Shown: positions 1-64,000 of the stretch, in pieces
Layout: each line of letters opens with the position of its first letter
Numbering within the stretch: the first letter of the stretch is position 1
Source: Sporobolomyces roseus
Lineage: Eukaryota > Basidiomycota > Microbotryomycetes > Sporidiobolales > Sporidiobolaceae
Direction of reading: 5' to 3'
Length of the DNA: 64,000 nucleotides
Assembly (NCBI GenBank): GCA_016617785.1
Contig: JADILM010000010.1
Coordinates: 620,001-684,000 of the forward strand
The notes under the pieces: model-generated
What the model was told of the DNA's origin: nothing
The model's database searches: none
Seen by the model: only the letters and a program-made list of their open reading frames with translations
Program-made: the position numbers and the translations under genes

Positions 1-1232
1 GCTGCAAACCACATCTTTCGCGAAGTCAAGCCCGGAGTTTTCGATCGAAACTGTTGTTCGTCGAGTCTTGACACCGGTAAAAGCTTAGATGCGATCCACG
101 AGTGAGTCTTCGCTCAACTGAGGAACTACTGTTTAACTTCTTCTTCTGACTTTCTCTCGTGGTGTTGTCGCAGAAATCCTTCGGAAATGTATTCAGACGC
201 TGGCGCTTTACCCGCGATGATCTTGGTCTTTGCGGACGAAGGTTTCAAGGCTTCAGCGTACTGCTCTGAGCAGGTTCTCTGGAAGAAAGCCGACAAATCA
301 GACCAATCGACCCAAGAATCGACCACCGCCTTTTCCCTCGCTCATTCTGGGCTCTCTTTCTGGGAGTATTTCGCGAAAGAAGGAAATGAGCAGCTTCGCA
401 CTCGATTCGCCAGCGCCATGCGAAGCTGGAGTCAATTCCGCTCGAGCGAAGGCGAAACTATTCTCCAAGGTGAATCTAGCGAGCATACTACACGAATCGA
501 GAATTGACGATATCCTTCTCGCAGGTTTCCCTTGGAGTACTTTACCGGGCGGCCGCACAGTTGTCGATGTCGCAGGAGGGACGGGTCATGTCACCCTAGC
601 CATCGCAGAATCCGTTCCCCACCTGGAATTTGTCGTGCAAGATCGTCAAGAAGTGATCGAAGGAGACGCACCTGCCGTGAGCCATCTCGTCTCGTAGTCT
701 GGATTGATGAAACTGATCTGTTGTCGTCGCGCCTAGTTCTGGAAGTCGTCAGCTTCGCCCAAAGCTCAGTCTCGAGTCCAACTCCAAGCTCATGATATTT
801 TCAGCCCTCAACCAATCAAGGGAGCCGCTGCTTATTTTCTTCGTTGGATCATGTGGGTTACTTTCGTTGCATTCTTCCCTTTGATAAGCTAACTTCTGCC
901 TTACTTCTCCCAGTCACGATTGGCCCGAAGCGGCTTGTATCGAAATTCTCACGCACTTGGCCAATGCCGCTGCGCCTGACTCGAAGCTCATTCTGATTGA
1001 ACTCGGAATCGACAAACTCTGCCCGCCTCACCCTTTCCCAACCTCGACCCTTTCTTACCTTCTCGACCTCCAAATGCTCGTCCTTTTCAACGCTCAAGAA
1101 AGGACGGAAACCCTCTACCATACACTCGGAAGGAAAGCTGGATGGGACTTAGTCAAGACCTGGAGGACTGGGAAGAATGGTCAAGATGGAGCTTTCCGTC
1201 ATTACGAGTTTCGTCTGGGGTCAGCAAAATGA
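1..1232 (+). CDS. SAM-dependent O-methyltransferase (5' truncated by window)
   Basis: The exons join as (<1)-101, 174-469, 525-676, 737-852 and 914-1232, all with GT-AG introns. The protein begins before the window. Early exons give the helical dimerisation region typical of plant- and fungal-type O-methyltransferases (FREVKPGVF, then DEGFKASAY). Next comes the SAM-binding glycine motif VVDVAGGTG in the third exon. The segment QLQAHDIFSPQP and the catalytic-type IIHDWPEAAC follow, with the usual His-Asp-Trp context for the general base. The last exon ends in a conserved C-terminal segment after YHTLGRKAGW. The family transfers methyl groups from S-adenosylmethionine to hydroxyls of small aromatic or polyketide metabolites; the substrate cannot be told. 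The gene converges on the following minus-strand gene with about 215 bp between stop codons. Confidence 0.85.
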
Positions 1233-1446
1233 CCATCTATCGCTGCTACTGCTGTCTGTCTGTCTCCTCTCGTCGTTCCCGATTTGCAAGTTACCTTCTC
1301 GACTCGCACAGGAAGGGAAGCTCGAGAGAAGAGAGACAAGGACGAGATACTCGTTATAGACAGATTTTTCGCAACAAATTTCTACTGAACCAGCAGCTTT
1401 ATAATTCCTTATTCCTTCGTACTACTATCGAGACAACTTCGAGATA

Positions 1447-4400
1447 CTAAGCGTTCTTGATCCTGTCGAGAGCTGCGATAGCGTCGTCCATTTCGCTCGT
1501 CGAAGTATCGACATTCTCCTTCCCTTTTTCCCCCTCGTTGACGACCTCGACGACTTCCTTCCCGTTCTCTCCTGTTCCTGACCTCGCTACTACAGCCTCC
1601 TCCAACAGCTCCTTCGCGACCTGAGGTTCTCCTGCTGGCCGTCCAGGAGAGTTCCAACCGAGATCCTGCATTCCTCCCTGAACCGCTTTTCCCAATCCTC
1701 CTTCACCACCCCTCGCTTCAATCACCGGTTCGAAAGGATCCCAGTCCATCTCATCAGTCGCTCTCGCACCCGATTCTCCAAAAGTATCGTCCTTCTCTAC
1801 TCTCGGCTCAAATCGTTCGTCGACAGAGTCCGTCGCCGATCCAAACAACTCGCTCAAAGGTTTCAACCCGGCATCGACTGTGTTCGGGGATCCCAAGTGT
1901 CTCGAACGATCAGGAGAGTCGATGGCGATCCTTTGAATAGGTCGAGTCGGAGTGAGAGGTCGAGAAATCGGAATCGAATGATCGAAAGCGGAGGCGAGAG
2001 ACGAAGGTTCGTGACCGATCATTACTGACGCAGTTGAAGGAAGGGGATGACTGGAGGTCGAGGGAATAGGATTGAAGGTGCTGGAGAGCGGACTCATCAG
2101 CCATTGAGAGAACCTCCTCCCATCTGCTCCTCCTGAACCAGCACTCCTCCTACTTCCCTCGGGTCCTTCCATCGCACTCAACATCGAGCTTGAAGGTCCG
2201 AGCATCATCGCGCCTCCTCCTCCCATCATAGCATCCTCCCTGAACGGTCCAACTTGGGAAGAAGAGATCGAACGATAAGGTTGAACGGGGACGATGATAG
2301 GTGGTAACTTGTTTCGTTCTCTGTCCCTCTGTCGACTCGCCGCTGCCGTTTGAGCTTGAGCTTGCTCTTGAGCTTGTCGTTGATTGACTGCATTGAGAGT
2401 CGCCCAAGTTTCAGCAGCTTGAATCGCCAAACTCCTCTCTTGAGCTGTAGGTTGCTTTCCTTTCCCGTTCGCATTCGAGTTGTTCGTAGTCTTCCTCTTC
2501 TTGTTCCCAGCCTTCGACTTGATTCCCAACTCCCTCTTCTCTTGCCTCAACAAACACCTCTCGAATCGTTCTTCATGCCATGTCTTTCTCTTCTGTCGCC
2601 ATTCCCAATGCGTCCTTCTGAGCTTCTCCAAAGTTCGGTCACTCTCGTTCTTTGCTTGTTGTTGAGCCGACATTGAGGAAGATGGGATCGCTGGGAAGAA
2701 GAGAGGTGGACTCGGACCACCACCTGGAGGGATCGATGCGATCCAAGTCGAGGACGAGATGGAACGAGATCGAATCAAAGATGAGGAAGAACGTTTCTTG
2801 GAAGTAGTAGCTGCGGGAACGACGGTCGAAGGGAATTTCGGAAGAGCTTGAGGGTTGATGGTCGAGGGTCGACGAGAGTCAAAATGAGGATTAGGCGGCA
2901 GGTTGTAAGACGGTTGGTGGTAGGCAGGGTTGTAATCGTAATTAAATTTCGAGGCAGAGCCAGCCGAGGACATAGGAGGGTAAGGGAATTGGTGAGAAGA
3001 ACGAGAGGGAGCTTTCGGTTTCGCGTGGTAGGGGTGTTGTTGTTGTCGCGGATGATACGGTACACCTCGATGATTTGAGTTGACTGGTCGATAGCCGGGA
3101 GGATAGACGATCTGACTATCGTGAGGTGCGGATCTGAGAGGTTGATTGTTCGCCGAGAACGAACGAGCTCGAGGTTGCGAAGAACCAGGACGAGTCGGTA
3201 CGGGAGGTACGGGGCGATACTGATGTGGAGCTTGAGCGGAGACCGAGCGGACACGAGGAGAAGCGGTAGAGGAAGCTGAGCTGCGATGGAACGAGGAGGG
3301 GAAGGGAGGGGCGAGATGTTGAGGGAAAGTCGGCTGATTTCGTTGTTTGGGCTTCTGAGGAGGTTTCATGTTCTGAGATGGAGGCGGAGGACCGACGGTT
3401 CGTAGAACCGGGTCAATCATTTCGTTGCCGTCTTTCGTCGTCGAATTCGGATCGTTTGGACTCGGTTGTTCGGCATTCGAAGTCGAAGTCGATGCCTCTG
3501 GTACAGGAGAACGATCTTGAGGAGTTTGAGTTTGCGAGTGAGACTGAGATTGAGGTTGAGAAAGAGCGAGTAAGATCGCTGCGTCCTCCAATTCGGTATT
3601 CTCCCTCCCTGTCGTCGCTTCTCCCTCTCCTCTTTCTTCTTCTCCTACTCCTCCCGTTCCTCCTTCTTCGACTTCTTTCTCCTTCGCCGCCTCAACCGTA
3701 TCACCTACTTGCGGTTCGACCTCTTTCGCCTGATCTCCCTCCTTTTCTGCAGCTTGCTCCTTGACCCTCTTCACTAATGAAGGAGGAGGAATCGGCAACT
3801 CCATCCTGTCATCCTCAACCTTGACATCTTGTATCCCGACACATCTCCTCATCGCCCTCCCTTCGACACCAGCCAACACGCTCTCCCTCATACACCATCG
3901 ATTCGTCAAGATGTTTGCCAACCTCCGCAATCTCGATGTTTCAGCGACAAGTGAAGCGTAAGTTGGTGAAGGGTAGAGCTCGTAGTTCCGAGGGGGAAGT
4001 TGAGGTTGGGATGGACCGTCGAGGGAGGTGGAAATATCGGCAGCGGGCATGTGAGAGGGTAGTGTGAAAGCGGGAGTTGCGTAGAGCGGTGTGCCGGTCT
4101 TCCAAATACATCGGTCACCTGTGCAGTTCCGCTACCACTCAGAGAGTGCCGAAGCAAGACTGAAGAGAAGGAGAAACGTACCTCGAGCAGAACAATTTTC
4201 GCAAATTTCGTGACTACTACACCTAGATTTCCGATGTCGACAATTCTCGCCTGTAAATCGGCGAAGACGCAATTACATCGTCAGTATGAGACAAAGTAGT
4301 CGAATCTGCGAAACTTACAACTCCTCCCTCTCCCAGCGCTCGTATCCGCGAATCCTATTCCTTCCCATCCCGGTACACTCCCCGACGCATAACTCGTAAT

Positions 4401-5069
4401 CGGTAACCCATTCCCATAAACTCCACCGACGCCATTCCCTCCTCCTAGGAGAGCTCTCGAATTCCTTGCCGCCATCTCGAGTAATCGTTTTCGCTGAGTT
4501 GGGATCGGTCTAGGTTGATTCGGATCTCTCTGAACCGTCGATCTCTTCTTCCCTTTCCTCGCCGACTCCCTAACCTGTACCTCGACCTCTTCTCCTCCTT
4601 CCCCTTGTCCATTCGAGTTCGTTTCCTCTTCATGATACTCTCCAACTTGTATATCTTCACCCCCCGTTCCAATCCTATTCCAATCCCCAAACGCAAAACC
4701 TCCTTCCTCTTGTTGTTGCTGTTCCTGCCATTCCCTCCTAACGTCTTCTTGCCTAACCCCTTCCTCTTCCTCTTCATCATCATCGATCTCACTCAAATCG
4801 CTCAATCGGAATTCACCATCCCCTTGAGCTTTCCCTTGAAACTCGAGGTCGTCGTCATCACTCTCACTGTTTGAAGAGGAAGAAGAACCGATGTGAGGTT
4901 TTTGAGGTTTGTAGGATTTGGGTTGGGAGGAAGAGCGACGGGGAAGAGGACGAGCTGTGCGAGTTGGAGCGGGGAGGTCGCGCAAGAGGGGATCGATCGC
5001 GGAATCGGGCACTACTGGTGGTGATGGTGGCATCTTGTTGGTTGTAGTGGGAAGTAGAGAGAGGTTCAA
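1447..5069 (-). CDS. Large Zn(II)2Cys6 transcription factor with internal zinc cluster
   Basis: Three exons (5069-4319, 4250-4182, 4118-1447) give 1,163 residues in one frame. The second exon is only 69 nt. It and the two junctions encode a C-x2-C-x6-C-x5-C-x2-C-x6-C cluster with cysteines at residues 251, 254, 261, 267, 270 and 277 and basic residues between the first three, which is the fungal Zn2Cys6 DNA-binding signature. Before it lies an acidic, Gln/Glu-rich region of about 250 residues; after it a very long Ser/Pro/Gln-rich region. I see no fungal-specific transcription factor middle homology region. A basic segment follows around the KLRRTHWEWRQKRK motif. An alternative start is the Met at 5033. 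The target genes are unknown. The gene is divergent from NDUFS4, with about 500 bp between them. Confidence 0.8.
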
Positions 5070-5574
5070 GGTTGAGCGGTTAGAGGAAGGAACTGAATCA
5101 ATTGAGGAGCGAGCGGGGGTAAACGGTTGACAGTTCCTCCTCCTACTCTGTCTAGTTTGCTACTCGACGACTCGAGGGAGGGTTGAGTATTCTAGAAGAG
5201 TTTCGAGATCCGCGGCGAAGTTGAGGGAGAAAACGAGGGGGGAAAGAGAGAGGGAGAAAGCGAGAGTGGACGAGAAAGAGAACTGAGCAGCAAACCCCAT
5301 GAGGTGTCTGCATGATCGGGGTCTAAACCCGAACTTGTTCAAAGTGGGCGAACGACCGGAAGTTAGGAGGTTTGAGGAAGGAGGAGCGAGCAACCAACGA
5401 ACGAACTACCTTCTCCCTCGCTTTGGAGATGAGTCCAGTAATAGCGCTGAGCAATCATACGAGAGTCTGAACGAAGCAGTAAAGAGTGAGAAGTAGTTGT
5501 CAAGAGTCCAACCTTCCAATTGAATTCTTTGCGATCAAGTTGACTTTTGACTCCACTCACTCCGATTATCGATA
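5070..5574. promoter_or_regulatory. Divergent intergenic region, Zn2Cys6 factor / NDUFS4
   Basis: About 500 bp separate the start codons of the minus-strand zinc-cluster gene and the plus-strand NDUFS4 gene. I find no convincing ORF here. The region has purine-rich and pyrimidine-rich tracts (for example around 5215-5285) but no clear TATA element that I would commit to. Confidence 0.4.
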
Positions 5575-6227
5575 ATGCTACGACTACGCACTCCCCTAAC
5601 TACCACTCTCCGCTCCTTCAGCACCTCTGCTTCCTCCTCGACCTCGGTACCCGCCCGAGCAACTGGAACTGAAGGACAAATCGTACCCGCCAAACGACCC
5701 ACCGGTCACGTAGTACAAGCAGGAGTAGTATCAGGTGCACCAGTAGAACTCCACCGTAGACCCGTTAGAATCTTTAGACCTTCCCCTCCCGCTACTCAAT
5801 CAGCGAAAGCGACTTCTCATCATTGGAGGGTCGATTGGGACGTTTTACAAGGCAGTGGAAGGTGGGAGAACCCTTTAATGGGTTGGGCTTCATCGTAGGT
5901 TACTTCTTGCACTTGTCTGGTGTAAGCAGGAGCTGATCTCGAGGTGTTGTCGAGTTGATAGGGCGGATTACATGCAAGGAACTCATGTCAAGTTCAACTC
6001 GAAGCAAGAGGCAATCGCATTCTGTGAGAAACAAGGTTGGGAGTTTTATGTCCAGGAACCAAACGTACAAAAGTTTGTCACCAAATCTTACGCAAAGTGA
6101 GTCGAATCGATTTTTGTGCTATCTCTCTCTCTTTTGCCTGAATGGTGTGACTGATAGTTCGAATCTCGTCTCTCACAGCAACTACAAGTATGTCGGAAAG
6201 CCCTTGAGGATCTGCCACACCAAGTAG
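5575..6227 (+). CDS. NDUFS4: NADH:ubiquinone oxidoreductase subunit NDUFS4 (18/21 kDa)
   Basis: Exons 5575-5894, 5962-6096 and 6179-6227 join to 167 residues with consistent phases. The N-terminus is basic and rich in Ser/Thr/Arg (MLRLRTPLTT, RSFSTSASS), as expected of a mitochondrial presequence. The conserved family core follows: WRVDWDVLQGSGRWENPLMG, WASSADYMQG, FCEKQGW, VQEPNVQKF and the C-terminal YKYVGKPLRICHTK. NDUFS4 is an accessory subunit of complex I in the mitochondrial inner membrane, near the NADH-oxidising arm. The length fits a compact fungal homologue. Nothing is unusual apart from the short last exon. Confidence 0.95.
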
Positions 6228-6933
6228 ACGAATAGACAAATCTTCAAAATTCAACTCTTCATCGACTTTTCCCTTTCCCGCTCTTCCTTGCCGACCCTCT
6301 CATCTCTCGTCCTCTCCGGTTCGATCTCTTACGGAATCACAAAGTTGGTGGAGTCAGAGGGATAGCTCGGGAGATAGCAGTGAGGGAAGGTTGAAATCGG
6401 TGCACTTTGTTTTTTTCGTTCTACATCCCTTTCTCTTCGTTCTCTTTCGTTCCTCTTTCTTTCCTGTGTATGCGATGATATATTCCTCTGTCTTCCCACT
6501 GACACCTCGAAGGTGGAGAGGATGAGAGTCATTGAAAGCGCGAGATGATCGGTTTCGTCGATTCTCGTTTGTAACGTTCATTCGCTTCGACTTTTCTTGT
6601 ATTTCCTGGGCCTACTGCAGCGACGATACCCTCAAGAGTAATGTAGCCTGATCGATGCGATTTCGTGCTTTCCTCTGCGAAGTTGCACTCAATCCGAAAT
6701 TTGCGAAATTCTCACTTTCCTCCTTTACCCTCATCTTGACATCTCCGCTTCTGCTCTCAAGTACTCGCCAGACCCCTAGAGCTACTTTCTAGCTCCATTC
6801 TGGACCCTCCCGAACCATTTCCTCAAGCCTGTCAAACTTTCCACTTCAAAATTAGATCACATCTCCAAATACGTTCAACCCTTCCAATAGCTTTGGAGGA
6901 GCTCTGGGTGGAGTGAGGAAAGCATAGAGAGTA
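6228..6933. other. Intergenic region without recognisable gene
   Basis: About 700 bp between the NDUFS4 stop codon and the start of the GT90 gene. Open frames here are short and have no protein-like composition or splice support. It presumably holds the 3' end of NDUFS4 and the promoter of the next gene. Confidence 0.5.
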
Positions 6934-9210
6934 GTGGAGATGGACAGCAAGCGTCTAACACCTCCGAAATCACCTCGTCAAGTCCCCTTACCTCGCTCCC
7001 CACTTCTCCCTTCCTCTCTGCCTCACTCCTCTCCCCACGATGGCCCATTCTACCCCTCCTCCCCTCGCTCTCATCCCACTCCAACTATCCTCACCCTCCC
7101 TCAATATCTCTTACATCGACTCTTGAATTTAACTCCAACTTTCCGATTCCTTTTCCTCACACTCTTGTTCCTCTTCTACTACATCCGATTAATCCCTTTA
7201 CCATTCCTCGAACCTACTTCAATTCCACATCCCATCTCATCACTCATCTCGAAAGCTCAGAAACATTATTCAAGATTAGTCGAGACGCAACCGAAGAACT
7301 TGAGGGATGCGGTTGAACAGTACAAGAAGAGGGAAGGAAGGAACCCTCCGAAAGGTTATGATGAATGGTTCAATTTCGTTCAGAGGGAATTATCAGATTC
7401 TTGTCCTACTAGATTGACCCCGTTTGAGCAGTTATCGAAGGACTTGAACCTGTTTTGGGGAATTGAGGGAAAGGAATTGAGGGAACGGATAGAGAGAATG
7501 GGAGAGGCACCGATTGGGGCGTTGGGAAGGGTCAGAGTGAGAAACGGGAGGGTTGTAGGATGGGGGGAGATGAGAGAAGAGGGAATTGGGAAGGGAGGTG
7601 AGGAAATGGAGGGAAATGATGCGAGAGTCGCGATGGTCGAGATGTTGGAGGAGTTGAGAGAAAGAGGCGCGAATGTTCCGGATGGTGAGCGAATTCGTTC
7701 TCTCGTCGCGAAGCAGCTACGACACTGATGTAGATTCGAGCTTGGCCACAGTCGACTTTTGGGTTAACGCACTCGATGAACCGAGAACTATCTCGAACTA
7801 TCAAGTACGAAAAGATCTCGAAAGTCGAGCGAAACGAGGGAAACGTTCGTTTTGAATCATGTTTCTCAGTCGATTGCTCGAACTCGGCTGATTCCTTGAT
7901 TTCCATCGACAGCTCGACCTTATGCCTCTCCTCCAGCATACACCGAGATCGATATTAATCACCCTCACTCTCCATCATCCTATTCACTGCTCCTCTCTGC
8001 CTGTCCCCCAAATTCTCTCGCTCGTCAATCCCGTGCTCTCTCGAACTCATCCCTCCCTCCACCTCCCATCACATCACAATTCACGTCCCCTTTCACGACT
8101 CCCTATGGCTCCTTCCTCTCCTCTCCAACCCTCGAGCGTTCCTCCTGGTGTTCCCAACCCGATTTAGCGAACCTCCATCAAACTTTGATTCGACCTCTCA
8201 ATTTCGCGGTCAATACTGGCGAGAACGGACCTTGGCCTGTGCTCAGTAATAGTAAGATTGAAGGATTTGGGGATGTACTCGTGCCGAGTTGGTTTGAATG
8301 GAGGGGGAAGATTGGGTATAGTGAGGAAGAGGATTTGGATTGGAAAGTCAAGAAAGATAATGTACGTTCTCTTCTCTACTCTCAGCTACCTGCAGACTCG
8401 CTGAGTGGTGCGGGAGGAATGTAGCTATTCTGGAGAGGTAGTAATACGGGAGGTAGGAGTGAAGGATTGAATTGGATGGGTTGGTTACGTTCTCGAATCG
8501 TTTCAAAGACGAACCGACTCGTCGAATGGGGTCACTACGACTCGCTCCTACTCTCCTCGACATACTCGAATCTGACTTCATCGGTCACTCTCCCCTCGAC
8601 TGCCCTCAACTCGGCTTTAACCGATATCGCATTCTCCTCTCCAGATCGACATGGAACTCCCTCATCCCTCAAATCACAACAAACCGAACCTTCCTTCCGC
8701 TTCACTGGACTCGTCCCTTTCTCTCACAACTATCACTCGAAAGCGGTTCTCGACCTAGACGGTACCGCATACTCAGCTCGATGGTTAACTTTACTGAAAA
8801 GCAAAAGTGCACTCTTTAAAAGCGGGTTGTACATGGACGTATGGATGGATCTAGCTGGAGGACCTATTCCCTGGTTACATTACGTACCTTTATCAATCAG
8901 GTTCTTTGAGATCTACAACCTCTTGGGCTATTTCTTTGGATTGAGGAATTTACCCGAAGTTGCAGAGGGACAAGGGTTTGAGCTTTCGGAGAAGACGGTC
9001 GAGAGGTTGAGGAGAGGTGGCGGGATGCAGAGTCATCAGGAGGAATTGTATGAGATTGCGATGAGGGGGAGAGAGTGGGCGTTGGGGTGCGCAGGAAAGA
9101 AAGAAATGACTTTGGCGTACGTTTGGATGTTGGCATTGGAGTGGCATCGGTTGTGTCAAGATAATAGAGGGGAGTGGGATTTCAGATTGGAGAAGGGTGA
9201 AGGGTATTGA
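6934..9210 (+). CDS. GT90 / CAP10-type glycosyltransferase, type II membrane protein
   Basis: Exons 6934-7684, 7752-7844, 7913-8361 and 8425-9210 give 692 residues in one frame. A Pro/Ser-rich cytosolic tail is followed by a hydrophobic anchor at about residues 66-88 (FRFLFLTLLFLFYYIRLIPL). The lumenal part carries CAP10 family signatures: NPPKGYDEWFNF, VNALDEPR, ACPPNSLARQS, the LFWRGSNTGG motif formed across the third intron, KAVLDLDGTAYSARW, and IPWLHYVPL near the C-terminus. Family GT90 includes the cryptococcal CAP10 proteins and beta-1,2-xylosyltransferases of the Golgi, so a role in glycan or capsule-like polysaccharide synthesis is likely. The second intron (7845-7912, donor GTTCGT) is the least certain boundary. 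Confidence 0.87.
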
Positions 9211-9796
9211 GCAAGGGAGGAGGGGAGTTTTAGGCGGTTTTCGCATTTGTTTCGTTCGCATTTTCGGATCATTTTGTTCAAGGGTTGTTGTAGTCAGTAT
9301 CGTAACTTTTCGCTCGGCGTTGCAGTGTGCTTCTTCTTTTGTCAGAGTCTTGTCACGATATCGGGAGTCGAACAACGAGAACTTGCTAAAGAAATCGACC
9401 CTTCTTCCAACGATTCACTCTCAGCCTCGAACCTCTGTGCAAACTCCACGAAGACGCTCAGAAGGATACATACAACCTACCGCGCAAGACACCAGACGCT
9501 TCAATCGAATCCTCGCTTCACAAAGTCGTCCTCTCGGATTCATCAAACTTTACCATTAATCTCGCCTCCACAACATCGAACAGCGCCGAGACTCACTCGA
9601 GGGTATACACAAGGATTATCGAAAGCTAGAAAGCCCTCACTCGAAGCTAGGTCAGTTGTGTTCGCTGATTCTTCCTCCTTGATCTCAACCCCGAATTCTC
9701 GCTTGCTGGAGACGCTCAACTGACGCTATATAGACTCTCTAGACTCCTTTCAGACCATCCAAACTCGCTTGCCCCTCGCTCCCACTCAGTCTCGAC
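9211..9796. other. Intergenic region without recognisable gene
   Basis: About 590 bp between the GT90 stop and the F-box start. Two overlapping plus-strand open frames exist, but neither shows domain content, and both run into the promoter-proximal region of the next gene. I treat it as non-coding. Confidence 0.45.
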
Positions 9797-10916
9797 ATGC
9801 TCTCCTCCCTCCCCACGGAACTTCTTCGCCAAATCATCGAATCGACCGTTCCCCGTACTTTCCATAGTCAGACTTACGACGAACGCCAAGCTACTCTCTG
9901 TCACCTTTCACTCGTCTGTCGTCGCTTCCGCCAAATTGCACAACCCCTTCTTCGCGAAGTCGTCCGCCTTCCCGACGCTCTGTACGGGTCAGACGGGCCT
10001 GGTGCAGCAGAACAAATTCTCAGAGAGGCTAGCTTGCAGGGATGGGATCGGGATGTCCGGCAATTGCTCCTGCGTGCCCAAGACGACACATACAAATCGG
10101 TGATCACACTTCATCAAGTTGTGCTGGCTTGCCCGAGACTGGTTGAGCTTGCTATCAAGGGAGGGCCGATGGTACTAAAGCAAAGCGAGATATTGGCCCT
10201 CGGACGACTCTCTCGTACGCATCTACGATCGTCCATTTGTCCCCGGCTGACATTTTCTTTCATACGCAGGGCTTCGATCACTTCAAATGAACACCTACAA
10301 TCTCATCGGCGTACGGCTCCCAGTTCTCCAGGTACTCACGTTGACTGTACCAAGCTACGAGAAGATTGGTCATTTGAGATGTCTCCTCACTCCCTCTATG
10401 CTTCCCGCCCTCCTAGTCCTCGCTTTCGACCACTTCGCTTCAGCCGATCTCCTCGACCTCCTGGACAATCAGCCATCCGTTCAGCTACTGCAGCAAGTGG
10501 ACGCGCTCTTCGTCAACTCGCTCGTCTTCTCCGACGAAGTTTTGCGCGAGATGCAACCGTTCCTTTCGAAAACTCTGGCTCATATGGACTACGTGCAACC
10601 CTCTACTTGCCAGCGTCTAGCTTCCAGCATACTACATCTCCGCCAACATGTCAACGCATCGGACGAATCTCTCGCAAAGGGTATCGAGGATGCGAAACCG
10701 TTACGCCTCCAGACTCTCTCCCTCAACGTCTCCCTCCGAGCTCCTTCCCACCCTTTCGACGCCACAGCTCGCCTCAAGCTCCTCAATATCTGCAACATGC
10801 ACAAGATTCAGGTCGTCTACGATCAGCAGCCGCGTCATTGGGGTCTCGATTCTTATATTTCGCAAGAATTCTGGAGGAGGCAGCGAGAGCTCAAGAGGTT
10901 GAAGGCAGTTCAGTAG
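9797..10916 (+). CDS. F-box protein with leucine-rich C-terminal region
   Basis: Exons 9797-10214 and 10270-10916 give 354 residues. The protein opens directly with an F-box (MLSSLPTELLRQIIESTV, then LCHLSLVCRRFRQIAQPLL). Such a domain would bind Skp1 in an SCF ubiquitin ligase. After it come irregular leucine-rich stretches (VVLACPRLVELAI; LRSLQMNTYNLIGVRLPVL formed across the intron). The C-terminus is charged. Without splicing, the first frame reads on as low-complexity sequence, which supports the 55-nt intron. The substrate is unknown. It is the left member of a mirrored arrangement with another F-box gene at 26.2-27.8 kb; the two share only generic F-box similarity. Confidence 0.72.
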
Positions 10917-11369
10917 ACGGGAGGGAGAGCGAGGAGGAGGAGAGGAGACGAGTAGACGAGTAGTAAAGGAGGTCGGTTGGAGCTAGGGAGGAGGAAGCGA
11001 AATGAAATTTGGGGAGTGGAAATGTCGTCTCGAAATGCTGGATATGATTCCGTTTTACTTTCTGAATGCGTTTGTACCTTCCTATGTTTCTGCAGGCGAT
11101 CCGAATTTGTCTTGTTCGTCTCGACTCGGTCAGTCGATGTGGGAAGGGAGAGTTTCTTGCGAAATGAGTTCAGCTCGCCCACTGCGTCTTTCGCCTTTCT
11201 CGCTCGCCGCAACCATACTGTGTTGTCGATTCGTATCGACCGCTCTCAAGCTGAAGCTGAGTTCAAATCTGCGAGCCCAAAATCCGCCTCCCTCTTGACG
11301 AAAACGAAACAACTGTCTTTCTCTCACTTTTCACTTCCACCGCGCCAACTCACTCTCGAACTTCACAAG

Positions 11370-11995
11370 ATGCCTAACGTACGCTTCCTAGTCCTCTCAG
11401 ACTCTCCCTGCCTCTGCTGACTCTTCCTTTCACTCCCCCCACATTCTTGATCTCCCTTTCTTCCTCTCTCCCTTCCACACCTCTCTACCTTCACTTTGAG
11501 CTACTATAGCAAGCTGGAATCAACTTTGACAGCGGAACGTACAATGGAAAGAACGCGAACGTAAGAATTCGTCTCTTCTTGAAGGAGTTCTCGTCAGTCT
11601 GAGAGGTGCAAGCGGCTGACTCTCCTCTACATCTGACTCTGTAGAACGGAATATAATGGTTATCGAGGACTCGCGATGACCCCTCAAAGTTCGAGTCAGA
11701 ACGTATCAGTGAGCTTTCCTCCTTCTCGTCGTTCGCTCTCTTTCGCTGGAATTGGCTCATCCCTTTCCACTATTCAACAGCACGGACAACAAATGATGTC
11801 TAGCTTCGAGAGTGCTGCCAAGAATACGTCGGCAGGGTACAACGGAGTCGTTCACAACGTGAGCCGAATCGCTTCTTCTCGGAATTCGCTCGAGTCGCTC
11901 TAATTCTGTCGCTTTACAAATAGCCTCAAACCTCTCAAAGTGCCAAGTCTAGCGCTTACTCGAAGGGTGCCAACATGCCTAGTTGGGGAAAGTGA
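11370..11995 (+). CDS. Small Asn/Ser/Gly-rich protein, multi-exon, paralogue of 28074-28725
   Basis: Proposed exons: 11370-11378, 11510-11560 (or 11510-11538), 11645-11702, 11781-11858 and 11924-11995. Peptides in order are MPN, QAGINFDSGT(YNGKNAN), YNGYRGLAMTPQSSSQN, HGQQMMSSFESAAKNTSAGY..VVHN and PQTSQSAK..MPSWGK. The fourth exon has exactly the same length (78 nt) and style as that of the minus-strand paralogue, and exon ends again fall after Asn codons in phase 0. The third exon is 58 nt, so joining it to the canonical GTAAGA donor at 11561 meets a stop. The alternative GTACAA donor at 11539 restores the frame. Function unknown; no domain recognised. Confidence 0.55.
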
Positions 11996-12544
11996 AAGCT
12001 GTGGAAGAGCCGTAGTGAGAGAAGCGGTTGAACAGATCTGGAATCTAAAGCAGTACCTTTGTGAATCGGTTCGAGCGGCGAGGTTTGCCGTTTCGATTCT
12101 GCAGACTCTCTTGTGCGGTCGCGTGAGGGACGAGGGATTATCCAAACAAGCGATGCGTGGGACAGTACGCTTTCTTCTTTGCGAACGGGCAGTATCGAAA
12201 GTGCGACCACAGCCGCTGCCATTCATTCAACTTTCGATTGGCTACAGATTACAGGTTGAACGGATCTATCTTCGCTGCCAGCAGAAGAAAGCGGGGCGAG
12301 TTAAGGTGACTCGCGACAGTGAACCAATTTCAGCTTTGAACCTCGATCGCTGAATTGTGGATTACGGTTCATGCGGAGAAGCTTCGAGTTGATGCATTCC
12401 CTTTGTACTGATATGAGAAGCAGCATGCCCGGAAGATAGAGCGTAGGCTCGAGCGAAGTGTTGATCGTGGGAAAGCGAAAGAGAAAGAAGAAAGATGAGG
12501 TCGACTTGTGAGGGTACCCACTGATCAGGGTTGGATAGCTATGC
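11996..12544. other. Intergenic region without recognisable gene
   Basis: About 550 bp between the small gene and the left arm of the inverted repeat. Open frames on both strands lack recognisable domains. I see nothing further in it. Confidence 0.4.
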
Positions 12545-12769
12545 TTTTCAGCTGGAGACTGGGAGCTGGGAAAAGATGCAGGAGAAGCGGAAACTCCAAG
12601 ATCTAAAGCTCTTGCGAAAGACGAGGTCAAGGGCAAAAGTCTGATGAGAGAGCGTCGAGCTCAGGTCGAGTGTACGAACCCAAAAGTGGAGACCAGACTT
12701 TGTCACTGTCAACGCTTTGTGTACAACCTCGAAAAAAGGGTAAAAGATGATTGGCAGGAGATGTGAGCC

Positions 12770-12776
12770 AAAAAAA
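12770..12776 (-). terminator. Pol III oligo-T terminator of left tRNA-Ala
   Basis: Seven consecutive T on the tRNA strand, beginning 8 nt after the discriminator base. This fits the usual RNA polymerase III stop signal. Confidence 0.75.
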
Positions 12777-12783
12777 GAGAATC

Positions 12784-12907
12784 TGGAGAAGATGGGAATT
12801 GAACCCACTGCCTCTCGCACTCGACTGTGCTTTAAATCTGTAGCTTGTTAAGGCCGGTGAGAGTGAACAAGTGCTAAGCGAGCGCTCTACCGATGAGCTA
12901 CATCCCC
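12784..12907 (-). tRNA. tRNA-Ala(AGC) with 52-nt intron
   Basis: On the minus strand the gene starts GGGGATGTAGCTCA and ends GGTTCAATTCCCATCTTCTCC plus discriminator A. The anticodon arm reads CTCGC-TTAGCAT-GCGAG once the intron after position 37 (one base 3' of the AGC anticodon) is removed. The acceptor stem contains the G3-U70 wobble pair, the main alanine identity element, and one T-T mismatch at the sixth pair. The mature length is 72 nt. A TATA-like element lies about 45 bp upstream (plus strand near 12950) and a run of seven T on the tRNA strand (12770-12776) is the likely Pol III terminator. A second copy lies at 24216-24338. Confidence 0.92.
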
Positions 12908-13150
12908 GGAGGAAAGAGTCAGATATTGATGAGCCCCCCAAAAATAACGTATATAAAGCACTATGTTGACTTTGACTCCAAAACCCACTCGACACTGCAC
13001 AGAACTGACCTCCTTGCTCTGATGCTTCCATCCTACTTGAAGGCTCTGTGGGTCAACTCTTCGATAGCGCTTTGCAAACAATACGATAAGCTTTCTTTCT
13101 TTCTTTCTTTGCAACGGTCATAGGGGTTATCGTAGCGGGTTCTTCAAACT

Positions 13151-13724
13151 ACCGTCACGTGTTTGGACGTTAAGAGATCTGGCGAGTGTCGAGCAGGTCA
13201 AAGCGAGTGAGAATGAAGGAGAAGTAGAAGAACAGATTGTTCGCTTCGAGAGACTCTTTATACTCGCACGCTCGCTGCATCCATCGGGCTCGATGCCTCG
13301 TGAGGAGTGCTGTCTTCTTAAGACGAGAGAGTGTGTCTGATGAGGGGTTGAGAGTAGATGGCTTTGAGACTCGAGCGAACGATGCGAAATAGCTCAGATG
13401 TGCCCATTCGCTCAACAGAGTTAACAAAGTATCTAGTGATGATTTCCTTCTCCGATCGCCTGATCGCGCCCTCAACTTTACTGTCAGAGAACGAGAGACA
13501 GTCAAGATTAAATTGCGAAGAAGGATGACAGCAACTATGAAAAAGGTCAAAGAAAGCGAGGTATGAGATAGGGGTAGTGGGGAGGAAGGCGAGGACGACA
13601 GAGGGGTATCGAGGATAAAACAGGAAAATGAGAAGAAATGCGAAAGGTAACCTAGATACAAGGATAAGAGAACGAGTGATTACTTAAGGGATATGAGATA
13701 CTTTTCCTTCCAAAGTTGGGAGCA
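13151..13724. other. Intergenic region without recognisable gene
   Basis: About 570 bp between the left repeat arm and the stop codon of the SPIN90/LDB17 gene. It contains no frame with protein-like composition that I recognise. Confidence 0.4.
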
Positions 13725-16397
13725 CTAGGCGACTCTCAACCCTTCAAATCCAGTCGATAGACCTGTTCGAGGACTACCAGTCGGTGGAGGAGGCGCTCTG
13801 CGTCTCCCTTGTTTCGGACTACCTGGAGGAGCATCCGAAAGATCCCCGACTGAATGCGACGCCGATACTGGAGTTCGAGGTCGACTCGAGTTGGCGGAGG
13901 AGAGATTCGCGTCGGGAGGTGGAGGTGGTCTTCGTCGTCTAGCTGAAGCGTTGAGAGGGAGCTCGGAGGAATTCGAAAGGGGAGAAGGAGGAAGTGGTGG
14001 TGCGTCTTCATCGAGGTAATAATGCTTCGAAGGATGAGTGAGGTGAGCAGAAAGAGATGTAGAGCGAGGTCGAGGATGAATGAGAGGCGGTTGAGATTCA
14101 AAGTCATGAGCATGTAGAGGAGGATGTGAAGCTGAAATCGAGCGAGGAATGATGGTTCGACTCGAGGATGCTGAAGAAGAGGATTGAAGATTCGAGGCGG
14201 TGAGATGCCGCTGGGCGACAGGGTCGAGTAAATCGTGACCTGCTTCGATCGAGGGAATAGAGGGAGGTAGCGAATCGAAATCTTCGTGAACCGGCGACGA
14301 AGCGTAGATCTCCTCTTGATACTCTGGTTGGTCTTGAGGAAGGTAGGCTTGGTACGAGGCCTTTACTGCAAGCGGTACGGTTCCTCCGATTGATGATTGA
14401 GCAACCTCGTCGACCACCGCTTGTTTCTCCTCCATCCTCATGCCCAGACCTCCATCACTTCTCTCCAATCCAGACACCGACTGAGTCATGGGCGAGTCCG
14501 CAAAATCTGTTGATCCAGTCGATTGAGATGTTATCGGCGCATCGTCGAGCGACCTCCTCCTCCTCAAAACTGTCTGTGAAGGTTTGTCTGGTCGACTCGG
14601 CGCTCTTCTCCTCATTCGTTTCCCCAGATTGCCTTCTCCTTCTTCCGCTACCGCTACCGCATCGACACTCAATGTACTCCCGCTCGTCTCCCTCAACCGA
14701 TCCCGATCATCCTGCGCCTTCAACCCAGCACACCAACTCCCTCTCAAGTTCCGCTCGACTAATCTCCGTGTTGTCGCGTCGACTTCTCGGTACAGTGATG
14801 GTCTGATGAGAGTTTCGAGAATCTTGCGAAGTTGCGGTCGTTTGTAAGGATGATGCCGTAGTTGAGTGTTGGTCATCAGAGGATGAAGGACTCGCAGGTA
14901 GGTATGCTTGAGCTGTAAGAGAATAAAGACGCTCAATCAGTAGAGCTCCGTGGAAAGCAGAGTCTCGTCTGTCGTCACTTACACCTTCGGATTCTTCTCC
15001 CAAATCATGTAATTCTCGAATAAAGACATCCACCAAGACGCATAGATCGTTCGTATAGAAGAATTCTTGAGTTCCGGAAGTTGTGAATAGTAGGTATAGG
15101 ACTTTGAGGATGAGTAACGAAACGCAAAGTGAATCAGGTGTGCCGTCTGTGATGCGAATGCAGAATCTCAGTATCTCCTACGTGAACGAAGCGACAGTGA
15201 GAATCGGAAAAGCTCACCTGATCGATTCAAGATGAAGATGATATTCTCTCCGAAGGTTTTACAAGTATCTCCTTTCTCCTTCAACACCTCCAATACGAAA
15301 TTAGGTCCTCTATCCTTCTTCTTCCCTACGTTCGACGGCAGTATCGGAGGTGGTAATTGACCTTCGCTGCCTGGAGGTAGAACGGGAAGAGCGGAAACCA
15401 TGAATTGCTCGTTGAGGGCGATGAGGAGTTTGATCAAAGTGTAGTTGAACGTTTCGTCTTCTGCATCTCGGGTTCTTTCGACGAGGAAGAAGAGGTGGGC
15501 GATGAAAGAGAAAGGGAAATGACCTGAAGAAGTACAATCGAAGTTAGTCGGAATGGACGGAGAATGAGGGACTCAGGTGAAAACGCACCTAATTCTTCGG
15601 GAGACAGCTTCTGTACTCGACACACTTCGTACAATACAGCAGTAGCGGCTACTCCCACTCGTTCCTCCCAACCTTCTGCAGGCATGTCGACCAATCTCGT
15701 CGGTAAAGGTTCATGATTCTCCTTCGAAACAATCGCATGTTCATGTAATTCCTCGACAACTCCCGCATCCCTCACCCACTTCATCAACACGGGTACCACT
15801 TTCCCCCACAACTTCCTCATCAATCGAAACACTTTCGAGCTCCCAGTCAAGACTCCCGCTACTGCCGTTTGATCCTTCCTTTGTTCGTCTGGATGTCGTA
15901 CTGCGAATGAAGCGGCGTTTGCAGGATAGGTGATGACTTCTCCGAGATGTAGAACTAGCATGAGGGCGACAAAGAGGGTTTTAGAGGATGCTGAGGGTGA
16001 GGCGATGGATTCGATAATGTTGAAAGTCATGCGATCTCGATGTGAAGTGAATAAGGGTGCGTCGAGCAACATCAAAAGAGCGTGATCGAGAGCTCCTGGT
16101 GCCGCAAGAAACTCATCTGCACAGGTGAAAGCGGATTAATTGAGGGAGAGTAGTAGTAGACAAAGCGAGAGGTACTTACCCATGAAGTTTGAAACGAATG
16201 CGATATAATTCCGTAACGAGTAATCAAGAGTTTCCAACGCAGAATCAGGTGATACGGAGAGGAGATCGTCGAGTTCTATTGCAGTGGAAGGTCAGATGAG
16301 GGAAGAGTGGAGGAATTGAGAATTGAGAGCAAAGAAGAAGCGTACCTGCCCAGAACTGATCAGGCGTCGTAAAGGTGTACTCTTGACCACATTCCAT
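13725..16397 (-). CDS. LDB17: SPIN90/Ldb17/Dip1 family actin-assembly regulator
   Basis: Read from the Met at 16397 ([17 protein letters not shown]) through at least six exons: 16397-16346, 16274-16180, 16116 to about 15600, then exons near 15.5-15.2 kb, 15.15-14.99 kb and 14.92-13.725 kb. Conserved family segments appear in order: a helical N-terminal part with [40 protein letters not shown], and [19 protein letters not shown] followed by [14 protein letters not shown] and TRRLVERNL. Together these are the leucine-rich domain of SPIN90/Ldb17 (DUF2013). The C-terminal 250 residues are disordered and proline-rich with two RRR.PPPP motifs, possible SH3 ligands. Homologues bind and activate Arp2/3 complex to seed actin filaments at endocytic patches. 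The middle exon boundaries are approximate. Confidence 0.85.
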
Positions 16398-16756
16398 CCT
16401 CTGTCTATACCTCTCCAACCTTACAACCCGAATGAGAGAGGAGAGAAGAGGGAGGGAATCGAGATGAGAGTGGGGGCAGCTGATTCAACGACTTGCTCTT
16501 GTATTTGACGGGTGAATCGACCTTGATGAAGTATATCAGAAGCGTTCAAATGGACCTCAGAGCGATCTAGTGAGAGTGAGAGATGAATCAGGATGAGAGG
16601 TTTGAAGTTCGCTTCTCTCACTTGGACTATTCACTCTCGAGAAACAAGTTCAACCTGTTGAGACTACTCAGTACCACACTCGGAAGTCACTCGAATCCGA
16701 TCTACCGTCAATCCATTCATCCTCGTCGAATCTTCGCTTGTTCAACTTTTGCAACA

Positions 16757-18138
16757 ATGTCTGCTCAATTCGAACAACAACCTGATCAGAAGAAGGCAAA
16801 GACTAGCCCCGTCTTGCAAACTCACTCAGGAACCTGTACGTTAGCTCTCTGTCTCCACACCATGCAAGAGAGGAAGTTGACATTTCGTTTCCCTTTTCCA
16901 GTTCACGCCGATGAATCCCTCGCCATCTTCCTCCTCAAGCTCTTACCCCGTTACTCCGCTGCTGAACTCGTTCGTTCCCGCAACCCGGAAGATTGGGCGA
17001 AAGCGACAGTCGTGGTAGATGTTGGAGGAGAATACGACGCTGAAAAGTTGAGATTCGATCATCACCAACGTGGATTCACTGAGGTGTTCGGAAACGGATT
17101 CAAGACCAAGTTGTCAAGTGCTGGTCTCGTCTACAAGTGAGTGACACATTCTCCCCGGTAGTCTGGTCAGAATTGATGAAAGTTTTCGATTTCCAGGCAT
17201 TTCGGAAAGGAAGTTATCTCGACCGTCATTGGAGAACCCATCGACTCGGAGGTTGTCAACACCCTCTGGCTCAAGATGTACCAAGACTTCGTTGAAGCGT
17301 TCGACGGAATCGATAACGGAGTGACTCAATACATCTCTTCCGAACCCGCTCTGTACCGTTCTCGCACCGACATCTCTTCCCGCATTGGAGCCCTCAACCC
17401 TAGATGGAACGAGGATTACAACGATCAGATCTTGGATGAGAGGTTCGTCAAGGCGAGTGAGTTGGCCGGAAAGGAGTTCCTGGAGAGGTTGGATTACCTC
17501 TACAAGGCTTGGTTACCCGCTCGAGAGATCGTCAAGAAGGCGGTAGAGAAGAGGAAGGACGTTCATTCGAGTGGAAAGGTGCTCGTCTTCGATGAGTTTG
17601 CTCCCTGGAAGGTGTGTCAATGGATTCTCTCGAATGAACATGCTTCTTCGAAACTGACGAGGAAACCCTCTTCTCGATTTATAGGAACACCTTCACATCC
17701 TTGAAACCGACCTCTCAATCCCTCAAGAAGAACTCCCTCTCTATGCCCTCTACCCCGAAGATTCATCAAAACCCGAAACTTCGAAATGGCGAGTTCAAGC
17801 GGTTTCGGTCACTCCCGAATCTTTCGAATCTCGAAAAGCTCTCCCTGAAGCGTACGTTACTCAACTGACTTGACTCTTTCGAGATATCACGAGACTAAGT
17901 AGAGCCTTCGGTTTGGTACAGATGGAGGGGAATTCGTGATCAAGAGTTGAGCACTTTGACCGGGATCGACGGATGTATCTTCGTTCACGCTGCTGGATTC
18001 ATCGGAGGTTCGTCCTCTCTATGCTGTCACCCGCTACTGAACGAGGAAGAGGCTGACTTCGAGTGAGTTGCTGATGGAACAGGTAACGCGACGAAGGCTG
18101 GTGCGCTCGAGATGGCTCAAAAAGCTCTCGATCTCTAA
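16757..18138 (+). CDS. MYG1: MYG1 family exonuclease (UPF0160)
   Basis: Six exons (16757-16835, 16902-17136, 17197-17611, 17685-17851, 17922-18007, 18083-18138) give 345 residues with all phases consistent. Signatures: HSGTFHADESLAIFLLKLLP spanning the first intron, VVVDVGGEYD, the RFDHHQRGF phosphoesterase-like motif, SSAGLVYKHFG across the second intron, FVEAFDGIDNGV, and the C-terminal GCIFVHAAGFIGGN. MYG1 is a conserved eukaryotic RNA exonuclease of nucleus and mitochondria with DHH-like catalytic residues. The first 20 residues are hydrophilic, and no clear presequence is seen from this start; an upstream in-frame exon is possible. The gene is divergent from LDB17 with about 360 bp between starts. 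Confidence 0.93.
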
Positions 18139-18496
18139 GGTGCTGGAGCTTGCGAGCCGACTAGGAAAGAGGGCAATAGGACTGAAGGAGTAGGGGGGCG
18201 AGGAGGAGAGATAAAATAGAAATACCTTGACAAAAAATAGACCAAAACTTGGACTTTTGTCAATTCTGACAATGCGAGAAACATTTCTCGGTAATAACGT
18301 CTGGTTCGCGCTACCTGTGAGAGTGAATGATGAGAGTATCAAGCTTGATGAGAGCGATGCGAGATATGAGACTTGGAAAGAGGATCTGCAAATCTCCTCT
18401 CTTGCATAAAACCAAACACTAGGAATTCACAAATCAACCATCAAACGCGTTCAAACTTGCTCTTACTACACCTCGATAGGAGCAACGCCCTCCTCA

Positions 18497-21400
18497 ATGG
18501 CAGATCCACCAACTAGCTCTTCAAGTTCAACAGGAGAAGGAGGAGGAGGGGAAAGGAGAAATCCTTCTACCGCGCCAGGAGGAGATTCGAAAGGTGTAGC
18601 TGGTTTCTCGAGGGGTAGGTTACCTGCCAGAATCAAAGAGGAACTAGCAGCAAAGGCTCAGAGGGAACAAGAGGCAGAGATGGAGAAGAGAACGGCAACA
18701 ACAGGCAACCTCTCGACTACTCCACAACCTACAGCTCCTAGCACACTACCAGCCACCGTAGCTCGCTCAAACACTCCCACTCCTTCTACCACGACTTTTC
18801 CCAGTTCGACTCCCGCCATTTCGAGATCTCGTTTACCTCCTGGTGTTCGACCTTCACCTTCCCCTGCTCCTTCAATCGCTTCCTCCTCGACTTCTACCAC
18901 GACCTCTCCACACAAACAACGATTGCAGAAATCAGTACCGGTCATCGAAATCGCACCAAGAGCGAAAAGTCTCAAACCTAGTTCACTGAACAAGGAGAGA
19001 GACGGATCTCAAGCAGGTTCGAAGTCAGAGGAGGTCCGACAGTCTACATTCGCAGAGGGAGGAGCTGCGATTCGAGAACCGACTGGATTGGGAATCGTTC
19101 TTGGAGGGAAGGCGGGTATATCGGGAGGACAGGAAACGGAGAAAGGAAAAGAGAAAGGTACAGAGGAAATGGACGTCTCGATGGAGCTCGATAGTGCTAG
19201 CGATACGATTACGTCGGAGAATGGTGGAACGAACGGTGGAGGAGATTCAGTGAAGCAATCGACAGCAGCAGAATACGTCGCTCTGTAAGTTCCGTCAAAT
19301 CTGCTCAATCCAAGGATTAGATCGTACTGAATGTCTGTCGTGCTTTATAGATGCGTTGCAACCCTCAAAGATCTCGACGTATCGAAAGTAGGAGATCAAG
19401 GAGAACTCGGTCAAAGACTCTTCGCCCTCTTCGGAATTCTTCATCAAATGTACCTAAACGATAACCCTCCCCCTCCTCCTCCGGCGCCCATGCTTCCCTC
19501 ATCCCCAAGCGTATCCCTCTCCGCTCTTGAAGAACTCGAACTCCGGATGACTGCTCGTATGGACAAGGTTCAGAAGGAACGAGATGGAGAAATCGAATCA
19601 CTCAAAACGCAACTAGCTCAGCAAGAACAGGAGCGTATCTCGCTCACTTCGACAGTCAGGGATCTCAAGGCAGGGTTGGGGAATGCGACGAAGATTGCGG
19701 AAGAAGCGAAGAGAGAGGTGGAGGAAGTGAAGAAGTCAGGTCGAGGGGATTCGGGTCAACAATTCAACGCTGCAAGTATCGATAAACGGATCGACGAGAA
19801 ACTCAATCTCGCCCGGAAACCGATCTTCGAAGCTGCGGCAGTGAGAGCAGAGGCGAACATGCAAATCGCTATCAACAATGTTCGAACCGATTTCGACCAC
19901 AAGATCGGCGAAATCGACAACGGCTTCCAAGACTGGTGGAGGGAGGAGCAGACGAACTTTAACAAGTACTGGGTGGAGAAAGTTGCAGATTATGAGGCCA
20001 GGTTAGCTTCAACGCCTCGTTCGCTGAATCAACTCGCGATTCCTGCTCGATCCGCTTCCTCGACCTCATCGCTTCCCATAAATCCCCCTCATCCCGCCGA
20101 TCCTCGTCGCACTACTGCTCTCCAATCTCATTCTTCTCATCCTGGTAGCGTGTCCCCAACCACAAGCTCCGCTTCCTCTCGTCCGCCTCCCACCGGTCCT
20201 TCTGCTTCCCGCCTGACCCCTATCGGCCCCTCCTCTTCTCGTCTCCCTCCTACGACATCAACAGCTCGCCCTTCTCCTCTGTCTTCCTCCACTCCTCGTC
20301 CCGCTCAATCGAGTTCCGCGCCAAACCTTTCCCCTCGAGCTGCCTCTCCCATCGAATCTAGTTCAACAGCAGTCAACACTCCTTCCGCAACCGATTTCGT
20401 CACTCAACAACAGCTTCAGAGAGTTCGTCTACGACAAGTCACAGAGCTTGAAACACTCCAAGAAAGTCTCAAATCGAGGATGGACCATCAAAAGAAAGAA
20501 TTGGAGGGGAAACTTGCGAAACTCGGGTTCTCGCGATCTGGGGATCAGGGAGTTGGAGTTGATTCACGAGGCAACAGTCCTGTTGCTACGAGAACTACGA
20601 ACAAGACTGCTAGGAATGGAGGAGAAGTCGAGAATCAACCCGCTGAAAACGATGGTCGACCTTCGAAACGACCTCGGACCGAAGGACCTTCAGCTTCGGA
20701 GCTCACCGCAGCTATCGAAGGTGCGAAAGCGGATGCACAGGTCGCGAAGGATGCGATGAAACGAATCGAAGACCTCGACACTCAGCTCAAAGCGATCAAG
20801 GGAACAGTCGAATCAGAACAAACCAAGGTCAGCGACATCGAGCAGAAGTTGACGGAGAATGGGCAAAAGTGGGAGAAGGACAAGACGGAGATCCTAGCGA
20901 GAATGAAGGATGGCAATTCGAGTGTGACGAGGACCGCTCAGCTCGAACTCAAGAAATTGAGTGATAGCTCGGAAAAGTCGATCAGTGACCTCAATCGGAA
21001 GACTGGAGGAGTCGAAACTGAACTCGGGAGGAGGATCTCGACCGTCGAAAACTCTTTCAGCAAGAAACTCTCGGACGCCGAAACCAGTCTCGCGAGATCG
21101 ATCTCGACCGTCGACATCAACCTCAACAAGAAAGTTACAGAGTTGGAGACTGGACTCGGAACGAAGATGGCTGGAGCGCAGCAGGCCACGAGCAAGTCGC
21201 TCTCGAAAGCCGAGAGGAAACTCGAAAAGAGCATCTCCAGCGTCGAAACGCAGGTGAATCAGATGGAAAACGAGAAGAACGAGATCAAGAAGAGGGTGGA
21301 AGGGGTTGAGGAGAGGTATGCAGGTCTCGCGGTCGATATCAGCGAGACTTCAGATCGAGTGAGTCATGTCTCTCTGATTCATTCTTTGTTCAGCGACTGA

Positions 21401-23165
21401 TTGATTCGTGTCTCTTCTCAGCACCGCACCGATCAAGCATCGAATCAGTCTGCACTCAACGATCTGCGACAGCGAATCGACGGAAAGGCGAGCGAAGAGA
21501 TGGTTCAACAAGAGATCAGTGAACTTCAGGTGAGCACAGGTCTTTCTTCCTTGTTTCTTCTTTTGTAGAGACTGATCACTCCGTCGTTACGTAACAGCGT
21601 GCCGTCTCAGCGCCCAGAGTTTGTCTCACCTTCATCTCTCTGTTTCATAGCGACAAGCTTGTACTGACCTCGTTCTCCCCGTGTGATAGCCGATCAGCCC
21701 GAAAGATATCCTACCCTTCGTACGAGCGGAGCTTACCGCAAGACACCTCGACGACGTTGCCCACCACCTTTTGCGACTCCAAGCGGCGACAGATCAATGT
21801 CAAGAGGATCTACAACAAGTGTCTTCGAAACAGAGTCATTCGATGCAACTTCTCGACGTCTGTCATCTGAGCCTGAGCAACCTCAAGCAAGAGTCACTCG
21901 CCGACAACGAGGCTTTCGAAACGTTCCAAGTCAACGCCAACTCTCGATTCAATTCGCTCGAAACCACCTCGAATGCGACCAACCTCGAATTGGATCACTA
22001 CAAATCGAATCTGGAGCAAACGGCGACTTCGATCCGAGAGCAACACGAGCTGGACGTTGCGCGACTCGCCGAATCGATCCGAACTTCTAAATCACGCTCA
22101 GAAGACGATCCTCGACTATCGAAACTCGTCGTCGAAGTCGATCGTCTCACCCGAGCACCTTCTGCACACGACCTCGATTCTCGAATTCAGGATCTCCGTT
22201 CGATCCTCGATACCGCACAAGCTACTCTCACCGCTCATCAATCTCTCCTCGATGCAATTCGTTCGAAACCCACTCCTCCAGCTTCTCCGACCCTAGCTTC
22301 GACTCAATCACTCTCTACTGCCGTTGCTCCCACCTCGACACTCTCACAACTCTCCTCTGAAGTAAAGAAGGAACTCCTCACCTTCGTCTTCCGTTCCTTC
22401 GAAGAGCTCTTCAAACGACCTGATTCTTGGATCCGCGCCGAGATAGCGGGGATTCGACAACCTCTCGAAACCAGGATGGATACTTGGGATACTCGAATCG
22501 AGATATTGGATCAAACCATTACCAAGAAGATTACGGATGTCGAAACGTAGGCTCTGTCTCGTCACTGCATTCAATCGCTGGACACTCTGACTGACGCTCT
22601 TATCCTACTCAATTGCAGTACTTCCCGTCTGGGTCAGCGTCTCGCTGAGAACAACAGCGATATGTTGAAAGACGCGAAGATGATCATCGATACTCGTTTC
22701 AAGGGGATGGACGCCTATCTCTCTACGGTTTCCCATTCGATCAAATTCATCCACTCGAGTCTACAAACTATCCTGGCCGAGGCTCAAGGGATCCAACCCC
22801 AAGTCACCCCTCAACCCCAAACTCAATCGCAACCTCAATCTCAATCTCAGTCACAGCTTTCCTCGTCGCAGAATGGCTCGTACAATCCAAATCAGGCTCA
22901 AACTCATGCTCAACTGCAATCGGCTCAACACGCTGCGCAACAGCAGTACCAACAACAGCTAGGTCAGAATCCAGTTTATCAACAACGCTCCTCGTCCCTT
23001 TCGAACAGTACATCTCGACCTCTTTCCGCCCCGAACAATCAATCTTACCCAAATCAACAAACTCACGCTCCTCCTCCTCCCCAGCAGCAACCTCACAACC
23101 CTTCCAGTGTCGCCGCATTAGGACAATACACTCCCTACCCTTTCAATCCTAACTTCCCCTCTTGA
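18497..23165 (+). CDS. Large coiled-coil protein with Gln-rich C-terminus, unknown function
   Basis: Exons 18497-19284, 19351-21358, 21422-21529, a possible 21-nt microexon 21598-21618, 21690-22546 and 22619-23165 give about 1,442 residues. The N-terminus is Ser/Thr/Pro-rich and disordered. A long coiled coil follows from about residue 315 (MTARMDKVQKERDGEIESLK), then a Ser/Pro linker and a basic segment (RPSKRPRTEG), then a second long coiled coil. Within that coil, short units such as STVENSFSKKL, STVDINLNKKV and SSVETQVNQM recur about every 21-28 residues. The C-terminus is Gln/Ser/Pro-rich with many SQPQ repeats. I do not recognise the family; a cytoskeletal, nuclear or trafficking scaffold is possible. 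The microexon is optional, since both flanking junctions are phase 0. Confidence 0.75.
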
Positions 23166-23969
23166 TTTTCTCTTTGCCTTTCTGTTCCTACCTAGAATCT
23201 TTCGCCTACCTATGCCTTCAAATCGCTTTCCCTGATTCCCATCAGTACCTTTTCTTCTTTAGTAGTAAACCGGATCTGTTGTACTTTTGTTGATCTGTTC
23301 GTTCTGTTTCAATTTGCCCTGCTGTGACTTGCCAATTGACTTTGCTCGTACTTACCGTAACCCTGAGATTGATAGGTGATTGTGATTAGTCTCGCTGCAG
23401 ACGCACGAAATTACCGAACCTTTCCACTCGTCGGGCGTTTCTCGACTGTCAACGGTGTCTTCCTTTCGAGACACAGGGCTGAGGCCGCACAAACAGCAGT
23501 AGCTCCCTGTCCCACTGCTTGGTTCTTCGAACAGCACAGAGAAGTGTCTCTAGCGTTTCGCTTCTTTCGCTTCTCCCTGATCCGGTGACATGCTTTTCAG
23601 TCACAAACTCACCCATCTCGCTCACTACGATAAGAAGCACTTATGATTGACCTTCTCTTGACAAGGAGATGCAGTACCGTACTTTGACTTTGTTCAGCGA
23701 GTGCGAAAAGATTGAGCTGTATCTCAATCCTTCTTTGAATTTCGAAGTTATCAACTCTCCCTCTCCCATGATCTAACACTCTTTTCTCACCAGGTCACGA
23801 CACTCCACAAGAGACATCAGTCGCAACGGACGCCACGAGCTTTGCGAGTAACGAGTCTGCCGAAGCGTACGAACTGCTTCTCTTCTCTTTCATTCTCACT
23901 CGCTTCGGTTTGCTTTTCACTCACCAAATCTCTTCTTTGACCGCACTCCATCCCCTACAACGTCCAATT
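23166..23969. other. Intergenic region without recognisable gene
   Basis: About 800 bp between the coiled-coil gene and the right repeat arm. T-rich 3' sequence follows the stop codon. I see no coding or RNA gene in it. Confidence 0.4.
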
Positions 23970-24215
23970 GTGTGTGACAGAAGTTTGTAGAACCCCTTTC
24001 TATAGATGACCGTCGCAGAGAAAGAAAGAAAGCTTATCGTATTATTTGCAAAGCGCTATCGACATCTCAAACCACAGAACCTTCAAGTAGGATGAAAGCA
24101 TCAGAGCAACGAGGTCAGTTCTGTGCAGTGTCGAGTGGGTTTTGGAGTTACAGTCAGCATAGTGCTTTATATACGTTATTTTGGGGGGGCTCATCAATAT
24201 CTGACTCTTTCCTCC

Positions 24216-24338
24216 GGGGATGTAGCTCATCGGTAGAGCGCTCGCTTAGCACTTGTTCACTCTCACCGGCCTTAACAAGCTACAGATTTAAACACAGTCG
24301 AATGCGAGAGGCAGTGGGTTCAATTCCCATCTTCTCCA
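24216..24338 (+). tRNA. tRNA-Ala(AGC) with 51-nt intron
   Basis: Same gene as at 12784-12907, on the opposite strand. It has identical acceptor, D, anticodon and T arms, the G3-U70 alanine identity pair, and an intron after position 37 that is one base shorter. A TATATA element lies upstream near 24165-24175 and six T at 24346-24351 form the probable Pol III terminator. Confidence 0.92.
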
Positions 24339-24345
24339 GATTCTC

Positions 24346-24351
24346 TTTTTT
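24346..24351 (+). terminator. Pol III oligo-T terminator of right tRNA-Ala
   Basis: Six consecutive T eight bases after the discriminator base, in the same relative position as in the left copy. Confidence 0.75.
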
Positions 24352-24877
24352 GCTTCCGTCTCCTGTCAACCATCTTCTTCGAGGTTGTTCGCAAAGCGTT
24401 GACAGAGACGGGCTACACTTTTGAGGTTCACTTCCAGAGAGTACAACTGCGACGGTATCTCATCAGACTTTTGCCCTTGACCTCCGAATTTACTTCGCAA
24501 AGAGCTTTGGATCTTGGAGTTTCCGCTCCTTCTGCACTTCTTTTCTCTTGCCATCGACTGACATCAGAGGCACTGCTGCCGTATCGTTCAGTCAAGCGGC
24601 GCGCGCTGTTGAATGGAAGAAGTCGCTTTCGCTTTTTCCTGCTCGGGTACAGACGTCAATCCTCTAAGCTCAGTCTATACTCTGTTCTTACGCGCCCTGC
24701 TTATAGTAGCCTGTCGCTAAGCTCTGACCGCAAGCCAGAGAGAGATATTCGAAAAGCGAGGTGCGTGCGATGGAATCAGATCGAACCTTTTCTGCTCTTC
24801 CTTCTCCTCCGGCCACGTCTTGCCTCTCGCTCAACTCGCCTCGACAAGCCGTCAAAGCACAGAACCAATATCTGAAC

Positions 24878-25792
24878 ATGTCGACTCCTTCTCTCAAGCT
24901 TCAGGACTGCGCTATCTGCGAGAAGAAAGCGACTTCGGTTTGTTCAAAGTGCAAGACCACCTCATTCTGCTCAATCGAATGCCAGAAGATGGTGAGCTAT
25001 CTCCAACTTTTCTTTTTGATCACTGACTGACTCAGCTCCTTCTCGTAGCTTCACCCAGTTCACAAGTTCTTGTGTGAAAAGGATCCCTCAAGTTTCTTCT
25101 TCCCTCCTCTCACCACGGACGAGCGTGATCTCCTACTCAAAACTCGCTCAGAAGCTTACGATCACGTGTGTGGCTTTTGTGCCTGCATCCCCGAGGCGAA
25201 GAAGTCGGGAGCGACTCTCATCGAACATGTCAATTCTTTGGGTTTGTTCGACGGTACCATCGAGTGAGTACTGTCTGAGGCGCTCCATATTCTGTGAGCT
25301 CATCTTCATATATTTAGGCAGTACCTGGACTCGATCACGGCAGGAGGAGAATTGCTTCCTGAACCTCGATTGTCTGCTTGTCTCGTCCTTGCACGCTCAA
25401 CGCTCTTCACCCAAGGATTACGCCAAGACGGATTGAAGCCCTACCGCAAAGGTTACTACGCAAATGCCATCTGGAACAGTCTCGCAGACAGCACCGCCGG
25501 CCTCATCAGCTGTCGTCAAGCTTCAGATCATTTCGCAACTCCCGATTCAAATCCTTTCGAACGTCTCTCTCGTTTCTTCCACCGGTTCCTCCTCATCTCT
25601 ACCTTCTTTGTCAGTATGAAGGACAAAGGGAGCCATTACGTCGTATTCTTCAATCTCGCAGTCCGCCGCATGCGGGACGAAATGCCTGCTATTCGCTCGA
25701 GGATCACAGATGTTGAAACACTCAGAAGGATGGATCACCTTGCTGCCCAATACATTTGCTTCCTCAGCTTATCTGACCTCGTCAGGTCATAG
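24878..25792 (+). CDS. MYND zinc-finger protein
   Basis: Exons 24878-24991, 25049-25263 and 25318-25792. The N-terminus has a complete MYND finger: CAICEKKATSVCSKCKTTSF, then CSIECQKMLHPVHKFLC with the last His/Cys pair supplied by exon 2. MYND fingers bind zinc and usually mediate protein-protein contacts. The remaining 230 residues are helical with no other domain I can name (YLDSITAGGELLPEPRLSA; FERLSRFFHRFLLISTFF). The sequence fits the numerous MYND-only proteins of basidiomycete genomes. A protein-like open stretch at 25962-26133 downstream (SQVCQALQNILRNDEYVERW) might be an extra exon or a remnant, but I could not join it. Confidence 0.78.
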
Positions 25793-26225
25793 CCCTCGAA
25801 ATAGTCTGGTTTCCGTAGTAATCCGAAGTAAATGGAAATTCAATGTCGAGTCTGTTCACCTTGATTGCGTGGCCAGAGCGAGCCAGCAGCTGCAGAAGAG
25901 GGGATCGACTTAGCGCACACCGAGGCAGCTAGAGCGCAGCAATAATAAGCGATTGACGATGAAAGCACTTCGATATTCTGCGAACGAATCTAATTCGTAC
26001 ACTTCGCAAGTCTGTCAAGCTCTGCAGAACATTTTGCGGAACGATGAATACGTCGAGAGATGGAATAGCTATCAAACAACGCAGAAAAGTAAGGCGCTGA
26101 GGGAAAAAAACAGGTTGCACGCGATTACGAACTGAACACACTTCCAGATTCGATCTTCTTCACCCGTCCCTCATCTCTCCTGGTCGTCAAGCTTTCACCT
26201 TCTTCCTTTCTCACTCTTACAATCT

Positions 26226-27804
26226 TCAACCTAATCGTCCTCTGTTCCTCAAGCTCAATACCCACCAACCTCGTTCCGGTAAATCCGTTTCGACGATTTC
26301 GAGACGATTGATGTCGAGAGAGTCAAGGTCGATGTTGGGGCGCAGGCCTCCTGTTTGAGCGGCGGAAGATCGGATACGACGAAGGCGAGTGAAGTCTTGA
26401 CGGTTGTAAGCATCGAGGACGGCTCGATTGTTCAACTCCAAATGGTAATTTCTGCACCAATCGATGGCGTCTTTGATAGTTCCGTTGACGACGATTCCAT
26501 TCTCCTTCGCGAGTCTCTCCAACTCCTCACAATCGCCGACATTCAGGGGTGCCCCTTTCCACTCAGCCGGAAACTCCCAGTCGCTCATTTCGACATCTAA
26601 CTCGTCAACCTCTTCATCGATACCACGGACGGTCTCAGATAGTCTCTGACAACGCTCGCCCTCCAGCGAGGTTCCGTAATCGAGAGTAACGGCTTGAAGG
26701 GAGAAAAGGCGAGTTGGACCGGCGACGACAGAGTGTAAGCCGACAAAATCGAGAGGACCTGAACCTAGGTGAATATGAGTCAGGAGTGGAAGCTGGAGGA
26801 GGACAGAGTGAATCGTTGAAGTGTAACAGCGATTTCCGAGGCGAATCGACCGAAGTTGAGAGAAGCGAGAGAGGAGATGATCGAAGGGTGTCGCTGGGAT
26901 TCCGCTGCAATGCAGGTGGAGGGACTGGAGCGTATTCGGAAGATGGGGAAGAGAGTAGTTGAACTCTATACGCTCTCGATAGGTGCAGTAGAGTTCGAGG
27001 TGAAGCAGGGAAGGGCAGGAGTCGACGATAAATTTCACCGGTGCGAGATCCGCTGCTACTCCTTCGATGGTGAGCTGCGTGATTCGTGGAATGATCGTCG
27101 AAGGGGATCGGAAGAAGGTGGGAGTCCCACCCTTATTGAAGGCGTAAACCTTGAGTCGCCAAAGAGACGGGAGCGCAGCGAGTTGAGCGAGACCGTCAAT
27201 GTCCGTCGTCGAGCCACCTCCGGGTTCGAATGACACAGCGATACATTGTAGGTGAGATAATGTGCGATTCGAGCAAGGCGTTGGTGAGGATGAGAGAGGG
27301 AGAGGCGAGAGGGAAGGCACGTCGAGGTCGACGATGTTCGGAACGAGAGGGAGCAATTCGGCGATTGCCTGTTTCCGGGAGGGTCAAATTCTTGACCATC
27401 CTACCAAGTCGTGGTGAACTGAGGACGGTGTCGAGGAAGGGAGGTAAGCTGATCACGGAGAGCGAAACTTTGCGGTAAAGTCCTCGTTCGAAGAAGGGTA
27501 GAAGGCGTTTCGAAAGGGGAGCTCGGGGTGGAGATGATTCGTAGGCATAGTCGAAGATGTGATCGAGTAGTTCATTCGGAAGGGAGGAGAAGTGATCGAT
27601 TCGAGGAGACTGGAGAACTCGAGATGATGTGAACACGACATGGAAAGGCGTGGAGAGACTGAGGAAGCGCACCTGATCCAATCCAATAATCTCTAGTGTC
27701 ATATTGATGTATTCTGAGCTGATCTGAGGTGTAGCGGTGAAGTGAAGGAAGGCGAGAGATCGACAAAGTTGAGAGACGTCTCGCCACTCAAAGCAACGAT
27801 GCAT
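26226..27804 (-). pseudogene. F-box/LRR-like gene with a frame break near 27.37 kb
   Basis: Two overlapping minus-strand frames form one protein. The upstream frame (from 27804) holds an F-box (SSLPNELLDHIFDYAYES) followed by LSSPRLGRMVKNLTLPE. The downstream frame (ending at 26226) continues with QAIAELLPLVPNIVDLDV and some 360 residues of leucine-rich repeats (SLLHLELYC, LQSLHLHCSG, QLRSIRLGN, LLTHIHLGS). The join needs removal of one nucleotide in the GGAAACAGG stretch at about 27370-27377. No GT-AG intron of plausible length fits. This is either a recent frameshift (pseudogene) or an assembly error. About 70 residues of unusual sequence precede the F-box, so the true start may be internal. 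Confidence 0.6.
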
Positions 27805-28073
27805 TAGCCGAGATAACTCTCACATTACGCTATAGTGCAATAGGTACGCGAACAACTGTAAGCGATCCCAAATTTCGCGAAAAGTCGCTTCTTCGTTCTT
27901 TCGCTTGTCACTGTTCCCTTCGTTCGAAGCTGAACCCTCGACCTGAGCGTCGAAGCAGTCGCGAGACGGACGAGAACGTCGCAAGCGCCACATAACAAGG
28001 ATAAATTCCATCATTCTCTCTCTCTGAGTCTAAGCTTGCGAATCAAAAAGACTACTAAGCAAACTGACAACCC
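27805..28073. other. Short intergenic region
   Basis: About 270 bp between the F-box start and the stop codon of the small minus-strand gene. Nothing recognised. Confidence 0.4.
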
Positions 28074-28725
28074 TTAAGCACCTGTCCATTTGGGCAAGTC
28101 ACCTTGCCTAGTCGAGGCGTTGGCTTGAGCCTGGGGAGGAGCTTGAGGCTGTATCACGCAAAGAGGAGCTGTCAGCATTCTGTTTCGTCGAATGCGACAG
28201 AAGAGACAACGTCTCACATTCTGCTTGGTCCCGTTGTACCCATTGTTGAGGGCAGCAGAGGTCTTTGAGAAGCTGTTCATAACTTCTTGAGAGCCCTGTG
28301 ACGAACAGATCGAATGTACAGTGGATTGAGCTTTGGAAGTGAAAAACTCGCGAGGGGAAGCAAAAACTCACAGCTTTACTCTGGGCAGAGCTTTGAGGGT
28401 TCATGACGTTACCGCGGTTCCCGTGGTAAACGTCCTATCAGTTCAAGCAGAATCAATAAGCTATGTCAGAGAAGGAAAGCGAAGAGACGGCGAAAAATTG
28501 AGCTCACATTTGCGTTCTTGCCTCCAGAGACGCCGTGGTGACTCTTGGAGAAGTCGGGCGCGGGAGTCTGCGAGTGTATAGGTCAGTGATATGAATGGCA
28601 GGGCATGAAGGAATGAAAGGGCGAAAGAGGGAGAGGACCGCTGAGGGAGAAGGGGGGAAAGAACCGATATCATGTAGAAGACTAGAGAGCTTGGGAGGAG
28701 AGGGTAGACTCACGTTCTTGGTCAT
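28074..28725 (-). CDS. Small Asn/Ser/Gly-rich protein of five tiny exons
   Basis: Exons 28725-28714 (12 nt), 28567-28508, 28434-28372, 28295-28218 and 28148-28074, every junction in phase 0, give 95 residues. Peptides in order: MTKN, TPAPDFSKSHHGVSGGKNAN, DVYHGNRGNVMNPQSSAQSK plus A, GSQEVMNSFSKTSA then GYNGTKQN, and PQAPPQAQANASTRQGDLPK then WTGA. Four introns interrupt under 300 coding bases, and three of the four donor exons end in an Asn codon. It is clearly related to the gene at 11370-11995 in exon lengths and in the NPQSSAQ, SF-SA and GYNG motifs. It has no signal peptide or membrane segment. Function unknown. Confidence 0.72.
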
Positions 28726-28951
28726 CTTGAGAATCTTTGAAAGAGCTAAAGATGTGAAGAGAAAGAGAGAGAAAGAGGAAGCGGCAAGAGACGAAGGGAA
28801 TTCACTCGAGATGACGACAAGTCGGAGATCGTGAAGTCTCTTGGAGTGACTCGTTTTCGCCCTCTCTCGTCACGCTGCGAAGCGAGTGTGCTGCGTGAAT
28901 CAAAGTAAGTTGCAAAGGAGTGCGATGGAAAGAAAATAATAATATACAGCC

Positions 28952-31384
28952 TCAGAATTCGAATCCCTCTTGCCTAAACTCATCGACGTTGGCACCAGGG
29001 AACGCTTTATCCGCAAGATCATGTCGTTCCTGCGAGACGTTCACTCGAACCGTAGAATCAGCGAACAACATTCGACAGATCTTCGATAAGAGAGCGAAAA
29101 CTCACCATGCAGAGGAAAGCTCTCCTAAGAGTATGCCACAAATTCGCGCTCCCATCGTCCGCCTCCCCAATCGGTCTTCCCCTCCCAACGTCCTCATCTC
29201 CAGCTTTCCCTTTCCCTTTTCCCATCCCATTCGCTTCCCTCGTCATTTGACCCTGAATAGCAGCCAACAAATGTTCTGCCGCTTCGTGATAGCACCCGAT
29301 ATTGAGGCACGAGACACCGAGGTTGTAAGTTGCTCGAGTGAAGGTAGGGCGAAGTTCGAGGGCTTTGCGATAGGCTGAAATCGCTTCTTCTGGTAATCCA
29401 CCGTTGGCGAGAGTTGCTCCAAGTCGATTCCAGAGGAGGAAATCCTATTGACGAGCCTTGTGTCAGTACAACGGAGTGAGGGAGAGGGAGAGAAGAGAGT
29501 AAAAGCGTACATCAGGTCTAACGCTCAATCCAGCCTCGAAACAATCCTTAGCCCTCTCATAATCCGAATTACTATAGAACAGTACTCCCAATCCAACCTG
29601 AACATCCGGATCGACAATCGCGTTCGCTTCCAACCCTTGTCCCTCAGCACGAGATTGAGGACCTGCTTGAGCGGCGGAAAGGAAGAGGTCGATTACTCTG
29701 TTCGAGGCGTCCCAGGGCGAACGCATGGATTGTTGCGAGGTTGGAGGAAGTGCGATGGTAGGGTAGGATAAGGAGATCCATTTTTCGAGAGTTGCGAGTG
29801 CTCGTAATTCTTGTCCTTCGTTGACGTATGCGACAGCGAGTGACTGTGAGGCAAATTCTCGACTCAGCTAGATTCGACTTGAGCTGAGTGAAAGAGAGAT
29901 GAGCTCACCATCCAAGCAGCTACTCCATCAGGACCACCACAAGCTACCGCTTTCTCCAACGCTCTGATTCCCTTCGCCTCCCTCTCATCCGCCGCCCAAG
30001 TTTCTCCCGCAGCTTTCCACGCCTCGGCTCTCGTTTCGTCCTTTCTACAAGCCGCCTCGAATGCCAATGCCGCCTCACTCAACGGTGCTCCTTCACTCAG
30101 CAACCTCATTCCCTCTGCATAAGGATCTTGTAAATCCAAATACCCATTCTCTTCACTAAACGGGAACGGAGATTGATCTTGTAAGAACCCATCTACGTTC
30201 TCCCTCGTCCATTCTTTCCCCCTCCTAACTTCGGGTAATCCAAACATTCCATCCTCTTCATCATCAAACAATGAATCTCCATGAATATCATTGAACTGAC
30301 TCCCGTACTGCGATTCCCATTCCGCCAACTCCTTGTCCGATTGTGAAGAAGTGTTGAGTTGATCCTTGAGTTGACTCCAAGTAGATTCCAAATCTTTCAT
30401 TAATTGAGCATCCGATTCGGTAGCATCCAAATCAATCTCTCCTTCTTCCAACAAGTTCGCTTTCGTAGTCTCCCTATCCTCGATCCTCCCTTGTTCTTCT
30501 TCTTCTGGTTTGGCGGCGGCTTGAGGTAAAGAAGCAGCTTTCTCAAATTCAGCTTCCCAACTTTGATCGTCCAATTCAACGAATCTACCTTTGCCTTTCA
30601 TCGATCCTACTACTTGCTCCTCTTGAGGTCGGAGTGGGTTTTGTAAGATTGGACCCATTCGTGAATTCATAGTCATCCCTCCCATTCCCATCCCACCATA
30701 GGAACCGTAAGAAGGTGCGAATCCAGATCTTGCGAAACCATTACTCGTGGACGACGACGAAGAGGAAGGTTGCTGAAGAGAAGGGGAAGGGGTAAATTGT
30801 TGTCTTTGTGAGAATTCAGCTAAACAGAGAGAGCGAAGTACGAGATTAGTGGGGAGCGGTGAGGGCGGGGATAAGGGGAAGAGAGGACGTGCCTGCGAAT
30901 TGATGAGATGGATGATTAGAATGTTGTTGTTGCCTGAAATGATGTTCCATTCTCGCCATCTCTTGAGGGGAGAGTTGAGAAGTTGCTGGGGAATATTGCG
31001 AAGACCATTCTGCCGCCACCTCTCTCTCTCTACAGTCAGTACAGCTTTTCATACTGTAAGAGTTGAGTATGTACCTCTATCACCCTTGATAGCTCCTCCT
31101 TGAGATGCTCTCGCTACATTCTCTAATTCTCTCCTCATCGTTTCCATTCCGATTCCCTGTCCACCTCGATTCTGTTGTTGAAAGAACTGTTCTGCTTCTT
31201 GACCATTCAATTGTCCGATTGAAGCGGGAGTCATAGATCTCATAGATTGTCCCGCATTCTGAGGGTTGTAAGTTGAAGGTTGGTGGTGTAGTGAATGATC
31301 AGTTTGTTGTTGTTTCAAGAGTGAGTTTAATGGGTTGTTTGAAGTGGAACATTCAGATCCTCCCATCATGGCTTGGAACGCCAT
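28952..31384 (-). CDS. PEX5: Peroxisomal PTS1 receptor PEX5
   Basis: Read from the Met at 31384 (MAFQAMMGGSECSTSNNPLN) through several exons to the stop at 28952 (ANVDEFRQEGFEF). The N-terminal Cys11 sits in the conserved C-S-x-x-N-P-L context whose ubiquitination drives receptor recycling. WxxxF/Y motifs for docking on PEX13/PEX14 are visible: WSSQY, WEAEF and WESQY. The C-terminal half is a set of tetratricopeptide repeats (LALAFEAACRKDETRAEAWK-type units, QVGLGVLFYSNSDYERAKDC, LLWNRLGATLANGGLPEEAI, RATYNLGVSCLNIG) that bind SKL-type targeting signals. A Gln-rich, disordered linker lies between. The third exon probably starts at the second AG of TGTAGAG near 31030. Divergent from UTP6. Confidence 0.93.
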
Positions 31385-31590
31385 TCTTGAGATATTCGAG
31401 GTTTGGGTGGTGAGGGTGTGAAGAGGGAGAAAGTGTGTGGAGGAGAGGTCAGCAGAAGCCCGGCCAACTTTGGACCGGGGTCAAAAGGGGTAGTCAAGCA
31501 AATTCGACCAACTTCGACTTGGGGAACACAATTTCATTGCAAACAAAAAGCTGCTTCTCTTCTTCTTCTCACTCATCTTTCCTAACAACA
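31385..31590. promoter_or_regulatory. Divergent promoter PEX5 / UTP6
   Basis: Only 206 bp separate the start codons of the minus-strand PEX5 and the plus-strand UTP6, so the two genes must share promoter space. A CT-rich tract precedes UTP6. Confidence 0.55.
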
Positions 31591-34168
31591 ATGAGTGAAA
31601 AGGTGAACCTCTCACTCTCACTTTTCACCTGATTACAGACTAACGAGATCCTCACTGCAACTAGGTCCAATTGGCGCTCGAACGTTTCCTACCTGAATTA
31701 AGAGATCTCGAACAAAAAAAGGTATTCAACAAAGTACGCTTCTCTCTCTTCTCTCCCTCCTTTTGATCCCGAACTGACTTGAAAGAGTGATTGGAAAATA
31801 GGCAGAGATTAATGAGATTGTACAAAAGAGGAGAGGGTTCGAAGTGAGTTTGGCGAATGGTAGGAGTACGAAACCATTGGATTACTTGAGGTATATCGAG
31901 TATGAAAGTAAATTGGAGAGATTGAGGAGAGCTAGAGTTATCAGATTACGTACGTTCTCTTTTCATTCTTACTGCAAGAACTAAGAGTAAGAAAGAAAAG
32001 GGTTTTAGCTGATATCTCTTTTTCGCTATGATTGTGTAGAGTTGACGGCAAAGAAATCAAGATCTGATTATTCGATTCAATTCCATATTACTCAACTACA
32101 CCGACTTTCCGTTCGAAGATTCCCCGAATCCCTCTTATTATGGGACGCCTACATTTCTCACGCCCTCACTCAGGATTCTCCTCTCCTAGTTTCAAGAACG
32201 ATCAGTGCTGCAATCGCTATGCATCCTACTCACACGGCATATTGGATCATGGCTAGTCAGTGGGAATCAGAAGGTGATTCGAAAGGGATGGGAGGAGGCA
32301 ACACTGAGGGAGCTAGGAGGTTATGTATGAGAGCTTTGAGGTTTCTCAAGAAGGGCAAGAAAAAGGTTTTGCTCAATCAACAGGGAGAGGAAGAGATGGG
32401 AATAGAAGGGGACGAAGAAAAGATCTGGAAGGAATGGTTGAGGGTTGAGATTAGTTTCGTTGAGAAATTGAAAGCTAGGCAGAAGGTGTTGGGATTGGGT
32501 AAACCGGGAGAGGGAGGAGAAGAGATTGTTAGGGTGAGAGGGAAGAGAGTCAAGGAGGATGGAGAGGAAGAAGAAGAGGAAGAGGATCAAGGAGTCGAAT
32601 TACCAGAGATTGAGGGTGAAGAGGGAGAGGATATCGTCCAGCTCGAAGTCGAACAGAAGGTACTGTCGGGTCAAGAGGCGATCCTGGATGGTGCTATCGT
32701 CAGAGCAGTCATTGACAACTTGCTCAAGTGTAAGACGGATTCCTCGCTCATCTGTTTCTATGAGTTACTTGCTGAGCCGTTTTGGTGCCGTCTTACAGCC
32801 TACGACTATTCTTTATTCTCCTATCGATTCCTCTTGTCTATTCTCCGACCAATTCCCTCGACACTCCGACTCTCCCTTCTCGCTCACGTCTACTCTTCTT
32901 TAACCCTTCACCTCGACCCCCTCTCTCCCTCCTACCCTTCATTCTTCCACCTTTACACCACTCGTCATCTTTACGACGTCCCTTACAACCCTCCCAAATC
33001 CTCCAAGAAACGCAAGCTCGAAGAAGTCGAAGTTGCATCAGCAGAGGATCCGAACGCGATCAAAGTTGAGGGAGAGAAATTGGTGGATGCCGTTGGGAAA
33101 GTCGCGGGAGAGTATTGGAAAGTGTTGAAGAAGAATGGGAGGAAAAGTAAGGGCAAGGGGAAGGCGAAGGAGGGTGAGGGAGAAAGCATTGTTCAGAAAG
33201 TTTGGGAACATTTCGCAGCTTGGTTGGAAGAGATGGCAGAAGAGACAGAAGACGAAGATCTCGTGCGTTTTTCTCAGCTGTTTCTCAATCAGTCAAAAGA
33301 CAAACTTGTACTGACTTATCCGTGTTAATAGCTCGCTTTCCTCACTGCCAACCTGAATACGACTTTTACTCTCGCCCCTCTCTCTCCCTTCCTCGCTCTC
33401 ATTCACCTCCGCCTACTCCTCCGCACCGATTCACCATCAGAAGAAGTCCTCGCGATCGCAAACCAAATGGTGAAATCTTTCGGTACAGATCGAACTCCTC
33501 CAACCGCCCGCGAACAGATCTGGGTTGCTCGGATCGAAACTTCCCTCTCCCTCTCTTCCACCTCTCCCGATGAAGTCGTTCCTCTAGTCAACAAAGCGAC
33601 ACAAATTTTGCCTTTCAGCTCAAAGATTTGGGACTTGTCAGCAGAACTAACCGAACAAACTCTTTCCTCCCCCGAAACCATTTCTGCATGGTACGAATCC
33701 TCGATTCGTCGTTCACTCCTCACCGACGCCCTACCTCCCTCAAACTTCACTTCCTCTTTCTCCGACTTTATCGATCTCGCACCACGCGAACTCCTCCCCC
33801 GTCGATTCGTCCACTACCTCTCGACCACTCTCCCCGCCTCACTCGAGACGACTCTACTTCGACTATTCTCCTCCGCTCCGACGTTGTCCCTCTCTTTCTT
33901 ATCCTACGTTTTATCCCTCTCTGGACCTTCATCTTCGGCATCTCGAAGATTCAGGAGAAAAGTTCATGAACGAATCGTTGAGCACCCAGAAGCTTCCTCG
34001 GAGGAATGGGTAGAGTACGCGAACGAACTGATGAGGGACGGAGAGGTCAAGAAGTGTCAGGAGGTTTTGGGAAGAGCGAAAGGATTGTTGAAAGTTAGAA
34101 AGGGAGAGGGGGAAGTCAAGGCATTCGAGAGGGAATGGGAAGCGGTTTGTAGTGCTATGGAGGAATAG
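31591..34168 (+). CDS. UTP6: U3 snoRNA-associated protein 6 (SSU processome)
   Basis: Exons 31591-31602 (12 nt), 31665-31733, 31802-31949, 32040-33262 and 33332-34168 give 762 residues. The N-terminus matches the Utp6 domain: MSEKVQLALERFLPELRDLE, then VFNKAEINEIVQKRRGFE, DYLRYIEYESKLERLRRARV and SIQFHITQLHRLSVRRFPES. HAT-like helical repeats follow (LLLWDAYISHAL; HPTHTAYWIMASQWE; GARRLCMRALRFLKK), with an acidic insert around the VKEDGEEEEEEEDQG stretch and more HAT-like helices at the C-terminus (QIWVARIETSL, KIWDLSAELTEQ). Utp6 belongs to the UTP-B module of the nucleolar small-subunit processome that handles 18S pre-rRNA. The first coding exon carries only four codons. Confidence 0.93.
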
Positions 34169-34652
34169 ATGGAAGAGTTTACACGCTAGATCACTGATAT
34201 CGCGCAATAGATCATAGGCCTCACTACGACTCGTGAAGGGAATCAAGCATTTCTAGAGTTTGATTCGCTTTCACCTTCTCTCAGCTCGTTCCGCTTGTCC
34301 TGTCCCTTCCTTCAAGCATACCTGCAGTAGTCGATTATACGCAGGACTCGAGGTTTCGCGACATAGCAACAAAGGACTCCTGATTGATTCCTGCGCTTGA
34401 TCTTTTTCATCGATTTTCGCGCGATCAACATTCTTACTATTCTTCATCCTCCTCTCACTCACTCACAAACTCTTCACGTATAGATCGAACTCGACGCTCA
34501 CCAAGCTATCAACGCGACGCCTCGACAATCTAACTGAGAAGAAACCGCCTCGACGATTTTTGCTCCCTCCTTCGAATCTCTGAACCAAGTCACCGGTACA
34601 CTCCTTCGCGTGCTCTTTATCATCAAGACCAACTTTAATCGACGATACTTAA
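34169..34652. other. Intergenic region without recognisable gene
   Basis: About 480 bp between UTP6 and the next plus-strand gene. No coding potential recognised. Confidence 0.4.
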
Positions 34653-35742
34653 ATGAATACGACGCCTCCCCCTTCACCTTACAGTCCTAGTCCGCCCGTG
34701 ACTCCTCGTTCACCTCATCCCCTCCTCCTTCAACCCGCGAATCGAGCCTCGATTTCCCCCTCTCGCTCCTCGACCTATCCTACTTCACATCATCCCCTGA
34801 GCACTTTACCTCCTTCACCAATGTATCGTCCTACTCCAGAATCTCCTTCGCGTAAATCTTCACCTTATCATCATCATATCGACGTTGGAAGAGCGAATGG
34901 TCCTCCACCGAATCGACCACTACCTCCTCTCGTTCATACACCCTCGTATCATCAAAGAGTTGGATCGAAAGTGCCGAGATACACTTTGAAAGATATCGTC
35001 GTTTCAGAACCTGTGAGTCTTTTTTCTTCGCTAGGCTTTGCCTTTTCAACTGACTCTAGCTCGAGCACAGCCAACCCTCGGATATCATCAACACTCACAA
35101 TCTACTACGACGTTCAACACTGATCTCGACTACGATTCGGACACTAAACAGATCGTCACGAAAGAAGGGTTCCTTGAGGACGAAGTAAAACCGATTCGAG
35201 GGTTCTGGGCGAGATGGACAAGGGGAATGATCATCTTGTTGATCTTCCTTGGTATAGCAGTCGGAGTCGCGATCGGGGTTAGTGAATATTACGATTCGAA
35301 ACATGGAGGAGGAGAGAAGAATTCGTTGGAGGATCAAACGACGACTTCTAGCGCTCTGAGCGATTCAACTTCAAGTGTTGGATCTTCAATAGATGGATCA
35401 ACATCGATACTGGATTCGCTAGTCACTACAAGCACGCTTTCATCGGATACGATCACTTCGAGAATGAGAACCGTTCGAACCACCTCGACTCATTCTTCGC
35501 CAACTTCCAGTCCTGTCCGCGACGCTACCACTTCATTCCCCACACAGACAACGAGTGAGGATCTTACCCTGACAACGGATACCTCGACACCGGACGAAAC
35601 GACAACCTCTTCGCCTTCGCGCGAGACCGGGGTCTCCAGTGATTTGGACGAAACGGAGACGGAAGAGCCGACAAGCGCGGAGGAAGTGACTCAGACGGAT
35701 CGTGGGAGAGTACTTGGATTAGCATCAGCTACTTCGTCGTGA
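34653..35742 (+). CDS. Single-pass membrane protein with Ser/Thr-rich tail (343 aa)
   Basis: Exons 34653-35012 and 35071-35742 join in phase 0 using the acceptor at 35069-35070. The N-terminal 120 residues are Pro/Ser-rich and disordered (PSPYSPSPPVTPRSPHPLLL). Residues 172-190 form one hydrophobic segment (GMIILLIFLGIAVGVAIGV) after a basic cluster (RGFWARWTR), which predicts N-in, C-out. The C-terminal 150 residues are almost all Ser, Thr, Asp and Glu, as in heavily O-mannosylated cell-surface stalks. No signal peptide. The layout resembles fungal wall-stress sensors or signal-anchor surface proteins, but I recognise no family. Confidence 0.7.
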
Positions 35743-35994
35743 TTGTTTCGTTATTTTCGATAGGTGAGTTTGGATCTTCTCTCGCTAAAAACGATTCCAA
35801 ACTGACCCTCCCTTCTCTGCGCAGACTTGCTTCTTCATACATATACTCTTTGGAAGCTCCTTATCCTGCATTGTAATCATTCGTTGTAGTCGTCTTGAAA
35901 ACTCTGAGACCTCCGAAAAGCTCCTCGGATTAAAGGTCATTGCTGTTTTTTTGGCGTTTCTTCTCTCTCTCTCCTTTGCTCTTCACTGCTCGAG

Positions 35995-36786
35995 ATGGCG
36001 AATTCACTCTACGCTGCTTTATCTACTTCTGACGACTCTTCGCCAATCAGTCGTACCCGTCAAGGTGTCCTCAATCGCTGGAACTCTCTAGCCGAATCGA
36101 CCGGCAGCTGGACCAACCCCTTCTTGTCCAGATTTCATTCACTATCCACTGGAATTGGGAGCTTGACTCGCTCTTCTACAGCCGCGACGAGTGCAGTGAG
36201 CTAACTCGGATTCTCAGCTCTAGGTGCGAGAGCTGATGGTTTCTTCTTTCAGGTTCCTGCTTCATCGATTCCAGCATCCGAACTAGTCCACAACTCCTTC
36301 AAGGAGTATGAAGCGACGACAAGAGGCAAAGTGGAAGGGGAGGAGGAAACCGTTGGACTCGTAGCGTCAGCACCAGCTCCCTCAAAAGATCCTTTCGACG
36401 ATTCGAAAGCAGTCAAAGCTGCCAAACCAAAGCCACTTTGGCATCGAGGAATCACGGCGGCGGCGATATTGGCTGGGTTGATCGCGTTGGGTCTCGGGTT
36501 GGGATTGGGGATCAAGAAAATCACGAACAAGGTCGAGGAAAGTGAGGCGGCGAGAATGTCGAGTTCACTCGCAATGGCTTCAACAACTCCCTCGACGAGC
36601 CAGCTATCTTCTTCTTCTTCGCTATCATCCACATCTGTTCCGTCTTCGCAAACGTCTCCCTCGTCCTCCTCCGAGACTCCCTCGCAGTCCTCATCCGTTC
36701 TTCCTCCCTCGACCACTCCATCACCGACGACCACTCCAATCGGTAACGACATCTTCTGGGCAGTAGCAAAGACGGCGTCAACATAG
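35995..36786 (+). CDS. Single-pass membrane protein with Ser/Thr-rich tail (244 aa)
   Basis: Exons 35995-36195 and 36253-36786, joined in phase 0. A hydrophilic N-terminal half of about 130 residues is followed by one hydrophobic segment at about residues 133-154 (ITAAAILAGLIALGLGLGLG) and a Ser/Thr/Pro-rich tail ending IFWAVAKTAST. The architecture is the same as that of the gene directly upstream, 250 bp away on the same strand. Sequence similarity outside the general composition is weak. Function unknown. Confidence 0.68.
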
Positions 36787-37715
36787 TGAAATAAGGGTCT
36801 GTTTATATTTCTTTGTGTGTACTACTTTGGAGATATCGATTCTATCGAAGAAATGTCTACGAAACTCGGAATAAGAACGATACAATGTGGGAAAAGGAGG
36901 AAAGTGCAGGGGATAGAGAAGAACGACGAGGGGAGAAGGTATGCGAGGAGAAAGGGAGGGTTGCGAAGGACGACTGACTGGAGGTGTTAAGGGAGTATAG
37001 GGCGTAAAGAAGAACTGCGACTGATTTGTGGAACAGCTTTTTGGGAACAAAACATATTTGAGAAAAGTGGTGACAGAAGAAGAAACGAGAGAGGTACTGC
37101 TAGAGTGGGAGGAGAGGAAAGAGAGAGGGAGAGAGAGATTGCTTTTTTTTGTGTTGAAAGTTGAGGTTGACGACTTCGAAGTTCCTAGGGGATCCACCTT
37201 ACCCTTCGTCCCACCCTTTTGACCATTCTCCACGACTTCTAAACCTGTATCTGACAACTCAAGTGACTTACCTCCCCGGATTACAAAGCTCATCAAAACC
37301 GAAAGAAACCGACGACTCGCTTCGATTCTCCTCGGAGAAGCGCTTCTTCAGCTAGAAACCATCACTCTACTCCCTTCTTTCGACACGCCAACTGGGGCTA
37401 GCTCGATACACCTACAAGAGGTGGAGCACAGCACGGGCAGATAATCGAAAGGAGAGGGAAGTAGGAGTGAGGTAGCGAAGAAAGCACTGTGCACGAGGAG
37501 ACGAGCGAGTCGGGAGAGAGGTTTCAATCGGGAGAGACAGTGTGAGGGAGGAAGTGTTGAGATGAAAGGGTAGGAAGAGGAGGGAGTGGAAAATGAGGGT
37601 TGTACAAAGGTTGTTGATGTCGAGGACTAGAGGAGAAAGAGCAATCAGTTTCCGAAAGACATAGACAGAAAGATCGCATGTAGACTCACTTGGTTTCAAA
37701 GCCGTCGTCCGCGAT
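36787..37715. other. Convergent intergenic region
   Basis: About 930 bp between the stop codons of two convergent genes. Purine-rich tracts on the plus strand (about 37070-37140 and 37440-37600) are notable, but no gene is visible. Confidence 0.4.
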
Positions 37716-39058
37716 TCAACACGATGAAGCGGTCACTGGACCATCATTGAGGAACGAGAAATCGACAAATGCGAGTCCCGAAGTGACGGCCGATTCGTCG
37801 TCGTCCTTCGCACAGACCTCTTCAGTCTTGACCCATTCATTCCACATGGGAGGAGGAGCGAGGTGATCGAAGTCCTCGAGGTAAGATTCGGTCGCAGGAG
37901 GAGTCGAGGCGAGGTCGAGGGAAGCGACGGAACCAGGAGTTGACGAGATCGACGCAGACAAGGAGGGGGAGCGAGTGAGAGAGGAAGAAGAAGTGGAGGA
38001 TGAGATCGAAGTCGAGAGTGGAACAGCTTCCGCGGCAGGGAAAAATCAACCTCGCGTGCTACGAGGCGAGAGCTGTCCAGATTCATCGACGACGACGACA
38101 AAGCCAATTTCTGATCTTCAGAGGAGAGGAGAGGAGTCTGCGTGACGTTGGTGGTTTCGGTTGTTGCTTGTCGAGTACCGTAACGTTTTTGACGATTACG
38201 TTCTTCGACGAAAGCGAGTTCTTCGGGTTGAGGGAGAGGTTTGATGTCGGTAGTGTCGAAGGCGAAGGTAGGTTCGAAGGAAGGGAAGGGAGGAGTAGAA
38301 GTACCCGAGTTCGATGAGAGGTGGGCAAACTTGTCCTCGAGAGAATCGAGACGAGTTCGAAGTCGGGCGGATTCAACTTGTTCGAGGTGAAGTTGAGTTC
38401 TCAACAGATCGTTCTCGTCTTCGAGGTCTGCCATTCTCGCGTCCGATGACGAAGAGTTTGAGGTGATAGATGTCGATCTTTGTGACCGAGGTGGTTTTGA
38501 ATTTGACAAAGTCGAGGCGGTGAAGTTGGACGAAGAAGAAGTTGAAGCGGAGAGAGGATGGGGACCAGTCGATCTCAACTGGGATTCGAGTTCAGCTACT
38601 CGTCGTTCCAAGTATGCAGTGTGTTCCTTCTTGCGATCTCGTGAGGCTTGAGCGGCATCTGTTGAAGGGAAATCGAGACGGTGAATAAATTTCACTTGGA
38701 GCAATGTGAGGTGATAAAGGGATTACTCACTTCGATTCCTGATCATCCTAGCTTGTCTACGTGATTCCTTCTCCTTCTCACTCAATGCCTTGACTCCTCC
38801 TCCTCCTCCATGTTGAGGAGAGGTTGTTCCTCCCCCCGCAGCGGATTCCCCTTCGAAAGATGAGAGTGCAGGGGATCCCGCTCTTGGGTTGTAACCTGCA
38901 CGACTACGCTTTGATCGAGGTTTGTTGTACTCGTCGTCTTCTTGATCAGAGAGATCGAACGCAGCTACCGAAGCTGCGTTGGATAATCGGCGTTTCGGTC
39001 GTTGATCGGTTGAGGAAGAAAGGGAGGGGAGAGAAGGGAGAGCGAACGAGGTTGACAT
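37716..39058 (-). CDS. HAC1: HAC1/XBP1-type bZIP factor with non-canonical intron
   Basis: Exons 39058-38731 and 38658-38059 are joined by an ordinary 72-nt GT-AG intron that splits the basic region. The bZIP reads RRQARMIRNRNAAQASRDRK then KEHTAYLERRVAELE, and the NAAQ-SRDRKK core is that of the HAC1/XBP1 class. A second 23-nt segment (38058-38036), not GT-AG, must be removed to reach the last exon 38035-37716. It has IRE1-type hairpins at both ends. The spliced protein has 415 residues and ends in an acidic, aromatic tail (SYLEDFDHLAPPPMWNEWVK, FVDFSFLNDGP) suited to activation. The unspliced frame gives 417 residues and ends at 37733 in a basic, Leu/Pro-rich tail. This factor would drive the ER unfolded protein response. 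Confidence 0.88.
38036..38058 (-). promoter_or_regulatory. Putative IRE1-spliced 23-nt intron of HAC1
   Basis: On the minus strand the 5' hairpin is CCTCG-TAGCACG-CGAGG (38066-38050), five perfect pairs around a 7-nt loop. The 3' hairpin is TTCC-CTGCCGC-GGAA (38042-38028), four perfect pairs plus a T-G, again with a 7-nt loop. Cutting after the third loop base (G) in both removes 23 nt and shifts the frame exactly from that of the bZIP to that of the acidic tail. The 3' loop fully matches the C-N-G-C-N-G-N consensus. The 5' loop keeps the G and C around the cut but differs at positions 1 and 6. Confidence 0.83.
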
Positions 39059-39736
39059 GTCGAGTGAATAGAAAGGGGAGTGATGGGAGTAGAATGGAGT
39101 GAGTGGACGCAAGAGGAGGAGGTGGTGTGAGGAGGGAGGAGGGAGAGAAAGGAAGAGAGAACAATCGAGTGTCGGAACCGCGTTGACAAGTTTTGGTCTC
39201 GACCCTTTTCATCATGCAACGATAAGAAAATAGAAGCCTTCGCAGAGCCCGCTTCGAACTCTGCTATTCCCTCTCTCTCTTGAAGCGTACAGCAGGAGTG
39301 CTTCAGTTGTACTTTTTCGCTGTCTACTCTCGACGCATAGTCGTCTTTCGTCGGTTGCGAGAGAGAACCTGCAGGGTCGGAAGAAGAGTTTTCAGACCTC
39401 ATTTCGAGCCCTAACTGCAGAGAAAAGTGCAGGAAGTACCCACATTCACCCCCTCATACTCGAAAGTGAACTTCTCAGTCTCATCCGGTCGGGTGTCCAA
39501 AGGGTGCTTGAGCGAAAAGCTTTCTCTTCCTTTGTTTAACGCTCGCAATTCACGTCACCCCTCAGACCCTTCGCATAACAAAAGGAGAGGATCGTTTACA
39601 CAATGATGTCGTACAAAAGAGAACTATACAATGGAGTACAGTCACAAAAGTTCCGGAGAGTACAGTAAGAGAGACAAGGTATTATAATCGACGTGAGTGT
39701 GTGTAAAGTCGTCGAGATTGAGATGGATGGGGTTGT
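39059..39736. other. Intergenic region, HAC1 promoter and MGA2 3' flank
   Basis: About 680 bp upstream of HAC1 and downstream of MGA2, both on the minus strand. An in-frame upstream Met at 39112 could extend HAC1 by 18 residues. No separate gene is seen. Confidence 0.4.
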
Positions 39737-42700
39737 TCAAGCGAGCAAGTTGGCGAGAGGACGAGGTAGAATAGTTTCGGCGAGAGTGTCGAGAACTGGA
39801 GTCAAGTAGACTTGGAAATTGAGGTAAGCGAAAGTGAGAACGACTGCAGAGGGATGATGAATAGAGTCAGTCAAGCAAGACAAACCGATCACAAAGAAGC
39901 AGAGGAAGTTCCTTACAGAGTAGGACAGGAATCCAGAAGAACCAGAGCATTCGATCGTTTCCATCGTGTTGAATCTCCTCGAATTCGCTCGCAGCGACAG
40001 ATGCAGCATCATCGGTGTCGTCGGAAACGACGCTCAACTTGCGTTGACCCCTCGTCGATAGTCGTTGAAGTGGTGCAGGTCGAGCAGTTGAAGTCGAAGA
40101 TGAAGCGATGGGTGCTGCTTGTTTCTCATCGGGATTTGTCGAGTTTGGCGCGTAGAGCGAGTCGGAGGGAGTGTACTGAGGGGGAGGTGAGGAAGGGGTT
40201 TTCGCCCACCATTGTCCCGAGTAGAGGGCTCTCCAATGTCTCGAAGCTCCTTCCCATCCTGATTCTTCTCCTCCATCGGTTTCCTCTCCTGCACTCGTAG
40301 TGGTTCCGCTTCGACGACGAGTAGTAGTGCTCATACGTCGAGTGAGAGCAGCGGGCATGGCGTGGAAAGCGGTGATTTCGGGAATGTGCATCTGAGGAAG
40401 TTGCATGTGAGGGAGGGCGAATCGATTCGCTTTCGCCTTCTCCCAAACATTCGTCATTCCACCAGCTAGAGGTTGAAGCTTGTCGAGTCCGGGTTGAACA
40501 GTCGGCTTGAGCTTCTTCGAGAGCCAGGAGGAAGACGAGGAAGCGGATAAGATCGGTTTCGAAGAAGGTTGTTCGACTGTACACGATTCGATGACTTCTG
40601 ATTCTGGGAGTAGAGTTTGATCAGCTCGAATTCGATTGTGAGAATACAAGAGCGAAGAAAACTCACCAGTTGAAGGAACTCGCGAGATCCTTGGAGTAGG
40701 TTGCTTTTCGACTTGTGAATCCGCCTCGGCTTCGAGGAGGTAGTGCAACGAGACGGTTGAAGCGTTCCTCGATCTGACCCGACGGTGATAGATCTCCTCG
40801 ATCTCCTCGTCCGCATCTTCGTCCTCAGTCTCGGTCGGCCAATCACTCGATTCGTCGTAAGATCTTTCGCTGTCGACCTCGGAACCAGATCTTGACCAAT
40901 CGCTTTCGTCTCCATCTTCGCTCGAACCTCCGACGTCCGATACCTCGCTTTCACTGTAGAGAGAAGCGGGTCTCGAGTTCGAACCGGGAGAGAACGAGAC
41001 GAGGTTCCTCCTCGACATCCTGGGAGTGATTTGTTCTCGAGTGGTCGAAGAGGGCGAAGGAGCAGCACGAAGGAAGAGGTCCTCAACATCGATGTCGTCC
41101 CTATCCTGAGCGATTTCGATCGCAGTCTTTCCAGCGAAAGTCTTGAGCGAAACGTCGGCTCCAGCTTCGAGAAGGTGACGAGTGATGGCGACCCTTCCGT
41201 AGAGAGCTGCGAAGTGGAGTGCGGTGTATCCATTGCGATCTGCTGCGTCAAAATCGATTCCTCGAGCTAGGAGGAAAGCGACGAGACGATGGAAACCGAG
41301 GACGGTCGCGAGGTGGAGGAGGGTGTGTTGTTGAGCATCAGGTTGAGAGATCGGAGGAGACGAAGAAGGGAGAGAAGGTGCAGCACCGGGAAGGGTAGAA
41401 GGGTCGAGGTCGAGGAGGGAAAGGAAGTTGATGACGATTCCTTCGAAATTGCGAGTCTCACCAGCAGTCGAAGCTAGAGGAGCGGGCGAACCGACCATCG
41501 AAGATCTACGAGATGTAGGGCGAGAAGGTACTGGAGTAGCGTAAGCCGAGGCAGCTGCTGCGTTGAGAGTCGCGGCGAGAGTAGCGGTATCTTGAGATCC
41601 TCCGCCTCCTCCTCCTCCGTTCATTTGGTGATGGATTCCCGCTCCAGCTCCTGCAGGTGAGTTGCCAACGATTCTCATTGCGACAGCGCTAGCATCCTCC
41701 AATCTTCCAGTCATTTTCAGTCCAACGACTTGAAGCGCGAGTTCGAGCAAGTTTCGATCCGAGTGATCCTTGTAGGTGAAGAGGGGTAATCCACCTTGTT
41801 CAGGGTTGTGAAGAACTCCCTTGATTCCGACAAAGACTGGACCAGGATTCGCTGCGGGAGGCAAGATGCAAACGAGCGTGTTTGTCGACCAGAAATGAGT
41901 TGAGACTGCTCCCGAATCTCCAAAGAGACAGGTGAGATCTCGAACGAAATTCTCGCCAAGGATGGTGACTTCGATACCTCCTGAAACGGGTCCTTCTCCA
42001 GGGATGAGTCGATTGATACGAGGAGGAGGCATTGAAGCTGCGATCTCTTGCTGTTGCTGTTGGAGAGCTTGTTGGAAAGCCCAAGTACTCGTCAAACTCT
42101 GGAGAGGTTCGGTAGCGGGAATGGCGAAGGAAGGAATCGATGACATTGGTTGGGGGGCGTGCTGAGGTTCGATCGAGCATTGGTTGGGCGAAGGGTAGGT
42201 ACTGAAGAGAGAGTTGTAGTTCTCGTTGTGAACCGAAGGGGTCGTGGCTCCAGGGGAGAGAGGAGGAGTCGAGATGATCGAGGTTGTTCCGTTTGCTCGC
42301 CATTCGAACAAGTTGTGAGCTTGATGCTGAGAAGGGAGAGAACTTTCGGTCGAGACCGAGTTGCGAGGGGAGAAGCTCGAAGGAGGGACGAAGGTCGGTG
42401 ATTGTTGGATTGAGTTCGAATCTGCCATGAGCGAGTCTCCTCCGTTTCCGTTTCCGTTAATACCATCGAGACCAAGTGCCGAAACGAACGAGTTCTGAGT
42501 CGAATGTTGAGAGGCAGGGGAAGTTGCTCGAGAGTTCTGTTGATGCTGGTAAGAGGCGGTGGGGCTCGCGACTCGACTAGGAGCGGCACTCGTGAGGTTC
42601 GAGTGAGTGGTCGGAGGGGCGGAGAAGCCCGGAGCGGGACTGTTGTGAAGGGGAGTCATGGCGAAAGCTGGCGAGTTGCGAGAAGCGGGAGATTGTCGTT

Positions 42701-45118
42701 TTCTCGGTCTACCTTCGACGTCGTAAGGCTTGACCTTCTTGCTAGCTTGCGCGACCTCCTCCTCACCCGTAGCATCTCCACTTTCGCTTGCTCCTCTTCG
42801 AGACCGTCCTCCAGCTCGTCGAGATCTTGCGGCGGAAGCCGTCGTCGAAGGAGCTGGGACCTTCTCCTTCTTCTCTTTCTTGACCGTCGGAGTCGCAGCA
42901 ACTGAAGTTGAAGCCTTGCTAGTCGCTTTGCGTTTCAATTCGGCAGCGGCAGTAAGGGTTGGAGGAGCGGCGGAAGTGTGAGTTCCCTTCGCTACGCTCG
43001 TCTTGTGATCGTCGGTGATCATGATAGGTGGTGTCATTCCCGTTGCGACGATGTTATCGAGATGATCACGTAGAGAGTAAGTGACGCTATACGAGATTTC
43101 GAAAGATTAGCTCGATTTGAGAAACAAAGAGAATTGCAAAACTCACCAGAATCCCTTCTTCTCCTTGTGGTGACGACAATAACAGGTAACCCTCGTAGGC
43201 AAGACACATTCTCCCGTTCCAAATTCGACGTACTCTGGCGCGTTGAATACGACAACTTTTCGTTTCTCTTCTTCTTCATCCTTGTCTCCCACATCTTCGA
43301 CTGGAGGTGGTACTGGTGCATTCTTGTTCTTCGGATCCTTCTTGCGTAGAGATCGTTTGAGTTCCCGTGCTCGACAGTTTGTACAGATGAAGATTTGGGA
43401 AGAAGGATCGGAAGCTCGAACGACCGCAACGTCCATGGTGAGGGTCGATTCGGGATCGGGAGGGGGACCTATTCGATGATGAGAATGAGTATAGAAGTCC
43501 TCAAGAAAGATGAGGAGCCGTGGAAGCTCACCTTGTTTCGTAGCTTTCTTTCCTGCGACTCCTTTCCCATCATCCTTCGCTTTCCTCTTCAAAGCCAAAT
43601 ACTGAGGTATCCGAATATGACTCCAACTCCCAATCCTCTCCAATGCCGTAGCAGCGAGAGTAGGATCGACCGATCCATCTTGATTGACTAATTCTTCTGC
43701 CCATTCCGATGATTTCCCTTCCCTCTTGATCCCTCCCACTGGTCTCACCAAACTCAAACTGATTTTGATCTGCGTTTCGACTCGTGATTTCGCTCCGATC
43801 GTAGGTACCCCGAGTACGAGGAGTTTGACGGGAGGTGTATAGGCGGAAGAAGAAGCGGTTGAAGCGGTAAGATCCGACATGGGAGGGTTCGCTTGATTTG
43901 GGATCAACTGAGTGACTTGAACTGCTTCGCGAGAGACGAGGTTGACACCGTTTGCGGCAGCGAGAGGATTCGAAGAATTGGCGAGTCCTGAACCGTTTTG
44001 ACGTTCTCGAGAAGAAGAAGCCGAGTTACTCGCGCTCCTCGTCAATCCAGTCGCTCGAGCACTACTCCTTCTATCTCTTGATGGTCGAGAATGAGATACT
44101 GGGATGTCTTCAGTGGGTAAAGGTGGAGGAGGTGCTGCCTCGGTTTTCGGCGGAGGAAGAGGTGAAGGATGAGTCGAGTTGATCTGAGACATAGGATTGA
44201 TGATGGGAGAGCCTAGAGGAGGTGTAGGTTGACCACCAGTTAGAGCTGGAGCGATACCAGCTACTGGAGGGAAGGAAGAAGTGGGAGGAAGTTGCAAGGC
44301 TAAACCCGTCGATGCGAGGAAGGATTGTGGCTGAGGAGGTTGAGAAGCTGAAATTGCTGGCATACTGATGTGGGAATAGGACATTTGATGTTGTGAGGGC
44401 ATTTTAGGTGAATGTTCGTGGATAGAGAGAGGTGAATTGACGGTTGAAGGTCTGAGAAGAAGGGGACAAAATAGGACGTGTCAGTCAAGTGACTCGAAGG
44501 ACGCGTTTAGGAGTGTTGTAGATAAGGTTTGGAGTAGGTCCGAGGGGAGTAACGGAAAAGAAGGAAAAGAAAAAGAAGGGAAGGGAACCGCAGTCGTCGT
44601 TTCGAAGTCGAGGTTGTTGAAACAATGGAAGAGCAGGCGACTCACCCGCAGACGTCTTCATTGATCATATCATCAAACTCCATCTCCAAACTCCTCCTCG
44701 AACTGTCTCCTTGACCTTGATCCCTCGTTTGATCTCCTCCCAGCGAGTTCGACTCTGACTGGATCGAACCAACTCGACCTTTCTCCCTCCTTTCGACATC
44801 CATCCCACTGTACTGCTGCTGTTGCTGTTGGTGAGGTTGATTCCAGTAATTCGAAGACGATGTATGCATTCCCGACGAGGTGAAGATGGGAGCAGCCTTG
44901 AAAGGAGTCGGATTGTTGCCCCAATTCGAAGTACCGACCAAAGTTGGGATCGATAGACCTAAATCTAATGCCCACTCTGGATGTGAGGTAGCTGAATAGG
45001 CCGAGGCTGAATCTGATAGTGCCGAGGGAGAAGAGTGGTTTTGATCGCTTGAACCCGAGGACGACTCGAAATCAGACAAGTCGTACTCGTTCTGTCCTAG
45101 TGATGGATCGACCTCCAT
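39737..45118 (-). CDS. MGA2: MGA2/SPT23-like membrane-bound transcription factor
   Basis: At least seven exons: 45118 to about 44648 (acidic N-terminus), 44452-43532, 43468 to about 43147, about 43086-40667, 40603 to about 39916, and about 39843-39737. Key segments in order: VLGVPTIGAKSRVETQIKI, HIRIPQYLALKRKAKD, DVAVVRASDPSSQIFICTNC, TPPIMITDDHKTS, then an IPT/TIG domain (NRLIPGEGPVSGGIEVTILG), two ankyrin repeats (DAQQHTLLHLATVLGFHRLV; DRNGYTALHFAALYGRVAIT), an acidic stretch, and a C-terminal transmembrane anchor formed across the last intron (LWFFWIPVLLFVLTFAYL). In yeast, Mga2/Spt23 sit in the ER membrane, sense lipid packing and are released by ubiquitin-proteasome processing to induce the OLE1 desaturase. 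Confidence 0.93.
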
Positions 45119-46448
45119 TTAGCTTCCACCTCAACGAGTACTGTCTGTCTGTCTGAACTGTCGAGGGAGAGAGGAGAGAGGGGAGATGAGGTGGTGAGAA
45201 AGGGAAACTCGAATTCAAATCGTGTCCTTGCAGCAAGTCGTTTTGAGGATGTGCTGATCGTTGAGTTGGGTTCGTAGAGGGGTGGGATTGAAGGAAACAA
45301 GCGGTTCGAGTTGGCAAAGGTTTAGTTGGTTACCCCGTCTTTTTCAACCTTGCCCCTTCGACTTGCGAAAATCTCTAAATTCTCTCTCCAGGTTTCGCAA
45401 GTAAACAAAGTCTCGCTTCTCTCGGGTCAACCACCAACGTCTCTTATGACGGATCAATACATCCGACGACTTCCGCTCATCGAGAGAAAACAGTTGGCTA
45501 TCGTCGACGAATCTCTTTTCGTTCGTTTCGTCGTTTTCTTCCTTCTTTCTGGAGGACGTGGCAGCTTTGAACACGACCGTCTATTCGAGAAGATTCTGTT
45601 GCTCTCGGTCGTGGAAGAAAAGCTTTACTTCTCCTCCACGTTCAACTTAAATCCTGCGAAATCAGAGCTCTTTCTTGAATGTCTCGATGACCCACTCACG
45701 TCCTGCAACACAGGGTTTTTCCTGTTTTCTCTTCACGGACATTCCGGTGCCGTAGTCTTCCTTCTCCTCGCTCGGGAGAAGCGCTCGGCTCACTGTCCAG
45801 AGAAGTGCTCTTGATGTTGCGAAGAAAGTAATCCTGTTGAAGCTCTGCTTCTCTTCTAAACGAAACTTCCGACACTTCCGAAGACCGCGGAGGTCGCTTT
45901 AAAGAGCCTCCGTACTGCATCATCTCCAGAGAGCAGCTTGACAGCTTGCGGATCAGAAGCCAAAAGCTTTTCTTTTATTGTGAAACTTGCCGAGTGAGCC
46001 TATAGCAACGAATCTCTCAACGCCATTCGCCGCCACAAGTCGCTATCGCCTATGTTCGACAGACCACCGCGGTAGGGCTTATCTCGACGTTTGACTGCGC
46101 TTCAACGACTCGAATGAGTTTGACGATCTTCTCGGAACTCCAGAAAACAGCGATAGGACCTTGCTTGATTGTGTTTCGATTCGCGGACTCTTCAATCCAC
46201 AACGATCTTCGGGGCGAGCGAACGAGACTGATAAGGAAGGAGGTCGACTCGAGTTAGTTGCGAATTGGTTGCGAAGGTTTGACGCTACCTCACTCTCGAC
46301 GATTCAACTATTCACATCCTCGTCAGGAGAGCCCAATAAGCTGTCCCATGTCGTGAGAATAGCCCTGAGTCGCGAGAGAAGTCAATGTCTGTTGCGAAAA
46401 ATTTCCGCACCTCTTCGACTTCGAACCGCTCACTCGGCAACTCACAAC
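45119..46448. other. 1.3-kb intergenic region between divergent MGA2 and MSP1
   Basis: An unusually long gap for this window. Plus-strand open frames (for example 45326-45814) lack domains and intron support. It probably holds a long promoter or 5' UTR of MGA2 and the MSP1 promoter. No tRNA or repeat recognised. Confidence 0.4.
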
Positions 46449-48152
46449 ATGGCTCCTTCAGCTCAGTGAGGTTTTCATTTACCCTCATACACAATATCTG
46501 ACCCCTACTGACTGTCTCTCGATTGCCGCCACCTCTCTTCGCCATTCTTCACTTTGATCAATCAAACAGAACGAAGAAGCTGATCTTGGATGCTGGAATC
46601 TTTGCATTATCCCAAGTAGCATTCTACTATGCTTTCAAGGTAAGCTTCCACTCTCCTCCTCGCTCTGTTGATCGAGACTTGTACTTGATCTTCTCGATTT
46701 TCAATAGGCGATTATGGGTCAAATGGATCCACAAAAGGGGAAACGGAAGGAGGCTAAATCCAAGAGTAAAGAAGCATTGGGCAAGCTGGGATTGGATCTG
46801 TCAAGTTTGGATTTGAGTGAACATGAGGAAATTATCGCTTCGGAAGTCGTTGCAGCAGACGATATCAGCGAGACTTTCAAAGGTGCGCCTCCCCCTGCGA
46901 CTCTGACAAACACAGCCACTGACGCTGGGGCAACAGATATCGGAGGATTGGACCCGATCATCTCGCAATTGCGTGAAGCCGTCATTTTTCCTCTCGTTTA
47001 CCCTCAACTCTTCGATTCTGCTGCTGGATTATTCGGCGCGCCAAAGGGAGTCTTGCTCTATGGTCCTCCGGGGTGCGGCAAAACTTTGTTAGCAAAGGTG
47101 TGTACTTCATTCTGCCATCGTTTAGGGTGTTCTCAGGCTTAAGTATGAAAGTTTTGACAGGCTTTGGCGAAAGAATCTGGCGCAACCTTCATCAACATGA
47201 AGGTTTCGACTCTGACGGATAAGTGGTGAGTCCTACTATCCTCACAAGCGTAAGCGAGTGCAAAAGATGGCGAGACTGAGCTTGTCATCGTTGTTGATAG
47301 GTTCGGAGAATCGAACAAACTCGTTGCAGCACTGTTCTCACTCGCTCGCAAACTCCAACCTTCGATCATCTTCATCGACGAGATTGACTCTTTCTTACGA
47401 GAGCGAAGTAGAAACGATCACGAAGTTACCGGAATGATGTAAGGCTCTCACTTTCTCCTTTTTCCTCCCTCTCTCGCTGACCCCAACTCGATCTCACAGG
47501 AAAGCCGAGTTCATGACGTTATGGGATGGATTGACGACTGGAAATGATACGCGGATCTTGGTACTCGGAGCGACGAATCGACCGAATGATATTGACTCTG
47601 CGATTTTGAGGAGGATGCCAAAACGTTTCTCTATCAAATTACCGGATGCCGGACAGAGGAGGAACATCTTGAGTCTCGTGCGTTTCGAGTTCTTCATCAG
47701 AGTTGTTCCTCGAACAACACTGACCGTGAAAGTGAGAAGTACAGATGCTCAAAGATCTCAACCTCGATCCTGGTTTCAACATGGAAGAACTTGTTAGGAG
47801 AACAGATGGGTTATCGGGGAGCGATTTGAAAGAATCTTGTCGAAATGCTGCGATGGTAAAGCTTCGTAAATTCTCTTCATTCGAATCCTCGACTGACAAG
47901 GTCGATCTCGCTCTACAGGTCCCGGTTCGAGAGTACATGCGAACAAAGGTAGCTCTAGATGGAGGTATCGACTTCTCGAAGGTCAAGGATAACGTGCGTT
48001 TTCTTGGAGGCTTTATCGATCGAGGGTTCAGCTGATCAACTCCATTTTCCGAACTCGCACAGAAATTCGATATCCGACCACTTCGAGTGACTGATTTCTT
48101 CATGTCAGATTATGCCACTCCTGGAACCGTTGAATCAGAAGGACTCGATTGA
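46449..48152 (+). CDS. MSP1: Msp1/ATAD1 AAA+ ATPase, membrane protein extractase
   Basis: Multi-exon gene starting at 46449 with a 17-nt first exon (MAPSAQ joined to [20 protein letters not shown]). The hydrophobic stretch is the N-terminal membrane anchor. The AAA core has Walker A GPPGCGKT, Walker B IIFIDEID, a pore-loop segment in [20 protein letters not shown], sensor-1 ATNRPNDID and the arginine finger region [12 protein letters not shown]. The C-terminal part ends [19 protein letters not shown]. Introns split the Walker A region (after LLAK), KW-FGES, GMM-KAEF and others, all GT-AG. Msp1 extracts mislocalised tail-anchored proteins and stalled import intermediates from the outer mitochondrial membrane and peroxisomes. 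Confidence 0.94.
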
Positions 48153-48345
48153 ACGAGTTGTACTTATTCAGATTGCTAATAGCAACTCCATCTCTCTCGC
48201 TCACGAAACGGTATCAATGTGAGTGCATGAGATCAGGGTATTGCAAGAAGTAAAAGGATATGAATATGTGACTAGTAAGACAAGTGACCAAAAGAAAGAC
48301 GAAAAGACGACAAAAAAAAAAGAATAACAACACTCGAAAACTCCT

Positions 48346-51300
48346 TCACGCCTCCTCATTTCGCGCTCTCAGTTTCTCAATGACTTTCCTCACCTTCTTC
48401 CGCTCTCTCGTGCAGTCGATCCCGTCGAGTTTGATAAGACTTGGAACGGCGTGCATCAAAGCTGCTCGATACGCACTTCGCTTGAAATACCATTCGTCCG
48501 GGAGAGACTTGCGGAACTTTGAATCGAGAGCGGTAAAGTCTGGAAGGGTTGATGTTGTGGCGACTGCTGACGAGGAAGGAAGAGAGTCGGGATGGAGGAT
48601 GCGATGTTCTCGATGAGACGGGAGGAGGGAATCGGTTACGGGTCCGAGAGGAGGGTAGAAGGCGAGAGTGATAGGATTCATTCTAATCGAGTTTGAATGG
48701 ACGAAGGCCGTCAGTGAAAGCTTTGATGCATGAAGCGAAAGAAAAGCTCACCTCATATCGAGAGATTCCAATTCGCTTAGACTCTCGAGCACGCCGACGA
48801 CAGGTCTAACCTTGCTCAATCTAGCTCCAACAACGCTCAACTTCCCCAGTCTCGTCATACCGCGTAACGGTTCGAGGCTTTCGAGGAAATTGAAATCGAG
48901 GTTGAGGGTTCTGACGTTCGGAACGAGGGAAGCGAGGTTTGACGGCAGAGACGTGAGTTGACACATAGCGAGTTCGAGATAGGTCAAGTTAAAGAACTTT
49001 TCGGAGGGGAACGAGGAGGGCAAGGGGTTGCCGGAAAGGTAGAGTCGTTTGACATCGCGGATATGAGGCATTGCGAGAGTTCTGTACGGATTTGTCGAAC
49101 TCAGTATCATGCAGTTCGAAATGAGCAGCGAATTAAACCCACAGAGCTGCTCCACTTTGGTCTCGAACACTCAGATTCTCGAGTTTGCGAAGATGTTCTG
49201 TACCTTCGACTATTCCGAGTCGAGCAGAATCGATGTAGAGTGTTCTCAGCTTGGGAGCGAAGGAAACGTCGATGTGAGAGATGGGGTTGTTGCAGAGTCG
49301 AAGAATGCGGAGTCGAGGTAAGGGTGAAGGAGGGTCGAGAGATGTTAGAGAGTTGTGATCTGCAGCAAAGCGTTTGAACGAGTCTAGCTAGATCGACTAA
49401 AGTGACGAGTGTAAGCTTACCTAGGTTCAGCGACGTGAGTGAATGAAGCTGTTCAAGTCCTTTCAAACTCTCTATCTTGTTGTGAGCGAGGTGAAGTGTC
49501 TCCAATCTCGACCTGTGCGCAAGCATATAGAAACTTAGCACGATATGGTCGAGTCGAGTCCCAGATGCCACTCACCATTTCGTCTTCCCCAGATCGACTT
49601 CACCCGCCAATTGATTTCCCTTCAAACTCAATCGAACCAAACCATCCAATTCTCCCAATCCCTCGATACTCGTAATCTGGTTCCCATCGACCTTGAGATC
49701 CCTCAAATGACGAAGTGTAGACAAGTGTTGTACAGAGTCTAGCGAATTATTGCTCAAGTCGAGTCGTTCGAGATTGTGTAGGTGATGGAAAGATGTCAAG
49801 CTCGTTAAGCGATTCGAGGCGATCAGGAGAGTTCGAAGAGTCGAAGGGATACCGGTGAGATAAGAAATCTCGTTGTGATTACTATACACGAAAGCAGTCA
49901 ATCAGCCGAAGGAACTGGAGGAGAGGAAAGGGAATAGCGCAAACATACAGGTTGACTTCGTCCAATCTCGGTAAGAACTCTTTCAACCTGACTACACTCT
50001 CCGCTTTTTTCCCACTCAAATCGATCGACGTTAACCCTTCCCAATCAGGTTCGAATGGCTCGACGTCCGTGATGTACTGAAGTAAACGATCATGCGAGAC
50101 TCCGAAGGAACACTCGGTAAGAAAAGTACCGTTTCGAGAGTTTGCAGTGCGAGAGAAGGTGCGAGATCGAGAAGCGTTGGCGGAAGATCGATGGTGGGCG
50201 GGAGAAGTCGAGTCGAAGGAGGAAAGGACGAGCGAAGTTTCTTCTGAAGGTTCAGATACTCGAGATTGTTGAGTACGACTTGCTCGAGGCGTGTCGTCGG
50301 TAGCTATTACCCTCGGAAGACCCAATCAGTATGCTTGAGAACTAATAGTCGAGCGAAACGACATACCTGATTCCAGTTCATCTCTTCGTTCCTCCTCTTC
50401 CTCATTCCCTTCCCAGTCCTCCTCCGCATCAGCGACACTTTCATCCATCTCCAACTCTCCAAACGCGCCTCCTTGGCCATCCAGACCAACAGCGCCCGTC
50501 AAACTAGCTTTCCCGACTTCATACCTCAACCTACTCCCTTTCTCCCACGATTCCAACCCTCTAATCTTCCCCTGTCTCTTCCCATCCGAGAAACTCACAC
50601 TCCTCGGCAACTTCGGTTCAAACCCAGTTCGAATCGGTGTACTAGTCGAAGCGAGAGTCGAAGTGAAACCTGTCGGATCGGTTTGAGCTCGTGATGGTTT
50701 CAATGCTGAACGAGGGAAAGGGGTCGAGGTGGAAGGAGGAGCAGATTTAGTATGTTGAATGTGTGAAGGGGTGGCAGGTTCAGATTGGGTTCGAAGAAGA
50801 GGTGAAGGTCGAGATTTCTCGCGAGATTCGTTTCCTTCTCGTTCTTCCCCCCAAGTAGCCGAATCCTCTTCTTCCTCCTCCAGCCTCGATAGTGGCGTCT
50901 CTCCAACTTCAGGAATCTCTTCTCGAGGTTGCGAATCGAAGTAGCAAGCACCTTCAGGACTCTTTTCGAGTTCTTTCGGTTCTTTCCGAGGTGGTGCGAG
51001 TAAAGGAGGAGTACCTTTCGAGATCCCCAATCCGGACAGATCGAAGTGGTGTAGCTTGAGAGATCCAGAGCCGTCCCCTGGAAGAGGGAGGTTGTCGAGG
51101 TCCGCACGAGAGAGGGTCGAAACTGGTGAAGGGATAGAAGGAGAAAGGAGAGGTGGAACTACTAAACTATTTCGTGATTGAGGTTCGTTGATTGTCGGAG
51201 GTCGTGAAGAGTGTTGAGATTGAGATTGAGATTGAGGTGGTGATTGTAATTCACTGAAATCTTTGAACGGATCTTCTTCTTCCTCTTCGTCCTCTTCCCT

Positions 51301-54300
51301 TTCCTCGACGACGACACCTTGCGTAGTTGACTGACTAACGATCCGTTTCCTATTGGGAGTTCGAATCCACCTCCCCATTTCCGAATCAAATTGCATTCCC
51401 TTTCCATCTCTCGAACCGACGACGGACGCCAACAATCTCTGAGCGTCGACGGAGGAGGGATGAATCGTAGTGAGTGATGTACGTCTTTTGTGTCCCGGGG
51501 TAGCTTGAGGTACTGAATCGAGGAAAGGTGAGGGTCTAGTAGGTTCTCCTTCTTGGGGTTTGAGCGAAGGCGAGGCGATAGAGAATACTCGTTTTCCTCC
51601 AGTGATGGTTCCACCCTTCTCGAGGCCTTTGACGATACTACTCGGGAACTCTCGGGAGAACCCTAAGCCGACGGTCTGCTGAGTATGAGTCGAGGAAGGA
51701 ATACGAGGTGAGGGAGCTGGAGATCCGAGAACTGAACGGAGGGAAGCGGTGGCTGCTGCTGCGAGGTGAGGGAGAGGTGGAGGAGATGCGTTTGAGTTGA
51801 GAGAAGGAGTTAAAGGGAGAGGTGAACGAGCGGAGGAGATTGAAATCTTGCGAGGGGAGGCAGGGAGAGTCGAATCGAGAGAAGTAGCCTGTGCATTCTT
51901 CAGCTCGCGATCAGTTACACCTCGAGGCAAGCTGAGAGTGAGAGAGAAAAACGCACCTGTCCTTCCTCGCTACTTTTCAACCCCTTCCTCCTGTTCTCCC
52001 TCTCCTCACTCCTCTTCCTAATCTTCTCCATCAATTCCACCGCTTCTGTTTTCCTATCCCTCACTCTCTCCTTCCTATCCTCCTGATCCTCGACTTGAGC
52101 TGGAGATTGCAATTCAACAACGACCCTCCTATCCGTCAAAGGGCTAGCAGCAGTCTTCGTCGTCGTCAAACTCCTCCTCGCAGATCTTCTCCGAGATCTA
52201 GTATTCGTGACAGAACTCGACCTTCTCCTCCTCCTTCGAGCCTCACTGTTCGTGTTCCATCCCGATTGATTCGCTTTGATCGGTGTCTCCTCCTCCTCCT
52301 CCTCCTCCTCCTGCTCTTGACTTCTCCGACTCTCCCCGTCTTCCCAACTCGCTTCCCCCTGAGCTTCTCCTTCTACATACCTCGCCGTATTCTCCCTCGA
52401 TCCAACCACACTAGGTGGACTCAATCTGATCCTTTTAGAACTCCTAACCCTTCCCTCATCCCCCAAGAACCCTTCTTCACTCGCATCTTCCTCCCTGCTG
52501 CTGCTCTCCTCGGGTGTCGTCCCAGAATCAACTAGATCAACAATCTCGTCCAATTGGTTTCGGGTATAGGTATCGTATGTCGACTGAAACAATCTCAGTG
52601 GTGACGCAGGGAGTTGCTGCTGCTGCTGAATCGGAGGCGCGAGTCGGGAGTGAGGATGCGAGGATTCAAGTGGACCTCGACGTTGAACGCTTTGACCTTG
52701 TTCCTCTTCTTCCTGCGAGCTGAACCCACCTTCTTCTCCCTCTTCTTCCTCTCGAATCGATCCCCCCTCCGCCTGATCCTCCTCCTCCGAAGAAGTATGG
52801 TCTTCTTCACTAGCCTCACTAGAAACCCACCCATTCTCCCTCAATTCATCTTCCGTCATTCCCCCAATCCCAATCCCCCCAAACACTCCCTCAATTCCAC
52901 CTTCTGCTCCAGCTGACGTCTCATCCTCTTCACTTTCTCCATTCGAAGAATCGTCCTCATCCTCCTGATTCGCATAACTCAAAGAAGAAGATCTCCTACT
53001 ATATTCCCTCTCAAAATTCTCCTCCTCCTCCTCCGTAATAGATCCTTCCCCCTCGACTTTTACTTGCCAACCTCTTGCCTCCTGTTCTTCTCCTCGTACT
53101 TCTTCTTCAACAGGTTCCTTGACGCTCCTCTTCAAGAATCTTTCTTTCTTTCCCGGTGGTGGTCCCGTTGGTTCGACTCCTCCTCCCCTGTTGATAGCTC
53201 CAGGCGTCCTCTCCCCTCCTTCATACAAAGCTTTTCCCTTCCTAACTTGACTGACTTGACCGACCGCGAGTGTGAGTGGTTGAGGAGTAGCGATCAAACT
53301 AGGGATATTAGCGAGTGGAGTAGATTGTGAATCGTCGCTCTGATTGCCTCCTAATAAGAACGAAGGGGTTTGAATCGTCTTTGTCGAGGAGGAGGGTGGG
53401 TGGGTTGGTAAGTAGGTGAGCGGGGTTTGATGTGCGAATGTCAGTGAGGAAGTGGAAGTTTGGGAGGTTGGGGGAGAGAAAGAGGTGAAAGAGAATTGGG
53501 AGAGTGATGGAGCTGGCACGATTGAACGAGGTAAAGGAACTACAACATCATTTCTCTCTGGCTACTATCAGTTTTTTATCCTCGGATACCCAAAGAATTG
53601 TGATTCGATAGAAAGGACAGGAAACAAGAGATCAAAACGTACCAAGATCTTTTGGTTTCTCTTCGAGAGGTTCGAATAAACTCATTAAACCTTTTCCTTT
53701 CCCTTTCACACCCAACCCCATCTTACTTCTCCACTTATCTTCCTCCTCGTCCTCGTCCTCTTCTCCCTCTCCCTCTTCTTCGTCGCCTTGAGGAGGGCCC
53801 TCGAATAATCCAGCAGTTTTAGGAGTTTTGAACGCTCGTACTGCTGCTGCTAATTGATCATTCTCTTCCCCTTCTGCTCCTCTTCCTCCGTGTATCGAAT
53901 TGACGACGACCGAGTTGCAGATAAAAGTACCTTGTGCTTGAGAGGAAGAGTTCGAGTCGGAGGAAGTGTTTGGGGAGAGAAGAGGAGGGGGAGGAATTGT
54001 GAAATCGATCAATTGGAGGGAAGCATTGGGAGGAGGAGAGGAGTCGTGAGTGATTATGATGGAGGATTCGAGGGGGCTAAAAGTTGAATGATTCAATTCA
54101 CTCGTTTCTGGTTCGGGGTTGGATTGAGAATGGGAGAAGGATTGAGAGTGATTGTATTGATACCTCAAGTTACTTGGTACGCGTGGTAGAGTAGAAGGGA
54201 GGATCGGTGTTTTGTTGATCAATTGAACAGCACAAGTTGGAGTTGGGGATTGATTCAGTTGAGGAGATTGAGAACGCGTTGTAGAAGAGTGACTAGGTGT

Positions 54301-54444
54301 ATCTGAGGCTCCTTGTTGGTTATTATCTGGATCGAGCGAGAGGAAATCGAGAGAAGGGAGAGGAGGAGTTGAAGGACTCAAAGAGGAAGAGGAATCGGGA
54401 GATAGGAATCGAGTAGCAGGTGATAACAGTAGTGCTTGCATCAC
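48346..54444 (-). CDS. NUD1/CDC11-like leucine-rich SIN/MEN scaffold
   Basis: Exons 54444-53643, 53539-51957, 51903-50367, 50303 to about 49950, then several short LRR exons down to 48346. The N-terminal 1,300 residues are disordered, Ser/Pro/Glu-rich and carry a poly-Glu tract. They include RLFQSTYDTYTRNQLDEIVD, which resembles the LFG-YDTFTN motif of fungal Nud1/Cdc11. The C-terminal part is a classic leucine-rich repeat array (LRTLLIASNRLTSLTSFHHL, LERLDLSNNSLDSVQHL, LETLHLAHNKIESLKGLEQL, YLELAMCQLTSLPSNL) capped by AALMHAVPSLIKLDGIDCTR. Nud1/Cdc11 anchors the mitotic exit / septation initiation network at spindle pole bodies. Family assignment rests on the LRR plus the short motif; another LRR scaffold is possible. 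Confidence 0.78.
52286..52313 (+). repeat. (TCC)n / (GAG)n trinucleotide tract
   Basis: About nine TCC units. On the coding (minus) strand this gives a poly-Glu run within the NUD1-like protein, so length changes would stay in frame. Confidence 0.7.
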
Positions 54445-54570
54445 TGTAGTAGCATGGAGTGAGTTGGAGTGGTGTCAATGAGTGGGAGAATCAATAAACA
54501 ACCGTTAACTCTTAACTCTCTCTCTCTTTCTCGATTCACGCGACACAACTTACATGTACAACTCATAAGA
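54445..54570. promoter_or_regulatory. Compact divergent promoter NUD1-like / ALG11
   Basis: Only about 126 bp separate the two opposed start codons, the shortest divergent spacing in the window. A (CT)n run is present around 54517-54531. Confidence 0.5.
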
Positions 54571-56354
54571 ATGTCTATCATCACTCTAATCCTATTCCTA
54601 TCCTGTATCTCTTCAGTCCTTTATTCGCGACTCAAACGACGTAACCTCTCAAATCGCAAGTCCTACTTCTCCTCTCACCCCTCCCTTACATCCTCGAGTA
54701 GACTAATAGGCTTCTTTCATCCTTACTGGTCAGTCCCCCTCCCTCTCTCTCTCTTTCGGGAATCTTCTTGGCTGAAAAAGTGTGGAACGTTCCTTTGAAA
54801 TCTTAGTAATGCTGGAGGAGGAGGCGAGAGGGTGTTGTGGACTGCTTTGAATTTTATGCAGAAGGAACAGGAGAATGATCACTTCTTGGTGTATACGGGG
54901 GACGAGATCTCGAAAGAAGAAATGTTGAATAAAGTAAAAGTACGTCTCTACTCTCTGTTTAGCACCTGTTTGTAAAGTGCGTTGACAGTAGGGAGTGTAC
55001 AGAGTCGATTCGGAATTGAATTGGATGAGAGAAGGATCGATTTCGTTCAATTGAAAAAGAGGTGGTTGGTCGAAGATAAGATGTATCCTCGTTTAACTCT
55101 TTTGGGTCAGAGTCTAGGGAGTGTAGTGTTGGCGTTAGAAGCGGTATGGCAAGTAGTACCTGATGTATGGATAGGTGAGCCGACAACTCTCCTCTGTCTG
55201 CCTCGGAGGCAAGAACTGATAATATTGGTCCTCGCAAGATACGATGGGATACGCCTTCACCTACCCCTTGATTCGTTACACCTGTCGAATCCCAATCCTC
55301 TCTTACACCCACTACCCAACCATCTCGTACGTTACTCCCTTTGCTTCTCTCTCTCCCTTTCTCAACTAACCCCTCAATTTCCCAGGACCGACATGTTTAC
55401 GCGAGTCTCATCCCGTTCTTCCCACCTAACCAATTCGACCTTGATTTCTCGATCCCTCTTCCTCACCCACCTCAAACTCCTCTACTACCGCGTCTTTTCC
55501 CTCTCTTACCGATTCTCTCTCTCTCGAGCCTCCCTAATTTGGGTCAATTCAACTTGGACCAAGAATCACCTTACCTCCCTCCTCGGCGATGTCAAAAAGA
55601 TTCATTTGTTGTACCCACCATGCGATACGACTTCACTCACCTCCCTCCCCCTCACTGGCGCTCAAAGGGACTCTCACAAAATCCTCTCGTTAGCTCAATT
55701 CAGACCTGAGAAACAACATTCCCTTCAACTCTGTACCCTCTCTCACCTCTTTAATCTCGACCCTTCTTACCGTTCCTCAGTGACCCTAACACTCGCAGGA
55801 TCCGTTCGAAACAAACAAGATTCTCTCCGAGTAGAAGAATTGAAAGAATTGTCTCGTCAATTAGGGATCGAGGATTCAGTCTCTTTTAGAATCAATGAGA
55901 GTTGGAGTGAGATTAGAGAGTTGTTGGGTTCGAGTGGAATTGGTTTGCATACGATGCAAGATGAACATTTTGGTATAACTCTAGTAGAATTTCAAGTACT
56001 TTTCCTTCCTTTCCCCTCTCCCTCCCTTCCTTCCTCCACTGACAACTTTTCTCTGTCTGTTAGGCAGCAGGATTAATTCCAATCTCTCATAAATCAGCAG
56101 GTCCATTATTGGATATCCTTGTTCCGACTCCCGAAGGAGGTCCAACTGGGTTCTTAGCAGAGGGAACAAAAGAAAGTTTTGTTGAGCAATTGGAGAAGGT
56201 TTTGGGAATGGGAGAGGAGGAACAAAGGGGTGTTAGGAGGAGGGCTAGGGAGAACGCGAGGGGGAGGTTTGGGGGGGAGGTGTTTGAGAGGGGTTGGGGA
56301 GAGGGTTGGGCGGAGGTGATGGGTGCGAAGGGGAAGGGGAAAAAGAGCGAGTAG
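54571..56354 (+). CDS. ALG11: GDP-Man:Man3GlcNAc2-PP-dolichol alpha-1,2-mannosyltransferase
   Basis: Multi-exon gene from 54571. The N-terminal membrane segment ([15 protein letters not shown]) is followed by conserved ALG11 features: [18 protein letters not shown] across the first intron, [84 protein letters not shown] (the glycine-rich acceptor and nucleotide-sugar region with its conserved Glu) and [17 protein letters not shown]. It adds the fourth and fifth mannoses to the lipid-linked oligosaccharide on the cytosolic face of the ER. The last 30 residues are basic and Gly/Lys-rich. Confidence 0.95.
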
Positions 56355-56440
56355 ATCATGGAGAACGTAGCTCTGTAGGTGGGACGAATCATGTGTAGCT
56401 TTATTCTTCAGGTAAAATAGAGTTATTTTCGGGTTTCTCA

Positions 56441-56854
56441 TCAAAGTTCTCTCAGCGTTTGAGGTCCGATCATCGTAGCCTTGCCTACACGCATACAAGG
56501 AGACATCTTGACGTTCAATCGCATGACGGCGCTCGAATGTCTCTCGTCATCGTCGTCAAGAACTGGATTTGCTTCGTTCGAGTCTTCGACCCGCGAGTGT
56601 TTACTCAAATTCAAAGAGGCCGCAGCCCAGTTGCTCATCTCTAACCAGTCGGAAGTCGTCGCTCCATGACTCAGTCTCGGCGCGAATAAGGAGACAATGT
56701 CGTCGTCTTGTCTGTAGCCGATTTCGATGGATCGTTGTTGACGCTCTCCACATTTCGCAGAACTCCGCGCCTCTCCCTGCTCTCGTGCTTCGTATCCTGA
56801 TCGTCCGTCGTCGGAGACGAGTTGGAGCATAAAGGCGTTGAAGAGAGCGACCAT
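56441..56854 (-). CDS. Possible small hypothetical gene
   Basis: A 137-codon open frame with fairly protein-like composition (DDDIVSLFAPRLSHGATTSD, LEMSNWAAASLNLS, SSAVMRLNVKMSPCMRVGK). It occupies the gap between the convergent ALG11 and PEP4 genes. No domain, signal peptide or splice evidence is visible, and it lies 86 bp from the ALG11 stop on the opposite strand. It could be a real small gene or a chance frame. Confidence 0.3.
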   Translation of the reverse strand: MVALFNAFMLQLVSDDGRSGYEAREQGEARSSAKCGERQQRSIEIGYRQDDDIVSLFAPRLSHGATTSDWLEMSNWAAASLNLSKHSRVEDSNEANPVLDDDDERHSSAVMRLNVKMSPCMRVGKATMIGPQTLREL

Positions 56855-57477
56855 GTCAGAGTTCGAGCTCTTCGTGATACCTTTTGCGTTCTCCTGGGAC
56901 TTTCAGGCTGGAAAAAACCATACGCACCTCGCTTTTACTGCACGGTCTGATGGTTTGTATCAGAGCGATACAGTGGCATTTCGTGCAAGGACTAGCGCTA
57001 GCATCGATTGTTCGAAACTCGAAAAAGTTTCGCCTTCCTTCTCCATCGGCTCTTGCGAGACGGAAACGTGGTTGAGCTGGCCAACAGAGCCCTTAGCTCT
57101 CAAGAAGCTTCCCGAACCCTTGCTTCTGTCGACTTCGCAGGCTCGGGAAAGAAGTCATCACGAGACGTTCTTCGAAACAAGTAGTGCTTTCGGAAACACT
57201 CGCTCGATTCAAACGGCTCCCAATGTTATGTACTATAAAGAAGAGATTCATTGCGAGCATTCAAAAATTCATTCAGTCAGTCGGTAACAATTCAGGGCAA
57301 AAAACAAAGTGAGCGAGTGAGGGTAGGAACAATGAGAGGAGGGAGTTTGGCGTTGTATATGTTTGTGATTGATGAGATACAAGAGAAGAAGGAGTAGAAG
57401 AAAGAGATTGCGATATGTATTGAACGTGAGAGAGGGGGAGGGGAAAAAGGGAAGGAAAGGGAGAAAGTGTCGGTGGT
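56855..57477. other. Intergenic region downstream of PEP4
   Basis: About 620 bp. A plus-strand frame at 56838-57287 shows no domain. The part near 57300-57470 is purine-rich and lies next to the 3' end of PEP4. Nothing else recognised. Confidence 0.4.
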
Positions 57478-59530
<2,053 letters not shown>

Positions 59531-59665
59531 GATTCTTCGAGTTGTTGGTGGGAGAGAGGAAAGAGAGAGGAAGCGATTTTGTACCGCCCCTCGGTTCGAA
59601 TTGGGCAAGAGACCAAAAAAAACATCATCTGATACTGTAGAGGCTTTGCATAAATCATTACAAAG

Positions 59666-60502
59666 TTATGTAGTATTCCCTTCGAGGGCGTCGGCTAAAT
59701 CTTTCCATGCTTCCCTCTCCAACTCCCTCGCCGCTATACTCAATTTATTCGTTTCCTCTCCCTTCCCTCTCTCATTCGTCGTACTACCCCTCGCATTCCG
59801 TCCATTCCATTGTGAAGACGTCGACTCGAGCGGCGCGAGGAGGTCAGCGAGTGCTAAGCCTCCAACTCCGACCTGCGAAGGTTGTGGACCCGTTGAACCG
59901 CCTAAAGAACCGAAGGAAGGGTCTAGTAAAGGTGCTGGCGACGTTCTAGTGACTCGTAAGTGTCGTATTGACGTCCGTAAACCGACTTGGACGTCCTACA
60001 GTAATACCAAAGAGTCAGTTTCGCAAGACAGAGTTTCGTCGAAAGGTCGAGCGAAGGGGTTGACGCACATTCAGGGTAGTGTAGTATGCCTCTGCATACT
60101 TCCCAAAATCTGCTGCTTTGTCCTCACCTTCAGGAACAGCAGGTTTAGCGTTCCCTTCCTCGTCTTCGTCTCCTCCCGTTTCGATTTCTCTCGAAGTGAA
60201 CGACGATAATGGATCCGGATGCAACGAAGCGAGTGCGCAACCGGCAAAGTGAAGCAATACAGCAATATTCTGTGTCTCGTGAGGACAAAGTCAGCTTTAC
60301 GTCTGCAGCTTAGAAAGGTTGCGAAGAGGGAACGAACGTCTTCGATTTCTTTCAATTCTGCTATCCGTTTCCCAGCTCGTGTTAGCTCCCACGGTTGCCG
60401 CTCCTCTACCTCCTCCTCCTCCTGGTCTTCCTGCTGCGATCCTCTGTGTTCTTGAGGAGAGTCGAGTTGCATTCGGGAGAGGGATAAGAAAGTCGGGACC
60501 AA
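59666..60502 (-). CDS. MED11: Mediator subunit 11
   Basis: Exons read as: from 60502 (or the inner Met at 60472, MQLDSPQEH) to the donor after ELKEIED; NIAVLLHFAGCALASLHPDP to FGKYAEAYYTTLN; and DVQVGLRTSIRHLRVTRTSP to the stop at 59666. The pattern of an N-terminal helix with ELKEIE, a hydrophobic NIAVLL-AG-ALASL helix and a YY-TL-DVQVGLR-SIRHLR helix fits Med11 of the Mediator head, which pairs with Med22. An acidic insert and a Gly/Ser-rich loop lengthen it compared with the yeast protein. All junctions are phase 0. The gene ends 136 bp upstream of the PEP4 start on the same strand. Confidence 0.75.
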
Positions 60503-61004
60503 GTGGGAGAGAAGAGGATTCGATCGAGCTTGAGAGTCTGCGAGATGGATGATTTATAGAGGTGTATTGAGAGCTTCTGAGATAATAAAGGGTATGGTAG
60601 AGACACAAAGAATTGGATTCACACCTCTCGCATTCACCAAACTTCAATACTCCCGACAACGGCTCGGAACGAGTCAAGGAAGACTTTGATCGTTCTCTCA
60701 GCTCTACTGGAACACTAGTCGAAGTCAACGAGTGGATCCTGAGCAATAGTCGCGGAGGAACCTTTCATCTTTCTCACCAAGTTCAACAAACAGCTCTCAA
60801 GAGGGGTCAACGCTGTTCGGCTGCATCAAGGTTACCCTTAATCTACTCGTACAAGTTTAGAGAAGGGTATGGTATAATTCATACTCTCTCCCATCGAGTA
60901 GAAGCAAGACTGACAATTCTCATTTCTCCGTCCTTTCCCCATATCCAGTGCCACCGTCGTCAAGCCGTTCAGTAGATCTCTGCGGCAGGAGCACACTACT
61001 CTCT
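60503..61004. promoter_or_regulatory. Divergent intergenic region MED11 / RS-rich gene
   Basis: About 500 bp between opposed starts. The plus-strand frame 60613-60975 has no domain and ends before the RS gene start, so I treat it as non-coding or 5' UTR. An in-frame Met at 60948 would extend the RS-rich protein by 19 residues. Confidence 0.4.
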
Positions 61005-64000
61005 ATGTCGTCTTCGAGGTACCGAGACGATCGATCGAACGGTGCTTACCCTCCTCGTCACGGTCCACCACCTCGAGATTACTATCCCTCCCCTTCCTCT
61101 TCCCATCCTTACGATTCTCGCGCACCCTACGCCAGTTCATCCACATATGCACCACCACCGCTCGACACCGGATCAAGATTCGCTCCCCCAGTAGGAGGAA
61201 GGAGTTTCGATGATCGAAGTTATTCAAGTTATCCTTCAAATGGTCCAGCTTATGCGAGTTCATCGAGGTACGATGATAGGAGAGATAGATCAGGGAGGGA
61301 ATACGATGACAGAAGTGCAAGGGATGCGAGAACGGGAGATTATCGACCGAGGTCACCTCCTCCACTAGCCATAAACGCTAGACCAACAATAGGAAGGGAA
61401 CAAGATAGGACGAGACCGATACCTGGCAAGTCATTAACGCCAGCTGTAGGGGGTCCGAGTGATCCTCGTGCCGCGAGTCGTTCCGCTTACCGAGATTTGA
61501 GCCCTCCAGCAATCGCTCCTTTACCGATACGCGAAGACTCGAAATCTGCTGCACCTCCACCAGGAAAAGCTTCTTACGAGCGATCAGCGAAAGGACAACC
61601 TTCTTCGACCGCTTCGACAACAGTTCCTCTTCCTCAAGGTTCACCGGAATTCGAACCCGGAGAGCTAGTTCCGACACCGAAATCGAATGTAGTCGATCTC
61701 CCACCAGTCTGGAATCCAGTTCCATCGACTAGGAGTGCAGGAGGAGGATCGACAAGAGGAGGAGACGGCTACGAGAGGAGTAGGGCGGAACCGACTTGGG
61801 CAGGTTATCCCACGAGCGCTTACCCTTCTGGATCAAGCTACGATAGTCGAGGTCCATCAAGCTACGATTCACGTTACGCTCGAGAGCCCGCATACGCTCC
61901 TCCACTGCAGCCTTTAACTTACCCTCCGTCGTGAGTTGATATTTGCTTTTTATGACAACGATTCACAGACTGATCCCTTTCTCCCACTATCAGTGACTAC
62001 GCGCGAGGTTCAACTTCAGCTTACCCTCCGCCTAGCTCACGCGGTCATACACCACCTCGCCATGTCGACTCGATTCCCCAAACATCCACTTCTCGCAAAG
62101 CTCGTTCTCCCGAAGCCTCAAGACGTCGTCGCTCTTCCTCTCCTCCTGTACATCGCTCTTCGCATACTCGTTCGCATTCGCACACCCAATTAAAATCACA
62201 TGCCAAATCTCATCGAGATCGAGGAAGATCTCGTACACGTTCTCCACCTTCCCTCGACTCGTCCATCTCTCCGCCTCCGAAATCTCGCCGTCGACGTCGC
62301 GGCTCATCCTGTTCTTCGGTCTCTCGCTCCCCCTCACCTCCTCCCGCTGGTCGCCGCAAGAGTAGCAAATCTTCGAAACGTCGTTCGTCAGCAAGAGGAA
62401 GGAGTATGTCTCGATCTCCTCGTAGCGCAACTTCCGAAAGTTCTGAACGCAGTCGATCCAAGTCGAGTCGGAGTACATCTCATTCGCCGAGAGCCACTCG
62501 AGGGAGCCGAAACAAGAGTACGAGGAAAAGCAAGTCATCGAAAAAGGGAGACAAGAGACCTAGGAGTCCAGATTCGAAAGGTACAGATCGAGCTTACGAC
62601 AAGAAGGCAAAGGTCTCTACCATAACCGCTCGACCGTCCAACGATATCAGATCGACTGAACCCGACCCGAATACTCGTTACGCAACCACAAACTCTGCGA
62701 CAATTCTTCCTCAAAGAGCTCCTCTCCCAACAAGCTCGCTGAATCGAGTTCCTCCACCTAGCAATCCTGTTCCCGTCCCTATCTCTCCAGCCCCTGCAAG
62801 TTATGATCGACCTTTCTATTCGGGTCCTGGAGCATCGTTCAACCACGCTCCTACAGGTCCTCGAGCTTTCCGTACTCCTGTACCTGGTCAACCCGTCCCC
62901 CTATCCTCACCTTCCAACAATGGTCTCCTACTCCCTCACGGCGCTCGAGTCATGGTCGATGTCCCGAAAGGTCCGAAACCGAAAGCTGGATTCGCACCGA
63001 TCAAAACGACTCAAGTTGCTGGTCCACCTGGTGTCGTCCCTGTTCCTACGGTACCGGTGGCTACGACGAAAGCAGGAGGGATCAAGAAGTTCTTCCCTGG
63101 CGAAGAGGAAGAGGAGGAAGAGAGGAGGAAAGCGAAAGAGGCGAAAGAAAGAGAGGAAAGATTGAAAGCGGAGAAATTAGCCAAGGAGAAGGCAGAGGCG
63201 AAAGAGAAGGATGAGAGGGAGAAGGAGAGGGAAAGGCAGAGAGTGAAGGAGAGGGATAGATACAGACGGGAAGACAGGATGGATATCGACGATAATCGGT
63301 ACAGCTCCTCGAGGAAAGATAAGGATCGAGGAAGCTATCGTCGGAGGTCGAGATCGAGATCAAGGTCGAAGTCAAGATCAATATCGAGGTCGAGGTCCCG
63401 GTCGAGGTCGAGGTCGAGGGAACGAGACAAGGAGCGAGATCGAAAAGACAAGTCAGTTTCAGACTCAAGAGATGGATGGTTGGTCCGAGACGGTGGAGAT
63501 GTTCCTCCTCCTCGAGTACGACCTCTCAATGACGATGACGATGCTCGCCCTACACCAATTCAACCTCAACCTCGTTCGATCCCTGTCGCTCCTCGTGGGA
63601 ATGGGATCCCTCTCGGACCTCGGGCTTCGAACGGTGGACTTCCAACTGGACCAGCTGCGACTCACGCTCGACCTCCAGCTTCCTACGAGCGACCTACTGC
63701 GCCGACTGCACCGAAGAACGGTTTCAATTCTCTCGGTTCCTCGAACGCTGTCGTTGCTGGAGTCCCTCAACGCAAATGGGGTGCACCAACAACAGCTCGT
63801 CCTCCTTCTGGTCCAGCAACTCCGACAACACCGAGGAATGGAATTCCTTCCCCAGCTCCTGTTCTCACTCCTTCTCAGAGACCCGCTCAACCTCTCCCCC
63901 TCGCGGAGAAAGGAGGTTGGAATCGACCAACTCCGAATGCCATTCCTCCACCTCCTGCAACTCCCGTTCCTCTACCTCCTGCGCCAAGCTCAGAAGCTGG
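61005..64000 (+). CDS. Arg/Ser-rich (RS-domain) nuclear protein, 3' end outside window
   Basis: Exons 61005-61930 and 61994 to beyond the window end. The protein opens with Arg/Asp/Tyr/Ser-rich repeats (MSSSRYRDDRSNGAYPPRHG, YDDRRDRSGREYDDRSARDA). It continues with Pro-rich linkers, a basic RS region (RSRTRSPPSLDSSISPPPKS, RRRRRGSSCSSVSRSPSPPP), a Lys/Glu charged helix (EEEEEERRKAKEAKEREERL), a nearly perfect (RS)n tract at about 63340-63430 and a Pro/Ala-rich tail. RS domains mark splicing factors and other pre-mRNA processing proteins of nuclear speckles. No RRM is visible in the part seen; a family cannot be named. Confidence 0.75.
63340..63430 (+). repeat. RS-coding hexanucleotide-like repeat
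   Basis: A run of (C/A)G(A/G)-TC(G/A/C/N) codon pairs encodes consecutive Arg-Ser dipeptides. The repeat is imperfect at the DNA level but almost uninterrupted at the protein level. Confidence 0.7.

What the first reader, a model, noticed from the sequence alone, without database searches (positions are those of the whole stretch)
38028..38066. Overlapping-frame HAC1 gene with a 23-nt IRE1-type intron framed by two 7-nt-loop hairpins
Seen directly: the bZIP frame (exon 38658-38059) runs on in a basic tail to 37733, while a different frame to 37716 encodes an acidic tail rich in Trp/Phe. No GT-AG intron joins them. Two perfect short hairpins, CCTCG-TAGCACG-CGAGG and TTCC-CTGCCGC-GGAA, lie 23 nt apart when cut after the G at loop position 3, and this cut gives the exact frame change. 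The codon made at the join is GCC (Ala). Known: IRE1 cuts HAC1/XBP1 mRNAs at such loops (C-N-G|C-N-G-N). Inference: this is the master UPR regulator. At 23 nt its intron would be near the short ascomycete introns and unlike the longer ones I recall from Cryptococcus and Ustilago. Automatic annotation would miss it. The 5' loop deviates at positions 1 and 6, which may be lineage-specific.
Basis: partly seen in the sequence, partly recalled or inferred. Interest (0 to 1): 0.88.

Follow-up and report, generated by a model that had tools for sequence, protein, structure and literature searches.

The report
Stress-spliced HAC1 gene in red yeast
A red-yeast gene hides a 23-letter intron, apparently cut out by the ER-stress enzyme IRE1 rather than the normal splicing machinery, that swaps the end of the master ER-stress regulator; relatives share it, and its first cut site breaks the rule known from baker's yeast.

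Summary
A second gene copy 113 kb away keeps both hairpins; its differences are mostly silent in the acidic frame (dN/dS 0.17), not in the basic frame (4.4). All named homologues are Pucciniomycotina: red yeasts and kin, then rusts. Frame-0 readings imply 23 nt in 20 of the 23 (of 65) relatives that match the motif. The best evidence is a protein pair (P0075/P0077), identical up to RLVA: one continues unspliced, the other as a 23-nt excision predicts, with 107 residues consistent with one DNA read in two frames. The genome encodes IRE1 kinase and RNase domains and a tRNA-ligase domain. The 3' loop fits the yeast Ire1 consensus; the 5' loop (UAG|CACG) breaks it at positions 1 and 6 and at the closing pair, yet is deduced to be conserved in several genera. 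I read it as a HAC1/HXL1-type UPR gene with a lineage-specific 5' site. No RNA from this species was available.

The parts
38731..39058 (-). Exon 1, ATG to CGAA|GTGAGT; 328 nt
   Evidence: same splice site kept in copy 2
38659..38730 (-). Ordinary spliceosomal intron, 72 nt, GTGAGT..CAACAG, inside the bZIP basic region (by sequence; no RNA)
   Evidence: 73 nt in copy 2
38579..38773 (-). bZIP domain (aa 96-136), interrupted by intron 1
   Evidence: Pfam bZIP_1 33.1 bits, bZIP_2 26 bits
38059..38658 (-). Exon 2 up to the 5' non-conventional cut
   Evidence: dN/dS 0.027 against copy 2 upstream of the junction, first 18 codons left out
38071..38079 (-). TGGACAGCT, predicted to pair with 38028-38019 and bring the two hairpins together (prediction only)
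   Evidence: RNAfold MFE
38050..38066 (-). 5' splice-site hairpin CCTCG-UAG|CACG-CGAGG, proposed cut between 38059 and 38058
   Evidence: pair probabilities 0.83-0.95
38036..38058 (-). 23-nt IRE1-type intron CACGCGAGGTTGATTTTTCCCTG
   Evidence: identical in copy 2
38046..38048 (-). TGA that closes the acidic frame, lying inside the intron
38028..38042 (-). 3' splice-site hairpin UUCC-CUG|CCGC-GGAA, proposed cut between 38036 and 38035, fits CNGNNGN
   Evidence: pair probabilities 0.25-0.67
37716..38035 (-). Exon 3: acidic, Trp/Phe-containing tail of the spliced protein
   Evidence: dN/dS 0.17 against copy 2; similar tails in relatives
37733..38058 (-). Alternative basic tail read from unspliced mRNA
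   Evidence: dN/dS 4.4 from 11 differences; frame open in both copies and in P0013
37627..37689 (-). Probable 63-nt intron in the 3' UTR (GTGAGT..CTAG), kept in copy 2
   Evidence: read by eye

Best explanation
This is the HAC1/HXL1-type master regulator gene of the unfolded protein response in a Sporobolomyces-like red yeast. The mRNA first loses a normal 72-nt intron. It is then exported still carrying a 23-nt second intron, and in this state encodes the bZIP with a basic tail under no detectable purifying selection. On ER stress IRE1 cuts both 7-nt loops after position 3 (UAG|CACG and CUG|CCGC), the 23-nt piece falls out, and a fungal tRNA ligase joins the exons. The frame changes by -1 at a new GCC codon, the in-intron TGA is lost, and the bZIP gains a conserved acidic tail, presumably an activation domain. 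Shown: the anatomy, selection on the acidic frame, conservation in relatives' proteins, IRE1 and ligase domains in the genome, and a relative's sequence in spliced and unspliced form. Inferred: that this pair comes from RNA, export before splicing, dependence on stress and IRE1, ligation, and the tail's function. The join can shift by one base without changing the product, because the first base after each cut is C.
For: Exact anatomy and frame. Paralogue substitutions after the junction: acidic frame 8 silent and 4 replacement in 105 codons (8 and 3 in the 100 that overlap the basic frame), basic frame 1 and 10 in 100; Fisher P 0.003 for a silent excess in the acidic frame. Similar acidic tails in annotated red-yeast relatives. 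P0075 and P0077 are identical through RLVA and then fit two frames of one DNA for 107 residues, at an offset that I count as 23 nt; in 200 shuffles of the P0077 tail no run reached the script's 12-residue floor. R. toruloides P0014 against P0040: 99 residues, also 23 nt by my count from the offset. A pattern around RLVARE..[LMQ][QPL]RK matches 23 of 65 relatives, 20 with 23-nt spacing. Deduced DNA: GTAGCACG[CA]GAG in Rhodosporidiobolus; and, if frame 0 reads as in the others, the 5' hairpin in P0001, P0022, P0045 and P0047. With local codon use the nine-codon match has chance about 2e-6 for one lineage. IRE1 RNase pieces at 82.5 and 59.9 bits and a kinase domain 5' of them; tRNA-ligase kinase domain.
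Against: There is no RNA from this species. The 5' loop breaks C1 and G6, and the stem's first 3' base is C, not G; these features are essential for efficient cleavage by yeast Ire1 (PMC549064, passages). The MFE draws an extra U-G pair inside the 5' loop and does not draw the 3' hairpin with its 7-nt loop. No DNA of relatives could be read, only proteins. P0075/P0077 come from a source coded 'lgn' that no call explains. Many annotated relatives join the tail elsewhere, presumably by modelled GT-AG introns (for example P0001-P0003, P0006, P0008, P0015, P0017, P0038). 42 of 65 relatives do not match the frame-0 pattern, and P0067, P0068 and P0071 of the later 14 lack RLVA; many of these are differently modelled or cut short, but I did not check each. 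The basic frame stays open in both copies and in P0013, so its product may have a use. The 106-nt identical block around the hairpins is barely longer than the next (102). Rfam has no match; I recall no Rfam family for this intron.
Confidence: 0.93

Rival explanations
1. The acidic tail is joined by an ordinary spliceosomal GT-AG intron further upstream, as several public protein models imply.
For: Relatives' models join the tail at other points (for example P0001-P0003, P0006, P0008, P0015, P0017, P0038). Four frame-correct GT-AG pairs exist here.
Against: All four share acceptor GGAAG|CTG at the edge of the 3' hairpin, have weak-looking donors (GTAATC, GTCAAA, GTTACG, GTACTC, against GTGAGT for intron 1) and would delete the RLVA segment that the frame-0 relatives encode. 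The models differ in where they join. P0077 shows the 23-nt join.
Confidence: 0.04
2. A -1 ribosomal frameshift reaches the acidic frame from unspliced mRNA.
For: The frame change equals -1 and a T5 run lies at 38045-38041, just after the TGA.
Against: TTTTTCC is not a standard X-XXY-YYZ slip heptamer (sequence; rule recalled). P0075 and P0077 differ by 23 nt in the nucleic acid itself.
Confidence: 0.01
3. The 23 nt is a micro-intron removed by the spliceosome with GC-AG ends, as the R. toruloides model P0014 implies.
For: P0014 equals a 23-nt removal shifted 3 nt in the 3' direction, which would give GC..AG ends there (and reasoning; no DNA seen).
Against: In this window the shifted ends would be GC..CG, not AG. 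23 nt is much shorter than intron 1 (72 nt). The hairpins and the 3' loop consensus are left unexplained.
Confidence: 0.02

Closest known systems
Cryptococcus neoformans HXL1
   Same: Basidiomycete bZIP, ordinary intron upstream and non-conventional intron downstream of the bZIP, tail swap, IRE1 dependence shown there (PMC3154848, passages)
   Different: 56-nt intron with CAG at both borders there; 23 nt here with UAG|C at the 5' border. No Cryptococcus protein was among the homologues listed
Ascomycete HAC1/hacA with short introns (A. fumigatus 20 nt, C. albicans 19 nt; lengths from PMC3154848)
   Same: Short non-conventional intron with tail swap
   Different: Basidiomycete subphylum Pucciniomycotina; 5' loop off consensus
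Saccharomyces cerevisiae HAC1
   Same: Two 7-nt loops cut after position 3 (PMC549064, passages)
   Different: 252-nt intron; both loops have C1, G3, G6 and a G opening the 3' leg, which the 5' site here lacks
Ustilago maydis cib1
   Same: Basidiomycete HAC1-like UPR regulator (PMC4836707, title, abstract start and one passage)
   Different: 65-nt intron (recalled, not from a call)

Membership tests
HAC1/XBP1/HXL1 UPR regulators | bZIP DNA-binding domain | tested here: met
   Pfam bZIP_1 33.1 bits, cut-off 27.6
HAC1/XBP1/HXL1 UPR regulators | Overlapping frames: removal of a short non-GT-AG segment swaps the C-terminal tail | tested here: met
   (by sequence; removal itself seen only in a relative's protein pair)
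HAC1/XBP1/HXL1 UPR regulators | Splicing induced by ER stress and dependent on IRE1 | not testable with these tools
   no RNA data
HAC1/XBP1/HXL1 UPR regulators | Orthology by phylogeny with HXL1/HAC1 | not tested
   Named homologues are Pucciniomycotina only (lineages of five species looked up)
Canonical Ire1 cleavage site | Two stems with 7-nt loops, G at position 3 | tested here: met
Canonical Ire1 cleavage site | CNGNNGN and G opening the 3' leg, at the 3' site | tested here: met
   CUGCCGC then G (rule from PMC549064 and PMC3149027, passages)
Canonical Ire1 cleavage site | CNGNNGN and G opening the 3' leg, at the 5' site | tested here: not met
   UAGCACG then C; the 5' site is therefore filed as a variant, not as canonical
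IRE1-ligase machinery | IRE1 kinase plus RNase domain in the genome | tested here: met
   KYRKYDGG..RNKKHHYQDLP read by eye across a short intron
IRE1-ligase machinery | Fungal tRNA ligase | tested here: met
   PF08303 in two pieces at C2:35621-35944 and 35982-36140, 52.4 and 26.3 bits, one TAA in the weaker piece; the other ligase domains were not sought
Yeast HAC1 | 3' UTR bipartite element | not tested
   -

The most novel reading that the evidence does not exclude
Pucciniomycotina Ire1 has a different, asymmetric site code: a fixed non-consensus 5' loop (UAG|CACG) paired with a canonical 3' loop, kept across red yeasts and perhaps rusts, so that Ire1 specificity and its substrate changed together in this subphylum.
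Probability: 0.55. Interest if true: 0.72.

Novelty: new variant of a known kind. Interest (0 to 1): 0.62.

Why it matters
It supplies a candidate missing UPR regulator for red yeasts used in biotechnology: one R. toruloides study lists HAC1 as not found (PMC9853887 Table 2, section 16 read). It explains why public protein models of this gene disagree. A natural 5' site that breaks the yeast Ire1 consensus, with a matching IRE1 gene to hand, makes the evolution of Ire1 specificity directly testable. Two near-identical copies in one genome with different promoters add a dosage question.

Tried and rejected
Rfam search of 37600-38700: no match up to E 1. Protein search restricted to 51 residues around the junction: 2 hits among 32 candidates. 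I first guessed a Tremellomycete and dropped that when the named hits were Pucciniomycotina. I considered the identical block around the hairpins as evidence; it is only slightly longer than the next. The Hooks and Griffiths-Jones paper on this intron's structure is not held. Nine literature searches listed no paper whose title or abstract start describes this intron in Pucciniomycotina; searches had other main aims, and each showed at most the top 20 of what matched. Passages of PMC12278674, PMC11134681, PMC4891664 and PMC6116095 and one section of PMC9853887 were read and have none.

Full report
What is there. On the minus strand a bZIP gene starts at ATG 39058, has a normal-looking 72-nt intron (38730-38659) and continues in exon 2 from 38658 (Pfam bZIP_1). 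Unspliced, the protein is 417 aa with a basic tail; spliced, 415 aa with an acidic tail ending ...MWNEWVK...LAFVDFSFLNDGPVTASSC. The acidic frame is closed on its 5' side by a TGA at 38048-38046, within the 23 nt.

Chance. In the 64-kb window one pair of hairpins meets a loose 5' rule (5 bp, 7-nt loop, G3) and the strict 3' rule (4 bp, CNGNNGN) at 15-70 nt; simulated sequence gives 0.025 per 64 kb. Single hairpins of either kind are fewer than simulated (14 and 13 loose, 2 and 2 strict, against 21.5 and 5.1), so only the pairing is unusual. The 5' stem pairs form with probability 0.83-0.95 and the 3' ones with 0.25-0.67 in the local fold. The MFE also pairs exon sequence 38079-38071 with 38028-38019, adds a U-G pair inside the 5' loop, and draws the 3' hairpin with an extra inner pair and a bulge instead of the 7-nt loop.

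A second copy. The genome (22.4 Mb, 15 contigs) holds a second copy on the same contig, C10 about 543.7-545.8 kb, 92% identical over 2.1 kb, with a different promoter and dissimilar first 18-19 residues. A protein search of the genome found these two loci and one weaker match, 37% identical, on C3. After the junction the two copies differ at 12 sites in the acidic frame (105 codons), 8 silent and 4 replacement (dN/dS 0.17), plus one 3-nt insertion. Restricted to the 100 codons that overlap the basic frame it is 8 and 3. The same DNA read in the basic frame gives 1 silent and 10 replacement (4.4). Upstream, without the first 18 codons, the value is 0.027. Fisher P is 0.003 for a silent excess in the acidic frame. 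So the acidic frame is the one selection maintains. The basic frame nevertheless stays open in both copies and in the near-identical database protein P0013.

Relatives. Search with the spliced protein gave 64 proteins from 7986 scored candidates; the named ones are Sporobolomyces (up to 59% identity), Rhodotorula, Rhodosporidiobolus, Leucosporidium, Phenoliferia, Pseudohyphozyma, Microbotryum, two strains given only as Microbotryomycetes sp., and one Puccinia. A profile search gave 24, of which 14 were new and included Puccinia, Melampsora and Phakopsora. Five species looked up are all Pucciniomycotina; the rest are placed from recall. Annotators join the tail in different ways. Frame 0 runs through the intron in 23 of 65 relatives that match a pattern around RLVARE..RK, with implied intron 23 nt in 20, 26 nt in 2 and 17 nt in 1; several come from one species, so they are not 23 independent cases. 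The acidic frame runs through it as (S/A/V)TRG...AAE(A/T) in 11 of 65. Of the 14 further proteins, 11 show RLVA. Counted by hand, the 10 unspliced ones imply 17 to 32 nt. P0067, P0068 and P0071 do not show it.

Spliced and unspliced forms. P0075 and P0077 are identical from their first residue to RLVA; then P0075 reads REEDLSQQRIGRNWSRA and P0077 reads ADRSELESRG. A codon-by-codon test shows that 107 consecutive residues of the two tails can be one DNA in two frames, at an offset that I count as 23 missing nt; shuffled tails gave no run of 12 in 200. R. toruloides P0014 against P0040 also gives 23 nt (99 residues). There the model's join lies three bases downstream, which I read as an aligner preferring GC-AG ends; that is inference. 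The source code 'lgn' is explained by no call, so that P0077 is a transcript is inferred.

The 5' loop. Yeast Ire1 needs C1, G3, G6 and a G opening the 3' leg (PMC549064, passages; CNGNNGN in PMC3149027, passages). The 3' site fits. The 5' site, UAG|CACG followed by C, does not. It is nevertheless conserved by deduction. A pair of Rhodosporidiobolus poonsookiae proteins read in two frames fixes GTA GCA CG[AC] GAG. Acidic-frame readings of Sporobolomyces koalae, R. kratochvilovae and Phenoliferia (GQLSPRSTRG), and of Leucosporidium (LSPRSTRG), give the hairpin sequence if frame 0 encodes (L D) S S R L V A R E V as elsewhere. That condition is an assumption, because frame 0 of those genes was not seen. 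GTA is 6 of 63 Val codons in two local genes, and with those codon frequencies, used as a stand-in for the other species, the nine-codon match has chance about 2e-6 per lineage. The S. pararoseus pair gives TTT TCC CTG CCG CGG AAG at the 3' site (the two proteins are from different strains, and only the part from there on is consistent), Rhodosporidiobolus CTG CAG CGG, and the rust-like pair CAG CAG CGG. The loops of rusts at the 5' site could not be deduced.

Machinery. The IRE1 RNase domain lies at C9:573047-573488 in two exons (82.5 and 59.9 bits), downstream of a kinase domain. A tRNA-ligase kinase domain is at C2:35621-36140 in two pieces.

Rivals. Four formal GT-AG introns of 30-200 nt exist, all with weak-looking donors and all using one AG at the edge of the 3' hairpin. 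Ribosomal frameshifting and a 23-nt spliceosomal intron are less likely, for the reasons given under rivals.

Known or new. Short IRE1 introns and HAC1-like regulators are known. In basidiomycetes I found in print HXL1, 56 nt (PMC3154848, passages), and cib1 (PMC4836707, one passage). Nine searches listed no account of this intron in Pucciniomycotina in the titles and abstract starts shown, and one R. toruloides paper lists HAC1 as not found (PMC9853887, section 16). The library lacks most subscription papers. I therefore rate it a new variant of a known kind: it works like HAC1/XBP1, but its 5' site fails the canonical rule.

Noticed in passing
G000:C10:543.7-545.8 kb (L001) against window 36901-39017: Second gene copy, 92% DNA identity, with abruptly different promoter and first 18-19 codons. 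In a 35-row tree, within-genome pairs are sisters in 7 of 10 genomes, not in the two S. pararoseus strains, and unsure in S. carnicolor: gene conversion or repeated duplication.
   Followed up: partly
window 37689-37627 (-): A probable 63-nt GTGAGT..CTAG intron in the 3' UTR, 26 and 43 nt after the two alternative stops, kept in copy 2.
   Followed up: no
window 12623-12864 (-) and 24259-24484 (+): A 226-bp dispersed repeat with 7 matches in the genome, the query itself included, 6 of them on C10; the query lies beside the second gene copy.
   Followed up: partly
window 43037-39867 (-): Neighbouring 1056-aa ORF with IPT/TIG-like and ankyrin-like stretches and a hydrophobic C-terminus; looks like SPT23/MGA2 (by eye, recalled).
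   Followed up: no
P0065: A near-identical database protein shifts into the third frame at REVDF|PCRG, as if one T of the T5 run in the intron were missing: sequencing error or variant.
   Followed up: no
P0070/P0073, P0079, P0066, P0069: Rust relatives imply introns of 17, 20, 29 and 32 nt by hand count (others 23), so length varies there although it is nearly fixed at 23 nt in red yeasts.
   Followed up: partly
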